Under the pieces are notes generated by a model. That model had not been told where the DNA came from, did not search any database, and saw only the letters and a list, made by a program, of their open reading frames with translations. DNA of 64,000 bases from Haloarcula rara (GTDB lineage Archaea; Halobacteriota; Halobacteria; Halobacteriales; Haloarculaceae), in NCBI RefSeq assembly GCF_029338235.1, contig NZ_CP119785.1:1488001-1552000 (forward strand), written 5' to 3'. The translations under genes and the position numbers were made by a program. Within the stretch, counting starts at the first letter, position 1. Every line of letters begins with the position of its first letter. Positions 1 through 64,000 of the stretch are shown here, piece after piece.

Positions 1-191
1 TCTCCCCGTTCCATCTGTGGCTCCATACTTCCGCTCTCGATGGCGACCAGTGGGGGCCAGATTCCGCTGACGGTAAGGACCAACACCCCGACGAGGACGA
101 CAGCGCCAGCACTCCCGAGGATGTCCATGCCGTACCGGACGGACTGTGGCGGCTCGTCGTCACTCGCCACCGGCTCGTCGGCACCGGTCAT
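1..191 (-). CDS. Signal peptidase I (archaeal S26B type), 5' part only
   Basis: The reading frame starts at an ATG (complement of 189-191) and runs off the window edge after about 63 codons. The visible protein has an acidic N-terminus, one membrane segment (residues about 20-45, GSAGAVVLVGVLVLTV...) and then ESGSMEPQM, the S26 box whose Ser in SGSMEP is the catalytic nucleophile. It would cleave Sec signal peptides outside the membrane. It is divergent from polD1. From memory, sec11-type genes flank orc1 and polD1 at the main origin in several haloarchaea, so the missing left neighbour may be orc1; that is inference. Confidence 0.85.
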   Translation of the reverse strand, partial: MTGADEPVASDDEPPQSVRYGMDILGSAGAVVLVGVLVLTVSGIWPPLVAIESGSMEPQMERG

Positions 192-288
192 TCGTGGGGC
201 CATACCGGGAGCCGAACAATCAACATTCCGCTCGGCCGACCGGTTACCGTCCGCTAGCCTTTTGCGGACCGGCCCGCTGAGAGATACT

Positions 289-1869
289 GTGCCACTCTCG
301 ACGCCGGCCCGTATCGTCAGCGAGCTGGCCAGCCGCGGCTACAACGCAGAACCGGCGGCAGTGACGCGTCTGGCCGGCGCGCCGGAGTCCGAGACAGCGC
401 TCGAACGCGCACTGGAAACGATGCCCGACGACGCGCTGAAGCTCACCGTCGACCACGTCGATTCGGTGCTCGACCGGTCGGAATCACGGGCCGCCGCCAC
501 GTCGCCACCGGGCCAGGATGCCGAGACCGGGGGGAGCCCAGCCACGTCGACGACCGACACCGAAGACCCCTCTGTTTCAACTGGAACGGCGCCGCCGAAC
601 CCGCCCGACGTGGGGGACGGTGTTCCAGTCGAAACGAAGGGGTCTCGCGACGTCGACATCTCCCAGCGCGCCATCGAGGTCGCCAACGACATGACCGGCG
701 ACTCGACGGGCACCGGGGAGTACAACGACTTCGTGCAGGTGTTCCGGGACCGTTACGAGAAGCTCGCGAGCAAGCTGCGTGGCCGGGTGAACCACCGCCC
801 GACCGACGCCATCGAGAACATGGCCGGGGGAAGCGAGGCCGCCCTCATCGGGATGGTTTCCGATATCCGCTCGACGGCCAGCGGTCACTGGCTGGTCGAA
901 CTCGAAGACACCAACGGAACCTTCCCCTGTCTCGTGATGAAAGACCGACCCATCGCCGACCTTGTCCAGCAGCTCCTGCTGGACGAGGTCATCGCGGTCG
1001 ATGGGACCCTGGCCGACGATTCCGGGATTCTGTTCGTCGACTCGCTGCACTTCCCGGACGTCCCCCGGACCCACAGCCCCTCCACCGCGGACCGCCACGT
1101 CCAGGCCGCGCTCATCTCCGACGTCCACGTCGGCAGTCAGGAGTTCATGGCCGACGCCTGGCACCGCTTTACCGACTGGCTCCACACTGAGGAAGCCCAA
1201 CACGTCGAGTACCTGCTCATCGCCGGCGACATGGTCGAGGGCGTCGGCATCTACCCCGAGCAGGACAAAGAGCTCGATATCATCGACATCTACGACCAGT
1301 ACGAGCAGTTCTCGGAGTACCTCAAGGAGGTGCCCGGCGACATGGAGATTCGCATGATTCCGGGCAACCACGACGCCGTCCGGCTGGCCGAGCCCCAGCC
1401 CGGCTTCGACGAGGAACTGCGGGATATCATGTCCGTCCACGACGCCGCTGTCCACTCGAACCCCGCGCTGGTCACTGTCGAGGGCGTCACTATCCTGATG
1501 TACCACGGCGTCTCGCTGGACGAGGTCATCGCCGAACTGCCGGACGAGGAGGCCAGTTACGAGGAGCCCCACAAGGCGATGTACCACCTCCTGAAAAAGC
1601 GCCACGTCGCCCCGCAGTACGGCGGCCATACCCGACTCGCACCCGAAGACCGGGACTACCTGGTGATGGAGGAGGTCCCCGACGTCTTCCACACCGGCCA
1701 CGTCCACAAGCTGGGCTGGGGGAAGTACCACAACGTCCTCGCGCTGAATTCGGGCTGCTGGCAGGCCCAGACGGAGTTCCAGAAGTCCGTCAACATCGAC
1801 CCCGACTCGGGCTATGCCCCGATTCTGGATCTGGACACGCTGGATATGACGGTCCGTAAATTCGCCTGA
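289..1869 (+). CDS. polD1: DNA polymerase D (family D, PolII) small subunit DP1, 3'-5' exonuclease
   Basis: 526 aa from GTG 289; the open frame continues upstream to 40, but the haloarchaeal family begins PLxTPARIVxELxxRGYNAE, exactly what follows this GTG. Order: helical N-terminal domain (1-80), low-complexity acidic/Ser/Thr/Pro linker (80-130), OB fold (about 175-260, ALIGMVSDIRS...), calcineurin-like phosphoesterase (about 270-520) with SDVHVG, AGDMVEG, PGNHD and GHVHKLG metal-binding motifs. It is the proofreading and DP2-binding subunit of the replicative polymerase. The linker is poorly conserved in the family and here carries an inverted pair of origin-box-like sequences at DNA level. 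Confidence 0.93.
   Translation: MPLSTPARIVSELASRGYNAEPAAVTRLAGAPESETALERALETMPDDALKLTVDHVDSVLDRSESRAAATSPPGQDAETGGSPATSTTDTEDPSVSTGTAPPNPPDVGDGVPVETKGSRDVDISQRAIEVANDMTGDSTGTGEYNDFVQVFRDRYEKLASKLRGRVNHRPTDAIENMAGGSEAALIGMVSDIRSTASGHWLVELEDTNGTFPCLVMKDRPIADLVQQLLLDEVIAVDGTLADDSGILFVDSLHFPDVPRTHSPSTADRHVQAALISDVHVGSQEFMADAWHRFTDWLHTEEAQHVEYLLIAGDMVEGVGIYPEQDKELDIIDIYDQYEQFSEYLKEVPGDMEIRMIPGNHDAVRLAEPQPGFDEELRDIMSVHDAAVHSNPALVTVEGVTILMYHGVSLDEVIAELPDEEASYEEPHKAMYHLLKKRHVAPQYGGHTRLAPEDRDYLVMEEVPDVFHTGHVHKLGWGKYHNVLALNSGCWQAQTEFQKSVNIDPDSGYAPILDLDTLDMTVRKFA
564..646. repeat. Inverted pair of ORB-like boxes inside polD1
   Basis: Arms 564-587 and 623-646 are 24 nt each, inverted, 21/24 identical, 35 nt apart. 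Read towards the inside of each box they give GTTCCAGTYGAAAC followed by a G-rich GAGGGGTCT/AAGGGGTCT tail, the layout of archaeal origin recognition boxes (dyad element plus G-string). They lie in the unstructured linker region of polD1, where protein constraint is weak. No binding data can be read from sequence, so the role as Orc1/Cdc6 sites is inference. Confidence 0.55.
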
Positions 1870-1870
1870 A

Positions 1871-1988
1871 CCTTTTTGCTGCGGGGGGGGTTCGCGATGC
1901 GAACCCCCGCTTGCAAAAACGTTCATGAAAAAAGGCCGGAAGCGCGCCAGCGGCGCGCTTCCGGTGAACCGGCGGCGGAGCCGCCGGA
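1871..1988. repeat. Family B triple-hairpin repeat, copy 1 (probable polD1 terminator)
   Basis: Directly after the polD1 stop: CCTTTTTGC, a GC hairpin (gggggttcgc/gcgaaccccc), TTGCAAAAACG, then a linker close to GAAAAACGTGCGCGAAAAAGGC, a second hairpin (ggaagcgcgc/gcgcgcttcc), GGTGAACC and a third hairpin (ccggcggc/gccgccgg). The same order of hairpins and linkers occurs twice downstream of the radical-SAM gene (14691-15000). The remaining intergenic sequence to 2163 shows no gene I can support. Confidence 0.6.
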
Positions 1989-2163
1989 TGCTTTCCTCGA
2001 AAGCCTTCCCTTCCCCGTCTTCGCGCGATAGAACGCGCTCACGGCCACAGCATCGGTGGCTCGGACTGGCACACTCAACCGGCGGGATGCACCTTCTGTC
2101 GTCGTCAACTCACACCCAATTTCGCCGCGACCCCGGACCACCAGCGCCCTTCGCCGGTCAGTA

Positions 2164-2174
2164 TGGAATTAAGA
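2164..2174 (+). promoter_or_regulatory. Putative TATA box of metY
   Basis: GGAATTAAGAG lies 25-35 bp upstream of the ATG at 2199 in otherwise GC-rich sequence, the spacing expected for a leaderless haloarchaeal transcript. It supports choosing ATG 2199 over the upstream in-frame ATG 2163. Confidence 0.5.
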
Positions 2175-2198
2175 GGCTCCACGCTCAGTATTGTCTGT

Positions 2199-3491
2199 AT
2201 GAGCGACGAGGACCGCGGATTCGAGACAGACGCACTACACGTCGGCCAGGAAGAGCCCGACAGCGAAGCCCGCGCACGGGCGCCGCCCATCTACCAGACG
2301 ACCTCCTACGTCTTCGAGGACGCCGAGGACGCCGCCGCCCAGTTTGCACTCGAAAAACCGGGCCACATCTACTCGCGGCTGATGAACCCCACCGTCTCCC
2401 AGCTCCAGGAGCGGCTGGCCGCACTCGAAGGCGGGGTGGGTGGCGTCGCCACCGCGTCGGGGATGGGCGCGCTGAACCTCGCGACCTTCCTGCTCGCTGA
2501 CGTCGGCGACAACGTCGTCACCGCCTCCTCACTCTATGGTGGCACCTACACCTACTACACCCACACCGCGCCACGAAACGGCGTCGAGACCCGCTTCGTC
2601 GACACGCTGGATTACGACGCCTACGAAGAGGCCATCGACGAGGACACCGCCTACGTCCACTGCGAGACCATCGGCAACCCCGCCCTGGTGACGCCGGACC
2701 TCCAGCGGCTGGCCGACATCGCCCACGACCACGGCTGTCCGTTCTTCGTCGACAACACCTTCGCGACGCCGTACCTCTGTAACCCCATCGAGCACGGCGC
2801 GGACCTCGTCTGGGAATCGACGACCAAGTGGATACACGGCCACGGCACGACGGTGGGCGGTATCCTGGTCGACGGCGGTTCGTTCCCGTGGGACGAGCAC
2901 GCCGAGAAGTACCCGGAAATCGGCGGCGACAACCCCGCCTACCACGGCGTCAACTTCGAGGAGCGATTCGGCGACGCCGCCTTCACCTACGCCGCCATCG
3001 CCCGCGGGCTGCGTGACCTTGGCTGCCAGCAGTCGCCCTTCGACGCCTGGCAGACGATGCAGGGCCTCGAGAGTCTCCCCGCGCGGATGGACCGCCACTG
3101 TGACAACGCCATGGCCGTCGCGGAGTTCCTCTCCGACCACCCCGAGGTCTCCTGGGTCACCTATCCCGGCCTCTCCGACCACGAGACCCACGCGGCCGCA
3201 AGCGAGTATCTGGACGGCGGCTACGGCGGCATGATAACCTTCGGACTGGAGGCGGGCTACGACGCCGCCCGCTCGACGGTGGAGTCGACCGAAATCGCGA
3301 GCCTGCTCGCCAACGTCGGCGACGCGAAGACGCTCATCATCCACCCCGCCAGCACGACCCACCAGCAGCTCACCGACGAGGAGCAGGCCGCCGCCGGCGT
3401 CAGTGGCGACATGGTTCGACTCTCCGTCGGGACGGAGGCCGTCGACGACATCATCGCCGACCTCGACCAGGCCATCGCCCAGTCGTCGTAG
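2199..3491 (+). CDS. metY: O-acetylhomoserine sulfhydrylase / Cys-Met metabolism PLP enzyme
   Basis: 430 aa, the usual length of the MetY branch (cystathionine gamma-synthases are nearer 390). Start ATG 2199 gives MSDEDRGFETDALHVGQ, matching the family N-terminus. PLP-binding Lys is in STTKWIHGHGTT (about residue 210), a motif specific to OAH/OAS sulfhydrylases; TASGMGALNL and GDNVVTASSLYGG are also seen. It makes homocysteine from O-acetylhomoserine and sulfide in the cytoplasm. No metX homoserine acetyltransferase is visible next to it. A related gamma-lyase role cannot be excluded. Confidence 0.88.
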   Translation: MSDEDRGFETDALHVGQEEPDSEARARAPPIYQTTSYVFEDAEDAAAQFALEKPGHIYSRLMNPTVSQLQERLAALEGGVGGVATASGMGALNLATFLLADVGDNVVTASSLYGGTYTYYTHTAPRNGVETRFVDTLDYDAYEEAIDEDTAYVHCETIGNPALVTPDLQRLADIAHDHGCPFFVDNTFATPYLCNPIEHGADLVWESTTKWIHGHGTTVGGILVDGGSFPWDEHAEKYPEIGGDNPAYHGVNFEERFGDAAFTYAAIARGLRDLGCQQSPFDAWQTMQGLESLPARMDRHCDNAMAVAEFLSDHPEVSWVTYPGLSDHETHAAASEYLDGGYGGMITFGLEAGYDAARSTVESTEIASLLANVGDAKTLIIHPASTTHQQLTDEEQAAAGVSGDMVRLSVGTEAVDDIIADLDQAIAQSS

Positions 3492-3507
3492 TCGCGGTCC
3501 GGGTCGG

Positions 3508-4140
3508 CTACAGCACGTCTCGCTCTTCGAGCAGCGTGTACAGCTCGTCCATCGTCGAGACGGTCACGTCACAGGCCGGCTCGACGGCGGGTTTCGGCTC
3601 GAAGCCGATAGCCAGGCCGGCGACTTCGAGCATCGGGAGGTCGTTGGCGCCGTCGCCGATGGCGATGGTCTCCTCGCGGTCCTCGCCGACGATGGCGGTC
3701 GCGACCTCCAGGGCGTCGTCTTTGGTGCCCTCGATGAGCGGCCCGCGGACGTTGCCGGTGAGCTTCTCTTCGACCACGGGCAGGCGGTTGGCGACGATGG
3801 CATCGACCTCGACGCCCTCCGCTTCGAGTGCAGCTTCGACCCCGCGGTCGAATCCGCCGGTCAGAATGGCGACGTAGACGCCGGCCTCCCGCAGCGCCGC
3901 GATGACCTCGGCTGCGCCGGGGCGCAACTGGACCTCGTCGAAGGCCGCCTGGGCCTGCTCGTCGGGCAGGTCGGCGAGCAGCTCACAGCGCTGGCGGAGG
4001 CTCTCGGCGTACTCGATCTCGTTGTTCATCGCCCGCTCGGTGATATCGGCCATGTCCTGGGCGGTGCCGTTCTGGTTGCCCAGCAGCACGGTCATCTCCG
4101 AGTCGGAGAGGGTCCCGTCGAAGTCGAAGGCGACTAGCAT
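3508..4140 (-). CDS. serB: Phosphoserine phosphatase (HAD family)
   Basis: 210 aa from ATG 4140, giving MLVAFDFDGTLSDSEM. HAD motif I is DFDGT (residues 6-10), motif II is ILTGG, motif IV is GDGANDLPML near residue 160. It converts phosphoserine to serine, the last step of serine synthesis. The gene converges on metY with 16 bp between stops. The 17 codons upstream of ATG 4140 are open but do not resemble the family. Substrate assignment is by family; another small phosphomonoester is possible. Confidence 0.87.
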   Translation of the reverse strand: MLVAFDFDGTLSDSEMTVLLGNQNGTAQDMADITERAMNNEIEYAESLRQRCELLADLPDEQAQAAFDEVQLRPGAAEVIAALREAGVYVAILTGGFDRGVEAALEAEGVEVDAIVANRLPVVEEKLTGNVRGPLIEGTKDDALEVATAIVGEDREETIAIGDGANDLPMLEVAGLAIGFEPKPAVEPACDVTVSTMDELYTLLEERDVL

Positions 4141-4194
4141 TGCCCGGTGGTTTCCAGTGGAGGGCCTTCTATCCTCCTCTTTCTCCCGCACAGG

Positions 4195-4599
4195 CTAGTA
4201 GGGGTCATAGCGAGCGATATCGAGTACCTCCTGTACCCGCTCCTCCCAGAAGTGTTTCTCCGCGGTCGCGAACGTCCCGCCGTGTTCTCGGGCGCTCGCG
4301 GCGATGAGTGTGTCCGGATGGTCCGCGGGGACGCCCCGTTCGAGTAACTGTTCCTGGACGTGCGCTGCTTCCTGTGCCGTGCGGTCTGTGATAGCGAGCA
4401 CGTCCATCGAGGTCGTGACTGCCTCTCGTATCGTCTCGACGTCGCCGTCGATGTAGCCATGCACGCTCCCCATGTACGCCTCGTAGAGGACGATTCCCGA
4501 CACCGCCCACGGTTCCGATTCGTGCCCGCGGAGAAACGCTTGTGCGCTCTCCTTTCCGTCTAGATAGTCACTCAGGAGATTGTTGTCGAGAACGAGCAT
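4195..4599 (-). CDS. vapC: PIN-domain ribonuclease toxin, VapC-like
   Basis: 134 aa. N-terminal MLVLDNNLLSDYLDG carries the first acidic PIN residue; further acidic residues lie in YEAYMGS and in DTLIAASAREHGGTFAT, the C-terminal PIN signature. Such toxins cleave RNA (often tRNA or rRNA) when released from their antitoxin. Its ATG overlaps the antitoxin stop by one base (TGATG), so translation is coupled. Confidence 0.8.
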   Translation of the reverse strand: MLVLDNNLLSDYLDGKESAQAFLRGHESEPWAVSGIVLYEAYMGSVHGYIDGDVETIREAVTTSMDVLAITDRTAQEAAHVQEQLLERGVPADHPDTLIAASAREHGGTFATAEKHFWEERVQEVLDIARYDPY

Positions 4600-4826
4600 C
4601 AGCCGTCTTCTCCGATGTCGTCGTCGAGACCGCTCTGCATCTCTGCTCTGACTCGCTCCATTCCGTCGCTCGTGTCAGTCTCGGCCCCCCCGAGTACACC
4701 GAAGCCGGCCCACTTGTCGGTCTCCGTGAGCCGCATGATGACGTCCTCGTAGCTCTCTCCCTTCCGTTTCAGGAGGGTGAGCCGTTCTTTGGCCTCCTCC
4801 GAGAGCCGAATCGTCGTCCCGCTCAT
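4599..4826 (-). CDS. vapB: VapB-like antitoxin (haloarchaeal short type)
   Basis: 75 aa, starts MSGTTIRLSEEAKERLTLLK, the N-terminal beta-strand plus helix typical of ribbon-helix-helix/AbrB-like archaeal antitoxins (GESYEDVIMRL follows), and ends in an acidic tail that could contact the toxin. It is first in the pair. Upstream, GTATAC and GCATAC (4833-4850) form an imperfect inverted repeat beside an AT-rich TATA-like stretch, a likely autoregulatory operator. Confidence 0.75.
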   Translation of the reverse strand: MSGTTIRLSEEAKERLTLLKRKGESYEDVIMRLTETDKWAGFGVLGGAETDTSDGMERVRAEMQSGLDDDIGEDG

Positions 4827-4832
4827 AGTGGT

Positions 4833-4850
4833 GTATACGAACCTGCATAC
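4833..4850 (-). promoter_or_regulatory. Putative operator of the vapBC pair
   Basis: GTATAC-N6-GCATAC, imperfect inverted repeat, 7 bp upstream of the vapB ATG and next to the TATA-like sequence CTTATTGT on the minus strand. Position between TATA and start fits repression by the VapBC complex; this is inference. Confidence 0.4.
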
Positions 4851-4884
4851 AATAAGCGTGTGGCCGGACCACTGGAACGGTGTC

Positions 4885-7131
4885 TCAGGGCTTCGGCGGC
4901 GGCCCGTCGTAGGCGTCCATATCCTGATAGAAGTTCAGCAGGGCGAACTTCAGCTTCTCGGGACCGATGTCGACCATCTCCGTTCGCTCTTCGGGCGGGA
5001 ACCGGCCACGGACGGCGTAGTCGTGCATCTCCATCTCCGCCGCTTCGGTGTAGCGCTTATCGAGCAGGATGCGCGCGCCGAAGTCCTCGGGCGAGCGGAC
5101 CACCCGGCCCAGGGCCTGCCTGGTCTTGCGGACCGTGGGAATCTCGACGGCGTAGCGCCAGCCGGCCTCGTCGCCGTCGACCGGTTTCCCGTGGTCGGTC
5201 TCGCCAAAGGCCGTCTGGTAGGCGTCCTGGACCGCTTCCATACGGTCGTCCAGATGCGGATAGGGCACGCCCAGCACGACGACGGTCCGGGCGTCGTCCC
5301 CGTCGTAGCTCACGCCCTCGCCCAGCGTCCCCCACAGCGACGTAAAGAGGACGGCGCCGTCGTCGTCGGTGAAGGCCTCCCGCAGGTCGCGGGCCTGTTT
5401 GCCCGGTTCGTCCAGATACCGGGTGCCCGAGACGGCGACCATCTGGTGGTAGCGCTCGGCCTCGCTGTAGGAGGGGCAAAAGACGAGCGTGTTCCCGGGG
5501 GTAAAGCGGATGATATCCTCCAGGGTTCGCGCTATCGTGCGCTGGGTCTCGGGGTCGTCCCGTTCGCTCGAAAACAGCGCCGGCCCGGAGACGGCGTAGG
5601 TCCGCCGGCGGTCCTCGGGGAACTGGTCGCCGTAGGCCATCGTCACCGGGTCGTCCAGGCCGACGACGTCTTCGGTCACGTCGAAGGGCCGGACGGTGGC
5701 ACTCATCAACACGGCGGCGTGGAGGTCGTCGAACAGCTCGCGGGTCACCTGCTCCGGGATGCAGGTGTACAGCTCCGCGCGGCCGTAGACCTCGCTTGTG
5801 GACTCGTCCCGGCGGACGCTGACGACGGGGTACTGCCCGGTGGCGTCCGACTCGGAGAGCCAGTCGGCCAGAAAGCCCGCGGCCTGGAGCGTCTGGCACT
5901 CCTTTCGGGTGTCAAGCTCCCCCTCTTTGAACTGCTCCTCGTAGCGCTCGTCGAGCTCCCGACCGAGGTCCAGCGCCAGGTCGACCTCCTCGTGAAAGCC
6001 TGGCCCGCTGTAGGCCTGGAAGAACGCGAGGGTCAAATCGTCTTTCCGGTCGTCGTTCGCGATGGTGATGTCGTCCCAGTGCTCGTCGACCGCGTCGCGC
6101 GTCAGCGGGCCTTGCCCGCTTCCGTTATTCGCGGCGCTTCGCGCCGCGCTATCCCCGAACCCGAAACTCTCCTCGTAGGTCTCGACCAGCGCATCCCGGA
6201 ACGTTCCCAGCACGTTCGCGGCGTTCTCGGCCCGCGAGTCTTCGACACCCGACAGCTCCTCGATGGCCTGGTCGAGGGTGTTTTCGGTCAGCGTGCGGCG
6301 GGCGTGGTCGCGGGCCGCCGACTCGACGTTATGGGCCTCGTCGAAGACGGCGATGATATCCTCTGGGTCCCGGCCGATCCAGCGGAAGAACTGCTCGCGG
6401 ATGGTCGGGTCCAGCAGGTGATGATAGTTACAGACGACGAGGTCGACCCCCTCCATCCCCTCCTTGAGTAACTCGTAGCCACACAGCCCCCGGTCGCCGG
6501 CGTACTCGTAGACGTCGTCGGGCGTGCGAACGTCGTCGTAGAGCCACGCGTAGAAGTCGCTGGTGTCGACGGTGAGGTTCCGGTAGTAGTGGTCACAGGT
6601 CGACCGTTCGCTCTCGAGCTCGTCCATCTCCTCTTGCAGGTCCCGCAGCTCCTCGACGACGGCGTTGCGGGCCTCCATCGCCTCGCCGTCGCCGTCCTGG
6701 CCCGCAGCCAGCAGCTCCCCCTCGCGCTCTTCCAGCTGGGCGATGTCGTCCTCCACGTCGACGAGCTCCCGGGTGGTGTCCCGAAGGGCCTGACACTCCT
6801 CGTAGTCCACGTCGATGTGGCACATCGACCCCTTCCCGCGGAAGACGACCGCGCGAAGCCGCTCCTGTTCGGTGATAGCGCGGGCGTCCTCGACGAACTG
6901 GCGCATCTGCTGGTGGACGTTGGTCGTGATGACGACGGTCTTGCCCGTCTCGCGGGCGTGTTCCAGCGCCGGGACCAGCGACGCCAGCGTCTTCCCGGTG
7001 CCACAGGCCCCCTCGAAGAGGACGTCGTCGCCCTCCCCGAGGGCCTCGTAGATGGTAGCCATCGCCTCCCGCTGGTGGTCGTAGGGCTCCTCGAAGGGGA
7101 AAAAGCGCAGATAGCCGTCGTCTGTCGTCAC
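4885..7131 (-). CDS. XPD/Rad3-like Fe-S ATP-dependent DNA helicase
   Basis: 748 aa from GTG 7131 (VTTDDGYLRFFPFEEPY); 48 upstream codons are open but unlike the family. Walker A GACGTGKT (residues 41-48), DEAH box VFDEAHN, motif VI QALGRVVRSPEDFG. Four Cys in GSMCHIDV, EECQAL, STCDHYY and GLCGYELL match the XPD 4Fe-4S ligands between motifs Ia and II. It is a 5'-3' superfamily 2 helicase probably acting in repair. A loop near 6110-6160 contains a GC palindrome (gcggcgcttcgcgccgc) encoding a low-complexity Asn/Ser/Gly stretch, perhaps an inserted repeat. Confidence 0.88.
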   Translation of the reverse strand: MTTDDGYLRFFPFEEPYDHQREAMATIYEALGEGDDVLFEGACGTGKTLASLVPALEHARETGKTVVITTNVHQQMRQFVEDARAITEQERLRAVVFRGKGSMCHIDVDYEECQALRDTTRELVDVEDDIAQLEEREGELLAAGQDGDGEAMEARNAVVEELRDLQEEMDELESERSTCDHYYRNLTVDTSDFYAWLYDDVRTPDDVYEYAGDRGLCGYELLKEGMEGVDLVVCNYHHLLDPTIREQFFRWIGRDPEDIIAVFDEAHNVESAARDHARRTLTENTLDQAIEELSGVEDSRAENAANVLGTFRDALVETYEESFGFGDSAARSAANNGSGQGPLTRDAVDEHWDDITIANDDRKDDLTLAFFQAYSGPGFHEEVDLALDLGRELDERYEEQFKEGELDTRKECQTLQAAGFLADWLSESDATGQYPVVSVRRDESTSEVYGRAELYTCIPEQVTRELFDDLHAAVLMSATVRPFDVTEDVVGLDDPVTMAYGDQFPEDRRRTYAVSGPALFSSERDDPETQRTIARTLEDIIRFTPGNTLVFCPSYSEAERYHQMVAVSGTRYLDEPGKQARDLREAFTDDDGAVLFTSLWGTLGEGVSYDGDDARTVVVLGVPYPHLDDRMEAVQDAYQTAFGETDHGKPVDGDEAGWRYAVEIPTVRKTRQALGRVVRSPEDFGARILLDKRYTEAAEMEMHDYAVRGRFPPEERTEMVDIGPEKLKFALLNFYQDMDAYDGPPPKP

Positions 7132-7226
7132 TGTGGGACAGTTGGCCGCTAACGGGCAAAAGGGTTCGGCCCTAGCAACCGAATTTAGAACTGTAACTGC
7201 TGACGTCGAAGACACCTCGAACCGCT

Positions 7227-7338
7227 TGAAAGCCCCGACCCGCTCGACTCGGGGTCTCGCTGTGGTCCTCGTCACTCACTCCGTTCGTTCCTGCGGTCCT
7301 TACGTCGACCGCCTTTGTCGAGCGGGTCGCCCCTTTCA
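7227..7338. repeat. Family A hairpin repeat, copy 1
   Basis: Inverted arms 7227-7248 and 7317-7338 (22 nt, 18 matches): TGAAAG-CCCC-gacccgctcgac against its complement ending GCCCCTTTCA. The interior reads ggtcctcgtcactcac...gcggtccttacgtcg and resembles copy 2 at 32102. It fills most of the 7132-7440 intergenic region between the divergent helicase and lipoprotein genes; nothing coding is seen there. Confidence 0.6.
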
Positions 7339-7440
7339 GTCCCGCCCACGTGGGTCGCTCGATTGGCTACAAGCTGGCTCTTTGACCGGTTGTCGTGAAT
7401 CCCCCGGCAGCCACTTGCCGCAGCAGTCCTTCGTTCGCAT

Positions 7441-8169
7441 ATGCATCGCTCCCTCCTCGTCGTCACGCTCGTCGTGCTGGCGGGGTGTAGCGGCCTCGGG
7501 TTCGGGCCGAGCGCCGACGAGCCAGCAGTGACGCCCGTCCCCGTCACGACGCCGGACGCCTCGGCCGTCGAGCTGGCGCGAGCGAACGGGAGCGTCGACA
7601 TCGACGCGCTCCTGGCGCGCCACGACGGGGCGCTTGCCGACCGGAGCTTCCACCGCCGCGTCGTGCGCGAGGGGCCACAGAACACCCGGGACGTGTGGGT
7701 AGACCACGAGCGTGATGTCGTTCGCGTCCAGCGGACGTTCGGCCCGGTCGTCGACGACGCTATCCTCGCCGACGGACGGCTGTATCGGGCGGCCAGCGAC
7801 GACCCCGACCGGGCCTACACCAGCGAGCCGAGTAACGTCACGGTCCCGTACGTTCCCACCCGGTCCGGCGAGGCCCGCCTCCGACAGGTGCTGCTTGAGG
7901 ACGGTTACCAGCGGGTCGACACGGTCCGCCGTGGCGGCCGAGACCTGGCGGTCGTCGCCGTCAACGCCACCGGACGGGGGTCGGGCGTGGACCCCTCTAT
8001 CTCCGTGCAGTCGCGGCTCGCCGTCGACGCCGACGGCGTCGTCAGGGAGGTCGACCACTGGGAGCGCCGGCCCGACGGCACGGTCGTCGAGTTCGAGATG
8101 CGAGTCACCACGGGCGAGGAGCGCGTGCCGGTTCCGTGGTGGGCCGAGGATATCGGGGTGTACCGCTGA
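7441..8169 (+). CDS. Secreted lipoprotein, unknown function
   Basis: 242 aa. Signal peptide MHRSLLVVTLVVLAGC with a lipobox LAGC at residues 13-16, then a Thr/Pro-rich spacer (about 20-40) and a soluble domain anchored outside the membrane. The domain (RANGSVDIDALLARHDGAL..., RDVVRVQRTFG, ending PVPWWAEDIGVYR) resembles the many haloarchaeal lipoproteins with a LolA/LppX-like fold, but I do not recognise a specific family. It converges on the YHS permease gene 6 bp away. Confidence 0.75.
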   Translation: MHRSLLVVTLVVLAGCSGLGFGPSADEPAVTPVPVTTPDASAVELARANGSVDIDALLARHDGALADRSFHRRVVREGPQNTRDVWVDHERDVVRVQRTFGPVVDDAILADGRLYRAASDDPDRAYTSEPSNVTVPYVPTRSGEARLRQVLLEDGYQRVDTVRRGGRDLAVVAVNATGRGSGVDPSISVQSRLAVDADGVVREVDHWERRPDGTVVEFEMRVTTGEERVPVPWWAEDIGVYR

Positions 8170-8175
8170 CCGTCG

Positions 8176-9570
8176 TCAGTGGTGGTCGTGGGCCGTCCCA
8201 TCGGCCGGCGGCGAGTGGTCGGCGGTGTACGCACCGGGCGCCCCCTCGAAGGCCCGTCGACACGTCTCCGAACAGAAGTGGTAGGTTTCGCCGTCGACCG
8301 TCGCACTGGGTCCGTCCTCGCCGACTCGCATCCCACAGACGGGGTCGCGGTACTGGCCGGGCGCGCCGAGACCGTGGCGGTAGACGTACAGCAGGAACCC
8401 GGAGAGCCCGAACGCAAGCAGGTTGAGTACGAGCGTGTAATCGACCGCGAAGAACTCCTGTTCGGTGGCCGTCTGCCCGCCGGCGAGGTCCGGGACGATA
8501 CCCAGCAGGTCGAACAGCTGTTCCATCAGAAAGCCCGTAAACGCCATCGTCACGAAGAAGACGCCGAGGATGTACAGCATCACTTTCCAGCCGTAGTACT
8601 TCCGGTAGACGTTCAGGACTGGAATCGTGATGAGGTCGGCGTAGACGAACGCGATGACGCCGGCGAAGCTGACGCCGCCACCCCACAGGGCGACGGCGAA
8701 GGGGACGTTCCCCATGCTGCCGACGAAGCTCACCACGGCGATTGCCACCCCCATCACGGCGTTCTCGGCGCTCACGAGGACGCCGTCGCCGCCGAGGAAC
8801 AGGCTGTTCCACACCCACTGCGGGACGAAGACGATGACGAACCCGGAGACGAGGAAGCCGGCGATAACGTCCGTCCAGAGCATCGACCACTCCTTGCGGT
8901 ACTGGTTTGCGACCTTGTACCACCCGCCCCACGAGCGCAACTCCTCGCGCCAGCTTCCCCGGCCCGCGACTGCCTGCTCGTAGGTTTCCATACAACCCGC
9001 CGAACAGAACTGGAGCCGCTCGCCGCCGTCAGTGACGACCGTGAACTCCTCGCTGCCTTCCATCCCGCAGGTCGGGTCCTCCGTGGTCCCGTGCTCGCGG
9101 TCGCGTTCGGCCAGCTCCGCGCGCACCCGCTCGAAGAGCGCCTCGGGCAGCGTCAGGTGGACCAGCACCGCCATCACGCCGATGAGGATTACTCCGCCGA
9201 GCAGCTCCGCGAGCAGGAACTCCCAGCCAAGCAAGACGAGTATCATCAGCCCAAGCTCGACGATGAGATTGGTCGAGGCGAACATGAACGCGAGGAAGGA
9301 AACCACGTGGGCCCCCTTCTTGAATAGCCCCTTGCCGATGGCCACGGCGCCGAAGCTACAGCCGCTGCTGGCCGCGCCAAAAAGCGTCGCCCGCGTGACA
9401 CCCTGGATGTCCCCGTTCCCCAGCAGGTCGGCCATCCGCTCTTTCGAGACGTACACCTGGACGAGGCTGGTGATGACCAGCCCCATGATGATGGCCCAGG
9501 CCGCCGTCCAGAGGAAGCCGACGCCGATGCGGAGCGCTTCGAGCACCCCGTCGGTGACTGCCGCCTGCAT
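8176..9570 (-). CDS. UPF0718/ArsP-like permease with two YHS metal-binding domains
   Basis: 464 aa. Eight or so hydrophobic segments in two halves (residues 1-150 and 220-390) with the family motif ASSGCSFGAVAIGKGLFKKG in the first half. YHS domain 1 lies near 165-205 (DPTCGMEG...FCSAGC) and YHS 2 near 405-455 (DPVCGMRVG...FCSETC), each with the Cys residues seen in heavy-metal proteins. Likely an efflux permease for a metal or metalloid. It is followed upstream by the SHOCT gene (13 bp) and the CDF gene, all on the minus strand, suggesting a metal-handling operon. The substrate cannot be read from sequence. Confidence 0.82.
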   Translation of the reverse strand: MQAAVTDGVLEALRIGVGFLWTAAWAIIMGLVITSLVQVYVSKERMADLLGNGDIQGVTRATLFGAASSGCSFGAVAIGKGLFKKGAHVVSFLAFMFASTNLIVELGLMILVLLGWEFLLAELLGGVILIGVMAVLVHLTLPEALFERVRAELAERDREHGTTEDPTCGMEGSEEFTVVTDGGERLQFCSAGCMETYEQAVAGRGSWREELRSWGGWYKVANQYRKEWSMLWTDVIAGFLVSGFVIVFVPQWVWNSLFLGGDGVLVSAENAVMGVAIAVVSFVGSMGNVPFAVALWGGGVSFAGVIAFVYADLITIPVLNVYRKYYGWKVMLYILGVFFVTMAFTGFLMEQLFDLLGIVPDLAGGQTATEQEFFAVDYTLVLNLLAFGLSGFLLYVYRHGLGAPGQYRDPVCGMRVGEDGPSATVDGETYHFCSETCRRAFEGAPGAYTADHSPPADGTAHDHH

Positions 9571-9583
9571 CCAGACTCACTCC

Positions 9584-9952
9584 TTACGACTCCCCACGTT
9601 GCAGCGTCTGGCGCCGCTGTTCGAACTCCTCCTCGTCGATGTCGCCCCGGGCGTACCGCTCCCGGAGCGCCGACATCGCGTCGTCGCTACCGGCGGTGCC
9701 GCCGTTGGCCTGCCTGAGGAGTGCGTAGGCGGCGACCCCGCCCAGCAGGAGGAGCGCGGGCCACAGGAACCAGGCGCCCCAGCCCATGCCCCACCCCATC
9801 CCGCCGTGGGTGCCCATCCAGCCGTCGTGGTGATGCGTGCCGTCGTCGCCGGCGTGGGCGGCGGCCGGGCCGGTGGCCGCGAGCACGACGACCAGCGCGA
9901 CGAGTGCGAGCCGGGCGATACGACCGAGCGCCGCTGTCGACCTGTCGTTCAT
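9584..9952 (-). CDS. Small membrane protein with C-terminal SHOCT domain
   Basis: 122 aa from ATG 9952. Signal-like N-terminus ending ATGPAAAHA, a His/Met/Gly-rich stretch (HHHDGWMGTHGGMGWGMG) that could bind metal, one membrane segment (FLWPALLLLGGVAAYALL), then a SHOCT motif ALRERYARGDIDEEEFEQRR. SHOCT domains are short oligomerisation modules. It sits 13 bp before the permease gene and likely works with it at the cell surface. An upstream ATG (9982) is possible but gives no better signal peptide. Confidence 0.78.
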   Translation of the reverse strand: MNDRSTAALGRIARLALVALVVVLAATGPAAAHAGDDGTHHHDGWMGTHGGMGWGMGWGAWFLWPALLLLGGVAAYALLRQANGGTAGSDDAMSALRERYARGDIDEEEFEQRRQTLQRGES

Positions 9953-10055
9953 GCTAGTAGATACACGGTACTCGTTCACCACTGTTGTCGTTCAGAATCC
10001 AAAGGACACCGGCACCAGAACTGTGGGTTCCAAAACGTCGTGCGGTCCGCTCGTT

Positions 10056-11036
10056 TCAGGCCTCGTCCGGGGCCGCCTCGGGCTCGATGTACACCTTCCG
10101 GATGTCGCCGTTGGTAGCTTTCAGCTCGTCCTCGATACCGCTGATGATGTCGTCCATCTCCTCGGTCCCGAGACCGTTACGGAAGGCGATATCCGCGGAG
10201 ACGATGACCTCGTTGGGACCGAAATACACCGTCCGGAAGTCGACGATGGAGTCGACGTGCTCGTTGTCGGTGATGACCTCGCGCAGTCGCGTGCCCTCGT
10301 CTTTCGGCAGGCTCTCGCCCAGCAGGAGCCGCTTGTTCTCCCAGGCCAGCGCCAGCGCGAAGCCCATCAGCATGATGCCGATGAGCACTGCCGAAATCTG
10401 GTCGTAGATGGGGTTGTCGGTCAGCTGTGCGAGGACCAGTCCCACGAGCGCGATGACGATACCCAGCAGTGCGATAGTGTCCTCGGTCAGCGCTGTCAGC
10501 GTGGTCACGTCGCTGGTCTTGCGGAACGCCTCCCTGTAACTGTCCCAGTCGTTGCGCTTCATCTGCCGTTGCATCTCCGCGCGAGCCTTGTACAGCGCCC
10601 ACGTCTCGAAGGCAAAGGCGCCAAGCAGGACCGAGTAGTTGACCCACAGCGGGTCGAGCCACGCCGGCGGCGTGTACTGGATGAACAGGAAATCGATGCC
10701 CCCGCTACCCCCGCCGTGGCCGCCGTGGCTGGTTATTTCGCTGTAGCCGTGTTTCAGGCTTTCCCAGCCCGCGATACCGAAGAGGAACACGGAGACGAGG
10801 AAGCTGTAGAAGAACTGTGACTTCCCGTAGCCGAAGGGGTGCTTTCGGGTGGCTTTCCGCTCGGAAAAGCGGATACCGATGAGGAGGAACACCTGGTTGC
10901 CGGTGTCAGAGAGGGAGTGGTAGGTCTCCGACAGCATCGCTGCGCTCCCGGTCAACAAGAAGCCGAAGAACTTCAGGATAGCAATGGCTCCGTTTGCGAC
11001 CAGGGCGGCTAAGACGACTGATTTGCTGCCTGCCAT
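10056..11036 (-). CDS. Cation diffusion facilitator (CDF) transporter
   Basis: 326 aa from ATG 11036 (MAGSKSVVLAALVANG). Membrane helices span residues 5-230 with SETYHSLSDTGNQ, the CDF helix II metal site (here His/Asp), a Gly/His loop HGGHGGGSGG between helices, and a cytoplasmic C-terminal ferredoxin-like domain (about 245-320). It exports divalent cations such as Zn, Fe or Co in exchange for protons. It shares its upstream region (11037-11102) with the divergent phosphoesterase gene and lies just upstream of the SHOCT/permease pair. Confidence 0.87.
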   Translation of the reverse strand: MAGSKSVVLAALVANGAIAILKFFGFLLTGSAAMLSETYHSLSDTGNQVFLLIGIRFSERKATRKHPFGYGKSQFFYSFLVSVFLFGIAGWESLKHGYSEITSHGGHGGGSGGIDFLFIQYTPPAWLDPLWVNYSVLLGAFAFETWALYKARAEMQRQMKRNDWDSYREAFRKTSDVTTLTALTEDTIALLGIVIALVGLVLAQLTDNPIYDQISAVLIGIMLMGFALALAWENKRLLLGESLPKDEGTRLREVITDNEHVDSIVDFRTVYFGPNEVIVSADIAFRNGLGTEEMDDIISGIEDELKATNGDIRKVYIEPEAAPDEA

Positions 11037-11074
11037 TACCGGCCACTCACGATGGGGGCTGAAAGTGGTTCTGG

Positions 11075-11084
11075 ATTTATATCT
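11075..11084 (+). promoter_or_regulatory. TATA box of the YfcE-type phosphoesterase gene
   Basis: ATTTATATCT is centred about 24 bp upstream of ATG 11103, the spacing of a leaderless haloarchaeal promoter. The 66-bp gap also has to hold the promoter of the divergent CDF gene. Confidence 0.55.
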
Positions 11085-11102
11085 GGAGCGACCAGTGGGG
11101 GT

Positions 11103-11612
11103 ATGCTCACCGTCATCTCCGATACGCACGGCACTAACTCCCATCGACTGACTGGCCACACTCTCGATGCGGTCCGGGCCGCCGACCACGTCGTCCACGC
11201 CGGGGATTTTACGACCGAGGCCGTCTACGACGCCATCGAGGCCGAAGCGAACGCCCTCACCGCCGTCACCGGCAACAACGAGCGGCCGGCGCTTCGCGAG
11301 CGCTTGCCAGCCGAGGCGACCGTCGAGTGGGCCGGCTACCGGGTTCTGGTCGTCCACGGCCACCGCCACTCCGATACCGCCCTGGCCATGCTCGCCCGCC
11401 AGGAGGACGCCGACGTCGTCGTCGTCGGCCACTCTCATCGGCCCGAACTCGGCGAACTCGACGGTCGGTTGCTCGTCAATCCCGGGAGCTACGCCGACCC
11501 GCGCCGCTACCGCCCGGCCCACGCCGAACTCGACGTCGACGAGGGGACGCTCCGGGCCCGCCTGCGTTCGCCCGACGGCGAGACGTTCGAGACGGTCACA
11601 CAGCCGCGGTGA
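11103..11612 (+). CDS. Metallophosphoesterase, YfcE/MJ0936 type
   Basis: 169 aa from ATG 11103. All calcineurin-like motifs are present: VISDTHG, HAGDFTT, GNNE, VHGHRHSD and GHSHRPE, so two metals should bind. MJ0936-like proteins are Mn/Ni-dependent phosphodiesterases active on cyclic or artificial diesters; the physiological substrate is unknown. 17 upstream codons are open but the TATA box position favours this ATG. Confidence 0.88.
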   Translation: MLTVISDTHGTNSHRLTGHTLDAVRAADHVVHAGDFTTEAVYDAIEAEANALTAVTGNNERPALRERLPAEATVEWAGYRVLVVHGHRHSDTALAMLARQEDADVVVVGHSHRPELGELDGRLLVNPGSYADPRRYRPAHAELDVDEGTLRARLRSPDGETFETVTQPR

Positions 11613-11624
11613 CTTGCTCTTCTG

Positions 11625-11646
11625 GCCGGGGCTTTCTGGCTGTTAG
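11625..11646. repeat. Family A solo end
   Basis: GCCGGGGCTTTCTGGCTGTTAG follows the phosphoesterase gene. The last 21 bases match the right end of the compound family A repeat near 24046-24066. No matching left arm is visible, so this is half an element, possibly kept as a terminator. Confidence 0.5.
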
Positions 11647-11725
11647 CACTCTAACTCTCTCAACTAAACTCGACGGGTCGTAGCGCCCCGAAACCTCTTT
11701 GTCCGGTGGCCGTCAACCGCCGGCT

Positions 11726-11857
11726 ATGATAGAGGTCGGGCTGCTCACGTGGGTGCTTCTCGCGCTCGTCCTGGGCTTTTTCTTCTTCATGTACCTGATG
11801 GTCCGACGGTCCATCCTCGGGTTCAAAGAGGGGATGCAGGGCGGCCGCGAGAAGTAG
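11726..11857 (+). CDS. 43-aa single-pass membrane microprotein
   Basis: ATG 11726 to TAG 11857: MIEVGLLTWVLLALVLGFFF..., one strong membrane helix (residues 4-27) followed by a basic stretch MVRRS and an amphipathic tail GFKEGMQGGREK. It has haloarchaeal codon usage, a clean start and a downstream gene 43 bp away. I believe similar short proteins are conserved in haloarchaea (a DUF of about 45 aa), but cannot confirm it. Function unknown. Confidence 0.65.
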   Translation: MIEVGLLTWVLLALVLGFFFFMYLMVRRSILGFKEGMQGGREK

Positions 11858-11900
11858 CCGCCGGCGAAAAGGGTTTGGGCGCGACGCCGGAGTTGCAGGT

Positions 11901-12980
11901 ATGGACCCGCGAATCCGCGAACACGCGTCTGTCATCGTCGACCACTCCATCGATCTCTCCGAGGGTGACGACCTCGTCATCGACGCCCATCCCGTCGCCG
12001 AGGACCTCGTCGTCGCGCTCCACGAACTCGCCGCCGACCGCGGCGCGAACCCGCTCGTCGTCCAGGACCGGCTGGGCGAGCGCTATCAACGTGCCTTCCT
12101 CCGGAACCGCGACGAGTTCGAGACCCCCGGTCACATGGAGGCGCTCTACGAGGCGATGGACTGCTACATCGCCATTCGGGCCAACGCGAACGTCACCGAG
12201 ACCAGCGACGTCGACCCCGAGACAAACGCCGCCTACCAGCAGGCGATGCAGCCGCTGCTCGCCGAGCGCCTCTCCAAGCCGTGGTGTCTCACCCAGTACC
12301 CCGCCGCCGCCAACGCCCAGCTGGCGGGGATGTCCACCGAGGCCTACGAGGACTTCGTCTGGGACGCCGTCAACAAGGACTGGGACGCCGTTCGGGAACA
12401 CCAGTCACAGATGGTCGACATCTTAGACCCCGCCGACGAGGTTCGCATCGTCTCGGGGGACACCACCGACGTGACGATGTCCGTCGCCGGCAACCCGACG
12501 CTCAACGACTACGGCGAGAAGAACCTCCCCGGCGGCGAGGTCTTTACCGCGCCCGTCGCCGACAGCGTCGAGGGCGAGGTGCTGTTCGACAAGCCACTCT
12601 ACCACCAGGGCCGGGAAATTACCGACGTCTTCCTCCGCTTTTCCGGCGGCGACGTGGTCGAACACAGCGCCGGGAAAAACGAGGACCTGCTCACCGAAGT
12701 ACTGAACACCGACGGGGGCGCGAGCCGGCTGGGCGAGCTCGGTATCGGGATGAACCGAGATATCGATCGCTTCACCTACAATATGCTCTTCGACGAGAAG
12801 ATGGGCGACACCGTCCACATGGCCGTGGGCCGGGCCTACGAGGAGACCGTCGGCGAGGACAACGAGCAGAACGACTCGGCGGTCCACGTCGACATGATCG
12901 TCGACATGAGCGAGGACAGCTATATCGAGGTCGACGGTGAGCGGGTACAGGAAGATGGAACGTTCGTGTTCGAAGAGTAG
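11901..12980 (+). CDS. Aminopeptidase, M29 family (AmpS/thermophilic metalloprotease)
   Basis: 359 aa, usual length for the family. N-terminal half (DLSEGDDLVIDAHPVAEDLVVALHE) binds the chain; the C-terminal half holds the metal site, with NLPGGEVFTAPV (Glu ligand), a GGDVVEHSAGKNED stretch, and GELGIGMNR...TYNMLFDEKMGDTVHMAVG containing the Glu/His/Asp ligands. It removes N-terminal residues from peptides in the cytoplasm. Single gene, with no obvious operon partner. Confidence 0.87.
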   Translation: MDPRIREHASVIVDHSIDLSEGDDLVIDAHPVAEDLVVALHELAADRGANPLVVQDRLGERYQRAFLRNRDEFETPGHMEALYEAMDCYIAIRANANVTETSDVDPETNAAYQQAMQPLLAERLSKPWCLTQYPAAANAQLAGMSTEAYEDFVWDAVNKDWDAVREHQSQMVDILDPADEVRIVSGDTTDVTMSVAGNPTLNDYGEKNLPGGEVFTAPVADSVEGEVLFDKPLYHQGREITDVFLRFSGGDVVEHSAGKNEDLLTEVLNTDGGASRLGELGIGMNRDIDRFTYNMLFDEKMGDTVHMAVGRAYEETVGEDNEQNDSAVHVDMIVDMSEDSYIEVDGERVQEDGTFVFEE

Positions 12981-13156
12981 CGAGGCGTCGAATAGTGTGA
13001 GCTCGGTTCACCGGAATCGCAACCCAGAGTCCGGCCTTCTATCGACGAAAAAGGTCGGTGGACACGACCGAAGATAGCATCACCGAGTAGTGCCGAGTCA
13101 GCGTCATTGACCCGCTCAGACGTGTTACTTATCTCCGTCTGCACCCTACCTGTCGT

Positions 13157-13531
13157 ATGGCTGACCACCCCTCCCTCCTCGTCCGGGCCGTCTGGTTCGT
13201 CTTCGTCGGCTGGTGGCTCACCGGCCTCTGGCTCTCGATAGCCTGGCTGTTGAACGTCACTATCATCGGCATCCCGCTGGGTATCAAGATGATAAACAAA
13301 GTGCCGTACGTCCTCTCGCTGAAGCGACGCGAGCGGTACGTCGAGGAAGGCACCGGCACGTCACAGTACTCGATTCCGGTGCGGGCGCTGTGGTTCCTCC
13401 TGGTCGGCTGGTGGGCCAGCGGCGTCTGGACCGGTATCGCCTACACGCTGACGCTCTCTATCGTCGGTATCCCGCTTGCGGTGTGGATGTACGGCAAGCT
13501 CCCCTTCGTGGTGTCGCTGTACAACTACTAA
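13157..13531 (+). CDS. YccF-domain inner membrane protein
   Basis: 124 aa made of two homologous halves: AVWFVFVGWWLTGLWLSIAWLLNVTIIGIPLGI (residues 11-43) and ALWFLLVGWWASGVWTGIAYTLTLSIVGIPLAV (about 77-109), each with the GWWxxGxW and IGIPL motifs of the YccF family, separated by a charged loop (LKRRERYVEEG). Four short membrane segments are expected. Function of the family is not established. Confidence 0.85.
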   Translation: MADHPSLLVRAVWFVFVGWWLTGLWLSIAWLLNVTIIGIPLGIKMINKVPYVLSLKRRERYVEEGTGTSQYSIPVRALWFLLVGWWASGVWTGIAYTLTLSIVGIPLAVWMYGKLPFVVSLYNY

Positions 13532-13545
13532 GCCGACTGGTCGGT

Positions 13546-14514
13546 CTAGCGCTCGCTGTCGCGAACCGCCGTCCCGTACGCGATACCGGCCGCCGCCGCG
13601 GTTATCGGGAGGACGAGCAGCATATCGATTCCCAGCGGGCTGTACGTCGCGATACCTGGCATCGTTCCCGATTGGGAATATACCGACCCAACCGGCAGGA
13701 CACCGACGGCTGACAGTCCGAGCAGCCCAATCGTCCCCGCCGTCGAGAGCGGATGCCGGCTTCCGGCCCACGCTAGCCCACCCGCCCCAGCGACGAATGC
13801 CACAGCCGCCGCCGTCGGGAGCAGCGACGCGGTCCCGACCAGTGCGAGCAGAAAGGCGAGATACATCACCGACCCGATACCCGCCGCGTACCCCACTCGA
13901 GCCCCCAGTGGCCTGTTCGTCTGTTCGGCATCGTCGGCCGTGGTCGCTGCCTGGTCTTCGCTCCCTCGGCGCCGGCTCCGACTTGTACGGCTGGCTGTTC
14001 GCTCCCCGCGCCGGGTGACGCTTCTGGACCCGGTTCCGCTGACGCCATCGGCGGTCCACGAGGCGCTGTGTCGACTCGTCGCGGACTCGTAGTGCCATTC
14101 GCCCTCGGCTGTCCGATCGTCCCTCTCGCGGTCCACCCACCGGTCGGCATGTCCCGGCGTCGACCGCGAGCGCTCGGACCACTGTGGGTCGTACTGGCTT
14201 GCACGTGCCGTCCGCTCGGTACGGGACTGTCGGTCGGTTTGCCCCCGGCCCGCGTTAGACCAGTCGGGCCGCCGTCGCTCACGCCGCCGCCCGGAGTCGC
14301 CGGACCTCGCCAGGTCGCCGTTTCGCTCTCGCTGTCGGAACTGTTCGAGGGTCTCTTTCGCTTCCTGGACCTTGCGGAACTTGCCTGCAGCGTCCGGGTC
14401 GTCGGTCACGTCGGGGTGGTGTGTTTTCACCTTCTCCCGATATGCCGCTTCCAGTTCCTCGTCGTCGTCGGAAATCGACACCCCGAGAATCTCACGCGCA
14501 CGGTCCGTATCCAT
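13546..14514 (-). CDS. J-domain protein with C-terminal membrane segments
   Basis: 322 aa. J domain at residues 1-65 (MDTDRAREILGVSISDDDEE..., with HPD in VKTHHPDVTDD), then an Arg/Ser/Asp-rich disordered linker (about 70-195), then four hydrophobic segments (200-315). It would recruit DnaK to the membrane. The linker contains no Cys-rich zinc domain, so this is not classical DnaJ. The gene converges on yccF with 14 bp between stops. An AT-rich island 105-150 bp upstream may be its promoter. Confidence 0.82.
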   Translation of the reverse strand: MDTDRAREILGVSISDDDEELEAAYREKVKTHHPDVTDDPDAAGKFRKVQEAKETLEQFRQRERNGDLARSGDSGRRRERRRPDWSNAGRGQTDRQSRTERTARASQYDPQWSERSRSTPGHADRWVDRERDDRTAEGEWHYESATSRHSASWTADGVSGTGSRSVTRRGERTASRTSRSRRRGSEDQAATTADDAEQTNRPLGARVGYAAGIGSVMYLAFLLALVGTASLLPTAAAVAFVAGAGGLAWAGSRHPLSTAGTIGLLGLSAVGVLPVGSVYSQSGTMPGIATYSPLGIDMLLVLPITAAAAGIAYGTAVRDSER

Positions 14515-15002
14515 CTAGAGTCTCTCCATAGCAATAGTCCGCGCCGCCGAGTTCAGCCCGACATGGTTGCTGTTATTCGTCCCATGCGCAGTATCTGTCC
14601 GTTGTGGGCGTATACAACACAGAGAGAAAATATAAAAATTTCCAAATATACTATGGAAATTAATAGCCAACGTCGGGTACTGCACGAGCACCTTTTTCTG
14701 CGTTGGGTGCGCTCGCTTCGCTCGCCCACCGCGCCTTGAAAAACGTGCGCGAAAAAGGCGGGACCTCCCTCCGGTCGGTCCCGTGAAACCGCGCCTTCGG
14801 CGCGGTATGCTCAGTCGTCCGCGGTCGCCCGACTGCCACTCGCCCCGCCCGATAGCGGCGTCCGCTCTAGCACGTTTTTCATCGTCGCCCTTCCTCGCTC
14901 ACTCCGTTCGCTGTGGGGAGGGCTCCTCGAAAAACGTGCGCGAAAAAGGCCGGCCTCCTTCCAGTCGGGCCGGTGAAACGGCTCCCTACGGTCGCCGTAC
15001 AG
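14515..15002. repeat. Intergenic repeat field: AT island plus family B copies 2 and 3
   Basis: No gene is supported. 14621-14666 is the most AT-rich stretch of this region and holds AATTTCCA-N9-TGGAAATT (14637-14661). 14691-14805 and 14870-15000 are two family B triple-hairpin copies sharing the identical 22-mer spacing linkers (14738-14759 and 14929-14950). Between them, 14815-14864 repeats exactly, over 50 bp, the last coding bases of the radical-SAM gene (15007-15056), at a period of 192 bp. The outer hairpin of copy 3 has perfect 11-bp arms (14870-14880/14929-14939). Confidence 0.7.
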
Positions 15003-16031
15003 TTAATCGTCCGCGGTCGCCCGACTGCCACTCGCCCCGCCCGATAGCGGCGTCCGTTCGACGACCGTGCCGTCGTAGGTCGGGTACTGCTCGACGATTT
15101 CGCCCTTTGGCACGTCGCCTTCCTCGACCATCTCTTCCAGGAGCCACCAGGCGAGTTCGACGTGGTCGGACTTGGCGACGTAGAACTCTTCGGGGACGCC
15201 CAGTTCGTCGAGGCGGGCCTCGCTCACCCACGCCTTCCCGTAGACGAGCGTGCCGTCCTCGGTGACGTCGTCGAACTCCCGGCGGATGTTCCGGGCCATC
15301 CGTTTCAGTCGGGAGCGGTGCTGGGCGGCGTCTTTGAAGACGCTGGTACAGAAGTAGACCTTCTCGTGGTCGCCCATCGTCTCGAGGATGTCGTGGCTCC
15401 CCTCGACGGCGCTCATGTGGTCTTCCTTGAGTTCGAAGCCTTCCTCCTGCATCCGGCGGTAGTTGCCGTCGGACATTTCGAACTCGTTGATATTGCAGAA
15501 GTCCGCGGCACCCTCGTCGAGGAACTCCAGAAACTCCGGTTCGGCGCGGATGCCCGGAATCTCGAAGGCCGGGGTGAGCCCTTCCTCGCGGGCGATGTAG
15601 AGAATCTCCTCCCACTCGGTGCCGTGCATGTCGCCCCAGAGTTCAAGCGGCGGGTGGAAGCGAATCTCGTCCAGTCCCGCTTCCGAGAGGCGGCGCATGT
15701 TCTCGCGGCCGCCGGTGATACCGGTGTAGAGGTGCGTGTGGTGGTCTTCGCCGAACTCGTCTTTGAGGAGTTCGAGGTAGTGACAGGTCCGGTCGAGCAC
15801 TTCCTGTGGTTCCCCGCCCGTGATAGAGGTCCCCAGCGCGCTCATGCGCTTTGCCTCCTCGATGACGTCGCTGTCGTCCTCGATGGGACGCTCGTTGGCG
15901 TACATCTGGGTGACGTTCTTGCGATTTTCCCCGAGCGGACAGTAGAAGCAGTCCCGCTGGTCGCAGTAGCCGTAGACGAATAGCACCATCTTACCGCCTT
16001 TGGCGCACTGCTCGCAGCCCTCGGAGATCAT
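15003..16031 (-). CDS. Radical SAM protein, COG2108 type
   Basis: 342 aa. The cluster motif is GYCDQRDCFYCPLG near residue 22, i.e. Cys-X4-Cys-X2-Cys rather than the common CX3CX2C. It is followed by SITGGEPQE, the SAM-binding GGEP box, and by EIRFHPPLELWG and FEIPGIRAE. An extra CEQC pair lies at residues 6-9. The family is annotated only as related to pyruvate formate-lyase activase; substrate unknown. A short piece of its 3' end (TPLSGGASGSRATADD and stop) is duplicated downstream. Confidence 0.8.
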   Translation of the reverse strand: MISEGCEQCAKGGKMVLFVYGYCDQRDCFYCPLGENRKNVTQMYANERPIEDDSDVIEEAKRMSALGTSITGGEPQEVLDRTCHYLELLKDEFGEDHHTHLYTGITGGRENMRRLSEAGLDEIRFHPPLELWGDMHGTEWEEILYIAREEGLTPAFEIPGIRAEPEFLEFLDEGAADFCNINEFEMSDGNYRRMQEEGFELKEDHMSAVEGSHDILETMGDHEKVYFCTSVFKDAAQHRSRLKRMARNIRREFDDVTEDGTLVYGKAWVSEARLDELGVPEEFYVAKSDHVELAWWLLEEMVEEGDVPKGEIVEQYPTYDGTVVERTPLSGGASGSRATADD

Positions 16032-16155
16032 TGAGTACCAATCCTTGCTCGTGGAGTGACAAAAAGCGTGCGAAACTGGCCGAGCGGATGGCGACGCTCA
16101 AACGCGGGTTTGAGCGAACGTCGCCTATAGGGTCCGCACCCGTGTCGGCCCACGT

Positions 16156-17961
16156 ATGGTCGACGGTAACTCCCGACGCTCGTACATCAAACTGCTCGCG
16201 GCGGGCGCTGGAACCGCGCTGGCGGGCTGTTCGTCGCTTGGCTCCCCCGAGGACCGGGACGACCCGACGCCCGACACGACGACCGAGACGCCGACTCCCG
16301 GCGACCCGTCGGTGGCAAAAATCGACGACTGGCAGTACGAGCCGGGCGAGACGGCCGGTGGCCACTCCCAGTCGTCGGGTGGCGGCCAGGCCACCGCGAC
16401 GAGCGCCCCGGCGCCCGCCAGCAGCGCGAGTGGCAGTACCGAGAGCATCGGGCTCTCGGCCGGCGGCGCGAAGGATATCGCTACGTTCCGCCGGAACGTC
16501 GAGGAGGGGTATCTCCCCCAGCCACAGAGTCTGGCCTACGAGGGGCTGTTCTACGACTACTACTTCGATACCGGCTCGGCGGGGAGCTGCTCGTCGACGT
16601 TCTGTCCGGCGTACTCGCCGGCCGTCACGCCCGACCCCCTGTCGGGCGAGACGGAGCGGTACTTCACCGTCGGGCTGCACTCCGGCATCGACGAGAGCGA
16701 GTTCGAGCGCAAGCAGCTGAACCTGGTCGTCGTCCTCGACATCTCCGGTTCGATGGGGAGTTCCTTCTCGGAGTACTACTACGACCGGTTCGGGAACCGC
16801 CACGAACCCGAGGGCGACACCGACACGGAGAAAATCGAGGTGGCCCGTCAGGCGCTCGTCGACCTCACCGAGCAGCTCCGCCCCGACGACCGGCTCGGCG
16901 TCGTTCTCTATGGCTCGGACGCGAGCCTGGCAAAGCCGCTCCGAGCGGTCGAGCGGACGGATATGGACGCGATTCGCGACCACATCAGGGAGGACATCGA
17001 GGCCGGGGGCGGGACAAATCTCGACGCCGGGCTGTCGACGGCGACCGACCAGCTCACGGAGTACAGCGACGCCGACCAGTCGACGACCGAGAACCGGATG
17101 CTCGTCCTGACCGACGCGATGCCGAACCTGGGACAGACCGACGACGACGGGCTGGCAGACCGGCTGGCCGACCACGCCGAAGACAACAACATCCACACGA
17201 CGTTCGTCGGGGTCGGCGTCGACTTCAACACCGAACTTGTCGACGAACTCACGGCTATCCGGGGGGCGAACTACTACGGCGTCCACTCGACCGAGGAGTT
17301 CACCGAGCGGCTCAGCGACGGGTTCAAATACATGGTGACGCCGCTGGTCTTCGACCTCTCCGTCGAGCTGGACGCCGACGGCTACGAGATAGCGCAGGTG
17401 TACGGCTCGACGGCGGCCGAGGCAGCGACCGGCGAGCTCATGCAGGTCAACACGCTGTTTGCGTCGCCAACGGAGGACGGGGGGACCCGGGGCGGGGTCG
17501 TACTGGTCCAGGTCGACCGGCAGTCGTCGGCGGGGACGATGGAGCTCAAAGCGAGCTGGGAGGACCGGACGGGAAGCGAGCACGAGACGACGAAGACTAT
17601 CACCTTCCCGTCGGGCTCGTCGTCGTTCGACACCACGGGCGTTCGGAAGGCCGTCCTGCTCTCGCGGTACGCCGACCTCCTGAAAAACTGGATGGCGACC
17701 GAACGGGACCTATCGCTCGAACCGGACGAAGACGGTGTCGCCGTCCCGCCCGACCCGTCGGCGCTGGGCGAGTGGGAACAGCGGTCCGAGCCGCTGACGC
17801 TCTCCGGGGACCACCGGGACCAGCTCGGCGAGTTCCGCGACCACTTCGCGACCGAGGCCGACGCCATCGGTGACGACGCGCTCAACACCGAACTCGAGAC
17901 GATAGACACGATTCTGGAGACGGCCGAAGACCCGTCGAGCGAGACGGACGACGGGACCTGA
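16156..17961 (+). CDS. Tat-exported VWA-domain lipoprotein
   Basis: 601 aa. RRSYIKLLAAGAGTALAGC is a Tat signal with a lipobox (Cys near 25). A Ser/Thr/Pro/Gly-rich spacer (26-105) precedes a YfbK-like region (TFRRNVEEGYLPQPQSL). The von Willebrand A domain starts near residue 190 with MIDAS DISGSMGSS, later GGGTNLDAG and LVLTDAMPNLG. A C-terminal beta-rich and helical region (about 400-600) follows. It would sit on the cell surface and bind a partner through a metal. Partner unknown; the neighbours give no clue. Confidence 0.83.
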   Translation: MVDGNSRRSYIKLLAAGAGTALAGCSSLGSPEDRDDPTPDTTTETPTPGDPSVAKIDDWQYEPGETAGGHSQSSGGGQATATSAPAPASSASGSTESIGLSAGGAKDIATFRRNVEEGYLPQPQSLAYEGLFYDYYFDTGSAGSCSSTFCPAYSPAVTPDPLSGETERYFTVGLHSGIDESEFERKQLNLVVVLDISGSMGSSFSEYYYDRFGNRHEPEGDTDTEKIEVARQALVDLTEQLRPDDRLGVVLYGSDASLAKPLRAVERTDMDAIRDHIREDIEAGGGTNLDAGLSTATDQLTEYSDADQSTTENRMLVLTDAMPNLGQTDDDGLADRLADHAEDNNIHTTFVGVGVDFNTELVDELTAIRGANYYGVHSTEEFTERLSDGFKYMVTPLVFDLSVELDADGYEIAQVYGSTAAEAATGELMQVNTLFASPTEDGGTRGGVVLVQVDRQSSAGTMELKASWEDRTGSEHETTKTITFPSGSSSFDTTGVRKAVLLSRYADLLKNWMATERDLSLEPDEDGVAVPPDPSALGEWEQRSEPLTLSGDHRDQLGEFRDHFATEADAIGDDALNTELETIDTILETAEDPSSETDDGT

Positions 17962-18009
17962 CTCCGCTCTCGCCGCCGGGCTTATACCTCCGCCACGGCC
18001 AGTCAGCGT

Positions 18010-19338
18010 ATGTCGGATACCGCCCGCAGACGCGGGCTCGCCATCGTACTGGCCGTGGTCTTTCTGGACCTGCTTGGCTTCGGTATCATCGTCCCCATCC
18101 TCCCCTACTACACGCGTTCGTTCCCCGGCGGGACGGAGTTCGTCATCGGCCTGCTGGCGGCCTCCTACTCGGCGATGCAGTTCGTCTTCGCGCCGCTTTT
18201 GGGGTCTGTGTCGGACCGCGTCGGCCGGCGTCCGGTGCTGGTGCTCTCCCTGGTGGGCTCGGTCGTCGCCTGGACCCTCTTCGGGCTGGCCGACGCGCTG
18301 TGGCTCCTCTTTGCCGCCCGGATGCTGGCCGGCGCGATGGGCGGGAACCTCTCGACGGCCCAGGCGTACGTCGCCGACGTGACGCCGCCCGAGAAGCGGG
18401 CCGCGGCGCTTGGCTACATCGGCGCCGCCTTCGGGCTCGGATTCATCTTCGGGCCCGGTATCGGCGCCGTGTTGAGCTTCGACGCGACCATCGCCGCCGT
18501 CGACGCCGTGGCGCCCGCGGCGATACCCATCACTCGCTTTTCCCTGCCGAGCTTCGCGGCCGCCCTCTTCAGCCTCTGTGGCGTCGTCGTCGCACTCCTG
18601 TTCCTGCCCGAGTCGCGGACGCCCGACCGTGACACCGGGGCCGGCCGCGTCGACCGCCCGTCGGCCATCGCCCAGCTCCGGGCCGCCGTCACCACCGCCG
18701 GGCTGCGGGAGCTGCTCACCGCCTTCTTCCTCGTCTCCTTCGCGTTCTCGGGCGTGACAGTCATGTTCATCCCCTACGTCGCCGACGTCTACGGCTACAC
18801 GGCGACCCAGAGCGCGCTCCTGTTGACCTACATCGGCCTGCTCGCCGTCCTCACCCAGGGGGTGCTCATCGGCCGCCTGACCGCCCGCTACGGCCCGGTG
18901 CCTCTCGCCGTCGCGGGCGCGGCGGCGCTCGCCACCGCTGTGGGGGCACTCCCCTTCTCCCGGTCGCTCGGGTGGGTGCTGCCGGACCTCTCCGGGCTCG
19001 TCCCCCTTCTCACGCCGGACCTGCTGGGCCTGCTGGCGATACTCACGCTGTTGCCGGTCGGCAACGGTATCCTCTCGGTGACGCTGACGGCGCTGGTCTC
19101 ACAGCGGGCCAGCGCGGACCTGCAGGGCAGCGCCTTCGGCGTCACGCAGGGGGCGGGCAGTCTCGCCCGGGCGGTCGGTCCGCCGGTGATGGGCGGGCTC
19201 TACGCCGCCGTCGGCTTCTGGGCCCCGTTCGTCGTCGGGGGACTGCTCCTGCTCCCGGTCGTCGCCCTCGTCGCCCGGCTGGGCCCAACGGAGCAGCCGC
19301 CCGAGGCTCGGCCGGCCGACCCCGGCCACGCTAGATAG
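18010..19338 (+). CDS. MFS drug/proton antiporter (DHA1 type)
   Basis: 442 aa, 12 predicted membrane helices. Motif A in loop 2-3 reads LGSVSDRVGRRPVL (about 60-73), typical of the TetA/DHA1 group; FLDLLGFGIIVPILPYY in helix 1 is also characteristic. It likely exports a small hydrophobic compound at the cell membrane. Substrate is not determinable. Free-standing gene, 48 bp after the VWA gene stop. Confidence 0.84.
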   Translation: MSDTARRRGLAIVLAVVFLDLLGFGIIVPILPYYTRSFPGGTEFVIGLLAASYSAMQFVFAPLLGSVSDRVGRRPVLVLSLVGSVVAWTLFGLADALWLLFAARMLAGAMGGNLSTAQAYVADVTPPEKRAAALGYIGAAFGLGFIFGPGIGAVLSFDATIAAVDAVAPAAIPITRFSLPSFAAALFSLCGVVVALLFLPESRTPDRDTGAGRVDRPSAIAQLRAAVTTAGLRELLTAFFLVSFAFSGVTVMFIPYVADVYGYTATQSALLLTYIGLLAVLTQGVLIGRLTARYGPVPLAVAGAAALATAVGALPFSRSLGWVLPDLSGLVPLLTPDLLGLLAILTLLPVGNGILSVTLTALVSQRASADLQGSAFGVTQGAGSLARAVGPPVMGGLYAAVGFWAPFVVGGLLLLPVVALVARLGPTEQPPEARPADPGHAR

Positions 19339-19375
19339 GCACGCCGTTGATACGTGTCAGATTCCAAGAGACTGT

Positions 19376-19855
19376 ATGGACGACGAGGAGGCCGACCCGG
19401 TCGGCGGGTCGCTCCCGATGGGTGACTCACTCGACGAGCGGGTCCTGGCAGCCAGTGAGGAACTCATCCGCTACGTCGAGGTCATCGCCGCGCTGGTCAT
19501 CGTGTTGCTGTTTGCCATCGGCGTGTTCGACCTCGGGCTCCAGATATTCAGGAGCGCTCTCTCTGGGCGTATCACCGACCCGCTGGTCGTCGTCGGCTTC
19601 ATCGACACCGCCCTGCTCCTGTTTATCATCGTCGAGGTGTACCAGACCGTCGTCGCCTACACCCAGGAGAGCGAGACCCGCCGCATCGTCCGGCTGGTCA
19701 TCTACACGGGCGTCATCGCGATGGTCCGGAAGGCCATCATCTTCCGGACCGGCGAGTACGCCGACGAGGGGGCGGCGCTGATGGCCGCCGGCTCGTACAC
19801 CCTGCTCATCGTCGGGCTCGCCGTGTTGCTCGTCGTGGAACGTCGCACCAACTAG
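19376..19855 (+). CDS. PsiE-like membrane protein
   Basis: 159 aa with four hydrophobic segments (about 37-60, 70-95, 105-125, 135-152) and the charged loop RIVRLVIYTGVIAMVRKAIIF typical of phosphate-starvation-inducible PsiE proteins. The N-terminal 30 residues are acidic and cytoplasmic. Biochemical role is unknown in the family. No Pho-type regulatory site is visible. Confidence 0.75.
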   Translation: MDDEEADPVGGSLPMGDSLDERVLAASEELIRYVEVIAALVIVLLFAIGVFDLGLQIFRSALSGRITDPLVVVGFIDTALLLFIIVEVYQTVVAYTQESETRRIVRLVIYTGVIAMVRKAIIFRTGEYADEGAALMAAGSYTLLIVGLAVLLVVERRTN

Positions 19856-19913
19856 TACGAGAAACTGTCCCACGCCCGAAGACAGTTAAAGGCCGCTGGC
19901 ATACCACCGACCA

Positions 19914-21014
19914 ATGCTGCTGGTGCTGTGCGTGGACCTGGACGACGACCTCGGGCGCAAGACCGACGTGGAGACGCCCGTCGTCGGCCGCGACAACGTC
20001 GTCGACGCAGCCGTCGCGCTGGCCAGCGCGGACCCGGAGGACTCTGACGTGAACGTCCTCTTCGAGGGGGTCCACATCGCCGACGAGATCGACGACGAAC
20101 CCGTCGAGGTCGCGGCGGTCACGGGCGTCGACGCCGGCGACGTGGCCGCCAACCGTGCCGTCGGCGAGGAGGTCGACACAGTGCTTGCGTCACTGTCCGC
20201 GAGCGAGGACGTCCGGGCCATCGTCGTCACCGACGGCGCCCAGGACGAGTCCGTCGTGCCGGTCATCCGCTCGCGTATCCGCATCGACGGGGTCCGCCGC
20301 GTCGTCGTTCGGCAGGCACAGGACCTCGAATCGATGTACTACACCATCAAACAGGTGCTCAACGACCCCGAGACGCGGGGGACGATTCTCGTCCCGCTGG
20401 GCATCCTCTTGCTCATCTACCCGATGACGATCGCGGTCGAGTCGCTGGGCTATCCGGGGTCGGCGCTGGGTATCATCTCCGGACTGCTGGGGCTGTACGT
20501 CCTCGGCCGTGGGCTCGGCGTCGAGCGCATCCTCGACGAGGCCGTCGACCGCGCCACCTCCGGCTTCTACGGCGGCCGCATCACCATCATCACCTACGTC
20601 GTCGCCGCGGCCCTGCTGGCCATCGGTGGGCTCAGCGGTGTCACCGCCTACGAGAATCAGCCCAAACCCCTCTCGGCCGTCGAGGTGCTGGCGGCCCTGG
20701 TCTACGGCGCAGTCCAGTGGTTCGCCGCCGCCGGCATCACCTCCAGCCTTGGTCGGGTCACCGACGAGTACCTCAACGGGAGCTTCGAGTGGCGCTACCT
20801 CAATGCGCCCTTTTACGTGCTGGCCATCGGCGGCGTCCTCCACGGACTCAGCGCCTTCTTTCTCGGTAGCCGCACCCTGGAGTATCTCGCCGTCGTCCTC
20901 ACCGGCGGGACGCTGCTGGGACTGGCGAGTACGCTCGCCTTCGCCATCGCCGAGTCCCGCCTCGACGGCGCCGAGCGCCACAACCAAGGCCCCGGCGGCC
21001 CCTCCTCGGAGTAA
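19914..21014 (+). CDS. DUF373 family membrane protein
   Basis: 366 aa. The N-terminal soluble part (1-150) begins MLLVLCVDLDDDLGRK and contains TPVVGRDNVVDAAVALASADPEDSD, the conserved DUF373 core, followed by seven or more membrane helices (about 160-350). Archaea-specific family of unknown function. The stop overlaps the next ATG by one base, so the downstream unknown gene and the GT2 are likely co-translated. Confidence 0.82.
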   Translation: MLLVLCVDLDDDLGRKTDVETPVVGRDNVVDAAVALASADPEDSDVNVLFEGVHIADEIDDEPVEVAAVTGVDAGDVAANRAVGEEVDTVLASLSASEDVRAIVVTDGAQDESVVPVIRSRIRIDGVRRVVVRQAQDLESMYYTIKQVLNDPETRGTILVPLGILLLIYPMTIAVESLGYPGSALGIISGLLGLYVLGRGLGVERILDEAVDRATSGFYGGRITIITYVVAAALLAIGGLSGVTAYENQPKPLSAVEVLAALVYGAVQWFAAAGITSSLGRVTDEYLNGSFEWRYLNAPFYVLAIGGVLHGLSAFFLGSRTLEYLAVVLTGGTLLGLASTLAFAIAESRLDGAERHNQGPGGPSSE

Positions 21015-21310
21015 TGTACGTCTCCCGAGCCGTCCGAAGTATCCGCGCCGAGCCCATCGAGGGCGAGTCGGTCGCGCTGGCGCTGACAACGGCCGACGAT
21101 ACGGACCCGGACGCCGTCGCCGCGGCCGCCGAAGCCGCCGGCGCCACCGTCGAACGCCGCCTCCAGTTCGACGACCTCTCCGTCTCGGTCCCCCAAGAGG
21201 GCGTCGCCGACGTCTGTGCCATCGACGGGGTAGACGCCGTCGAGACGACCGATACCATCGCTATCACGACCGCCGACGCCACCGACGAGGATGTCGAGTT
21301 CGACGGGTGA
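21014..21310 (+). CDS. 98-aa acidic protein, unknown
   Basis: The frame begins MYVSRAVRSIRAEPIEGESV and has an alternating strand/helix pattern (AAAEAAGATVERRLQFDDLSV, VADVCAIDGVDAVETTD), suggesting a small ferredoxin-like fold. It overlaps DUF373 by 1 nt and the glycosyltransferase by 20 nt, so it is almost certainly translated with them. I do not recognise the family. Confidence 0.65.
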   Translation: MYVSRAVRSIRAEPIEGESVALALTTADDTDPDAVAAAAEAAGATVERRLQFDDLSVSVPQEGVADVCAIDGVDAVETTDTIAITTADATDEDVEFDG

Positions 21311-21974
21311 CCCCACGGTCAGTTTCGTCGTGCCCGCCAGGAACGAGGCCGACTATCTCCCCGCGACGCTGTCCTCGATTCGGTCGGCGGCGGCGTCGGT
21401 CGACCACGAGTGTCTGGTCGTCGACGGCGATAGCGACGACGCCACCCGAGCTATCGCTCGCGACCACGGCGCTCGCGTCCTCACCGGCCCGGCGACGGGC
21501 CAGGGCGACGCCAGACACCGCGGCGCCCGCCACGCCAGTGGCCGGTGGCTCGCCTTCGTCGACGCCGACACCCGCCTGCGACCCGACTACGTCGAGGCTT
21601 TGCTCGCGTTCGTCCGCGACCGGGACCTCGCCGGGGCCAACAGCCGCTGTCGCGTCACCGGCGGCTGGCGCACTGTTCCGTTCGAATGCCTCTTCAACCA
21701 CGGGTTACCCGGACTGTCGCCGCCGCCGTTCCCGGGGTTCAACGTCTTCGTCTCCCGGCCGGCGTACTTCGACGTGGGAGGGTTCGCGAGCGGCCCCAAC
21801 GAGGACGTGACCTTCAGCCACCGACTGGGCCGGGCCTACGACACCGCCACCTGTCCCCGTGTTCTCGTCGAGACCTCCGGCCGGCGGATGACGGGCGACG
21901 GAATCTGCCGCACGGTCGCCCACTACACGAGACTCGAGTATCGGCGCCTGCGCGCCGCCGAAAGCCGTAACTGA
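21291..21974 (+). CDS. Glycosyltransferase family 2
   Basis: 227 aa. GT-A fold: VSFVVPARNEADYLPATLSSI (residues 10-30), a DGDSDD stretch, and the metal-binding DXD in AFVDADTRLRPDY (about 90). GFNVFVSRPAYFDVGGF and GPNEDVTFSHRLGR are the acceptor-side motifs. It has no membrane anchor. It would transfer a sugar from a nucleotide or dolichol-phosphate donor. Last gene of the DUF373 overlapping trio. Confidence 0.85.
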   Translation: MSSSTGDPTVSFVVPARNEADYLPATLSSIRSAAASVDHECLVVDGDSDDATRAIARDHGARVLTGPATGQGDARHRGARHASGRWLAFVDADTRLRPDYVEALLAFVRDRDLAGANSRCRVTGGWRTVPFECLFNHGLPGLSPPPFPGFNVFVSRPAYFDVGGFASGPNEDVTFSHRLGRAYDTATCPRVLVETSGRRMTGDGICRTVAHYTRLEYRRLRAAESRN

Positions 21975-21975
21975 C

Positions 21976-21986
21976 TCGTAATACTT
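21976..21986 (+). promoter_or_regulatory. TATA-like box of the histidine kinase gene
   Basis: CGTAATACTT is centred about 22-25 bp upstream of ATG 22002, in a 27-bp gap after the glycosyltransferase stop. It fits a leaderless transcript. Confidence 0.45.
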
Positions 21987-22001
21987 GCAGTATAATGGAG
22001 T

Positions 22002-23771
22002 ATGAGCGCGCTCACCCATCCCGTCGTCGTCCTCGGGATGCTCTCGACAGCGCTCGCGCTGCTCATCGCGGGGGTGGCCTGGCAACAGCGAGCGACGCGG
22101 GGCGCGCGGACCTACACACTCTTGATGGTCACACTGGCCGTGTGGTCGTCACTGTACGTCGGGCAGTTGCTCCCGCCGACGGTGGCCGGCAAGCGCCCGT
22201 GGTTCGTCGCCCGGCACGCGATGAGCCCGCTGTTCGCGATGGCGTTCTGGGTGTTCGCCGCCCAGTACACCGACCGCCGGGAACTGCTCGACCGCCGGCT
22301 TCTGGTCCCGCTCGTCGGCGTCGGCGTCGCGTTCGTCGCGCTGGTGCTCCTCAACCCCGGCGAGCTGTACTGGTCGGCGCTCGCGCTCGACTCCATGGGC
22401 GAGCTCCGTCTGCTCGAACTCACGCTTGGCCCGCTGTTCTGGCTCAACTGCGTCTACATCTTCGGCGTCGTCGGCGTCGCCCACGTCGTCATCGTCTCCA
22501 CGTGGAAACGCACCTTCGCCAGCTACCGGCCCCAGCTGCTCGTGATGACGGTCGTCGGCTCCATCGAGTTCGGCCTCTCCGTGCTCTTTCTCTCGGAACA
22601 CACGACGTTGCTCCCGGCGCTAAACCCCTGGCCTAACGTCCAGCTCATCACCTACGGCGCGACCATCGCCGCCATCCCCATCGGCTGGTCGTACGTCAAC
22701 GACTTCTTCTTCGACATCCAGCCCCTGGCCCGGCAGGCCGTCATCGAGAGCATGGACGACGCCGTCTACATCGTCGACCGTGAGGGGACGATTCGGTACA
22801 CGAACCCGCCGGGGAACCGGCTGCTGGGCCGGCCCCCCGACGCCGACGCCCCGACCGAACCCGTCGAGGCGGCCTTTGCCGCCCGGCCGACGCTGTTGTC
22901 CTGCTACGAGCAGTCCGTCGCCGGCGCCCCGGTCGCCGACGACACCATCCTCGCCTGCGAGATAGACGGCGACCAGCGCTTCTACGACATCGGCGTCTCG
23001 ACGATAGAAAACTCCACGGGGGAGGACGCCGGGGTCGTCGTCGTCGCCCGCGACATCACCGAGGAACGCCGCCAGCGCGGCCAGCTCCAGGTCCGCACCG
23101 CCCAGCTCGAACGCCAGAACGAACGCCTAGAGGAGTTCGGCCAGTTCGTCTCTCACGACCTGCGCAACCCTATCCAGGTCGCCTCGGGCTACCTCGAACT
23201 CGCCCGCGAGACGGAGGACCTCTCCCGGCTCGACGACGTCGACCGCGCCATCCGCCGGATGAGCGAGATGGTCGAGGAGCTGCGCGAGCTGACCACCGTC
23301 GACCGCGACAGCCTCGACGCGGACCGCGTCAACGTCGCCAGCGCCGCCCACACCGCCTGGGCCCACGTCGACACCGGCGGCGCCGCCCTGCAGGTCCCCG
23401 AGAACGCCATCATTCTCGCCGACATCGACTACCTGCTCCACGTCTTCGAGAACCTTTTTCGAAACGCGATAGAACACGGACGTCCCGACGAGGCCGAAGC
23501 GATGCTGGGCGATGGCGGCGGTCTCACTGTCACCGTCGGCCCGCTCGAGGGCGGCGGATTCTTCGTCGAAGACGACGGCGTCGGCATCCCCGAAAACGAA
23601 CGCGACGCCGTCCTCGACCACGGCTACACCACTACCGACGAGGGCACCGGCCTCGGGATGTCCATCGTCCGCACCATCGCCGACGCCCACGAGTGGACGG
23701 TCTCCGTAACGGAGAGCGACGCCGGCGGGGCGCGGTTCGAGTTCCGGAACGTGGACCGGCCCGGGGAGTGA
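22002..23771 (+). CDS. Membrane PAS histidine kinase
   Basis: 589 aa. Residues 1-235 hold seven membrane helices (histidine-kinase N-terminal 7TM type). A PAS domain follows (about 245-350: MDDAVYIVDREGTIRYTNPP), a short coiled coil (365-380), HisKA with H-box FVSHDLRNPIQVASGY (His about 384), and HATPase_c with N-box NLFRNAIEHG, G1 DDGVGIPE and G2 GTGLGMSI. It senses a membrane or intracellular signal and phosphorylates an unlinked response regulator; none is adjacent. Confidence 0.88.
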   Translation: MSALTHPVVVLGMLSTALALLIAGVAWQQRATRGARTYTLLMVTLAVWSSLYVGQLLPPTVAGKRPWFVARHAMSPLFAMAFWVFAAQYTDRRELLDRRLLVPLVGVGVAFVALVLLNPGELYWSALALDSMGELRLLELTLGPLFWLNCVYIFGVVGVAHVVIVSTWKRTFASYRPQLLVMTVVGSIEFGLSVLFLSEHTTLLPALNPWPNVQLITYGATIAAIPIGWSYVNDFFFDIQPLARQAVIESMDDAVYIVDREGTIRYTNPPGNRLLGRPPDADAPTEPVEAAFAARPTLLSCYEQSVAGAPVADDTILACEIDGDQRFYDIGVSTIENSTGEDAGVVVVARDITEERRQRGQLQVRTAQLERQNERLEEFGQFVSHDLRNPIQVASGYLELARETEDLSRLDDVDRAIRRMSEMVEELRELTTVDRDSLDADRVNVASAAHTAWAHVDTGGAALQVPENAIILADIDYLLHVFENLFRNAIEHGRPDEAEAMLGDGGGLTVTVGPLEGGGFFVEDDGVGIPENERDAVLDHGYTTTDEGTGLGMSIVRTIADAHEWTVSVTESDAGGARFEFRNVDRPGE

Positions 23772-23805
23772 GGGGTCGTGGTTGTGTACGGTGCCGCGGG
23801 TGTGA

Positions 23806-24066
23806 ACAGCCAGAAAGCCCCCGGACTCTCGACTACTGCGACTCGCTGCGCGCTTCGCTCACTTCGTTCGCTCCAGTGCTTGCGTCGTCTCGAACGTCGA
23901 GAGTCCGGCCCCTTTCAGTCCCACCCAGTGCTGTTTGACCAACCGGCTACGGGTGGACTGAAAGGGGCGGGCTGCTACACGAAGGCGGGCAACGTAAGCA
24001 CGCGAACGGAGTGAGCGCGCGCAGCGAGCCCCCCGAGTGTAGCAGCCCGGGGCTTTCTGGCTGTTA
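23806..24066. repeat. Compound family A repeat: two hairpins head to head
   Basis: First unit: CAGAAAGCCCCCGGACTCTC at 23811 pairs with the run ending at 23917 (TCGAGAGTCCGG then CCCCTTTCA). Second unit, opposite orientation: GACTGAAAGGGGCGGGCTG from 23956 pairs with the right end (GTGTAGCAGCCCGGGGCTTTC, to 24066). The outer ends (ACAGCCAGAAAGCCC and GGGCTTTCTGGCTGTT) are also inverted repeats, so the whole is a nested palindrome. It fills most of the gap between the histidine kinase and tRNA-Arg. Confidence 0.65.
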
Positions 24067-24182
24067 GTATCGGCCGCTGTCGAGGCGCAGGCAACCCGCG
24101 ATATTCGCACTGGAGAATTACTGCCCACCGTAGCCGTCCGATTCGCACGGTTTTTGACGGTGCCCTGTTTTATCCCCGATGA

Positions 24183-24257
24183 GGGCACGTAGCTCAGCCC
24201 GGATAGAGCGTCGGACTTCTAATCCGACGGTCGTGGGTTCGAATCCCACCGTGCCCG
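24183..24257 (+). tRNA. tRNA-Arg (anticodon TCT)
   Basis: Full cloverleaf: acceptor GGGCACG pairs with CGTGCCC (24250-24256), G discriminator at 24257; D arm GCTC...GAGC; anticodon stem TCGGA (24211-24215)/TCCGA (24223-24227) with loop CTTCTAA and anticodon TCT at 24218-24220; T arm GTGGG-TTCGAAT-CCCAC. No intron; CCA is not encoded. It decodes AGA. The following 24258-24485 has no gene I can support, though a T-loop-like GTGGATTCGAACC lies at about 24320. Confidence 0.97.
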
Positions 24258-24485
24258 CTTCTGCGAGGAGCACGAGACGTGACCAACGGGAACGTCTCGC
24301 CCGCGACGAGCGAAGCGGCCAGTGGATTCGAACCCTGAAAGCCGCACCCCGGTCGGATACAACGGTGGCATCCGCTCACCGAGGTCCCTGTGCGAACACC
24401 ACTGTGTCCGCACTGACGCGTCGATTACGTCGACAACCTGCCTACGGCGGCTATGATATGCCAGTCACGTCACGGCAGGTCGTGT

Positions 24486-25544
24486 TCAGGTGTTGTCGAT
24501 GACGGTTTCCTGGTACAGTACATCGTTACTGGTGCCTTCTATGATCGCCATTCGAATCTTGACGACCTCTACATCGGAGTTATCGGAATCTATTATGGCC
24601 TCCATTCTGTCGCCCGAACTGAAGTCCTCGTCAGAGCCGGTAAAGGCCGTGTACGTGCCCGACGCGCCTCCGACCTTGTGGAACGACGGGTCACCATCAA
24701 CCGCCGCACTATAGAGGAACGAATCTACTTTGGCCCGTTCTTGGAACACTTCACTGTCGGTCGTGCCGGTCGAAGTGTCTTCTAGCGTATATTCGAGACT
24801 GATGTAATTGTCGTAGCCGTCGAAGCTCCCACTGGTGACCTCCATGGTGAGCTTTGACGGGGCGCTCGTACTGTTCACACTGTTGCTGATGGCCAGGCTG
24901 CCGTCACCATCGCCGTCGCCGTCGCCATCGCCGTCGCCATCGCCGTCGCCGTCACCATCGTCGTCACCGTCACCGTCGCCATCACCGTCGCCGCCACTGC
25001 TTGCGGAGAGTTGACTGCTATAGGTGTCGGAGTAGAGTACCTGTGAGGAGTCGTCGGACGTAGACCGGACGACACTCGTGTCGTAGCCGGCGATTTCGAT
25101 GTCGCTCTCTCCGCCGCTGAGTGAGACTTTGAACGAGTCCCCTGCGGTCACTTCGTCCCCGTCGATGCTGGGCGTGTACTCGACGTCAACATCCGTGCCG
25201 TCGACGGTGACTGTCTTGGTCTTGCTCCCGTCGAGCGACGTCGAGAAACTCGTTGTTTTACTGGCTCCGCTGGCCGTGTCCGCGACGGTCACCTCGACCT
25301 CCATTTTCGCGTCACTGGGGTCGAACGATTTCCCGCCGTCGATACTGAACGTGACTTGCTGGTCGTCGACCGTCGAATCGACAGCTGGTGCGGGTGAGCT
25401 TTCCTGTTGCTTATCCCCGAATCCGAGCGCGAAGGCTCCGACACCCGCCGCCAGTACGACCGATATGGCGACCAGCAGTATCACGCCGATAACTGGACTC
25501 ACCCCCCTTTCATTCTCACTCACGAAATTAATATTGCTTTTCAT
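24486..25544 (-). CDS. Archaeal type IV pilin-like protein with (Gly-Asp)n tract
   Basis: 352 aa from ATG 25544. Begins with a short basic leader, then ENERGVSPVIGVILLVAISV, the class III signal of archaeal pilins: cleavage before the hydrophobic stretch is expected after GV or RG by PibD. The remaining 310 residues are Ser/Thr/Asp-rich beta structure, split near residues 185-215 by a run of Gly-Asp repeats. It is likely assembled into, or anchored as, a surface filament. Unusually long for a haloarchaeal PilA. A second possible start is GTG at 25523. Confidence 0.8.
   Translation of the reverse strand: MKSNINFVSENERGVSPVIGVILLVAISVVLAAGVGAFALGFGDKQQESSPAPAVDSTVDDQQVTFSIDGGKSFDPSDAKMEVEVTVADTASGASKTTSFSTSLDGSKTKTVTVDGTDVDVEYTPSIDGDEVTAGDSFKVSLSGGESDIEIAGYDTSVVRSTSDDSSQVLYSDTYSSQLSASSGGDGDGDGDGDDDGDGDGDGDGDGDGDGDGDGSLAISNSVNSTSAPSKLTMEVTSGSFDGYDNYISLEYTLEDTSTGTTDSEVFQERAKVDSFLYSAAVDGDPSFHKVGGASGTYTAFTGSDEDFSSGDRMEAIIDSDNSDVEVVKIRMAIIEGTSNDVLYQETVIDNT
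24901..24993 (-). repeat. Hexanucleotide tandem repeat encoding (Gly-Asp)n
   Basis: About 15 units of GGYGAY (plus-strand RTCRCC) encode alternating Gly-Asp in the pilin-like protein, with one GAC-GAC slip. The pure hexamer periodicity makes length change by slippage likely. It separates the two beta-rich halves of the protein, acting as a flexible acidic, possibly Ca-binding, spacer. Confidence 0.8.
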
Positions 25545-25554
25545 TACTATGCAA

Positions 25555-25587
25555 TTATATATAGGTGCGGTTAATATTTTCCCACAC
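25555..25587 (-). promoter_or_regulatory. AT-rich promoter region of the pilin gene
   Basis: Two TATA-like stretches on the minus strand: AAAATATTAA (about 25573-25582) and CTATATATAATT (25552-25563). The first is about 30 bp upstream of ATG 25544 and fits that start; the second would place transcription start inside the frame and fit GTG 25523 instead. Confidence 0.45.
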
Positions 25588-25604
25588 TCTACTGGTGTAC
25601 TTAT

Positions 25605-25660
25605 AGAAAGTGCGAGGCGAAAACCCACGGCTTTAGCCGTGGGTAGCTCAATCGGGCCAC
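25605..25660. mobile_element. Solo end of an IS200/IS605 (TnpB/omegaRNA-type) element
   Basis: A perfect 10-bp-stem hairpin, ACCCACGGCT-TT-AGCCGTGGGT (25623-25644), is preceded by GAAAGTGCGAGGCGAAA and followed by AGCTCAAT. I recognise this block as the right end/omegaRNA terminal hairpin of haloarchaeal IS1341/IS605-type elements. No tnpB or tnpA frame is present on either side; the flanking sequence 25660-25891 on the minus strand is open but unlike TnpB. It is therefore a relic or solo end between the pilin and hemAT genes. Confidence 0.55.
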
Positions 25661-25891
25661 GTGGGGGTCGGTTCCAGCGACGGCACCACCGACCGCTCTG
25701 TCGACTGGGGAACGGTCGGACGACCCTCGTCGACCTGCCGACGGCATCGAGAAGAGCTTCGGTGACGTAGCGACCGAAAAAGCCGATATCGCCGTCAGTG
25801 AGTCGGTAGCGGGCCAGCCGCACCTCGACTGCCGGGTGCCGATAGTGTCACCGACTCGACGATATTCGGCTGGTGGAGTGGTCGACGCTCC

Positions 25892-27466
25892 CTAGTTCTC
25901 CGTCAACCGACCCACGGCCTGGGAGACTTCCTCTATCGTCGCGGCCTGTTCCTCGTTGGCGGCGGCGATTTGCTCGGCTTCGGCGGCGACGGTGTCGGCC
26001 TGGGCGACGAGTTCGTCGAGCATACTCGCGACCTCCTCGGTGCTTGCGGCCTGTTCGTCGGTGGCGTCGGAGACCTCGCGGATGCCCTGGGCGGTCTCGG
26101 CGACGGCGTCGGCGATGTCGTCGAGCAGCTCCATCGCCTCGGAGACGCGCTCGACGCCGGCCTCTATCTGTTCGGTCGTCTCGTCCAGGCTCTCGACGGT
26201 GTCCTCGGTGTCGGCCTCGATGGCGTGGACGAGCGTCTCTATCTCCTGGGCGCGCTCCTGTGAGTCGCCGGCCAGGGACTTCACCTCGTCGGCGACGACG
26301 GCGAAGCCGCTGCCGGCCTCGCCGGCGCGGGCGGCCTCGATGGAGGCGTTCAGCGCGAGGATGTTGGTCTGTTCGGCGATGTCGTTGATGACCTCGACGA
26401 CGGCGTCGATTTCCCCGACGCGGTCCTGTAGTTCGTCCACGTCGTCGCTTACGTCGTCGACGGCGTCACCGACGTCGTCCATCACGCCCATGGCGTCGTC
26501 GGCGGCCGACTGGCCGTCCTCGGCGAGTTCGCGTGCCCGCTGACTGTTGCCCTCGACCTCGCTGGCGCTGGCGGCGACCTCCTCGACGGTGGCGCTCATG
26601 TTCGACACCTCGCTGGCGATGGACTGGACGCGTTCGGACTGTTCGCCGGTCAGGTCAGATATCTGCTGGGAGGACTGGGCGACGCCGTCGGAGGACTCTT
26701 TGAGCTCGGACATCGGTGCTTCGAGGTCGTCCTCGACCTCCGCGGCGAGCCGTTCGCGCTCCTCGATTTCCGCCTCGAGCTTCTGGCTGTAGGAGTGGAT
26801 GTACGTGTCCGCGACGACCTGCATGTCCAGATTGATGATGCGCAGGACCGACGTGATATCCTCCCGGAGGTCGGTGACCTCGTCCTCGACCACCGCTTCG
26901 ACGGCGTCGAGCACGTCCCCGTCTGACACATCTCCGCCGGCTGTGGCGGTGCCGCCGTCCGTCGCGGTGTCCCCGAGTGCGGTCTGCAGCCGCTCGGTGA
27001 TGCGTTCGCTCGCCCGGTCGGTCAGCAAGGGGAGGATGAGGTCGTAGTAGACCCCGTACTGGCCGATGTAGTGTTTCATCGGCATCTCGAGGATATCGTG
27101 GAGCTTGCCGATGCGGGCGCGGTTCTTGAAGTAGTCGTCGTCGTACTCCCCGTCGGCCAGCGTGACGAAATACGCTCGCTGGGTGTCTTTCAGGGCGTCG
27201 ACGGCTTTGGGCGACCGACTGATGACCTCGACCGTCTCGTCGTACTGCGTGAGGTTCTCGTAGAACGCCTCGGCGATGGCGTCGGCGTTGTCTTCGAACA
27301 GCGGCCGGAGCGCCGCCAGTCGCTCCCGGTCGCTGTCGTCGAAGTTCACGAACTCCTTCCGCCACTGAATCTCCGTCCGGTCAAGCCCGATCTCTCGGAC
27401 GAGCGCGTCGATATCGACCTGGTCGTTCAAGCCGCCCTGGCCGAATCTGGAAGCGTAGTCCGCCAT
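25892..27466 (-). CDS. hemAT: HemAT: globin-coupled aerotaxis transducer
   Basis: 524 aa, soluble (no membrane segment). Residues 30-190 form a sensor globin with a candidate proximal heme His at about 123 (ARIGKLHDILEM), aligned with the B. subtilis HemAT His. A linker and HAMP-less helical region (190-260) precede a methyl-accepting signalling domain with the hairpin tip EQTNILALNASIEAARAGE (about 390). Flanking helices contain Glu/Gln-rich methylation-like sites. It binds oxygen and signals to CheA/CheW, which are not in the window. Confidence 0.92.
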   Translation of the reverse strand: MADYASRFGQGGLNDQVDIDALVREIGLDRTEIQWRKEFVNFDDSDRERLAALRPLFEDNADAIAEAFYENLTQYDETVEVISRSPKAVDALKDTQRAYFVTLADGEYDDDYFKNRARIGKLHDILEMPMKHYIGQYGVYYDLILPLLTDRASERITERLQTALGDTATDGGTATAGGDVSDGDVLDAVEAVVEDEVTDLREDITSVLRIINLDMQVVADTYIHSYSQKLEAEIEERERLAAEVEDDLEAPMSELKESSDGVAQSSQQISDLTGEQSERVQSIASEVSNMSATVEEVAASASEVEGNSQRARELAEDGQSAADDAMGVMDDVGDAVDDVSDDVDELQDRVGEIDAVVEVINDIAEQTNILALNASIEAARAGEAGSGFAVVADEVKSLAGDSQERAQEIETLVHAIEADTEDTVESLDETTEQIEAGVERVSEAMELLDDIADAVAETAQGIREVSDATDEQAASTEEVASMLDELVAQADTVAAEAEQIAAANEEQAATIEEVSQAVGRLTEN

Positions 27467-27721
27467 ACGAGGACTGAGAGTAATCTATTACTTATACTTA
27501 TAGCGGCAGTATTCACGTTTGATAGCAGTCTCACCGACAGCGGCGGGGTGGCCGGCCATCTCACTGGGAACCGCCGAGGGTACTGCGAGCGCCTGCCGCT
27601 GGCCCCACCACAACCTGGTGTCGGTCAGTGATGCCGTCGACTGCGCGACCGTCTCGGCGTCGCTTCCCGTCCCTTCTGGCAGGTCGCAAGCGTTTTGCCG
27701 GCGGCCACTGTACCCCGACGC

Positions 27722-28171
27722 ATGCCCGACTGTCCGCTCGCCGACGACTGCCCGAGCTTCACAGAACGCATCGAGGGGATGGGCTGTACGCACTACGGCG
27801 ACCGCGGGGGTGCCGAGTGGTGTAACCACTACAACCAGCCCATCTCGGACCTGAAGAGCCAGCCCGTCAAGCCGGGTCAGGAGGTCGTCGTCGAGGTGGA
27901 CGACATCCACGAGAGCGGGGCCGGCGTCGGCCGGACCGAGGACGGCTTCATCGTCATGGTCGACGGCGTCCTGCCGCCGGCCAGGTCGAAGGTCCAGATA
28001 ACCAAGGTCCGGTCGAACCACGCGCGGGCGGACGAACTCGAACGGCTCGAACTGGACGAGGACGACGAGGCAGACGGCGACGACGCGGACGAGGGCGGCT
28101 ATCAGGGCGACGACGATGACGAGGACGACGGCGAGCGCCTGGGCAGCCGCGACAACTTCTGGGGCAGCTAG
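27722..28171 (+). CDS. Small TRAM-domain protein with Cys/His N-terminus
   Basis: 149 aa from ATG 27722. The N-terminus (MPDCPLADDCPSF...GCTHYGD...WCNHY) has paired Cys/His that may bind zinc. A TRAM domain follows (residues 50-100: VKPGQEVVVEVDDIHESGAGVGR...GFIVMVDG), then a very acidic tail with Asp/Glu runs and a final DNFWGS. TRAM domains bind RNA, often tRNA or as RNA chaperones. Free-standing gene divergent from hemAT. Confidence 0.83.
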   Translation: MPDCPLADDCPSFTERIEGMGCTHYGDRGGAEWCNHYNQPISDLKSQPVKPGQEVVVEVDDIHESGAGVGRTEDGFIVMVDGVLPPARSKVQITKVRSNHARADELERLELDEDDEADGDDADEGGYQGDDDDEDDGERLGSRDNFWGS

Positions 28172-28211
28172 GGCACCGAGTTTTTTGGCCGACTCGCCCG
28201 TCTACTGTGGT

Positions 28212-28994
28212 ATGGACCTCGAACTTGCGGGCAACGCTGTACTGTGTACGGCCGCGACGAGCGGACTCGGACGAGCGAGCGCCGAGCGGTTCGCACGCGA
28301 GGGCTGTGACGTGGCCGTCTGTGGGACGACACCGGCCCACGTCGAGGAGACGCGTTCGGCCCTCGAGGATATCGGTGACGGCGACGTCCTGGCCGTCGAG
28401 GCCGACATCACCGACCCGGACGAGGTCGAAGCCTTCGTCGAGGAGACCGTCGAGACCTTCGGCGGCCTGGACCACGTCGTCACGAGCGCCGGCGGGCCCG
28501 AGCCGGGGCCGTTCATCGAGACGACCGAGCGCGAGTGGTACACCGCCTACGACCTGCTGGTGATGAGCGTCGTCTGGACGACTCGCCACGCCTACCCCTA
28601 CCTCAAAGAGTCCGACGCCGGCACTATCGTCAACATCACCTCCCGGTCGGTCCGGGAGGTCATCGACGACCTCGTCCTCTCGAACTCGGTACGGCGAGCG
28701 GTCATCGGGCTGATGAAGACCCAGGCCCGCGAGTTCGCCCCCGAGGTCCGGGTCAACGCGGTGCTCCCTGGGGCCCACGAGACACCGCGTATCGAGGAGC
28801 TCGTCGAGGCCGCTGTTTCCCGCGGGGAGTACGACTCCTACGAGGAGGGCATCGCGGCGTGGGCCGACGCGCCGCTGGGCCGGGTCGGACAGCCCGAGGA
28901 ACTCGGCGACGTAGTGGCGTATCTGTCCTCGGCCCGGTCGTCGTATGTCACCGGGACCGCGCTGCCGGTTGATGGTGGGGCGATGAGAAGCTAG
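28212..28994 (+). CDS. Short-chain dehydrogenase-like protein lacking the YxxxK motif
   Basis: 260 aa from ATG 28212. Rossmann fold begins VLCTAATSGLGRASAERFA (glycine motif TSGLGRA instead of TGxxxGIG), with VTSAGG and NITSRS where SDRs have NNAG and the catalytic Ser. At the YSASKAA position the sequence reads LSNSVRRAVIGLMK, so Tyr and Lys are replaced by Ser and Arg. The ending YVTGTALPVDGGAMRS is normal. Such atypical SDR proteins (BKR-like) may bind NAD(P) without canonical catalysis. Confidence 0.8.
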   Translation: MDLELAGNAVLCTAATSGLGRASAERFAREGCDVAVCGTTPAHVEETRSALEDIGDGDVLAVEADITDPDEVEAFVEETVETFGGLDHVVTSAGGPEPGPFIETTEREWYTAYDLLVMSVVWTTRHAYPYLKESDAGTIVNITSRSVREVIDDLVLSNSVRRAVIGLMKTQAREFAPEVRVNAVLPGAHETPRIEELVEAAVSRGEYDSYEEGIAAWADAPLGRVGQPEELGDVVAYLSSARSSYVTGTALPVDGGAMRS

Positions 28995-29322
28995 GGCGAC
29001 TCCGAGCAGCGCGAGGAGTCTCCAGGCGACGCGGGGAGCGAAGCGACCCGCGGAGCATAGCGAGGTTCTGAGCGCAGCGAAGAACCTCGGCGGAACGGGG
29101 AGAGCGAGGCGTGACCGGAGGACGCCTCGATCGCAAACGGAGAGGGGCCTCCGGTCCCGCAAGCAGTCGAGCGGCGGTGCCGCCCGACGACGGCGACCCA
29201 CGGGAGCCGTGGAGCACAGCGGGACATCGCTGAACGACGAAGCTGAAGCGACCCACAGCAGCTCTGCGGTTCACTCCGTTCACCGCGTCGCGTTCGAGGT
29301 TTCGACCGGGGGCGAAACCTCG
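28995..29322. other. Intergenic stem-loop-rich region with terminator
   Basis: No gene supported. Many short imperfect palindromes built from GAGCGAAGCG-like words occur (for example cgaggttct...agaacctcg near 29060-29095). 29295-29304/29313-29322 is a perfect 10-bp stem (CGAGGTTTCG/CGAAACCTCG) abutting the stop of the minus-strand gene at 29323, a likely terminator. Confidence 0.5.
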
Positions 29323-29550
29323 CTATTGAGGCGGCTGGAATCGGTCCCGAGCCGACCCGGTCCCGGTCGCGAGCTGCCAGACCAGCACGCCGAGACAGAC
29401 GAGCGCGACGGCGGCCGTGGCGATGTACCCGACGCTGTCGACGGCAAACAGCTGCTCGGGAAAGAGCGCGGCCAGGACGAGCAGGCCGACAGCGGAGAAG
29501 CCGACTAGCAGCGGCACGACGGTGAGCCAGAACTGCCGGAGAACGCCCAT
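29323..29550 (-). CDS. 75-aa two-helix membrane protein, unknown
   Basis: MGVLRQFWLTVVPLLVGFSAVGLLVLAAL... : two membrane segments (about 8-30 and 40-64) separated by FPEQLFAVDSVG, and a short charged C-terminus. It shows haloarchaeal composition and is followed at once by a 10-bp hairpin. It lies 49 bp after the DUF7091-like gene on the same strand. Family not recognised. Confidence 0.6.
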   Translation of the reverse strand: MGVLRQFWLTVVPLLVGFSAVGLLVLAALFPEQLFAVDSVGYIATAAVALVCLGVLVWQLATGTGSARDRFQPPQ

Positions 29551-29599
29551 ACGCCGCCAGAAGTCGCCAGCGGTAATGACGGTTTTGTCCGCTCGACTG

Positions 29600-29887
29600 T
29601 CACCACGTCTCGATACTGCCGGCCTCGATGTCCTCCACACAGCCCTGGCAGTCGGGGTGGTCGGGGTCGAAACACTCGGGCCGTGCCTGCTCGTCGAGCG
29701 AGACCGCGCGGCGGTCGGCGTGGCGACGACAGACGATTCTGGCGCGACCATCGTCGTCGCGTGGGAGCCCGGCCATCGCGGCTCGCTTCCCGTCGCTGTA
29801 GGCGCGTTTGGCCTCGGAGAGCTGGTTCCCGACCGACCTGATGGTTCCGCTGATAAAGCGCTCCAGCCGGGCGTCGTCGTCGGCCAT
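29600..29887 (-). CDS. Small Cys/His haloarchaeal protein (DUF7091-like)
   Basis: 95 aa from ATG 29887. A helical N-terminal half (ERFISGTIRSVGNQLSEAKRAY) precedes DDDGRARIVCRRHADRRAV and a C-terminal block RPECFDPDHPDCQGCVEDI with three Cys and one His that could bind a metal. I believe this matches the haloarchaeal DUF7091 family, without certainty. Function unknown. An ATG 18 codons upstream (29941) is less likely, as it reaches into the rpa3 promoter side. Confidence 0.68.
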   Translation of the reverse strand: MADDDARLERFISGTIRSVGNQLSEAKRAYSDGKRAAMAGLPRDDDGRARIVCRRHADRRAVSLDEQARPECFDPDHPDCQGCVEDIEAGSIETW

Positions 29888-29987
29888 ACCCACGCTATCG
29901 GCCGACGCCAAATCAATCTTCCCGACGGGGCCACGTGGCACCCAGATGGCCGTCCCGGACTTTCACTTTCGCCACGCCAGACGAGAG

Positions 29988-29996
29988 TTTATAACC
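29988..29996 (+). promoter_or_regulatory. TATA box of the rpa3 operon
   Basis: TTTATAACC lies 61-69 bp upstream of ATG 30057, predicting a 5' leader of about 35 nt in contrast to the leaderless genes nearby. The leader contains GGAGACAG shortly before the ATG, a weak ribosome-binding candidate. Confidence 0.5.
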
Positions 29997-30056
29997 GAAC
30001 GCGACCAACCGTCGATTGTCTCCCACCGAAAAACAAAGCGGAGACAGTGAAAGCCA

Positions 30057-30998
30057 ATGTCAGAGACAGATTTGCGTACCCACGCTGAAGAGATACACGA
30101 GCAGTTTACCGACCAGCTCGACATCGACGTCGACGACGTCGAGGAGCGCCTCGACACGCTGGTCAACGAGTACAAGGTGCCCGCGAGCGAGGCCCGCCGG
30201 AGCGTCGTCAACACGTACTTAGACGAGGCCGGGATGGAGCGCGACCAGCTCGGCGGCGGTGGCGGCGGCAACGAACAGGTCGACCTGGCGGACGTCGACG
30301 CCCCCGAGGAGTGGGTCGACGTCCGCGCGACGGTCGTCGAGCTGTGGGACCCCCGCGCCGACGCCGTGGCCCAGGTCGGGCTGCTTGGCGACGAGACGGG
30401 CACTATCAAGTTCACCAAGTGGTCCAAATCCGACCTGCCCGAACTGGAGGAGGGCAAATCTTACAGCCTTCGCAACGTCGTCACCGACGAGTACCAGGGC
30501 CGTTTTTCGGTCAAACTCAACCGGACGACGACTATCGAGGAGCTGGACGAGGAAATCGAGGTCGGCGACGACAGCGTCGAGGTCGAGGGCGCGCTGGTGG
30601 ACATCCAGTCGGGCTCGGGGCTCATCAAGCGCTGTCCGGAGGAGGAGTGCACCCGCGTCCTCCAGAACGGCCGCTGCAGCGAGCACGGCGAGGTCGAAGG
30701 GGAGTTCGACCTCCGTATCAAGGGCGTGCTCGACGACGGCCAGGAGGTCACAGAGGTCATCTTCGACGAGGAAGCCACCGAGAAACTCACCGGAATCACG
30801 CTGGAGGAGGCAAAAGAGATGGCGATGGACGCGCTCGACACGACGGTCGTCGCCGACGAGATGCGCGCCGATATCCTCGGGCGCTACTACAGGGTCACCG
30901 GCCCGACGTTCGGTCGCTACGTCCTGGCGGACGACCAGGAGCGACTGACCGGGACCGTGGATGCGGACGAACTACTCATCAAAGCGAGGTCGATATAG
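30057..30998 (+). CDS. rpa3: Replication protein A, single OB-fold and zinc-finger type (RPA3)
   Basis: 313 aa, matching the roughly 311-aa haloarchaeal RPA3 rather than the longer RPA1/RPA2. A helical N-terminus (1-70) with a GGGGGG hinge is followed by an OB fold (about 80-180: WVDVRATVVELWDP...IKFTKW) and a zinc finger CPEEEC...CSEH (CX4CX8CX2H, about 200-215). The C-terminal half forms a second degenerate OB-like region. It binds single-stranded DNA in replication and repair. Its stop is directly followed by the ATG of its partner. Confidence 0.9.
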   Translation: MSETDLRTHAEEIHEQFTDQLDIDVDDVEERLDTLVNEYKVPASEARRSVVNTYLDEAGMERDQLGGGGGGNEQVDLADVDAPEEWVDVRATVVELWDPRADAVAQVGLLGDETGTIKFTKWSKSDLPELEEGKSYSLRNVVTDEYQGRFSVKLNRTTTIEELDEEIEVGDDSVEVEGALVDIQSGSGLIKRCPEEECTRVLQNGRCSEHGEVEGEFDLRIKGVLDDGQEVTEVIFDEEATEKLTGITLEEAKEMAMDALDTTVVADEMRADILGRYYRVTGPTFGRYVLADDQERLTGTVDADELLIKARSI

Positions 30999-31607
30999 AT
31001 GGCTACTACCCCAACCCGCGAAGTCGCCCGACGCGTCTTCGCCCGCGAGTTCAACGACGCGAGTTACACGTTCAAGGAATCCGACGACGACCGAGCGCCG
31101 GTGTACGTCCTGTTGCCGACCGGCCAGCGCGCCAACCGGGTGTTCCTCGTCGGCACCCTCACGGAAACCGAAGACGTCGGCGAGGACAGCGAGTACTGGC
31201 AGGGCCGGGTCGTCGACCCGAACGGCGATACGTTCTTCATGTACGCCGGGCAGTACCAGCCCGACGCGGCCTCGATGCTGCGCGAGCTGGAGCCGCCAGC
31301 GTACGTCTCCGTCGTGGGCAAACCACGGACCTACGAGACCGACGAGGGCGACGTGAACGTCTCCGTCCGTCCGGAGTCCATCTCGCAGGTCGACGAGGCC
31401 ACCCGCGACCGCTGGGTCGTCGAGGCGGCCGAGCGTACGTTAGAGCGCATCCGCCGGTTCAATGAGGCAGACCCGGAGGACCCGGACATCGACGAGTACA
31501 TCCAGATGGCTCACGAGGAGTACGGCGACGACGTCGAGCCGTACCGCCAGTCCGTGGTCGGGGCCCTCGAGAGCATGGAAGACGCCGCGGAAGCCAGCGC
31601 CGACTAG
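30999..31607 (+). CDS. rpap3: RPA-associated protein (COG3390)
   Basis: 202 aa, begins immediately after the rpa3 stop. N-terminal MATTPTREVARRVFAREFNDA, an OB-like core with VFLVGTLTETEDVG and WQGRVVDPNGDTFFMYAGQYQP, and a helical acidic tail. In Haloferax the rpa3-rpap3 pair is co-transcribed and the two proteins associate. The same order and zero spacing support that assignment here. The stop overlaps the convergent VOC gene stop by 4 bp. Confidence 0.9.
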   Translation: MATTPTREVARRVFAREFNDASYTFKESDDDRAPVYVLLPTGQRANRVFLVGTLTETEDVGEDSEYWQGRVVDPNGDTFFMYAGQYQPDAASMLRELEPPAYVSVVGKPRTYETDEGDVNVSVRPESISQVDEATRDRWVVEAAERTLERIRRFNEADPEDPDIDEYIQMAHEEYGDDVEPYRQSVVGALESMEDAAEASAD

Positions 31608-32020
31608 AGTTCGAGCAGTTCGACCAGCGTCCCGTCCGGGTCCCGGACGAACAGGATGCGCGTCCCGCTCTCGGTCGTCTGCGGTTCGGCGATAGTTTCC
31701 ACCCCGCCGGAGAGTTCTTCGTACACTGCATCGAGGTCCTCGACTTCCAGCCCCAGATGGGTCGCTCCGGGCTGGTTGAGGCCGCCCTCGGGGCGCTCGT
31801 CGCCTTCGGGCGTGTACTCGACGAGTTCGACGCGGGCGTCACCGGCGTCCAGGTGGACGAACTCGGCGCTCGCGCCGTCGATACCGACGCCGGTGGCGAA
31901 GGCCTCGCCGCCGACGGCGAACTCGCTCAGGACGTCGAGCCCGAGCGTGTCCCGGTAGAAGGCGACGGCGCGGTCGAGATTGCTGACGGTGATAGCGTAG
32001 TGGTGTGCTGTGGGGTCCAT
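31604..32020 (-). CDS. VOC-family protein, lactoylglutathione-lyase-like
   Basis: 138 aa with two beta-alpha-beta-beta-beta repeats. MDPTAHHYAITVSNLDRAVAFYRDTLGLDV is the first strand-helix with the metal His, VELVEYTPEG carries a metal Glu, HLGLEVEDLDAVYEEL the second His and RDPDGTLVELLEL the final Glu. All four metal ligands of glyoxalase I-like folds are present. Likely isomerase or lyase on a keto-aldehyde adduct; substrate in an archaeon lacking glutathione is unclear. Confidence 0.83.
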   Translation of the reverse strand: MDPTAHHYAITVSNLDRAVAFYRDTLGLDVLSEFAVGGEAFATGVGIDGASAEFVHLDAGDARVELVEYTPEGDERPEGGLNQPGATHLGLEVEDLDAVYEELSGGVETIAEPQTTESGTRILFVRDPDGTLVELLEL

Positions 32021-32101
32021 ACCGGACGCTCTTTTCCCGCTGGTAAACAGTTTGGCGTGTTTTCGTCGGCCGTGTTTAGTCAGGAGATTTGGAGTTCAAA
32101 C

Positions 32102-32208
32102 AGCCAGAAAGCCCCGGCTGGCTCCGGTCGAGGGCCTCGCTGCGGTCCTCACTACGTTGCGGTCCTTGCGTCGGCCGTCGTCCCGGAGCCAGCCGCCCCT
32201 TTCTGGCT
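32102..32208. repeat. Family A hairpin repeat, copy at 32 kb
   Basis: Arms 32102-32127 and 32183-32208 form an inverted repeat of 26 nt: AGCCAGAAAG-CCCC-ggctggctccgg and its complement ending GCCCCTTTCTGGCT. As in the 7.2 kb copy, the CCCC block faces GCCCC instead of GGGG, leaving an internal bulge. The interior (ctgcggtcctcac...gcggtccttgcgtcg) matches that copy. It lies upstream of the RHH gene and of the VOC gene. Confidence 0.6.
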
Positions 32209-32280
32209 CTCCGAACCAATCTCTGCTAAAGTAAACACTGCCGTTTTCGTCTGCTGTGCCGTGCGAGCGTCTGACAAACC

Positions 32281-32289
32281 ATTAAATAC
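32281..32289 (+). promoter_or_regulatory. TATA box of the RHH-type regulator gene
   Basis: ATTAAATAC lies 26-34 bp upstream of ATG 32315, a standard haloarchaeal core-promoter spacing with little or no leader. Confidence 0.55.
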
Positions 32290-32314
32290 GATGAGAGACG
32301 AATAGGTCACAACC

Positions 32315-32755
32315 ATGGGGAACAAAAACAAGACTATCTCGTTCCGGGTCAGCGAGGACAAGTTCGAGACGCTCCGGGAGATCGCCGAGGAGCGCGACAT
32401 CTCGCTGTCGGCGGTCTTTCGCGACTACGTCGACACGCTCGTCGACCACGACGGCCAGGTGACGGTCGCGCCGGACCACGAGATAGAGGCCGCGACGACC
32501 GAGGAGACCAGTTCCGAGAGCTTCCCGCCGAAAGTCGAGGTCCCGAAGAGTTTCGTCCGCGAGCACGAGCGCCTCGAACTGGAGGCCGAGCATCTCCGCG
32601 AGCAACTGGAAGAGCACAAGCGCTACGTCACGAAGCTGCGCACCCAGCTAGACGAGATGGACCAGGACGAGGTCATCCATCTCGAAGACCTAGACGAGGG
32701 CGAAGAGGAGGAGGACGCCTCCTACCGCATCGGTAGCTTCGACGACGAGTTCTAA
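32315..32755 (+). CDS. Ribbon-helix-helix protein with coiled coil
   Basis: 146 aa. MGNKNKTISFRVSEDKFETLREIAEERDISLSAVFRDYVDTLV (residues 1-44) is a clear RHH DNA-binding unit. A linker (45-75) precedes a coiled coil (about 80-112: HERLELEAEHLREQLEEHKRYVTKLRTQL) and an acidic C-terminus. The sequence resembles haloarchaeal CdrL-type regulators that act with CdrS in cell-division control, but no ftsZ2 or cdrS is adjacent. Regulator; target unknown. Confidence 0.78.
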   Translation: MGNKNKTISFRVSEDKFETLREIAEERDISLSAVFRDYVDTLVDHDGQVTVAPDHEIEAATTEETSSESFPPKVEVPKSFVREHERLELEAEHLREQLEEHKRYVTKLRTQLDEMDQDEVIHLEDLDEGEEEEDASYRIGSFDDEF

Positions 32756-32881
32756 TCTTTCTCGCGATTCCGACAGCTCGCTCTGGGGAGGGACCGCAGT
32801 GTTTTATTCGAGTGTCTATCTACAGAAAATATAGCTGAAGGTTCGTTTTTCGCTGCGATAGGGACGCTGATACCCGGTCTC

Positions 32882-33376
32882 GTGATGCTGAGCTCCGGGT
32901 TCGGTCTCCGCCCGACCGACCGTCTCGACTCCGCCGGGCGGGCTGATATCGTCGCCGGATGCGTGCTGAGCAGCTACGCGGCGCTCGCGCTGCTGGTCGC
33001 GCGGGGCGAATACTGGGTTTTCTCTCCGTATTTCTATCTCTTTTTCGTCGTGGGGTTCCTACTGTTCCGCCAGTACTACCTGGTCGTCAGCCCTGCTGAC
33101 CGGCGCCAGCGAGACGCCATCAACGCAGCCATCGTGGGCGTTCCGGGCGCGGCGGCGATGGTCGGGCTGCTCGTCTCGACGGATGCCATGTTCGGGCTAT
33201 TTCTGACCGCTATCCCGGCAACCCTCGCTGGCTGTGGGTTGCTTCTCCGAGACGCTGCCGGGGCTTTCCGCGGCGAGGCTGTCTACGTTCGTGACGTGAC
33301 CGCCGCGCTACTGTCACTCTTGCTGGGACCGATGTGGCTGTTTCTGGCGTTGACTGCGATTATCCCGGGACAGTAG
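32882..33376 (+). CDS. Membrane protein, five or six helices, unknown
   Basis: 164 aa from GTG 32882 (ATG 32885 gives one residue less). Hydrophobic segments lie near 24-40, 48-63, 82-100, 103-122 and 140-160, with an RPTDRLDSAGRADIV loop near the start. A TATA-like AAATATA sits at 32827-32833. The frame is open further upstream with a hydrophobic-looking SFFAAIGTLIPGL before GTG, so the true start may be an unusual upstream codon. No family recognised. Confidence 0.6.
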   Translation: MMLSSGFGLRPTDRLDSAGRADIVAGCVLSSYAALALLVARGEYWVFSPYFYLFFVVGFLLFRQYYLVVSPADRRQRDAINAAIVGVPGAAAMVGLLVSTDAMFGLFLTAIPATLAGCGLLLRDAAGAFRGEAVYVRDVTAALLSLLLGPMWLFLALTAIIPGQ

Positions 33377-33426
33377 CGGTTTGACCGACCAGCTAAACTC
33401 GGGTTCTGCTATCCCGGCCCGACTCG

Positions 33427-34089
33427 CTACTGTCGCGCGATGACTGACTGGATGACCTTCCGTTCCCCTTTCCGCAGGTGTTCGGCCGCTGTACTCGGCG
33501 CACAGGAAAGCGCCGCGGCGACGTCTTCCTGGTCGGATTCTCGCGGGATGGCGTAGTAGCCCAGTTCCAGCGCGGTTTCGAGGGCCGCCTGCTGGCGCTC
33601 GCTCAGGTAGCTCTCGGTGACCTGCGGGAGCCCGGTCAGGCCGCCGACGGACTGGACGGTGGCCTCGACCGGGTCCGGCACCGACTCGATGGCGTGCTGT
33701 ATCACCTCGGCCGGTCCGAAGGCGGACATCGACACCGTCCCGTCCGCGTGGTAGACGATAGGTGGCACGACGACGAGCCCGCGGTAGCTGACGGGCTCGA
33801 ACGTCGCCCGCGAGGTCGGCGTCATCTCGTCGAAGATGTACGCGTAAAAGGCGTCGTCGCCGGCGGGCTCCAGTTCGTAGTCGATGACTGCCTCGATGTC
33901 GCTTGCCGCCGCGTCGTAGGCGTCGATGTCGCCGACGACGTAGTGGAGTATCCCCAGCGTTCCGTCCGCCCAGTTCCACTGCAGCGCGGTCGCCCGCTCG
34001 ATGTAGGGGGCGTTCATGAGCACGTCGAACATCGGGTGAATCTCGGATTCGCGGCCGCCGGCGTCGAGCTCCAGCCGGACGTGTTTCAT
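33427..34089 (-). CDS. Bacterio-opsin activator (HTH-10) regulator
   Basis: 220 aa from ATG 34089 (MKHVRLELDAGGRESEIHPMFDVL). The N-terminal sensor region (1-150) matches the bacterio-opsin activator N-domain, and the C-terminus is HTH-10: YLSERQQAALETALELGYYAIPRESDQEDVAAALSC...HLRKGERKVIQSV. DNA-binding regulator with unknown signal. A paralog of identical length lies 1.4 kb away but is broken. The intervening NmrA-like gene is a plausible target. Confidence 0.85.
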   Translation of the reverse strand: MKHVRLELDAGGRESEIHPMFDVLMNAPYIERATALQWNWADGTLGILHYVVGDIDAYDAAASDIEAVIDYELEPAGDDAFYAYIFDEMTPTSRATFEPVSYRGLVVVPPIVYHADGTVSMSAFGPAEVIQHAIESVPDPVEATVQSVGGLTGLPQVTESYLSERQQAALETALELGYYAIPRESDQEDVAAALSCAPSTAAEHLRKGERKVIQSVIARQ

Positions 34090-34175
34090 AGCCGAACGTT
34101 CCAGCGACGGCTCACTTAAACCCACCGTGCAAGTCCGGCAGGACCGACTCCTGGCACCGGGCAGTACGTCGAGAT

Positions 34176-34994
34176 ATGCAGACACTGGTGACAGGTGCGA
34201 CGGGGACGCTCGGAACGGCACTCGTCTCACGGCTGCAGGCCGCAGGACACGAGGTCAGGGCGGCCAGCCGGTCGCCGCCCGCGGACGGGACCGCCGACTG
34301 GGTCGAACTGGACCTCGCGAGCGGCGACGGCCTCCCGGCCGCCCTGGAGGGTGTCGACGCTGTCGTCCACGCCGCGACGGCGCCGACGGGCGACACCAAG
34401 GCGGTCGATGTCGAGGGAACGAGACGGCTGCTCGAGGCGGCGGCCGACGCCGCCGTCGAGAACGTGGTCTACCCCTCCATCGTCGGCATCGAGTCGATTC
34501 CGTACTCCTACTACGAGCACAAACTCGCGGCCGAACGCGTCATCGAGGATAGCGACGTGCCACACACGATCTTGCGGGCGACGCAGTTCCACGAGTTCGT
34601 CGCCGACAGCTTCGACACGCTGTCGAAGCTGCCGGTGTGGCCACTGCCGACCGAGATGCGGATACAGCCGGTCGCCGTCGGTGAGGTCGCCGACGTGCTC
34701 GTCGAGGCGGCAGTTCCCGACCCGCGCGGGCGGATGGCGCCGATGGGCGGCCCCGAGGTCCACTCCGTCGGCGCCCTGGCTCGGGGCTACCGGACGGCAA
34801 AGGGACTGCGCCGTCCCGTCGTTCGGCTTCCGATACCCACCGCGACGTTCCGGGCCTTCCGGGACGGCGAGGCCACCTGTCCGGACCGGGCGGTCGGCAC
34901 TGTCACCTGGCAGGAGTGGCTGCAGGCGGATGGTTTCTCATCGGGGACGCCGACTTCGGCGTCCGGGTCCGGCTCGCCCGCTGACACTACCTGA
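34176..34994 (+). CDS. NmrA/SDR-like NAD(P)-binding protein
   Basis: 272 aa. Rossmann motif MQTLVTGATGTLGTALVSRL at the N-terminus and DAVVHAATAPTGDTKAVDVEGTRRLL mark an atypical SDR (SDR_a5/NmrA-like). The catalytic Tyr may be in SYYEHKLAAERVI (YxxxK-type, EHK). It probably reduces or epimerises a small molecule or acts as a redox sensor. The start is 86 bp from the divergent HTH-10 start. Its stop overlaps the next gene's stop by 8 bp (convergent). Confidence 0.8.
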   Translation: MQTLVTGATGTLGTALVSRLQAAGHEVRAASRSPPADGTADWVELDLASGDGLPAALEGVDAVVHAATAPTGDTKAVDVEGTRRLLEAAADAAVENVVYPSIVGIESIPYSYYEHKLAAERVIEDSDVPHTILRATQFHEFVADSFDTLSKLPVWPLPTEMRIQPVAVGEVADVLVEAAVPDPRGRMAPMGGPEVHSVGALARGYRTAKGLRRPVVRLPIPTATFRAFRDGEATCPDRAVGTVTWQEWLQADGFSSGTPTSASGSGSPADTT

Positions 34995-35442
34995 CGAGGT
35001 GATTCCGTCGCTCGCCGGCCAGGCGCTCTATCTCGCGGTTGCCGTCGACGCCCGCGAGCGTCTCGATGGCTTCGAGCGTGCGGACGCTGTCGTCCAGAAA
35101 GGAGAGGATGTCGCCGGGGTAGGCATACAGCATGTAGTCGTCGGTCATCACGTCGACGATGGCGTCGGGGCCAAGGCCCTGCTCGCGCAGCTCCAGCAGG
35201 TAGCTGACGAACTTCCGTTCCGGGCAGCCACAGTGGGGGGCGGCCTGGCAGTCACAGTCCATGAAGTCCTCCGCGAAATCGAGCACCCGCTCGCGGGAGG
35301 CGTCGTCGAGTTTCGCCAGCCCCTCGCCCTGGAAGAGGATATCGAGCGTCGCTCCCTTGAACGCCCCCTTGGGGAAGCTCGTCTCCAGCTGGGAGGCGAG
35401 TTGCTGGTGATTCTTGACGTATATCTTGTCTGTGATGGCCAC
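34987..35442 (-). CDS. DUF5814 family protein
   Basis: 151 aa. MAITDKIYVKNHQQLASQLETSFPKG starts the conserved block; DFMDCDCQAAPHCGCPERKF holds five Cys in a metal-binding pattern, followed by LLELREQGLGPDAIVDVMTDDYMLYAYPGDIL. Haloarchaea-specific; the same domain occurs fused to Ski2-like helicases, hinting at a nucleic-acid role. Function not established. Confidence 0.82.
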   Translation of the reverse strand: MAITDKIYVKNHQQLASQLETSFPKGAFKGATLDILFQGEGLAKLDDASRERVLDFAEDFMDCDCQAAPHCGCPERKFVSYLLELREQGLGPDAIVDVMTDDYMLYAYPGDILSFLDDSVRTLEAIETLAGVDGNREIERLAGERRNHLVR

Positions 35443-35491
35443 GCGTGGGCGTTCGTAGTCGCTGCCGGAGTAAAAGCGTCTCGGGACGCCC

Positions 35492-36154
35492 TCAGAACGC
35501 CGCCAGCACGGCCCGCATCACCTTCGATTCGGCCTTCCGGAGGTGGGTGCCGGCGGTCTGGGGCGAGCAGTCGAGTACCTCGGCCACGTCGGCCTGGGTC
35601 GCCCCGCGGGGCTGGTCGTAGTAGCCCAGTTCCAGCGCGGCTTCGACGGCCTCGCGCTGGCGCTCGGAAAGTGTGGTCGCCGGTTCCTAGAGTGTTCCGC
35701 GGAACCGCCCGATTTCCTTGACCTCGATGTCGAAGACCTCGGGCATATCTGCGAAGGCACGCTGTAATGCCTCGGGATCGCCGACGACGCGACCGTGCAT
35801 GGCTCCGTCGCGATATATCATCGGCGTCCGGAAGACGAACCCCGACAGCGGGTCCGCCCGGTGAAGCGCGTCGAACAGTGACGTTTCGAGGGGGCGCATC
35901 ACCAGCAGGGCGTAGCTCGGCCCCTCGTCGTAGTCGGCCACCTCGACCGATTCGACGCCGGGCGTCTCGGCGGCCCCCGACGCGAAGGCGTCGGTGTCGC
36001 CGTCGATGGCGAACAGGAACGTCTCGACGCCGTCGACCGTCGTGTTCACTTCCAGCACTCGTGCCTCCTCGATGGCGTCGGAATTCGCCAGGAGATTGAA
36101 GAAGGTCGGCGCCGCCTCGGGGTCGATGCGGGCCGTCGCCCGAATTGTCCGCAT
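35492..36154 (-). pseudogene. HTH-10 regulator interrupted by an in-frame amber codon
   Basis: From ATG 36154 the frame gives 155 aa (MRTIRATARIDPEAAP...IGRFRGTL), then a TAG at 35687-35689, then continues in the same frame for 64 codons to TGA 35492-35494: EPATTLSERQREAVEAALELGYYDQP...HLRKAESKVMRAVLAAF, a complete HTH-10 domain. Read through, the protein would be 220 aa, exactly the length of the intact paralog at 33427. No frameshift or missing bases. A sequencing error, recent nonsense mutation, or readthrough are the options; without readthrough the product lacks its DNA-binding domain. Confidence 0.82.
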
Positions 36155-36240
36155 GTACTGTGGCCCGCGAGCCCAGTACATAAACCCCACTTCTATACCC
36201 CACAGCAGCTACTCGGCCGTGTCCACGCTCGTATACGGTG

Positions 36241-37281
36241 ATGTCATCGAACGCAGCACGACAGGACGCGACAGCGGACAGCCAGGGGCCGCCGGCAGTC
36301 GACAGCGAGGGGCTCTCGCTGACCTACGCCGACGGTACCGAGGCCGTCCGGGACGTCTCGCTCACGATTCCGCGCGGGGAGTTCTTCGGCTTCCTCGGAC
36401 CCAACGGCGCGGGCAAGACGACGACTATCAAGCTGCTCTCGACGCTGCTCGCCCCCACCGGTGGGACGGCGCGCATCAACGGCTACGACGTGGTCGACGA
36501 GCGCTCCGCCGTCCGTGGAACCGTCGGCTACATGGCCCAGCATATCAGCGTCGACACGGAGCTCACCGCCCGCGAGAACCTCCGGTTCGCCTGTGAGGCC
36601 TACGGCGTGACCGGCGGTGACCGCATCGACGAACTGCTGGACCTCGTGGACCTCGCCGACGTGGCCGACACCCCCGCAGGCAACTTCTCCGGTGGGATGC
36701 AAAAGCGCCTCGACGCCGCGATGGCGCTCGTCCACGACCCGGCGCTCGTCTTCCTCGACGAACCCACCACCGGGCTGGACCCGAAGGCCCGCAACCGCCT
36801 GTGGGACTACTTCGAGCGCATCAACGACGCGGGCACCACGATTTTCCTCACGACGCAGTACCTGGAGGAGGCAGACGCTTTATGTGACCGGCTCGCGGTC
36901 ATCCGCGACGGCGAACTCGTCGCAGACGACTCGCCGTCGGCGCTGAAACGCCGCCTCGGTCCGTCCAGACTCACTATCGACGTCGCGGGCGGTCAAGAGG
37001 CCGCCGAGAACGCCGCACGGGCCGCCCGCCAGAGCGGCCTGGTGACCGACGAGACCGTCCTCGAGACGACCGCCGACGGGCTGGACGTCGCCACGCCTGC
37101 CCCGACCGAGGACGGCCCCGACCTCCTGGTGGCGCTCCGGGACGCCGGCGTCTCGGTCACCGGATTCGATATCGAGAAAGCCACACTCGACGACGTGTTC
37201 CTCGCTATCGCCGACGACGGGACGACGGGACTCGACGTGGAGCGCCCACAGCCGACGGCCGCCGCGGGGGAGTCGGCATGA
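36241..37281 (+). CDS. ABC-2 type exporter ATP-binding protein (DrrA-like)
   Basis: 346 aa from ATG 36241 (GTG 36238 adds one codon). Walker A GPNGAGKT, Q-loop around MAQHISVDTELTARENL, signature FSGGMQKR, Walker B LVFLDEPTTGLD, H-loop TTQYLEEAD. A C-terminal extension (235-346) contains the DUF4162-like domain of daunorubicin-type ABC proteins. It energises export together with the overlapping downstream permease. Confidence 0.9.
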   Translation: MSSNAARQDATADSQGPPAVDSEGLSLTYADGTEAVRDVSLTIPRGEFFGFLGPNGAGKTTTIKLLSTLLAPTGGTARINGYDVVDERSAVRGTVGYMAQHISVDTELTARENLRFACEAYGVTGGDRIDELLDLVDLADVADTPAGNFSGGMQKRLDAAMALVHDPALVFLDEPTTGLDPKARNRLWDYFERINDAGTTIFLTTQYLEEADALCDRLAVIRDGELVADDSPSALKRRLGPSRLTIDVAGGQEAAENAARAARQSGLVTDETVLETTADGLDVATPAPTEDGPDLLVALRDAGVSVTGFDIEKATLDDVFLAIADDGTTGLDVERPQPTAAAGESA

Positions 37282-38135
37282 GCGCCGCCACACCCGACCG
37301 TCCCACGCCGGCGGGCAACGGCCTCCCGAGAGACGTCTGGGTCAATTTCAAGCGCTGGTCCCGGAAGGCGATGCGGAACCCGACAGCCTTCTTCCTCGAA
37401 ATCGCCGTCGGCGTCCTCTCACTGCTGTTGTTCTCGGCGGTGTTCGGCGACGTAGGCGAACTCGCACTCGAAGCGGCGGGGTACGGCGGCGTGGAGTATC
37501 TGACCTACCTGGTCCCAGCGGTGTTCATGCAGGCGACGATGGGTTCTGCTTTCACGTCCGGCGTGGGGCTGGTCGGGGACCTGGAGAGCGGGATGTTCGA
37601 GAAGGTCACCGTCACGCCGATGGGGTGGACCGCCGTGTTGCTGGGGAAGGCAGCAGCTGACCTGTTGCGTATCCTCGTCCAGGTGGTGGTCGTCCTCGCG
37701 CTGGCTGTCGCGCTGGGGGCGTCCGTCGAGACCGGTGTCTCGGGCGTGGTCGGAATCGCGGCCGTCTGTCTGCTCGTCGGCCTGCTGTTCATGTCCGTCG
37801 CCAACATCCTCGGCGTGCTCGTCCGCGACGAGGAGGCCATCAACGCCGCCTCGATGCTGTTCATGTTCCCCTTGCTCTTCCTCTCACCGGCCTATATCCC
37901 GGTCGCCGACGACGTCGCGTGGCTCGCTCGACTTAACCCGATAACCTACGGCGTCGACGCGACTCGTGCGCTCGTGCTGGGTGAGGACGTCTCGACGGTA
38001 CTCTCCGTGACCCGCTTCGGCGGTATCTACGACACACTCGTCCCGTCGGTGGCGATACTCGTCGGGCTGAACGTCCTCGTCGGCGCCCTCGCCGTCTGGG
38101 TCCTTCGGCGGGCCAGTAGCGCCGACGCCGGCTGA
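37278..38135 (+). CDS. ABC-2 type permease (DrrB-like)
   Basis: 285 aa; its ATG overlaps the ATPase stop by 4 bp (ATGA), so the pair is translationally coupled. Six membrane helices; cytoplasmic N-terminus with WVNFKRWSRKAMRNPTAFF, a motif of ABC-2 permeases, and the late-helix loop SPAYIPVADDVAWLARLNPITYGVDATRAL. With its partner it forms a dimeric exporter of an amphipathic compound or lipid. Substrate unknown. Confidence 0.88.
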   Translation: MSAATPDRPTPAGNGLPRDVWVNFKRWSRKAMRNPTAFFLEIAVGVLSLLLFSAVFGDVGELALEAAGYGGVEYLTYLVPAVFMQATMGSAFTSGVGLVGDLESGMFEKVTVTPMGWTAVLLGKAAADLLRILVQVVVVLALAVALGASVETGVSGVVGIAAVCLLVGLLFMSVANILGVLVRDEEAINAASMLFMFPLLFLSPAYIPVADDVAWLARLNPITYGVDATRALVLGEDVSTVLSVTRFGGIYDTLVPSVAILVGLNVLVGALAVWVLRRASSADAG

Positions 38136-38205
38136 TACTACCGGCTGTTCCAAACTGACGGAATCCGCGGTGCCGAATCGCTCCAGGGACGTACGGCCAA
38201 CCGTA

Positions 38206-38778
38206 TCAGCTATCCGTGGCGGTCCCTGTGGTCTCCCGGTTACGTGTCGCCCGCGGTGTACTCTCGGTTCCAGTGGGAGTTTCCCCGCAGTGAATCTCGT
38301 CGTAGGACCAGTAGTCTCCGATGGTCCCCGTCTGTCCCGGGGTGTGCTCCTCCCTGAATTCGACGGCCGAAATCCGGATATCGTCCTCGCATGCCGCTTC
38401 AGCGGGAGTCTGGAGCTCGATTCTGTACGGAAACGCCGACGCGGTGAGTTCCAGCGGCACGTCCAGCCGGCGACCGCCACACGGCTCACCGGTATCCGTC
38501 GCCGCTTCGCTCCTGATGTCGCCGAGGTCGCGATGAGCTATCGGGTCGCCGTTCTCGTCGAAGACGACCGCTCGGACGCCCGCTAAGGTCCGCTCGCTCC
38601 CGAGGTAGAACGTGGCCCTGACCGCGCCGTCGATGGTCCACGTGTCTTCGGCGACTGTGATCTCTGTCTCCACCGTTGGCCGGAGGCGGACCTCGTACTC
38701 CGGGGGAGCGCAACAGCCAGCGAGCGCGAGCGGCCCGATTCCGACGGCACCGAGCAGTCGCCGACGTGTCATGTCCAT
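38206..38778 (-). CDS. Tat lipoprotein, unknown function
   Basis: 190 aa from ATG 38778. MDMTRRRLLGAVGIGPLALAGC is a Tat signal with a lipobox (ALAGC), followed by a second Cys. The mature part is beta-rich (TVETEITVAEDTWTI..., GAVRATFYLGSERTLAG) with Cys in GEPCGGRRL and AACEDDI, resembling haloarchaeal surface lipoproteins of unknown function. An ATG 10 codons earlier is possible. Confidence 0.72.
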   Translation of the reverse strand: MDMTRRRLLGAVGIGPLALAGCCAPPEYEVRLRPTVETEITVAEDTWTIDGAVRATFYLGSERTLAGVRAVVFDENGDPIAHRDLGDIRSEAATDTGEPCGGRRLDVPLELTASAFPYRIELQTPAEAACEDDIRISAVEFREEHTPGQTGTIGDYWSYDEIHCGETPTGTESTPRATRNRETTGTATDS

Positions 38779-38902
38779 AGTTCTGTCTCTCCTGTGGTGA
38801 CCGCTCACTCGTCGTCGAGCCTACCTGCTATTCAGCGATAACTGGTAAAATATTTGGGCAGAATCTATGCGGAGAACGGCGCACCGTCGACACTGTCCAG
38901 CC

Positions 38903-39784
38903 CTACCACTCGCGCTCGCCGACCGCGTCGACGGTCGCGGCCCAGAGGTGCAGCCCGGGGATGACGTCGTCGAGCATTTCCTCGTCGAACTCGCGAAACA
39001 GCTCCTGGACGTCCCCGACGAGTTCCTCGTCGAACCCCTGCGAGGCGAGCGCGTCGGGCGCGAGCCGCGGTGCGTACGGGACCGAATCGACGAACGCGTC
39101 GGTCAGGTCGTCGGCGCGGGCACACGCGCTCTCGTAGGTCTCGCTCTGCAGTACCGGCCCGAGGTCAGCCCAGAGCGTCTCAAACAGCGCCGGCCACTGG
39201 GCGAGACACCGATAGATGCTCGGCAAGCCGTCGTCGAAGCCGTGGAACTGCTGGAATCGTTCGGCCGTCTCGGCGATGTCCTCGTCGAACTCGTCGACGG
39301 GGACCATCGACGGCTGCCGGCCCCGGTCCGCATCGAGCCAGTCCGGAAACGGCGCCGTCGCCGCGCGCTCGGGTTGGAGGTCGCTGCCGACCGGGTCGTC
39401 GTGGAGCGCGCGCTTTGTCACCCGAAAGAGGACCGCGAGCCGCGGGGCGACGACATCGAACGTGGCCAGCTGTTCCCGTAGCTCGGTGTACTCGGCGGGC
39501 GTCACACCGAGCTCGCTCCGCCGATACGTCGGTATCCCGACGTCGCGCTCGATGGTCGACAGCACCGTCTCGCGGTAGCGAACGGTGTATCGTGCGAACG
39601 CTTTCGTCTCGAAGAGCGGCTTCACCTGCGACCACAGATACCGACAGAACTCGGGGTCGTTCGCCATCGTCGTCCGCCATATCCAGTTGACGAAGGGCGC
39701 CCGGAACGTCCGCTGTATGTCGTCGTAGACGCCCCGCTGCCACCCGCTCGCATCCATCTCGTAGCGCTGGTCGCTTCTGTCCAT
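38903..39784 (-). CDS. DehI-like halocarboxylic acid dehalogenase family protein
   Basis: 293 aa, all-helical composition and the family layout: DDIQRTFRAPFVNWIWRT at the start, then two similar halves (about 1-140 and 150-290) with ATFDVVAPRLAVLF and FPDWLDADRGRQ. DehI removes halogen from D/L-2-haloacids without covalent intermediates. Real dehalogenase activity in this archaeon is not shown; the family annotation is by sequence resemblance. A TATA-like TTAATTG (39809-39815) lies 25-30 bp upstream. Confidence 0.72.
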   Translation of the reverse strand: MDRSDQRYEMDASGWQRGVYDDIQRTFRAPFVNWIWRTTMANDPEFCRYLWSQVKPLFETKAFARYTVRYRETVLSTIERDVGIPTYRRSELGVTPAEYTELREQLATFDVVAPRLAVLFRVTKRALHDDPVGSDLQPERAATAPFPDWLDADRGRQPSMVPVDEFDEDIAETAERFQQFHGFDDGLPSIYRCLAQWPALFETLWADLGPVLQSETYESACARADDLTDAFVDSVPYAPRLAPDALASQGFDEELVGDVQELFREFDEEMLDDVIPGLHLWAATVDAVGEREW

Positions 39785-39831
39785 GTCGAGACGACGGGGT
39801 CCGGACTGTTAATTGTCCGACCGCGACGCTC

Positions 39832-39912
39832 ATACTGGTGGCTCTACCGAACTGCCGTAATTCGCCATCCCGGGGGTGGCGAACTATCTCAGTTCGGTAC
39901 AGCCACCGGTAT
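39832..39912. terminator. Long imperfect hairpin after the OsmC gene
   Basis: Arms 39832-39854 and 39890-39912 match in 21 of 23 positions; inside is a second hairpin (TTCGCCA-n-TGGCGAA around CCCGGG). The outer arm ends on the OsmC stop codon. A transcription terminator is the simplest reading, but the length and nesting resemble a small palindromic mobile unit. Confidence 0.5.
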
Positions 39913-40526
39913 CAGCGGGCGGCTTCCGGCGTTCGTTCCACGGTGACGGCCGGCTCCATGTCGTGGGCGAACCGCAGCAGGCTCCAGACGGGCGAGCGCT
40001 TCGCGCCCTCGGCCAGAATAGCGGCGTCTTCGTCCGAGAGGTCCTCGCCGTCGATAGCTATCTCGACGCGGATATCGTCGAACATCTCCGCGGATTGCTC
40101 GACGTCGTGGATCATCAGTACGACGCGGGGGTCGAAATCGAGCCGGACGCTCGTCTCGAGGTCGTCCAGCTCGATATCGTTCGCTATCGCGGTGACGCCG
40201 ACCGCCACGTTCAGGCAGCCACTGAGTGCTGCGAGCGCGACTTCTATCGGCTCCATGCGGTCGGTCGGGTCGACGAACCCGGATGCTTCCTCCATCTCCT
40301 TCCAGGCCCCCAGCGGGAGCGTGTACTCGCGGGTCTCCCGGCGGATCTCCTCGCCGCCGAGCGTGTATTCGTCGACCTTCGCCAGGCTGTGAAAGAGCCG
40401 CCCCTCGTAGGGGGCGCGGGCGCCCAGCTCCATCTGGACGTCGTCGGGGTTCGCTGTCGCGTGCTCGACGAACTCGTGGAACTTCTCGCGGTCGATGCCC
40501 TGTGTTACGGTTTGGTGCTCTGTCAT
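39912..40526 (-). CDS. OsmC/Ohr-like protein
   Basis: 204 aa. The OsmC fold is recognised by DPTDRMEPIEVALAALSGCLNVAVGV (first redox Cys about residue 107), followed by an acidic beta region and DAAILAEGAKRSPVWSLL. In OsmC/Ohr the second Cys sits at this last position (typically CPV); here it is Ser. It would normally reduce organic hydroperoxides; with one Cys missing, another thiol role is possible. Confidence 0.75.
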   Translation of the reverse strand: MTEHQTVTQGIDREKFHEFVEHATANPDDVQMELGARAPYEGRLFHSLAKVDEYTLGGEEIRRETREYTLPLGAWKEMEEASGFVDPTDRMEPIEVALAALSGCLNVAVGVTAIANDIELDDLETSVRLDFDPRVVLMIHDVEQSAEMFDDIRVEIAIDGEDLSDEDAAILAEGAKRSPVWSLLRFAHDMEPAVTVERTPEAAR

Positions 40527-40721
40527 TGCAGTTTCACTCCGTTCGTATCCACGGCAAAATCACGTCGGTGCCGACCCCGCCAACCGCCCGGACGACTTTC
40601 GGCTGTGGATCACGTTCGAGTACGCTCGAAATCATAATGAACGTTCGTGATAGTTACGTCAGTTTACCGTCGTAGTAGTTGCCCAGTACGGCCGTCGCTC
40701 CCCGGAAGCCAGCGACGCTCG

Positions 40722-41279
40722 TCAGTAGAGTTCTTTGACCACTTCCGCGGGGTTGCCCTGGACCACGACGTCGCTCGGAACGTCCCGGGTGACCACCGCG
40801 CCCGACGCCACCACCGACCGGTCGCCGACCTCGACGCCCGGATTGAGGACTGCCTGGCCGCCGAGCCAGACGTCGTCGCCGACGCTGACCGGCTTGCCGT
40901 ACTCCTTACCTTCCGCTCGCTCGCTCGCGTCGAGCGGATGGGTCGCCGTGTACACGTGGACCGACGGTCCCAGCAGGCAGCGGTCGCCGAATTCTATCGG
41001 ACAGACGTCCAGGAAGACACAGCCGAAGTTCGCGAAGAAGCGGTCGCCGACGGCAATCTGCTCCCCGTAGTCACACCGGAACGGTGGCTCGACGGTCGGA
41101 TTCTCGCCGACCGACCCGAACAGTTCCTCGAGGAGGAGTTCCCGGCTCTCCCGGTCGGTCGCGACGGTCTGGTTGTACAGCCCGACCAGCTCTCGGGCGC
41201 GTTCGCGGTCGGCGACGAGTTCGGGAGCTCGCGGGTTGTAGAGTTCCCCGGCGAGCATCTTTGCTTTCTCACTGGGCAT
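40722..41279 (-). CDS. Maltose/galactoside O-acetyltransferase-like protein
   Basis: 185 aa from ATG 41279. N-terminal MPSEKAKMLAGELYNPRAPEL is the Mac domain; residues 70-185 are left-handed beta-helix hexapeptide repeats (ANFGCVFLDVCPIEFGDRCLLGPSVHVYTATHPLD, with the catalytic His in TATHPL), ending IPSDVV-like GNPAEVV. It acetylates a sugar hydroxyl using acetyl-CoA. Exact acceptor not determinable. Upstream open codons to 41516 are out of keeping with the family. Confidence 0.83.
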   Translation of the reverse strand: MPSEKAKMLAGELYNPRAPELVADRERARELVGLYNQTVATDRESRELLLEELFGSVGENPTVEPPFRCDYGEQIAVGDRFFANFGCVFLDVCPIEFGDRCLLGPSVHVYTATHPLDASERAEGKEYGKPVSVGDDVWLGGQAVLNPGVEVGDRSVVASGAVVTRDVPSDVVVQGNPAEVVKELY

Positions 41280-41378
41280 AGGGGCCGTTCCGGCGACGAA
41301 CGGATAGCACTGGTGCCCGCCGATTCTCCGCATGCGAGTCGGTGACGCACAAAGCGCCGTTTTATCCTTCCGAACTGT

Positions 41379-41388
41379 TAATTTATAT
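41379..41388 (+). promoter_or_regulatory. TATA box of the 41.4-kb lipoprotein gene
   Basis: TTAATTTATAT runs from about 41378 and ends 20 bp before ATG 41408, centred about 25 bp upstream; it supports ATG 41408 over the upstream in-frame ATG 41342. Confidence 0.55.
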
Positions 41389-41407
41389 CCGGTTGACAAT
41401 CGGCGTG

Positions 41408-42499
41408 ATGACACGAAAACTGCTGGTACTCCTCGTCCTCGTCTCGGTGACGATAGCGGGCTGTTCCGGCGGCCAGAGCCCGGCCACACCGACGGCGGAG
41501 CAGACTGACGACCCACCCGACGAGGTACCGGGGGTTTCGAACGGGACGCTGACGAACGCCACCGCGCTCACGACGGCGAACGGCGCCGGCATCGTCGCGG
41601 ACGGCGCAGAGATACGTATCAGACAGACCGCCCCGGACAGCGAAGCACAGAGCCACCTGACAGTGGCTGCGGACGGCACGTCCGAGTTCTCGCGGACGGT
41701 CTCGGCCGACGGCAACGAATCCGGCGTCGCGTACTACACCAACGGCACGGGGACCTACGTACGCGCGGACCGCGACGGCGAGACCAACTACCGCGTCGTG
41801 GAGCGCTCGGTCCGGCCGCTCGATGGCGTCAACTCGTCGCTCGAAGCCGTTCTGGCTGCCGGCAATTTCACCGTTGCTACCGAGTCGACCGATTCGGCGA
41901 CCGTCGTGTTGACCGCCGACGAGTTCACCACGTCGCCGGACAGTGACGTCCTCGAGGGCGCGACGCCACAGGACGCTCGGCTGGTACTGACCCGGGACGG
42001 CGCGGTCCGTAATCTCACGGTCACCGGACAGCGGGACGGCCAGACGGTGACCTACACGTACGAGCGCAACCGGGCCGCCGTCGATACTGTCCCCGCTCCC
42101 GACTGGCTTGCCGACGTGCCACGGACTGCCGACCTGCAGGCCGACCTCTCCGCGACCGTCGTGAACGACTCTGTGCTCCGTATTGAGCACGGTGGCGGTG
42201 ATACGGTCCCCGCGAACACCACCCTTCAGTTCACCGCGAACAACACCGCCGGCACCGTCACTTTCGACGCCCCGCTCGAAGCCGGCGACACCCGGTACGC
42301 CTACTTCGCGGCAGGCAACGAGTCACTCGTACTGGCCGACGACCGACCGGCCGCGGACGCGACCACGTCCGTCGACAGTCCCGCCTCGGTCACGATTTCG
42401 ACGACCGACGGCGTGACCCTGCTCAGTGTCGGTATGGGCTGGGGGTCCGAATCCGCGAGTGGGGGGTCCACGGGCGAGGCCGGCGGGAGCGATGCGTAG
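41408..42499 (+). CDS. Secreted lipoprotein, unknown function
   Basis: 363 aa from ATG 41408. Signal MTRKLLVLLVLVSVTIAGC with lipobox IAGC, then a Thr/Pro-rich spacer and a long beta-rich domain (NGTGTYVRADRDGETNYRVVER, TVTGQRDGQTVTYTYERNRAAVDTVP) that resembles the LolA/LppX-like haloarchaeal lipoproteins, such as the one at 7441. A Gly/Ser tail ends the protein. Family not recognised with certainty. Confidence 0.72.
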   Translation: MTRKLLVLLVLVSVTIAGCSGGQSPATPTAEQTDDPPDEVPGVSNGTLTNATALTTANGAGIVADGAEIRIRQTAPDSEAQSHLTVAADGTSEFSRTVSADGNESGVAYYTNGTGTYVRADRDGETNYRVVERSVRPLDGVNSSLEAVLAAGNFTVATESTDSATVVLTADEFTTSPDSDVLEGATPQDARLVLTRDGAVRNLTVTGQRDGQTVTYTYERNRAAVDTVPAPDWLADVPRTADLQADLSATVVNDSVLRIEHGGGDTVPANTTLQFTANNTAGTVTFDAPLEAGDTRYAYFAAGNESLVLADDRPAADATTSVDSPASVTISTTDGVTLLSVGMGWGSESASGGSTGEAGGSDA

Positions 42500-42626
42500 C
42501 CGGTAGCCCGTCGCCGCGCCGGACCGACTTCGATGTCGAACTGGGAGGGCCCAGGCGCCCCCAGTACCGAGATGGTCGAATTGCACACGTAGCAACCAAT
42601 ATCCGTTCCCACGCCGGACCCAGCCT

Positions 42627-43643
42627 ATGGAGGAACTAGCCGGGACCGTTCTCGTCGGGGAGTCGTTCGAGCCGATTCGGGGCCGCGTTGTCGTCGAAGA
42701 CGGCCGAATAGAGGCCATCGAGGAAGCTGAGACGGATTCGACTGACATCGTCCTCCCGACGTTCGTCAACGCACACACCCACATCGGCGACAGTGTCGCC
42801 AAGGACGCGGCCGTCGGGCTGTCGCTCGAAGACGCCGTGGTGCCGCCGGAGAGCCTGAAACACCGCCGGCTGCAGGCGGCCGACAGGGCCGAGCTCGTGA
42901 CGGCCATGCGCCGGACGCTCCGATATATGCACCGGACCGGGACGATAACCTGTCTCGACTTCCGGGAGTTCGGGGTCAAAGGCGCACGGGCGCTCCGTGA
43001 CGCCGCCGCCCCGCTCGATATCGAGCCGTTCATCTTCGGGAGCGACGACACGGCCGTCCTCGAGGTCGCCGACGGCTACGGGGCCTCGGGTGCGAACGAC
43101 GCCGACTTCACCGACGAGCGGGCCGCGTGCGCCGAACGCGGGGTTCCCTTTGCCATCCACGCCGGCGAGCCCGACGCCACCGACATCCACCCCGCGCTCG
43201 ACCTGGACCCGGACCTGCTCGTCCACATGGTCCACGCCCGGCAGGAGCATCTCGACCGGGTCACAGCGCAGTCGGTCCCCGTCGTGGCCTGCCCGCGGAC
43301 GAACGCCGTCCTCGAGGTCGGTCGCCCGCCGATACGGGACCTGCTCGACCACACGACGGTCGCGCTCGGGACGGACAACGTAATGCTTAATCCGCCGAAC
43401 ATGTTCCGCGAGATGGCCTACGTCGCGACCCACTTCGACGTGAGCGCGCCGGAGGTCCTGGGGATGGCGACGACGGCCGGCGCCGACATCGCCGGCCTCG
43501 ACTGCGGCGTCGTCGTGCCTGGCAAGCGGGCGTCGCTGACCGTCATCGACGGCGACTCGGACAATCTGGCCGGGTCGGCCGACCCGGTGGAAGCGGTCGT
43601 CCGGCGCGCCACCCCGGCCGACGTCGAGCGGGTGCTGGTCTGA
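42627..43643 (+). CDS. Amidohydrolase-superfamily protein
   Basis: 338 aa. N-terminal beta-sandwich (AGTVLVGESFEPIRGRVVVEDGRIEAIE), HxH motif FVNAHTHIGD (about residue 48), a second metal His in AIHAGEP, and ALGTDNVMLNPPN with the metal Asp (about 252); C-terminal strand returns DCGVVVPGKRASLTVID. Related to TatD/chlorohydrolase-type deaminases such as MtaD. Substrate likely a nucleobase or other amide or amine; not determined. Confidence 0.8.
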   Translation: MEELAGTVLVGESFEPIRGRVVVEDGRIEAIEEAETDSTDIVLPTFVNAHTHIGDSVAKDAAVGLSLEDAVVPPESLKHRRLQAADRAELVTAMRRTLRYMHRTGTITCLDFREFGVKGARALRDAAAPLDIEPFIFGSDDTAVLEVADGYGASGANDADFTDERAACAERGVPFAIHAGEPDATDIHPALDLDPDLLVHMVHARQEHLDRVTAQSVPVVACPRTNAVLEVGRPPIRDLLDHTTVALGTDNVMLNPPNMFREMAYVATHFDVSAPEVLGMATTAGADIAGLDCGVVVPGKRASLTVIDGDSDNLAGSADPVEAVVRRATPADVERVLV

Positions 43644-43734
43644 CGGTCGGTCGGCAGGTCCGCCGCCCTCGCCCGCGTGCTCCCCGTCGTTCTCAGCCAC
43701 AAGAAATTTTAGTATATCTATCACGATGTGCCGT

Positions 43735-44148
43735 ATGCGCAAGCAGCTGGGTACTGTGGCCCTCGCAGCGCTGTTCCTCCCCGCCGGCTGTGGCGGTGCC
43801 GTCAGTACCGACGGTCCCGGAACAGGAGAACCACCGACTCCGTCGCCGACCGAGAGTGGGACGGCGACCCAGTCCGTGACGCAGACCCCCAGTTCTGTCG
43901 ACTCGTCGCGAGTCCTGGCATATACCGCGCTGAACGACGAGCAGCAGTCGGCCGTTAGAAAGGCCACCGACGGCGAGTCGACCTTCGTCCCGAACTCGTC
44001 GTATATCGACGACTCCGCGGGGTACGTCTCCGAGGATACCCCGTTCCGATTGCACGACTACGTCCGCTACGAGAACCAGACGTACGAAGTGGAGTACGTC
44101 GCCGGCGACACGCGAGCGACGGTGTTGCACCTCGAGCGGACCGAGTGA
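43735..44148 (+). CDS. Small lipoprotein with DUF7979-like tail
   Basis: 137 aa from ATG 43735. MRKQLGTVALAALFLPAGC is a lipoprotein signal; a Ser/Thr/Pro spacer (20-55) precedes ARVLAYTALNDEQQSAVRKAT-like sequence and a compact C-terminal region (FRLHDYVRYENQTYEVEYVAGDTRATVLHLERTE) that looks like the haloarchaeal DUF7979 fold. Function unknown. Confidence 0.65.
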   Translation: MRKQLGTVALAALFLPAGCGGAVSTDGPGTGEPPTPSPTESGTATQSVTQTPSSVDSSRVLAYTALNDEQQSAVRKATDGESTFVPNSSYIDDSAGYVSEDTPFRLHDYVRYENQTYEVEYVAGDTRATVLHLERTE

Positions 44149-44234
44149 CTACTGCAGTCACCGGACCTCTGTTGTCCGCCGGTTCTGATACACCTCGAAG
44201 CTAGCTCACCGACAGATCCCGTCCGGCGGCCCCG

Positions 44235-44696
44235 TTACCCTCCGAGATAGCTGTTCAGTTCTCGAAACTCCTCTGCCGAGAGGATAACGTCAGTCTCGAA
44301 CGCGTCGAACCGCTCGAAATCGTCGTCTATCGTCAGCACCGTATTGACACCTTCGGTCATCGCCACCCGGGCGTAGTAGCCGTCCCAGCCACCCACGTTC
44401 GCATCGCTCGCCTGCGCAAACCCGCCTCGAACAGTGTCCTCGTCCATCCCGTCGTACCAGTGGATTCGCTTCGCGTCCATGAAGTTCCCCAGCAGTCGGG
44501 ACGCCTCGTCGTTCGACCGTCCGTAGTACGTCGTCAGGACGTTGTGCGCACCGACCACTGCCGGATACGGGACGACGGCGTCGATGTCGCCACTGATAGC
44601 CCGTTTCACGTACGAGAGTGCCGTCTCACGAACCGGGGCGTCCGTGTGCGCCAGCGCGATTACCCCGACGTCGAACAGATACGGCCCTTCACTCAT
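44235..44696 (-). CDS. PIN-domain toxin (partner of AbrB antitoxin)
   Basis: 153 aa from ATG 44696. PIN fold with acidic residues in YLFDVGVIALAHTD, VVGAHNVLTTYYGR, GGWDGYYARVAMTEG and NTVLTIDDDFERFD, the third and fourth catalytic positions. Presumed endoribonuclease toxin. It overlaps the AbrB antitoxin frame by 8 bp, so translation is coupled and antitoxin comes first. Confidence 0.77.
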   Translation of the reverse strand: MSEGPYLFDVGVIALAHTDAPVRETALSYVKRAISGDIDAVVPYPAVVGAHNVLTTYYGRSNDEASRLLGNFMDAKRIHWYDGMDEDTVRGGFAQASDANVGGWDGYYARVAMTEGVNTVLTIDDDFERFDAFETDVILSAEEFRELNSYLGG

Positions 44697-44973
44697 CGTC
44701 GGCCTGCTCGGCACCGCGTCGAATAGCGTCTCTGTGCTTCTTCGCGACGGGGTCATCGGCCGCCTCGCCCGGCGGCGTCTCGGTCCCACGCCCGGATGTC
44801 TCTGCGACGAGCCGTTCCATGCGTTCGATAATCTCGTCGGGCCCGTCTTCGGGTTCGACGACCGCCTTCCCGTCTTCTTCGCGGACCTCGACCTCCGTGC
44901 CCGGTGTAATTCCCAGTCGCTCTCGCAGCTCCTGTGGGAGGACGACCCGACCCTTGGAATCCACTTTCGCCAT
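44689..44973 (-). CDS. AbrB/SpoVT-type antitoxin
   Basis: 94 aa from ATG 44973. Swapped-hairpin AbrB motif MAKVDSKGRVVLPQELRERLG...PGTEVEVREEDGKAVV in the first 45 residues, then an acidic and helical tail that likely binds the PIN toxin. An upstream ATG (45015) adds 14 residues but lies before the operator palindrome and the TATA box, so 44973 is preferred. Confidence 0.8.
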   Translation of the reverse strand: MAKVDSKGRVVLPQELRERLGITPGTEVEVREEDGKAVVEPEDGPDEIIERMERLVAETSGRGTETPPGEAADDPVAKKHRDAIRRGAEQADDE

Positions 44974-44975
44974 AA

Positions 44976-44992
44976 TCCCACCTACGGTGGGA
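44976..44992 (-). promoter_or_regulatory. Operator palindrome of the AbrB/PIN pair
   Basis: TCCCACC-TAC-GGTGGGA, a perfect 7-bp inverted repeat, lies between a TATA-like CATATCTAT (44993-45001) and the ATG 44973, three bases from the start codon. Such placement is ideal for AbrB autorepression. Confidence 0.65.
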
Positions 44993-45077
44993 ATAGATAT
45001 GGCTGTTTCGGTCACCCCTCCACGGACGGACGCTGTCGGTCTCCGCTCAGGTCACAGACAGCGACGCTATCGGCACC

Positions 45078-45884
45078 TCACCACGGCGCGAAGCCGGGGT
45101 CGATGAGCCGCTCGTCGTAGTCGAGGTCGTCTATCGTCGCGAGGTCGCCGTCGTCGAGCGCAAGGTCCTGACTCTCCCAGTTCGCCCGGACGTGGGCCTC
45201 GCTGGTCGCTTTCGGAATCGCCGCGACGTCGCGCTGGCGGAGCCACGCCAGGCTGACCTGGACCTCGCTTACGTCGTGTTTCGCGGCGACGTCGCTCAGC
45301 TCTGGCACGTCGAAGACCTTCCCGCGGGCGATTGGCGCGTAGGCGACGACGGCGACGTCCTCGTCCGCGCAGTACGTCCGGAGCTCCGCTTGCTGGAGGA
45401 GTGGGTGGCACTCGACCTGGTTCGCGACGATAGGGGCCGCCGAGTGGTCCTGTGCCGTCGCTACCTGCTCGGGCGTGAAGTTACTCACCGCGATGTTGTC
45501 GACGAGCCCCCCGTCGTAGAGGTCGTTCAACGCCGCCATCGTCTCGCCGGCCTCGTAGCTGCCCGCCGGCCAGTGGACGTAGAGGACGTCGACGTAGTCC
45601 AGCCCGAGTCGGTCGAGACTCGCCTTCGCGGCCGGGACGACGTCGTCGCCGGCGAGCTCGTCGTACCAGAGTTTCGTCGCGACGACGACCTTCTCGCGGG
45701 GCACCGACGACGCCTCGATACCGGCGCCGACGGCCGCCTCGTTGTCGTACATGGTCGCGGTGTCTATGTGGCGATACCCCATCTCCAGTGCCGTCCTGAC
45801 GCTCTCGGTGGCCTGCTCGCCCGTGTTCTTGTACGTGCCCAGTCCGAGTGCCGGAATCCCGTTTTCGACGGTCGGAACGTCCAT
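45078..45884 (-). CDS. Aldo/keto reductase
   Basis: 268 aa from ATG 45884. AKR catalytic residues: Asp in HIDTATMYDNE (with the Tyr four residues later), Lys in VVATKLW and His in VLYVHWPAG; NADP-binding IPKATSEAHVRANWESQDLAL near the C-terminus. It reduces an aldehyde or ketone using NADPH. The start is divergent from the CinA-N gene with about 100 bp between. Confidence 0.87.
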   Translation of the reverse strand: MDVPTVENGIPALGLGTYKNTGEQATESVRTALEMGYRHIDTATMYDNEAAVGAGIEASSVPREKVVVATKLWYDELAGDDVVPAAKASLDRLGLDYVDVLYVHWPAGSYEAGETMAALNDLYDGGLVDNIAVSNFTPEQVATAQDHSAAPIVANQVECHPLLQQAELRTYCADEDVAVVAYAPIARGKVFDVPELSDVAAKHDVSEVQVSLAWLRQRDVAAIPKATSEAHVRANWESQDLALDDGDLATIDDLDYDERLIDPGFAPW

Positions 45885-45987
45885 AGTGGCTGGTGGGCGA
45901 GCAGGCCCGTTAGCCCCTCGGTCGCGCGCTCGACTCGACAGCCACGGGGCCAAACGCTTACCCCCGCCAAACACTCATGGGAACCAG

Positions 45988-46716
45988 ATGGAGGTCGCAC
46001 TGCTGACCGTCGGCGACGAACTGCTCTCCGGCGATACGGAGAACACGAACGCGTCGTGGCTGGGCCGACAGCTTACCGCGGCCGGAGCGACCGTCACCCG
46101 CGTGTTGACGGTCCCCGACAGCGAGCCGGTCATCGCCGACGCCGTTGCCCGGTACCACGAGGCCTTCGACGCGGTCGTCGTCACCGGCGGTATCGGCGGG
46201 ACGCCCGACGACGTGACGAAAGCTGGCGTTGCACAGGCCTTCGGCCGCGACCTCGTCGTCCCCGAGGACGTTCGAGCCCATCTCGAAGCGAAGGCCGAAC
46301 AGTTCGCCGCGGACAACCCCGAGACGGTCGACCGGTACGACATGGACCTGGACCTCGACGCGTGGGCGTCGATACCAGCGGGCGGTCAGGCGTTGCTGAC
46401 CGACGAGAGCTTCGCCGCCGGCTGTGTGGTCGAAAGCGTCTACGTCCTGCCCGGCATCCCCGCGGAACTGAAAGCGATGTACGCGACCGTCGCCGACGAC
46501 TTCGACGGCGACCGGACGACGGAGACGATTCACACGCCCGCGCCGGAGGGCGCGCTGGTCGGGGCGGTCACCACGGCCAGCGAGCAGTTCGACGTCGCCG
46601 TCGGGAGCTATCCCCGGAAAGACGACGCGCCGGGGCGGGTGACGGTCACCGGCGACGACCCGGCCGCCGTCGCCGACGCGGCGGCGTGGCTGCGTGAGCG
46701 AATCGAGACGGAGTGA
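45988..46716 (+). CDS. CinA N-terminal (molybdopterin-binding-like) protein
   Basis: 242 aa from ATG 45988: MEVALLTVGDELLSGDTENTNASWLGRQL and VVVTGGIGGTPDDVT are the MoaB/MogA-like motifs of COG1058, ending VESVYVLPGIPAELKAMY. The amidase (PncC) C-terminal domain of bacterial CinA is absent, as usual in archaea. Proposed roles: ADP-ribose pyrophosphatase in NAD salvage or pterin binding. Upstream open codons to 45742 overlap the divergent gene and are not used. Confidence 0.85.
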   Translation: MEVALLTVGDELLSGDTENTNASWLGRQLTAAGATVTRVLTVPDSEPVIADAVARYHEAFDAVVVTGGIGGTPDDVTKAGVAQAFGRDLVVPEDVRAHLEAKAEQFAADNPETVDRYDMDLDLDAWASIPAGGQALLTDESFAAGCVVESVYVLPGIPAELKAMYATVADDFDGDRTTETIHTPAPEGALVGAVTTASEQFDVAVGSYPRKDDAPGRVTVTGDDPAAVADAAAWLRERIETE

Positions 46717-46829
46717 ACCGGACGTGGGCGTGTCGGACGGCCGACGGTGTCTCCAGCGTGGACTGCGACGCGCCCGCTGCTGTGGCCCCATCCGAATCTA
46801 TAGATATCCCCGCCTGCTAGCTGGTGCAG

Positions 46830-47000
46830 ATGGTGGACAGTCCCTGCACGAGCGTCTGTGCTCTCGAAGACGGGCTCTGTGTCGGCTGTGGGCGAACCGT
46901 CGCCGAAATCGCCTCTTGGCAATCGATGAGCGACGAGGAACGGGAGCAGGTCGTCCAGGCGATTCAGCAGGGCGAGCGGGCGTACCCGAAGGCCGACTAG
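46830..47000 (+). CDS. DUF1289 small Cys protein
   Basis: 56 aa: ATG 46830, MVDSPCTSVCALEDGLCVGCGRT, then EIASWQSMSDEEREQVVQAI. The CxxxC...CxxC spacing with the TxxEIxxW motif is that of DUF1289 proteins (often Fe-S-associated in bacteria). Too short for most gene callers. Function unknown. Confidence 0.8.
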   Translation: MVDSPCTSVCALEDGLCVGCGRTVAEIASWQSMSDEEREQVVQAIQQGERAYPKAD

Positions 47001-47073
47001 CCGGCGAGCGGTCGGCGCCTGTCTCAGCATCGGCCGGCCGTTCAGGAACGAAAAATTCTGCGTGCTCCAGCGT

Positions 47074-47829
47074 CTACTCGGTGCTGTTCGCCGTCCTGTC
47101 CTCGTATACCTCGACGGTGAACGGTTCGTCGACGGGTGCGTCCTCGGTGTCGAGATAGCCCGTGGCGACCGCGGTGTAGGCCGTCCCGTTCTCGACAGTG
47201 ACGTTGACCGTCTCGACGACTTCGCCGTCGTCACTGTCCGTCGCGTTCCGGACCTCCAGCGTGTAGTTGCCTGCCGGAACCGTCTCGTACTCGGTCGCGT
47301 CGTTGAATTCGACGTCGTCGAAGAGCACGTCGCCGGTCTCGGCGACGGTCACGTCGACTGCGGGCGCCTCGGGCGCGAGGTGGGCGAGTCGGACCGCCGA
47401 TTCGTTGTCGGCCGGGGCCGCATCGTCAGCGAGCACTCTCGCGATGAAGTCCCCGCCGTTCTCGGTGCGTTCGCCGCCGACTGCAACCGTGGCCTGGCCG
47501 GGTTCGATGTCTATCTCGTCTTCGAACACGATCGTCTCAGAATCGTTCGCCGGCGTCACTGTGACGTTCTGTGTTCCCACCGGGACCGTCTGGTACTCAC
47601 TTTCCTCCCTGAACTCGACGTCTTCGTAGACCAGTTCGCCGTCGACGTAGACGTCGACCGCCGGTGCATCAGCGACCGCGTGGATGACTCGTACCTCCGC
47701 GTCAGACTGGTCTTCCTGTGCCGCCGCGACGCCGGCACTGGCGACGACCATGCTTCCGAACACGGCCGCTGCCAGCGCGAGCGCGAGTACTCGTGTTACT
47801 GTTGTGCTACGTGTCGCGTTGTCTATCAT
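47074..47829 (-). CDS. Secreted protein with two DUF4397 domains
   Basis: 251 aa from ATG 47829. Signal peptide TRVLALALAAAVFGSMVVASAGVAAA, then two repeats each with AEVRVIHAVADAPAVDVYVDGE / AVRLAHLAPEAPAVDVTV, the DUF4397 signature (residues about 45-140 and 140-235). Surface beta-sandwich, perhaps involved in adhesion or matrix binding. TATA-like ATATTGATATG lies just upstream. No anchor is visible, so it is either secreted or loosely attached. Confidence 0.8.
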   Translation of the reverse strand: MIDNATRSTTVTRVLALALAAAVFGSMVVASAGVAAAQEDQSDAEVRVIHAVADAPAVDVYVDGELVYEDVEFREESEYQTVPVGTQNVTVTPANDSETIVFEDEIDIEPGQATVAVGGERTENGGDFIARVLADDAAPADNESAVRLAHLAPEAPAVDVTVAETGDVLFDDVEFNDATEYETVPAGNYTLEVRNATDSDDGEVVETVNVTVENGTAYTAVATGYLDTEDAPVDEPFTVEVYEDRTANSTE

Positions 47830-48222
47830 ACACGGAGACACCAATTCATATCAATATTGTTATATGTGGCGTACGGGAGCGCTGTCTCCGGCTGTCGACC
47901 GACGGCGACCGGAAAGACCGGCCTGTCCCACGACTGTGGTACCTTACTCTGCATCGGGTCTCCCCTATCCACGGCATATCTGTGAGTAAGTACCGCGACC
48001 ACATCGTGACGGAGTGACCGCTGTCGGACGAACGACGCGAACGACCGCCGACCAGAACCCGGCGACAGCGGGGAAACGACGAGACCTCGGGCCGGCGTCC
48101 GCTTCCCCGGCTGTCGCGCTGCTTGTCCCGAAACCAGGCGAGTGGGTTCTGCGCTCTCACCGCTCTTTCGACCGTCGCCCACAGGATATCCGCGTCTGTG
48201 AGCGGCGGGCTCTCCTGGTGAC
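47830..48222. other. Intergenic, promoter of the DUF4397 gene, nothing else seen
   Basis: About 390 bp between the starts/stops of the DUF4397 gene and pckA. The first 40 bp are AT-rich and hold the DUF4397 promoter. The rest is GC-rich with short open frames that show no recognisable protein, RNA or repeat. Confidence 0.5.
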
Positions 48223-49728
48223 TCAGTACCGGGCGTCCCTGATTGCCGGGTCGAGCTCGTCGAACTGGGCCAGGTAGCTATCGCGTTCCGCACGGAGCTC
48301 CGAAAGCGTCGACTGGGGGTCCGGGAGCGCCGACCCCACGTCGAACTCGTCGACGTCCATTCCGGGGACGTCGCTCGGGACGGTGAGCCCCGTCGTTTCG
48401 TCGCGCTGCCACTCGAGCGATTCGCGCGCGATACCCCGTAACAGCGTTACCGTCTCCTCGACGCCGACGTCGACCGGGCCGACGCTGCCGGTGTTCAACA
48501 CGAAACAGTCGACGTCGAGGTCGGCTATCAGCTCGCGGAATCGGTTGCCCTCCCGCCCGTCCGACCCGATGATGAACGGGTTCGTCCCGACGACGCGAAT
48601 CGACTCGCCGGCGGCACTCGGGTCGCCAGCACTCGTCTGGACCGACTCACCGAGCATGAACGCCGCCGCGGCTTCTTCCGGGGAGAGCTGCGCGACCGGT
48701 GGCATCGCCGGGTTGCGCGTGATGAAGAATATCTGGTCGACCTCGGCCAGGTCGATTGCCGCCCCGGCGGAGGGGAGTTGCTCGCGCTGGATGATGGCCC
48801 GCCCGTTCGTCGTGTAGCGGTCACTGTCGAAATCGACGGCCCCGTCTTCGTCGACGTCGACGTTTTCGAGCACTGCCGACTCGGCGCTCACGGCGTCGTA
48901 CATCGCGGGTTCGGTCTCGCTGTCGAGGCCGTGGGTTTTCACGAACAGCCCCCGGCCTTCGCTGCCGGCCACGGTACCGTCGGGGAGCAGCGCGCAGACG
49001 TCGTCCTGAAGCATCGCTGCGTTCTCGGGTTCGTCGAGCCACAGCCCGTGGGCAGTCAGCGTGGACTTGCCGGTTCCCGAGAGGCCGAGAAACAGCTGCC
49101 CGACGGTTTCGAGCCCGTCCTCGGTCTGTAGTTCGACCCGTTTGCTCCCCGCGTGGAGGCCGAGCCCGCCCTGTTCTTTCGCGTAGTACATGAACAGCCT
49201 GAGAAACGACTTCTTGGCTTCGCCGGTGTAGTCGCTGCCGATGACGGCGGTGAATCCCGCGTCCGGGAAGACGCGAACGGCGACTTCGTCCCGGTCCGGG
49301 AGCTGGACGGTGTAGAAATCCGGCTCACGTTCGCCATCGGCGGGTTCGAAGAGCTTCGCCAGCCCCAGCGCGACGTGGCTGTATTCCCTGGGGACGTAGT
49401 ACCGGCAGACGTAGGTGTTGTCGGGATGGCGACCCATCTGCCGGTCCAGACAGACGAGCGCTCTGTCATCGAGGGCCGAGAGAGCGTCGTCGACGAGTTC
49501 GTAATCCGCGCCGTCGAACTCGTGGTCGACGGCGTTTTTCGTTTTGTCGGCGTTCCGCGAGCGCTCCCGGCTTACGTACGACGGCGAACCGAACGCCGTG
49601 GTCGTCTCGAGGTGCCGAGAGTACGCCCGCAGCTGGCTCTCTGACGGGTTATACGCCACGTTGTCGGACGTCTTCGGATCTGGCAGCGCAGCCACGTACG
49701 CCGCGGCTGGTACCGATGGCTGTTGCAT
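48223..49728 (-). CDS. pckA: Phosphoenolpyruvate carboxykinase (ATP)
   Basis: 501 aa from ATG 49728. P-loop GLSGTGKSTLTAH (about 230), RGLFVKTHGLDSETEPA and FFITRNPAMPPVAQLSPEEAAAAFM are characteristic of the ATP-dependent enzyme; metal-binding Lys/His/Asp in the catalytic site are in expected places. It converts oxaloacetate to PEP (gluconeogenesis). With malic enzyme and a C4-dicarboxylate carrier 1-5 kb away it forms a malate/oxaloacetate node. An upstream in-frame ATG (49791) lies before the TATA box and is not used. Confidence 0.9.
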   Translation of the reverse strand: MQQPSVPAAAYVAALPDPKTSDNVAYNPSESQLRAYSRHLETTTAFGSPSYVSRERSRNADKTKNAVDHEFDGADYELVDDALSALDDRALVCLDRQMGRHPDNTYVCRYYVPREYSHVALGLAKLFEPADGEREPDFYTVQLPDRDEVAVRVFPDAGFTAVIGSDYTGEAKKSFLRLFMYYAKEQGGLGLHAGSKRVELQTEDGLETVGQLFLGLSGTGKSTLTAHGLWLDEPENAAMLQDDVCALLPDGTVAGSEGRGLFVKTHGLDSETEPAMYDAVSAESAVLENVDVDEDGAVDFDSDRYTTNGRAIIQREQLPSAGAAIDLAEVDQIFFITRNPAMPPVAQLSPEEAAAAFMLGESVQTSAGDPSAAGESIRVVGTNPFIIGSDGREGNRFRELIADLDVDCFVLNTGSVGPVDVGVEETVTLLRGIARESLEWQRDETTGLTVPSDVPGMDVDEFDVGSALPDPQSTLSELRAERDSYLAQFDELDPAIRDARY

Positions 49729-49755
49729 CCGTACGAGAGGAGCCAGCCCACGCGC

Positions 49756-49768
49756 CAATAAATATGAT
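49756..49768 (-). promoter_or_regulatory. TATA box of pckA
   Basis: On the minus strand CATATTTATTGG lies 27-40 bp upstream of ATG 49728, in an AT-rich window (49765-49790) of otherwise GC-rich sequence; a short leader is predicted. Confidence 0.5.
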
Positions 49769-49886
49769 AGGATTGTGATAGTAGTAAACATCTACAGCGC
49801 CGGACGGCCGGCGTACGGGTCCGACGCTCTGGCTGGCCACGGCAGCCGGTCGCACCGACGCAGTGCCGGCAGGGACTAGCCGTCTC

Positions 49887-50264
49887 TCACGTCTCGGGGT
49901 TCCACTCGCCACCGACTCTATCGACGCCCATCATCGATTGCCCCGGGTGTTCGGTGAACACGACTTTCATGTTCTCCTCGGGGAGGTCGAACGCCGCGGC
50001 CGCGTGTTCCATCGTGGCAAGCGCGAACGCGCGTTTCCGGTCGACGGACCGCCCCTGACGGATTTCGGCGTCGAGAAACAGCAGTGGCCCATCGACGGCC
50101 CGCCCGAGATGCATCTCGGCCCGGTCGCGTTCCCGAATCGTGACCGCGACGTGACCGCTGGTCGTCGCCATCTCGGCCGTGTACAGGTCCGTCACGTGTT
50201 CGGCAAACGACGCTTTCTCCGCGTCCGACAGCGACAGCGAGACATCGAACTGTAACAACGGCAT
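49887..50264 (-). CDS. Tautomerase-superfamily protein (MIF/4-OT-like)
   Basis: 125 aa from ATG 50264, giving MPLLQFDVSLSLSDAEKASF: the conserved N-terminal Pro after Met is the catalytic base of tautomerases. VAVTIRERDRAEMHLGR and the C-terminal FTEHPGQSMM resemble MIF/DDT-like folds. It would tautomerise a phenylpyruvate- or enol-type compound. It lies on the minus strand between pckA and the XRE gene. The longer open frame upstream has no catalytic Pro and is rejected. Confidence 0.8.
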   Translation of the reverse strand: MPLLQFDVSLSLSDAEKASFAEHVTDLYTAEMATTSGHVAVTIRERDRAEMHLGRAVDGPLLFLDAEIRQGRSVDRKRAFALATMEHAAAAFDLPEENMKVVFTEHPGQSMMGVDRVGGEWNPET

Positions 50265-50393
50265 ACCGGCAATCCACCCGAGCGTGACTTTTAGTTTGTG
50301 ACGGTAGCCCAATAGCACTCCTGTGGAGTCGTCGCTCCGGATATGTCCAGTGACACTCGCGTACTCCCGTGGTACCCCAAGCAACACCATTTA

Positions 50394-50409
50394 AAGTGCG
50401 GGTGCACTT
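50394..50409 (+). promoter_or_regulatory. Palindrome at the XRE-like gene promoter
   Basis: AAGTGC-GGGT-GCACTT is a perfect 6-bp inverted repeat overlapping the TATA-like ATTTAAAG (50389-50396). A bound repressor would block TATA-binding protein; autoregulation by the XRE-like protein is the simplest model. Confidence 0.5.
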
Positions 50410-50495
50410 ACTGGAGACTGATTGAGTACATTGCACAGGTGTCTCGAATCCGGACCAATATCCGGTACGTTGTCTGTGAGCACTCGGTGGTGACT

Positions 50496-50756
50496 GTGTC
50501 TACAGATAACTCCGAAACTGTCGAATATGCGGACATGGACGGTATCTCGCCGATGGCGTGGCGGCTACTCCGGGTCGCCGCCGGGTACGAGCAACGGGGG
50601 GTCGAACGGGAAGTCGACGATCTCATGCAGGCACACCTCTCGATGCTCGAAAACGGAACCCGTGGCCTATCAGAAGCCCGCCGCCGAGTTCTGTTCGACC
50701 TGTACACTGCTGACCTCGGTGCCGACCAGGTCGAGGCGATAGTTGACAACTTCTAG
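50496..50756 (+). CDS. Small XRE-like DNA-binding protein
   Basis: 86 aa if GTG 50496 is used (GTG 50487 and 50439 are in frame too; the start is uncertain). The core ISPMAWRLLRVAAGYEQRGVEREVDDLMQAHLSMLENGTRGLSEARRRVLFDLY resembles an XRE helix-turn-helix in which the recognition helix (DLMQAHLSMLENG) is followed by the usual LSxxRRxxLxxLY end. It is upstream of, and in the same direction as, the DASS carrier and may regulate it. Confidence 0.65.
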   Translation: MSTDNSETVEYADMDGISPMAWRLLRVAAGYEQRGVEREVDDLMQAHLSMLENGTRGLSEARRRVLFDLYTADLGADQVEAIVDNF

Positions 50757-50820
50757 AAACGTAATAATTCATAATTCACGTTTCCCGCAAAACTTAATAG
50801 CGCCGGCTGGAGATTACGGC

Positions 50821-50835
50821 TGTATCAATGATACA
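50821..50835 (+). promoter_or_regulatory. Palindromic operator TGTATCAATGATACA over the DASS start codon
   Basis: Perfect 6-bp inverted repeat with AAT spacer; the ATG (50828-50830) lies inside it. A TATA-like AACTTAAT sits at 50790-50798. The identical 15-mer lies over the uspA start at 56056-56070. Binding here would cover the transcription start of a leaderless mRNA. Confidence 0.7.
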
Positions 50836-52444
50836 CCGCACGCTGAGCGAGGCACAGCAACGATTGGTGAAGTTCGGCATCGCCTCCCTCGGGACCGTCC
50901 TCATCGCGGTCGCACCGACCCCGGAGGGGCTGTCGCTGGCTGGCCAGTACACGCTTGCGACGATGTTTTTCGCCGGGTCGCTGTGGGTGACTGGCACGCT
51001 GCCACTCGCTGTGACCGCGCTGTCGATTCCGGTGTTGCTCACCGGCACCGGGGTCTACGACAGCATGGACGCCGCACTCGTCGGGTTCGCGGACCACCTC
51101 ATCTTCCTGTTTATGGCGGGGTTCATGCTGGCAAACGCGCTCCAGAAGTACGACATCGACCGGCGGATCGCCCTGTACACCATGGCGAAGATGGGCAGCT
51201 CACCCCGTCGCCTGATCGGAGCCGTCATGATATCCACTGCGGGGCTGTCTATGTGGGTCTCGAACACGGCGACGACAGCGATGATGACACCGATCGCTGT
51301 CGGTGTCCTCGCGCAGGTCCTCAGCGGTGAGAAGGTCGCAGCCGTCGGTGACTCGGCCACAGACGAGACCACCTCTGGCGCGATGACGGACGGCGGAATC
51401 GGAACCGCTGACGACTTTACCAACATGCAGATCGGGATGTTGCTCGGGACGGCATACGCCGCCAGTATCGGCGGCGTCGGGACGATAATCGGGACGCCGC
51501 CAAACGCCGTGCTCGTCGGGCAGCTCAACGCGATTCTGGGATACGAGATCGGATTCGTCGACTGGCTGCTTATCGGTCTGCCGGTCGTGCTCGTCACGCT
51601 CCCCATCGTCTGGTATCTCCTCACGTACGTCCTGTACCCGCCACAGGTCGACAACGTGGACGATGCACAGGCACAGGCCCGGGCCTATCTCGACGAGGAG
51701 GACAGCCTCGACGCGCGGGGCCGACGTGTCGCGTACATCTTCGGGGCCACGGCCGGTCTCTGGGTGCTTGGCGGCCTCGGGACGTTCCTGTCCGGGTATC
51801 TGCCGGACGTGTGGATGACCACGCTCTTTGGCGGCGACGGGATGACGGTGTTCGGGGTCGAAGGGCATCAGGGGCTCCTCTACTACGTGATGGTCGGCGT
51901 GATGGCGATTCCCGCGCTCGTGCTCGCAGACACCATGGAGTGGGACGAACTCGTCGACATCGACTGGGGGACGCTGCTGCTGTTCGGTGGCGGTATCGCG
52001 CTCGCGGACGCGCTCGCGAACACCGGAACGACGGAGTGGATCGCCAACACGGTGTTCGGCGGGCTGACCGGGCTGCCGGTGCTTGTCATCATCGCCGCCG
52101 TTGTCCTGCTCGTCGTCTTCCTGACCGAGATGACCTCCAACACCGCGACGACGACCATCCTCGCGCCGATACTCATCGGCCTGGGTAGCGTCTTCGCGGC
52201 CACGCTCGGCCTGACGGAGTTCAAGACGGCCATCTTCCTGTCCGTCGCCGGAACCATCGCCGCCAGTTTCGCGTTCGCGTTACCGGTGGCGACCCCGCCA
52301 AACGCGATCGTCTTCGGGAGCGGCTACATCAAACAGGAGCACATGTTGCGAACCGGCGTGATTCTCAACATCATCATGACGGCGATACTGACGGGGCTTA
52401 TCTGGCTCCTCTTTACCTTCGTCTGGCCACACCTGCTCTGGTGA
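50828..52444 (+). CDS. DASS/SLC13-type sodium-coupled dicarboxylate or sulfate carrier
   Basis: 538 aa, about 11 membrane helices. Two SNT motifs that bind substrate and Na+: MWVSNTATTAMMTP (about 139) and TEMTSNTATTTIL (about 437), plus GGVGTIIGTPPNAVLVG and FALPVATPPNAIVFGSGY re-entrant-loop motifs. A charged cytoplasmic loop with alanine/threonine-rich insert (about 165-195) is present. Likely imports malate, succinate, fumarate or sulfate. Location before malic enzyme favours C4-dicarboxylates. Confidence 0.86.
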   Translation: MIHRTLSEAQQRLVKFGIASLGTVLIAVAPTPEGLSLAGQYTLATMFFAGSLWVTGTLPLAVTALSIPVLLTGTGVYDSMDAALVGFADHLIFLFMAGFMLANALQKYDIDRRIALYTMAKMGSSPRRLIGAVMISTAGLSMWVSNTATTAMMTPIAVGVLAQVLSGEKVAAVGDSATDETTSGAMTDGGIGTADDFTNMQIGMLLGTAYAASIGGVGTIIGTPPNAVLVGQLNAILGYEIGFVDWLLIGLPVVLVTLPIVWYLLTYVLYPPQVDNVDDAQAQARAYLDEEDSLDARGRRVAYIFGATAGLWVLGGLGTFLSGYLPDVWMTTLFGGDGMTVFGVEGHQGLLYYVMVGVMAIPALVLADTMEWDELVDIDWGTLLLFGGGIALADALANTGTTEWIANTVFGGLTGLPVLVIIAAVVLLVVFLTEMTSNTATTTILAPILIGLGSVFAATLGLTEFKTAIFLSVAGTIAASFAFALPVATPPNAIVFGSGYIKQEHMLRTGVILNIIMTAILTGLIWLLFTFVWPHLLW

Positions 52445-52482
52445 CGCGTGCGAATCTCTTGTCCGACGGATTCTCCTCTACG

Positions 52483-53700
52483 ATGACCCAGCACCGAACG
52501 ATTTCGCTCGTCTTCCTGTGGCAACTGGCCGCGAGTATCTGTTACTACGCCGTGTTCGCTGCCACACCGTTTCTCCGCGACGAATTCGGTCTGACCGGCA
52601 CGACGGTCGGCATCGTGGTGACGGTACTGACGCTCGGCTACGCGGTGTTTCTCCTCCCGCTCGGGGCGCTCACGGACCGCTACGGTGAACACCGCGTCCT
52701 CACTACGGGGCTCGTTGGCCTCGCCGGTGGCACACTGCTCGTCTCGCTCGCAGGGACGTACGCGACGTTGCTCGGGAGTGTCTTCGTCCTCGGTGCGCTG
52801 TACGGAACGGCGATGCCGGGCACGAACAAGGCGATATTCGACACCGTGCCGACCGGCCGGCAGAACCTCGCGACGGGCATCAAACAGGTCGGTGTCACCG
52901 CGGGAAGCGGCGTCAGCGCGGTCCTCCTGACGAACGTGGCCGCGGCCCGCTCCTGGGAGACCGGCTTTCACGTCGCCGGGGCCCTCGCCGTCGCAGTCGC
53001 GCTGCTGTTCGCTGTCACCTACACCCCGGCGACGACGGACCGAGCGATGGCGTTTCCCGACTTCCGGGCCCTGCTTCGAAACCGGCCGTACCGGTCGCTC
53101 TGTCTCGCGGGGTGGTTCCTCGGTGCGGCGCTGTTTACCACCGTCGGCTACACGATACTCTACCTCGAGGCGTCGGTCGGCCTGTCGGTCGCAATAAGCG
53201 GCCTCGTCCTCGCCGGGCTCCAGGTGTCCGGCAGTGTCGGCCGACTCCTCACCGGCTGGCTGAGCGACACGTTGCCCGGGGAGCCGCGCCGACGTATCGG
53301 CGCGATTCTCACCGTCCAGGCACTCGGGAGCAGTGGCCTGTTCGTGGCCGTCGCGTTCGTCGACCGGCGACTCACGGCGATAGCGGCGTTCGTAACGCTC
53401 GGGTTCTTCGTTCTCGGGTGCACCGGCGTCTACTACTCCTGTATGGCGACGCTCGTCCCGACCGAGAAGATGGGCGGTGCGACGGCCGGCGGGCAGCTGG
53501 CACTCACGTCCGGGGCGCTTCTCGCACCGCCGGCGTTTGGCTTTCTCGGGGACGCTGTCGGCTATCGAGCGAGCTGGCTGCTGCTTGCCGGACTGACGGC
53601 GGTCGCTGCGGTTTTCGTCGTTCGCGTCGTTCGCACGCCCGCTCCGAACCGCGCTGGGAGCGGTGAAACAGCCTGTTGCGGTAGTTCGTCCGACGACTAG
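52483..53700 (+). CDS. MFS transporter, carboxylate-type
   Basis: 405 aa from ATG 52483 (GTG 52441, overlapping the DASS stop, would add 14 residues). Twelve helices; loop 2-3 LPLGALTDRYGEHRVLTTGL is a variant of motif A. The GTKQ-like IKQVGVTAGSG of NarK/OxlT-like members is present near residue 125. A second carrier directly downstream of the DASS gene, perhaps exporting or importing another organic acid of the same pathway. C-terminus has a short CCGSSSDD tail. Confidence 0.78.
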   Translation: MTQHRTISLVFLWQLAASICYYAVFAATPFLRDEFGLTGTTVGIVVTVLTLGYAVFLLPLGALTDRYGEHRVLTTGLVGLAGGTLLVSLAGTYATLLGSVFVLGALYGTAMPGTNKAIFDTVPTGRQNLATGIKQVGVTAGSGVSAVLLTNVAAARSWETGFHVAGALAVAVALLFAVTYTPATTDRAMAFPDFRALLRNRPYRSLCLAGWFLGAALFTTVGYTILYLEASVGLSVAISGLVLAGLQVSGSVGRLLTGWLSDTLPGEPRRRIGAILTVQALGSSGLFVAVAFVDRRLTAIAAFVTLGFFVLGCTGVYYSCMATLVPTEKMGGATAGGQLALTSGALLAPPAFGFLGDAVGYRASWLLLAGLTAVAAVFVVRVVRTPAPNRAGSGETACCGSSSDD

Positions 53701-53724
53701 GACTCACAACGGAGACAGAACACA

Positions 53725-55992
53725 GTGACACTCGACGAAGACGCACTCGAATATCACCGACGGTCGCCGTCGGGAAAGGTAGCGATTTCGACGACCAAAT
53801 CGACCAACACACAGCGGGACCTCTCGCTCGCGTACTCGCCCGGTGTGGCGGCGCCCTGTCGGGAGATAGACGAGGACGGGACCCGGGCCTACGACTACAC
53901 GGCGAAGGGGAACCTCGTCGGCGTCGTCTCGAACGGGTCGGCCGTACTCGGGCTCGGTGACATCGGCGCGCAGGCGTCGAAGCCGGTGATGGAGGGCAAA
54001 GGCGTCCTCTTCAAGCGCTTCGCCGATATCGACGTCTTCGACATCGAACTGGAACTCGACGACCCCGACGCGTTCGTCCAGGCAGTTGCGGCCATGGAGT
54101 CGACCTTCGGCGGTATCAACCTCGAAGACATCAGCGCGCCCGACTGCTTCGAGATAGAACAGCGCCTGGGCGAGCGGATGGATATCCCCGTCTTCCACGA
54201 CGACCAGCACGGGACCGCGATAATTTCCGGCGCGGCACTGCTCAACGCCGCCGAAATCGTCGGCAAGGATCTCTCGGAACTGCAGGTCACGTTCGCCGGG
54301 GCGGGGGCGGCCGCGACGGCGACGGCCCGATTTTACGTCTCACTCGGGATTCCACGTGAGAACATCACGATGTGTGACGAAGACGGGGTGCTCTCGGAGC
54401 GACGCGCCCGTGCCGACGAGCTCAGCGAGTACACCGACCCCTTCGCCCGCGGGGTCGAGGACGGCGACCTCGCGGACGCGATGGCCGGTGCGGACGTCTT
54501 CGTCGGGCTCTCAGTCGGCGGCATCGTCAGCCCGGATATGGTCCGTTCGATGGCGCCCGACCCCATCATCTTCGCGATGGCCAACCCGGAGCCCGAGATA
54601 GCGTACGAGACGGCGAAAGCGGCCCGGGAGGACACGGTCATCATGGCCACTGGACGGTCAGACTACCCCAATCAGGTTAACAACGTCCTCGGCTTCCCCT
54701 TTATATTCCGTGGCGCGCTCGACGTGCGTGCAACCGAAATCAACGAGCCGATGAAACGCGCGGCGGCGAAAGCGCTTGCGAAGCTCGCCCGGGAAGACGT
54801 CCCCGATGCGGTGGTCAAGGCCTACGACGACGACGTGTTGCAGTTCGGCCCCGACTATCTCATCCCGAAGCCGCTCGACCAGCGGGTCCTCTACGAGGTG
54901 ACGCCGGCGGTCGCGGAGGCGGCGATGGAGAGCGGTACGGCGCGCCGCGAACTCGACCTCGACGACTACCGCGAGCAGCTGGAGGCCCGGCTGGGCAAAT
55001 CCCGCGAGATGATGCGTGTCGTGCTCAACAAGGCGAAGTCGGAGCCGAAGCGGGTCGCTCTCGCGGAGGGGGAAGACGAGAAGATAATCCGGGCGGCGAG
55101 CCGGATGTCCGAGGACGGCATCGCCGACCCCGTCCTCGTCGGGGCGGCGTCGGACATCCGCCGGACAGTCGGCGAGCTCGGGCTGGACTTCGAGCCAGTC
55201 GTCGCAGACCCGACCGGCCCCGAGTGGGACCACTACGCCGAGCAACTGTACCAGCGCCGACGGCGGGACGGCCTCACGCAGCGAGAAGCGACCGAACTCG
55301 TCCGCAGTGACCCCGACTATTTCGCCAGTATGATGGTCGAGATGGACGACGCCGACGCGATGCTCAGCGGGCTCACACACCAGTATCCGTCCGCACTCCG
55401 TCCGCCGCTGGAGGTCATTGGCACCGCCGACGACGCCGACTACGCCGCCGGCGTCTACATGCTGACGTTCCGGAACCGGGTCATCTTCTGTGCGGACACG
55501 ACAGTGAACCTCGACCCGTCACCGGAGGTGCTGGCGGAGGTGACCAAACACACCGCAGAGCTCGCCCGTCGGTTCAACGTCGAACCGCGCGCGGCGCTGC
55601 TCTCGTATTCGGACTTCGGGAGCGTCGATAACGACGGGGCCGCGAAACCACGGGACGCCGTCTCGATACTCCACGAGGACCCACAGGTCGAGTTCGACGT
55701 CGACGGCGAGATGCAGGCCGACACCGCCGTCGTCGAGGAGATGCTCGCCGGGACCTACGGCTTCGCGGACCTCGATGGCCCCGCGAACGTCCTCATCTTC
55801 CCGAACCTCGAAGCGGGGAACATCGGCTACAAGCTCCTCCAGCGCCTGGGCGGCGCCGAGGCCATCGGCCCGATGCTCGTCGGGATGGACAAGCCGGCCC
55901 ACGTCCTCCAGCGCGGTGACGAGGTCAAGGACATCGTCAACCTCGCCGCCGTCGCCGTCGCCGACGCCCAACACCGGGACAGCGACGACTAG
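53725..55992 (+). CDS. maeB: NAD(P)-dependent malic enzyme fused to a phosphotransacetylase-like domain
   Basis: 755 aa from GTG 53725. Malic-enzyme part (1-430): [19 protein letters not shown], metal-binding [11 protein letters not shown], Rossmann [17 protein letters not shown] and [19 protein letters not shown]-terminal PTA/PTB-like domain (435-755), which in MaeB proteins is regulatory and binds acetyl-CoA. It decarboxylates malate to pyruvate, giving NADPH. It lies 24 bp after the MFS stop, so likely in one operon with the two carriers. Confidence 0.9.
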
Positions 55993-56054
55993 CCGTTGGA
56001 CCGCCCCGAACGCAGTTTCGACACTGAAGCACCGGTACGTTTACCTTCCGGCCG

Positions 56055-56071
56055 ATGTATCAATGATACAT
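56055..56071 (+). promoter_or_regulatory. Palindromic operator ATGTATC-AAT-GATACAT at the uspA start
   Basis: 7-bp perfect inverted repeat with the same 15-mer core as at 50821-50835. It lies directly on the uspA ATG (56070) and about 10-25 bp downstream of a TATA-like GTACGTTTACC (about 56036-56046), fitting a repressor site over the transcription start. Confidence 0.7.
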
Positions 56072-56513
56072 GGCGCTCGAAACAGTGCTCCTCGTCGGTC
56101 GGCCCGGCGACGAGGGCCACGGCGCGAAGCTCGCAGAGGCGGCAATCGAGATAGCGAAGCCGGCCGGGGCCCGCGTAATCGTCGGCCAGATATTCACCGA
56201 CGAGGAATACGACACCGCTCTCACGAGTCTGGGCATCGAAGACGAGACCGGGGACCGCTCCGAGGAGATAGCGCTCGAACACGGGATATTCAGTTCGATG
56301 GTCGCCCGGCTGGACGACGAGGGCGTCGACTACGACCTGCGAACTGCCGTCGGCCGACACAAAAGTAGCATCGTCGACCTGGCAGCCGAGGCGGACCTCC
56401 TCGTCATCGGTGGCACGAAGCGGTCACCGGCGGGGAAAGCGGTTTTCGGGTCGTCGACCCAGGACGTCCTCCTCGAAGCGCCCTGCCCGGTGGTGTTTGT
56501 CCGCCGAGAATGA
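56070..56513 (+). CDS. Universal stress protein UspA
   Basis: 147 aa, MALETVLLVGRPGDEG..., with the ATP-binding loop GGTKRSPAGKAVFGSSTQDVLLEAPCPVVFV (G2xG9xGS/T-type) near the C-terminus. It is a small cytoplasmic Rossmann-like regulator that changes activity under energy or osmotic stress. Shares its operator sequence with the DASS gene, so it is probably regulated together with the dicarboxylate module. The +7 ATG at 56063 is out of frame. Confidence 0.85.
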   Translation: MALETVLLVGRPGDEGHGAKLAEAAIEIAKPAGARVIVGQIFTDEEYDTALTSLGIEDETGDRSEEIALEHGIFSSMVARLDDEGVDYDLRTAVGRHKSSIVDLAAEADLLVIGGTKRSPAGKAVFGSSTQDVLLEAPCPVVFVRRE

Positions 56514-56543
56514 CCGCCATGGTACGCCGGACTCCTGTCCCCG

Positions 56544-57596
56544 ATGTCGTCTGACGACCTCGAAGCGGCGCTCGACGGGCTCGTCTCGCGGTTCAACCTC
56601 GGCGAGTACGAGATAACCGCGTATCTGGCGGTGCTCCAGCACGGTGAGCTGACCGCCTCGGAGATAGCCGACCGGACGGACATCCCCCAGCCCCGGGTGT
56701 ACGACACCGTCCGGAGTCTCGGGGACGTCGGGCTGGTCGAACTCAAGGAGTCCCGACCGATGAAAGTGCTCGCGCTGGACCCGCGGTCGGCGTTCGGGGA
56801 CATCCAGGACTCCCTCGACAACCTGGTCTCGGACCTCTCCGCTCGCTACACCGCGCCGGCCCGCGAGCCCGAAGCCGTCTCCCTGGTCAAATCGCGGCCG
56901 ACCATCCTGCGCTATCTGGCGGACATCATCGACGCTGCCGAGTACGAACTCCTGCTGTCGCTGACACCCGACCTGCTCTCTCGCTTCGAGGAGAACCTGC
57001 GGCGCCGACGGGCGGCCGGTATCGCGACCGAAATCCTGCTGTCGCCGGCCGCCGACGCGCCCGAGCCAGCCGAGTTCGACTACGACGCCGTCGCAACCAC
57101 CGTGAAGGGGCGCCGGGGTATCACGACCCCCGTGGTGGCCGTCGCTGACGGGGACTACTCGATGTACGCCACCCGGGAGTCGGTCCGGGGCAACAACGAC
57201 CGCTACGGCGTCATCTTCAACCGCACCGAGCTCGGCTTTCTGGTCTCGGGCTTTCTCAACACCGTCCTCTGGACGACAGCGGAGCCCATCGCGACCGACG
57301 ACTCGGAACGCTCGTTCCCGCGCCGCTACGGGACCATCAGGCGGTGTATCTCCGACCTCGCCGCGCTGGAGGGGGCGTTCCACGCGACCATCGAAGGCCG
57401 GGACGTCCAGTCGGGCGAGCACTGGGTGGTCGAGGGCCGGGTCGGCGAGGTATCCTTCGGCCCGAACCGCGAGGTCGCGACGCTCGTCGTCGAGACCGAG
57501 GACGGCCCGGTCGACGTCGGCGGCCAGGTCGCCGCTTACGAGGACATCGAGGCCTACGAAATCAGGGTCGGTCGGGGTGACCCACCGGGCGCGTAG
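56544..57596 (+). CDS. trmB: TrmB-family sugar-responsive transcription regulator
   Basis: 350 aa. N-terminal winged helix (residues 15-85: FNLGEYEITAYLAVLQHGELTASEIADRTDIPQPRVYDTV), the short helical linker, then the TrmB ligand-binding domain (about 110-350) with LLLSLTPDLLSRFEENLRRRRAAG and YGVIFNRTELGFLVSGF. In Halobacterium TrmB responds to glucose and controls glycolytic and gluconeogenic genes. Being next to malic enzyme and pckA fits this role; its own site was not found. Confidence 0.87.
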   Translation: MSSDDLEAALDGLVSRFNLGEYEITAYLAVLQHGELTASEIADRTDIPQPRVYDTVRSLGDVGLVELKESRPMKVLALDPRSAFGDIQDSLDNLVSDLSARYTAPAREPEAVSLVKSRPTILRYLADIIDAAEYELLLSLTPDLLSRFEENLRRRRAAGIATEILLSPAADAPEPAEFDYDAVATTVKGRRGITTPVVAVADGDYSMYATRESVRGNNDRYGVIFNRTELGFLVSGFLNTVLWTTAEPIATDDSERSFPRRYGTIRRCISDLAALEGAFHATIEGRDVQSGEHWVVEGRVGEVSFGPNREVATLVVETEDGPVDVGGQVAAYEDIEAYEIRVGRGDPPGA

Positions 57597-57639
57597 CGGC
57601 GCTCTCTCGACACACCGTCCGCCGCCCCTGCGGGAACCA

Positions 57640-58671
57640 TCACCCCTCGACCGGCGGGGCCCGCCCGACGCAGCTCGGCGTCCCGTCCGCGCCCACCACC
57701 GGCCACCCCTCGCGCCAGCGAATCCGGTCGAGCATGAGGACCCGCCGCGGCGTCGCCCCGACCCACGCCCTGCCCCCGACGTAGGCGTGATAGTGCAGCC
57801 ACCAGCCGCCCGCTGCGTCCCGGACCACCGCACAGTGGCCGGGTCCGGGAAACGCCTGGTCGCCCTGCAGGACGGTCGTCCCAGTCGCGCCGTCGGCCGT
57901 GAGCCGGTCCCCAGCGCGGTTCCGGTACGGGCCACGTAGCTCCTCGGCCCGCCCCACGACGACGTGGTAGGTGCTCTCGGCGCCCGCACAGCAGGTCCCA
58001 CGCGACCCGAAAAAGTAGAACTGGCCGTCGCGCTCGACGACGTAGGGCGCCTCGACGCCCTCGCCCGCTATCTGGAACGTCTCGCCCGCAGTCGAGAGGC
58101 CGTCGTCGGCCAGCCGGACGCCGTAGATACCCCGATGGCTCCCCCAGAACAGGGTGGGAGTCTCGCCCTCGAACAGCATCGGGTCGATGGCGTTGGGAAC
58201 GCCGACGGCTTCGCTCCGGAAGAGGCCGCCCCGGGGCTCGAAGGGACCGGCGGGGTCTGACGCAGTCGCGACACCGATGCCCGGGTTGTCGGCGCCGAAC
58301 TCCGAGTCGGCGTAATAGAGGCGGCTCCGGCCATCGTGTCGGCCGACGCCGGGCGCCCACAGCCCCCGATAGCGCGACCACGCCGGCTCCGTCTCGAAGG
58401 CGGGTCCGACCGACTCCCAGTCGACGAGGTTCGGCGACCGTAGTACGGGTATCAGCTGGCGCTCGATGCCGTCAGGCCCCCACTGGTGGTAGGTCCCGTA
58501 GGCGTAGTAGCTCTCCCCGACCCGGCACACGTCGGGGTCCGGGAAGACCCGGTCGTAGACCGGATTGTGGTAGGTCGCTGCCGACTGTCCCGCTCGCCGG
58601 ACAGTCCCGACGAGGGCCGCGCCGACCAGCCCGACAGTGCCGACGCCGGCGAGCAGTTCGCGCCGGTTCAC
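57640..58671 (-). CDS. GH43-like glycosidase, Tat-exported
   Basis: 343 aa. N-terminal MNRRELLAGVGTVGLVGAALVG is a Tat-type signal (RR plus LAGVG). The five-bladed beta-propeller of GH43 begins YHNPVYDRVFPDPDVCRVGESYYAYGTY, in which the Asp of FPDPD is the catalytic base; RGLWAPGVGRHDG, DPMLFEG and EGVEAPYVVERDGQFYFF are the other conserved blades, the last containing the acid Glu. It probably hydrolyses arabinan- or xylan-type substrates outside the cell. The catalytic set appears intact. Confidence 0.8.
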   Translation of the reverse strand: MNRRELLAGVGTVGLVGAALVGTVRRAGQSAATYHNPVYDRVFPDPDVCRVGESYYAYGTYHQWGPDGIERQLIPVLRSPNLVDWESVGPAFETEPAWSRYRGLWAPGVGRHDGRSRLYYADSEFGADNPGIGVATASDPAGPFEPRGGLFRSEAVGVPNAIDPMLFEGETPTLFWGSHRGIYGVRLADDGLSTAGETFQIAGEGVEAPYVVERDGQFYFFGSRGTCCAGAESTYHVVVGRAEELRGPYRNRAGDRLTADGATGTTVLQGDQAFPGPGHCAVVRDAAGGWWLHYHAYVGGRAWVGATPRRVLMLDRIRWREGWPVVGADGTPSCVGRAPPVEG

Positions 58672-58772
58672 ACCGGAGCTTCGCTAACGGGTGAAAAAAG
58701 GGCGCTGCCGGCGTTTGCAACGCGTTTCTACGGTCGCGCAGTCGTCGGTCGTCGTGGGGCGAGTCGCCGCTG

Positions 58773-58798
58773 TGCGATGGCGGCCCACACCACTGGGG
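58773..58798 (+). repeat. 26-bp direct repeat, left copy
   Basis: TGCGATGGCGGCCCACACC followed by ACTGGGG (26 bp). A copy with two mismatches lies at 62997-63022. Both lie in short intergenic DNA beside genes; similarity stops abruptly on both sides. Confidence 0.5.
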
Positions 58799-58856
58799 GG
58801 ACCGTTCGTCCGGTCTTCCGCGCGCGAGAACAGACACCGGAGTGCCCCGGTACGTG

Positions 58857-59049
58857 CTATCCAACCACCAATTCAGTACGTCTCTGGCCGCCTTCGAGAA
58901 TCCCGAAGCTTTCCCTGGCGCGACACTCCCGGTTGCACTCCTGGTCGGTGACCTCTCCGAGCACGCCCTCGTCTTGCAGGGTCTCGATGGCTCGGCACGC
59001 GGTCGACCGCGTCTCTCGCGCCCGCTCAGGTACAGGCGTGGGCAGCCTG
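58857..59049 (-). pseudogene. Fragment of a Fic/wHTH-type protein C-terminus
   Basis: On the minus strand, starting after the next gene's stop, an open frame reads LPTPVPERARETRSTACRAIETLQDEGVLGEVTDQECN... to a TAG at 58857-58859. It resembles the C-terminal winged helix of Fic-family proteins (TR-TA-RAIETL--GVL-EVTG--RNR-YRA-E). No start codon or Fic motif (HPFxxGNGR) is present, so this is a relic. The rest of 58672-58856 has no recognisable content apart from the 26-bp repeat. Confidence 0.5.
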
Positions 59050-59922
59050 CTAGCCGTCCGCTCTTGTCTCTCCCCCGTCGTACTCGACGTCGGTGACGCG
59101 GCCCTCCCACGCCCGCAGGTCGCCCTCGGGGAGTCCCCAGACCACCTCGCCCGACAGCGGGATTCGCAGGCCGTCTCGGCGCTGATACTCGTCCCACTGG
59201 CCCGTCCACGGCGTCCGTTCGAACCCGTCCTCGACGCGTCGGTAGCGCTCGCCCTCGACCCGCCGCACCTCGTCGCTGTCGAACGCGAACGTCAGCGAGG
59301 CCGAGACGCCGCCACACTCGACGGTCGCCTCGGCCGTCCGGTCGTCCACCGGTTCCCACTGGACGCCCTCCCGCGGGAGCAGCGCCGTGGGATACCACAC
59401 CGCCTCGGCGAGATAGCGCTGGAGCTGTGCCTCGACCAGCGCCGGACTCGTCCCGGTGCCATCGAGCGGGACGACCCCCCACAGCGAGACGGTCCCAGCG
59501 CCCTCGCCGTCACGGAAGCTATCCCGTACCGAGACGGTGACCAGCGGCGCAAACCGAACGGTCGCGTCCCACAGGAACCCCGGCGGGGAGACCGTGACGT
59601 GATGGGTCGCCGAGAACGGGTACCACGGCGAGGTCGCATCTCCGGTACGCAACCGGCCGGTCTGCTCGATTCGCGCCGTGTCGACGAGCGCTCGCCCCTC
59701 GGGAATCACGCTTTGCAGGTACCGACGGACTGGCGTCGGCAGCCCCTCGAAAGCGGCCGGGCTGAACGTTTCTTCCCGGCCCGTCGTCGCCTCTCGTTCG
59801 AGTGCGGCGACCCGCTGGCTCGACCGACGGGCTCGAAGGCGGCGGGCGGCGAGCATCCCTGTCAGGAGGACGCCCGCTCCGACGGCCACGCGCTTCGGCG
59901 TCCGGCTGTACTGCATAGCCAT
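59050..59922 (-). CDS. DUF6544 (DUF6920)-like protein
   Basis: 290 aa from ATG 59922. N-terminal hydrophobic anchor (about 10-30) then GLPTPVRRYLQSVIPEGRALVDTARIEQTGRLRTG, the LPxPVxRYL motif of the DUF6544 family, followed by a beta-rich domain (TVSVRDSFRDGEGAGTVSLWG, YLAEAVWYPTALLPREGVQW, LTFAFDSDEVRRVEGERYR). Membrane-anchored lipid- or sterol-binding-like fold is suspected in the family but no function is established. Confidence 0.75.
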   Translation of the reverse strand: MAMQYSRTPKRVAVGAGVLLTGMLAARRLRARRSSQRVAALEREATTGREETFSPAAFEGLPTPVRRYLQSVIPEGRALVDTARIEQTGRLRTGDATSPWYPFSATHHVTVSPPGFLWDATVRFAPLVTVSVRDSFRDGEGAGTVSLWGVVPLDGTGTSPALVEAQLQRYLAEAVWYPTALLPREGVQWEPVDDRTAEATVECGGVSASLTFAFDSDEVRRVEGERYRRVEDGFERTPWTGQWDEYQRRDGLRIPLSGEVVWGLPEGDLRAWEGRVTDVEYDGGETRADG

Positions 59923-60012
59923 CGGTTGGTCGCTCGACCTGAAGAAGATTCACCCGCGCCGCCGGTCACCCTCTCCCGGAACCGCCTCACCCAGCGCCGC
60001 GCCGGCTGTCAG

Positions 60013-60969
60013 TTATCGCGGCGTCCAGCGGGTGACGCTGTCTGCGAGCGCGAGCCGGCCGTGGTGCCAGCGGACGTATCCCAGCAGGGCGATGCCCCCG
60101 AGCGCGGCGAACCCGACGAAGACGAGTCCTTCCTCGCCGACCCACACTGTGGGTCCGACGATGTCGACAGCGAGCAGCTCGGGCGTCTGCTGGGAGTGTC
60201 CGAGCCCGAACACTGCGCTCTGTGTGACGTTGTAGAAGACGTGGAACCCGACCGAAAGCGCCAGCTCGCCGGTCAGCACGTACGCGCCGGCGAGAATCAG
60301 GCCGGCGAGCAGGTAGTAGCCGTACTGACTCGCGTGGGTGACTTTCCCGCCGTGGAGGACGGCGAAGACGAGCGTGCTACAGAGGACCGCGAGTCCGATG
60401 GCGCCCCATCGCGGGAGGAACCCGTCGGCGCCTTCGGCGATGTTCTTGAGCAACACCCCCCGCATGACGAACTCCTCCCACGTCGCCGCCACCGCGACGT
60501 AGCCGAACACGACCGCCATCGCGAGCGCGAACGGCAGGTCACCCGCTCCCCGAGTGACGCCGACGACCCTCGCCCATCCCGCCCACAGCGAGACGAGCAG
60601 CGCGCCGGCGTTGATAGCCGTCGCAACCGCCGCCCCGGCGGCGAACGAGCGCCACCACGAGCGGTCGAGTGACAGCCCGAACTCGCTGACCGGCCGCCGG
60701 TCGAGCGCTCGGGCACTGACCAGCACCGCACCCAGGAGAACCACCGCGAATCCGACTGCTTCGAGCGGTTCCCGTATCGGATGGGCGAATCGGCCCCGAA
60801 CCGCCGTCTGGACGACCGCGAAGGCGAGGAAGGTCACGACGGTCGGCAGGAGCGCCCGCAACGGGGCCCGGAGCCGTCGCTGTCTGCCGTTCCACACCGG
60901 CCACGTCAGCCACCGCCAGAGCTGTCGCGTCGTCGTCTCGGTCCGTCGTCCCGTCGGTTCCTCGGGCAT
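60013..60969 (-). CDS. CPBP-family intramembrane protease
   Basis: 318 aa from ATG 60969 (60981 also in frame). About eight membrane helices. The CPBP catalytic motifs are present: TWEEFVMRGVLL (EExxxR), VFAVLHGGK (FxxxH) and VGFHVFYN (HxxxN-like). Such proteases process prenylated or secreted peptides, or act in bacteriocin immunity. An Arg-rich N-terminal tail (about 1-35) is unusual. Nothing nearby indicates a peptide substrate. Confidence 0.83.
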   Translation of the reverse strand: MPEEPTGRRTETTTRQLWRWLTWPVWNGRQRRLRAPLRALLPTVVTFLAFAVVQTAVRGRFAHPIREPLEAVGFAVVLLGAVLVSARALDRRPVSEFGLSLDRSWWRSFAAGAAVATAINAGALLVSLWAGWARVVGVTRGAGDLPFALAMAVVFGYVAVAATWEEFVMRGVLLKNIAEGADGFLPRWGAIGLAVLCSTLVFAVLHGGKVTHASQYGYYLLAGLILAGAYVLTGELALSVGFHVFYNVTQSAVFGLGHSQQTPELLAVDIVGPTVWVGEEGLVFVGFAALGGIALLGYVRWHHGRLALADSVTRWTPR

Positions 60970-61038
60970 ATCCCGACCCACGAGCGAGCGCGACGTATCA
61001 CCACGCCCAGAGCTTCCGGCCCGGAAGTCGTGGTGGGA

Positions 61039-61049
61039 TTTTTATACTA
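61039..61049 (+). promoter_or_regulatory. TATA box of the HTH/DUF7521 operon
   Basis: TTTTTATACTA lies 21-31 bp upstream of ATG 61070, a strong leaderless promoter. It supports ATG 61070 over longer open frames. Confidence 0.6.
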
Positions 61050-61069
61050 TCTCGACCGGTGCAACCAGT

Positions 61070-61411
61070 ATGGACGGGGATGAGGACGAACTCCTCGCGT
61101 TGCTCGACGACGAGTACGCGCGGGCCATCCTCGCCGAACTCACCACCGAACCGATGTCCGTCACCGAACTGTGTGCGGCCTGTGAGATGTCTGATGCGAC
61201 GGCCTACCGGCGTCTCGACAGGCTCCAGGACGCGAATCTCGTCACCGACCGACAGGAACTGGACCCCGACGGCCACCACTACAAGTGCTACGTGGCGACG
61301 GTCGAAGACGTGACTGTCACCTTCGCCGACGGGAGCTACGACGTGGCCGTCACCCGCTCGTCGACCGACCCGTCAGACAGATTCACCGACCTGTTCGAGG
61401 GGTTGTCCTGA
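61070..61411 (+). CDS. ArsR-type winged-helix regulator
   Basis: 113 aa from ATG 61070. Winged helix-turn-helix EYARAILAELTTEPMSVTELCAACEMSDATAYRRLDRLQDANLV (residues 14-58), then a short C-terminal beta part (DGHHYKCYVATVEDVTVTFADGSYDVAV). No clear metal Cys motif, although CAAC is inside the helix-turn-helix. It precedes two small membrane proteins whose starts follow with 1-bp gap and 4-bp overlap, so it probably regulates its own operon. Confidence 0.82.
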   Translation: MDGDEDELLALLDDEYARAILAELTTEPMSVTELCAACEMSDATAYRRLDRLQDANLVTDRQELDPDGHHYKCYVATVEDVTVTFADGSYDVAVTRSSTDPSDRFTDLFEGLS

Positions 61412-61412
61412 G

Positions 61413-61733
61413 ATGTTGTTCCAGTTGCGTGCGACCGGGACCGAGCCGACGGTCGCTCTGGCTGTGGTGGCGCTCTCGGCGCTCGCTATTGTCCTCTCAC
61501 TGGCTATCGCGGCGGTGCTCGTTCGGGGGTACAGACGGGGGCCCGGAGGGCGAGACCTGCTCGTCCTCGCCGTCGGGTTGCTGTTGCTCACCACGCTCCC
61601 GGAGCTCCTCCGCGTCGGGCTCCCGACGGCCACCGGCGTCGGGACGGTGGGCCGTTCGGTCCTCGTCAGCGGCTGTGAACTGCTCGGGCTCGGGACCATC
61701 CTGTGGGCCGTCTACGGGGGTGGGTCGAAGTGA
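61413..61733 (+). CDS. Small membrane protein (DUF7521-like), first copy
   Basis: 106 aa, three hydrophobic segments (about 13-37, 47-65, 80-100) with a conserved-looking loop RGYRRGPGGRDLLVLAVGLLLLTTLPELLRV. Starts one base after the HTH stop. The same loop architecture is found in the next gene, so the two are paralogs. I believe they belong to haloarchaeal DUF7521. They may form a heteromeric membrane sensor or transporter; function unknown. Confidence 0.7.
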   Translation: MLFQLRATGTEPTVALAVVALSALAIVLSLAIAAVLVRGYRRGPGGRDLLVLAVGLLLLTTLPELLRVGLPTATGVGTVGRSVLVSGCELLGLGTILWAVYGGGSK

Positions 61734-62035
61734 CGCTGTCCCCCGCTGTGCTCATGGTCACTCTCACGCCGGAGACGGTCGCGTTCCTCTCGCGCGGGCT
61801 GACGGCCGCCGTCGGCCTGTTCGTCGCCGCGCTCGCGTATCGTGGCTTCCGACGGAACGGCGTCCGGAAGATGCGGTGGCTCGCCCTCGGGATTGCGCTT
61901 CTCACCACGGGCGCGTTTCTCGCCGTCGCCGTCGCCGAGCGACTCGGTGCCGATGTCGGGTACATTCTGCTCGCCCGAAACCTCGTGACCGTCGCGGGTC
62001 TCGGTGCCGTGCTGTACGCCCTGCTCGTCGACTGA
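61730..62035 (+). CDS. Small membrane protein (DUF7521-like), second copy
   Basis: 101 aa if GTG 61730 is used (overlap GTGA with the previous stop); ATG 61754 would give 93 aa. Three hydrophobic segments and the loop YRGFRRNGVRKMRWLALGIALLTTGAFLAVA parallel the preceding protein. The 4-bp overlap favours GTG 61730 by translational coupling. Family as above; function unknown. Confidence 0.68.
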   Translation: MTLSPAVLMVTLTPETVAFLSRGLTAAVGLFVAALAYRGFRRNGVRKMRWLALGIALLTTGAFLAVAVAERLGADVGYILLARNLVTVAGLGAVLYALLVD

Positions 62036-62151
62036 CGTGTCTCCCGAGTCGGTCGTCCCGGTTGCGCCGTCTGCCGAGAGACGTTCCCCATCGGCTGCGG
62101 GAGGGGAACTGGCGTATCTGCACCCGACCAGCGGTCGTCCCGTGCGCCCCG

Positions 62152-62955
62152 TCAGCTCGTCTGGACCGACCGCTTTAGCACCGTGTCGTAAATCTCGACG
62201 GCGTCAGAGACGCCGTCGAGGCTCACCACCGGGTTGACGTCGAGCACGTAGACGCTCTTGTGGACCACCACGTCGAGTTCGAACAGCGTCAGCTCGAAGA
62301 GCCCGGCCACGGCAGCGAGGAGTCGCTCGAACTTGGCCGTCGTCGCCGTCTCCCGGGCCAGCGACCGCATCGACCGGTCCACACCGCTTCTGGGGGGATG
62401 TCGCGTCGAGCGGCTGTGCTCGCCGACCTGGAAGAGCTTGAAGCTCATTTTCGGGGCGATATACCGCTGGACGAACCGTTCGCCGGGGAAGTCGATGTCG
62501 CCCGCGACGATAACGGACAACTCGTGGCTCCCCGGGGCGAACTCGTCTCGCGTCTTTACCACCACAGGCGGGTCCAGAGATATCTCCTCGGCCGTGCCAA
62601 AGTCGTAGCGCGGGACGTGGATTCCGGCTGTCTCGATCCGCCGGCACTTCGCGAGCCGGTCCACCGTCGTCGCCGCTCCATGGTGGCTGTTTACCGTCGG
62701 GATTCCGCCCGCTTCGGCGCGCTGTAAGTCCCGCAGCGAGTGGGGTGTCCAGCGAGCCATATGGTAGAGGTCGAGTCCCATCTCGGCCAGGTCGGGGTGG
62801 TCCCGCTCTGGGTCGAGAAGCCACAGGTCAGCCCAGGTCCGGACCCGGTCGTAGACCTCCTGCTTGCGCTCGCTCGTGGCGTCCCTGTAGGCAGCAACGC
62901 CGACGGTCGGCCTGGCGTCTGGCTGGGCCATGTGTTGCTGTAGGTTCTCAGACAC
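62152..62955 (-). CDS. ATP-grasp protein, RimK-like
   Basis: 267 aa. ATP-grasp pieces: TVNSHHGAATTVDRLAKCRRIE and PPVVVKTRDEFAPGSHELSV (nucleotide Lys), GERFVQRYIAPKMSFKLFQVGEH, and C-terminal LFELDVVVHKSVYVLDVNPVVSLDG (metal Asp/Asn). RimK-like enzymes ligate an amino acid (often Glu) to a protein or small molecule. Substrate is unknown. A short N-terminal extension (1-15) may be unstructured. Confidence 0.78.
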   Translation of the reverse strand: MSENLQQHMAQPDARPTVGVAAYRDATSERKQEVYDRVRTWADLWLLDPERDHPDLAEMGLDLYHMARWTPHSLRDLQRAEAGGIPTVNSHHGAATTVDRLAKCRRIETAGIHVPRYDFGTAEEISLDPPVVVKTRDEFAPGSHELSVIVAGDIDFPGERFVQRYIAPKMSFKLFQVGEHSRSTRHPPRSGVDRSMRSLARETATTAKFERLLAAVAGLFELTLFELDVVVHKSVYVLDVNPVVSLDGVSDAVEIYDTVLKRSVQTS

Positions 62956-62996
62956 TATAGCACGTGGCCCGGATTCGTCGGTGGCGAGAGCTCATA

Positions 62997-63022
62997 TGCG
63001 ATGGCGGCTCACACCACAGGGG
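62997..63022 (+). repeat. 26-bp direct repeat, right copy
   Basis: Second copy of the 26-bp sequence at 58773-58798 (24/26 identical), in the 141-bp gap between the RimK-like and GDPD genes, 4.2 kb from the first and in the same orientation. Confidence 0.5.
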
Positions 63023-63096
63023 TCAGATTCACGCTTACACCGGACGAGCGCGGGGTGCAAGCCCGAGTAAAGCAACGCACCCTCTCAGCGCAGTTG

Positions 63097-63786
63097 TTAG
63101 TCGTCGCTGGCCGAACGCGTCTGTGGCGCGATATCCCATCGATCTGCAGTCACGCCGTCGACGCCGACGTCCCGCAGCGCGCGGACGTCGTCGACCGTCC
63201 GTGCTGCCTTCCAGGCGATGACGTCCAGTCCGTGCTTGCGGGCGGCGGAAACGACGTCGGTTTCGAGGCAGAGTTCGTAGTGCGGGAACACGTGCGTACA
63301 GTCCAGATCGACAGCACGTGACAGGTTCGTACGGGGACCTTGCTCGAACAGGAGTCCGTTCGGCACGTCGAGGTGGCTCGTTTCGATTTCCTCGATAGCC
63401 TCCGGGAGAAACGACGACACGCGAACGTCGGAACCGGCCGCCGTTGCCAACTGCAGCGTCTCTACCGCGATATCGGGTTCTTTCAGCTCGAGCTGAACGG
63501 TCACGCCATCCGGAACGGTCCGAAGGGCCGCTTCCAGGCTCGGAATCGGTTCGCCAGAATCGCACACGGACAACTCGCGGAGTTCTGACAACGGCGTCTC
63601 CGAGAGACGTCCCTCGGCGTCGGTGACGCGGTCGAGCGTCGCGTCGTGGAACACGACGAGCTCTCCCGAGCCGCACCGACGAACGTCGATTTCGACCGCG
63701 GAGAGCCGGCGGGCGGCTTCACGGATGGCGAGAAGGGTGTTCTCCGGAACGTGCTCTGCACAGCCACGATGGCCGATTATTTCCAT
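63097..63786 (-). CDS. ugpQ: Glycerophosphodiester phosphodiesterase (GDPD)
   Basis: 229 aa, MEIIGHRGCAEHVPENTLLAI..., with HRG (His base), PENT, AVEIDVR (metal Glu/Asp), VVFHDATLDRVT (metal His) and VQLELKEP (Glu) of the GDPD TIM barrel. No signal peptide, so cytoplasmic. It hydrolyses glycerophosphodiesters to glycerol-3-phosphate and alcohol. All catalytic motifs are intact. Confidence 0.9.
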   Translation of the reverse strand: MEIIGHRGCAEHVPENTLLAIREAARRLSAVEIDVRRCGSGELVVFHDATLDRVTDAEGRLSETPLSELRELSVCDSGEPIPSLEAALRTVPDGVTVQLELKEPDIAVETLQLATAAGSDVRVSSFLPEAIEEIETSHLDVPNGLLFEQGPRTNLSRAVDLDCTHVFPHYELCLETDVVSAARKHGLDVIAWKAARTVDDVRALRDVGVDGVTADRWDIAPQTRSASDD

Positions 63787-63880
63787 CTAGTCGGTTCCGA
63801 ACTGCCAGCACGCATCAACATTGTGTTTCCCCGCCGCCCCCTCTCTATGATTGACAGTACTCTCTCGTCGCAATCGTCAC

Positions 63881-64000
63881 TCACGCACGAGAGCTGCGTT
63901 CGGATGCGAGCCACGCCCGAGCGTGTTCGAGGTCGGACGGGCGATTCACTTCGATGTGTCGCTCTGCGGGTATCTGGAGGGGTCTGGTCGGTGTCTGCGG
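63881..64000 (-). CDS. C-terminal tail of a nucleotidyltransferase-like protein (partial)
   Basis: The last 39 codons before a TGA (63881-63883) read ...TPTRPLQIPAERHIEVNRPSDLEHARAWLASERSSRA. HIEVNRPSDLEHARAWL is the end typical of MobA/GlmU-like NTP transferases (HIDVNTPEDLxxA). The rest lies beyond the window edge, so only this is supported. Confidence 0.55.
   Translation of the reverse strand, partial: PQTPTRPLQIPAERHIEVNRPSDLEHARAWLASERSSRA

Follow-up and report, generated by a model that had tools for sequence, protein, structure and literature searches.

A regulator gene of the HVO_0513_N/HTH_10 family in a Haloarcula-genus genome (3.28 Mb, two contigs) appears to have been interrupted by an amber mutation located in the linker that joins both domains of the encoded protein. 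The gene was analysed within a window of 64,000 nucleotides; the genome under study is referred to as G000 where a label is needed, and the other genomes compared are labelled G0xx. We consider it likely that the lesion is a recent, lineage-specific nonsense mutation that has left a domain without DNA binding and has freed a divergently encoded ABC-2 exporter from control. Translation would most likely halt after codon 155, giving a sensor-type domain without its helix-turn-helix; such a truncated product would no longer bind DNA, and the exporter would lose that control. We infer that no full-length protein is made, that the exporter is the target and that the mutation is recent.

Layout of the interrupted gene and its neighbours

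The minus-strand frame from 36154 to 35492 encodes 155 residues, a TAG as codon 156, and a further 64 residues followed by TGA, giving 220 positions when the stop is counted (Table 1). Residues 1–155 matched PF24278 (HVO_0513_N) with 66.1 bits over profile positions 6–133 of 134 (Pfam cut-off 29.8), and the 64 residues behind the TAG matched all 53 positions of PF04967 (HTH_10) with 66.5 bits, both scores lying far above the Pfam cut-offs. The N-terminal domain is thereby complete before the stop, which separates it from HTH_10 so that the two domains do not share one uninterrupted frame. The first-pass annotation had described an amber codon followed by 64 further codons that restore a complete HTH_10 domain, and both the reading of the frame and the Pfam score bear this out; its remark that nothing else is lost also holds for the regulator gene. 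The HTH_10 portion contains neither a frameshift nor a second stop. The frame is not a product of chance, since the whole of it aligns end to end with the intact proteins of the two nearest relatives, G027 and G028 (85% and 81% identity, respectively). The length of 220 does equal that of the intact paralogue, as had been pointed out, but the agreement is a coincidence, the nearest orthologue having one residue fewer. Profile searches of the genome gave 27 matches to HTH_10 and four to HVO_0513_N.

Table 1 Features of the regulator locus, with positions counted from the first letter of the window.
Feature	Position	Strand	Basis
Intact HVO_0513_N + HTH_10 paralogue, 220 aa	33427..34089	-	Pfam
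DUF5814 gene, downstream of the regulator and outside the lesion	34987..35442	-	
Cut-off 64-codon HTH_10 part (PF04967) and its TGA	35492..35686	-	Pfam
In-frame TAG, codon 156, interdomain linker	35687..35689	-	Sequence; sense codon in 29/29 other aligned homologues
Part expected to be still translated, 155-aa HVO_0513_N domain (PF24278), ATG at 36154-36152	35690..36154	-	Pfam and AlphaFold2 model
Intergenic region common to the regulator and the divergent ABC operon	36155..36237		Comparison with the G027 and G028 loci
ABC transporter ATPase (ABC_tran, DrrA1-3_C), divergent neighbour, probable target	36238..37281	+	
ABC-2 type permease	37278..38135	+	

Upstream of the regulator start, the alignment revealed a conserved block ending in GTGGGGTTTAT, common to G027 and G028, which may represent a promoter element. 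The intact orthologue and the divergent ABC pair are in place in both of these genomes, and the G027 locus additionally has the DUF5814 gene and an NmrA-like gene adjacent. When flanks of up to 1.5 kb were searched, an exporter ATPase was found to adjoin the regulator divergently in 11 of the 29 other homologues, including one from another genus (G097) in which the alignment extends from the regulator through to the permease. The divergent ATPase was not seen within such flanks in the remaining 18; in two of these, a similar ABC pair lies close by but is oriented differently. The divergent ABC-2 exporter is thus proposed as the probable target of the regulator. The premature TAG is itself part of a CTAG, a tetranucleotide observed 32 times in the whole window against 120 expected from shuffled sequences.

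The same codon in relatives and the age of the stop

A total of 146 family genomes were searched, and 128 of these, the genome under study included, contained a match to the protein. Thirty loci were fetched from the matching genomes for a codon alignment, the other 29 representing 29 other family genomes. The comparison with relatives that had been called for at this codon gave a clear outcome: all 29 carry a sense codon (GAC in 13, GAG in five, GCG in four, AAC in two, and GTG, GAA, ACG, GAT and AGG in one each), and a stop occurs solely in the genome under study. Judged from the alignment, the position belongs to a variable linker in which many different residues are found. TAG is two bases away from the codon of both nearest relatives, and a direct precursor was not seen among the aligned homologues. 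Among the matches listed, internal stops were found in two cases, namely the TAG of the regulator and a TGA in another paralogue from G028.

The cut-off part shows no visible decay. Its HTH_10 score is 66.5 bits, compared to 63.8 and 61.7 in the intact orthologues, and it differs from the G027 protein by six amino acids in 64 codons (dN 0.04, dS 0.20). Under neutral drift since the two genomes parted, approximately 13 changes would be expected along this branch alone, and the probability of observing six or fewer is 0.024 at a dS of 0.20 and 0.14 at a dS of 0.15, the test being weak at the lower value. The small number of changes suggests that the stop probably arose after the divergence from G027, or else that the HTH part is still in use; an undamaged HTH part is also expected if full-length protein is still made. 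The proposal of a fresh nonsense mutation is consistent with everything found.

Identity to G027 is mosaic across the locus. Two islands (35640-36330 and 36831-37330) show only approximately 71–89% identity per 100 bases, compared to 92–100% in much of the rest. Within 35701-36330, G027 and G028 agree against the genome under study at 86 sites, and the latter agrees with G027 at 24, while in 37331-38135 the corresponding numbers are 5 and 116. The dS between G027 and G028 drops to 0.22 in the N part of the regulator, compared to 0.59, while the distance between G000 and G028 is similar in both parts of the gene. As this latter distance is steady and only the G027–G028 distance is lower in the N part, G027 has probably imported a G028-like tract covering the N part of the regulator and the intergenic region. 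The nearest native comparison at the interrupted codon is consequently more distant than it looks. Recombination was considered as a source of the TAG, but an import into G027 leaves the stop unexplained.

Alternative explanations of the in-frame stop

The main rival to an ordinary and recent nonsense interruption, which we regard as the probable explanation, is an error in sequencing or assembly, with the gene intact in the living organism. One wrong base call would in principle be enough, the HTH part shows no damage, and the completeness of the assembly is 94.47, compared to the 99 usual in the genus. The genome nevertheless looks no worse than that of its relative: in a comparison of 264 kb with G027, using ORFs predicted by a simple rule of length and third-position GC by which some flags in both directions are prediction faults, the test flagged 8 of the 162 genes that could be compared, and the reverse reading with G027 as the tested genome flagged 10 of 161. 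The eight comprised the regulator with its TAG, one gene with both a TAA and a TGA, and six alignment splits, making the regulator the sole gene among the 162 with a single mid-gene stop, a frequency that supports neither a high rate of sequencing errors nor wholesale recoding of amber codons. A sequencing error, as raised in the first-pass annotation, is accordingly possible but less likely, and we judge it improbable.

The other explanations depend on what the cell makes from the interrupted gene. Programmed amber readthrough would yield some full-length regulator and toggle DNA binding, and the intact HTH part without visible decay would suit it, but the stop is not conserved among the 30 aligned homologues, no relative keeping it, and TAG is a common, ordinary stop in this genome, being the terminator of 25 of the 61 ORFs predicted for the window and of 78 of the 209 predicted for the 264 kb. 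A search with the PylS_Nterm profile gave no match in the genome, and the two matches to PylS_Cterm (28.8 and 21.2 bits) lie far under the cut-off of 178.15, a profile that also gives sub-cut-off matches in 12 of 14 control genomes. No CTA anticodon was found in 44 tRNA matches, a set in which tRNA-Trp is absent too, indicating that the search can overlook tRNAs with long introns; 43 of the 44 have sense anticodons, 42 having been read directly by ARAGORN and one being a tRNA-Met with an intron, and the remaining match, 103 bases long, contains no CTA triplet. Furthermore, a review describes stop readthrough in archaea as demonstrated for Sec and Pyl alone (PMC8211752), and engineered premature stops in Haloferax volcanii are reported to have shut off downstream translation in nine of nine gene pairs (PMC6728339). 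The readthrough proposed earlier thus finds no backing, and we consider it very improbable. We give just as little credence to a tolerated amber codon that would produce mostly free sensor domain, titrating ligand or paralogous regulators, alongside a few DNA-binding copies made by readthrough; if true, one codon would have converted a regulator into a system with two products beside an exporter. Separate production of the HTH part by re-initiation behind the stop is close to negligible. Termination-reinitiation does exist in haloarchaea according to the same Haloferax report (PMC6728339), but the only in-frame ATG, GTG or TTG codons behind the stop are codons 190, 212, 213 and 216, which lie either within the HTH or beyond it, and the first candidate (GTG, codon 190) already lies within it, leaving no whole HTH possible. 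Finally, the 155-residue N-terminal domain could be a working product in its own right, binding ligand or paralogues and acting as a dominant partner or a buffer. The cut does leave a complete Pfam domain that is predicted to fold alone, and its N part has a dN of 0.11 and a dS of 0.83 against G028, although most of that history is presumably older than the stop. No other complete standalone N domain was found, however, among the 95 matches to HVO_0513_N obtained from 32 genomes of the genus: the regulator studied here, with an open frame of 173 aa, was the sole case in which an open frame shorter than 216 aa holds the complete N domain, and the other short match represents one piece of a gene that is split in G021. 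For the dominant partner suggested at first pass, the supporting observations are the completeness and predicted folding of the domain, and a working product of this kind seems very unlikely.

The fold prediction comes from an AlphaFold2 model of the 155-residue part, which reached a mean pLDDT of 81.1 from a shallow alignment of seven sequences and in which we read the order of the elements as that of two ferredoxin-like or ACT-like halves. VIA-align superimposed the model on 5m86_A (Ta1207) over 142 residues with a Z-score of 12.0 (rmsd 2.9, 11% identity), the next match having a Z-score of 7.3, while Foldseek alone returned no match for the model at an E-value of 0.001 or better. Ta1207 of Thermoplasma is thus a possible structural relative for PF24278, a likeness of fold that shows no function.

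Several minor observations were made during the survey of interrupted genes. A first test in the window had suggested many such genes, flagging five places that were all TAG, but the regulator proved to be the only gene interrupted within its body: of the other four, one stop lies at the C-terminal end, two occur near the start that had been chosen, and the fourth falls in a frame that has lower third-position GC and probably does not represent a gene. Genome-wide amber reassignment was likewise rejected, with TAG a common terminator and one mid-gene TAG in 162 genes. The gene with both a TAA and a TGA (G000:C1:1431448-1434960, approximately 1,200 codons) has these towards its 5' end, 7% and 20% of the way along its length when compared with G027; this may be a matter of the start site. 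The 103-base tRNA-like match (G000:C1:92595-92697) received no ARAGORN call and carries a long insertion around the anticodon; it is possibly an intron-bearing or decayed tRNA. In G021, the coding sequence of an HVO_0513_N paralogue is divided between two frames (G021:C1:2724067-2724463), representing another broken member of the family.

Likeness to known systems

The regulator shares its domains and their order with the haloarchaeal HVO_0513_N + HTH_10 (Bat-type HTH) regulators, part of which also have a divergent ABC-2 exporter, and differs from them in the linker stop that parts the domains in this genome alone. It resembles the nonsense pseudogenes of bacteria and archaea, which likewise combine a single in-frame stop with intact copies in relatives and little or no other decay; no difference from these is apparent, the cut simply happening to fall between two domains. 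The UAG recoding by Pyl in methanogens likewise involves an in-frame UAG after which the frame stays open, but here no Pyl machinery was found, the regulator is not a methylamine methyltransferase and the stop is not conserved. The N-domain fold resembles Ta1207 of Thermoplasma (PDB 5m86), which differs in being a 321-residue chain and to which a sequence relation is not shown.

Literature searches found no paper naming HVO_0513 or Ta1207, and searches on HTH-10, Bat HTH, haloarchaeal readthrough, amber suppressors and in-frame-stop pseudogenes gave nothing on the lesion among the papers listed; in a plasmid database, the best match spans 49% of the query. Automatic gene calls would give a 155-residue domain protein in which the HTH part is missed, which calls for caution in annotation. 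If the isolate truly has the stop, its comparison with an intact relative would provide a natural test of whether the divergent ABC-2 exporter is under the control of this family. HTH-10 is described as a Bat-type HTH in a report that also links insertions in another HTH-10 gene to hypermotility (PMC7824242), which suggests that the loss of such regulators can be tolerated, with effects.
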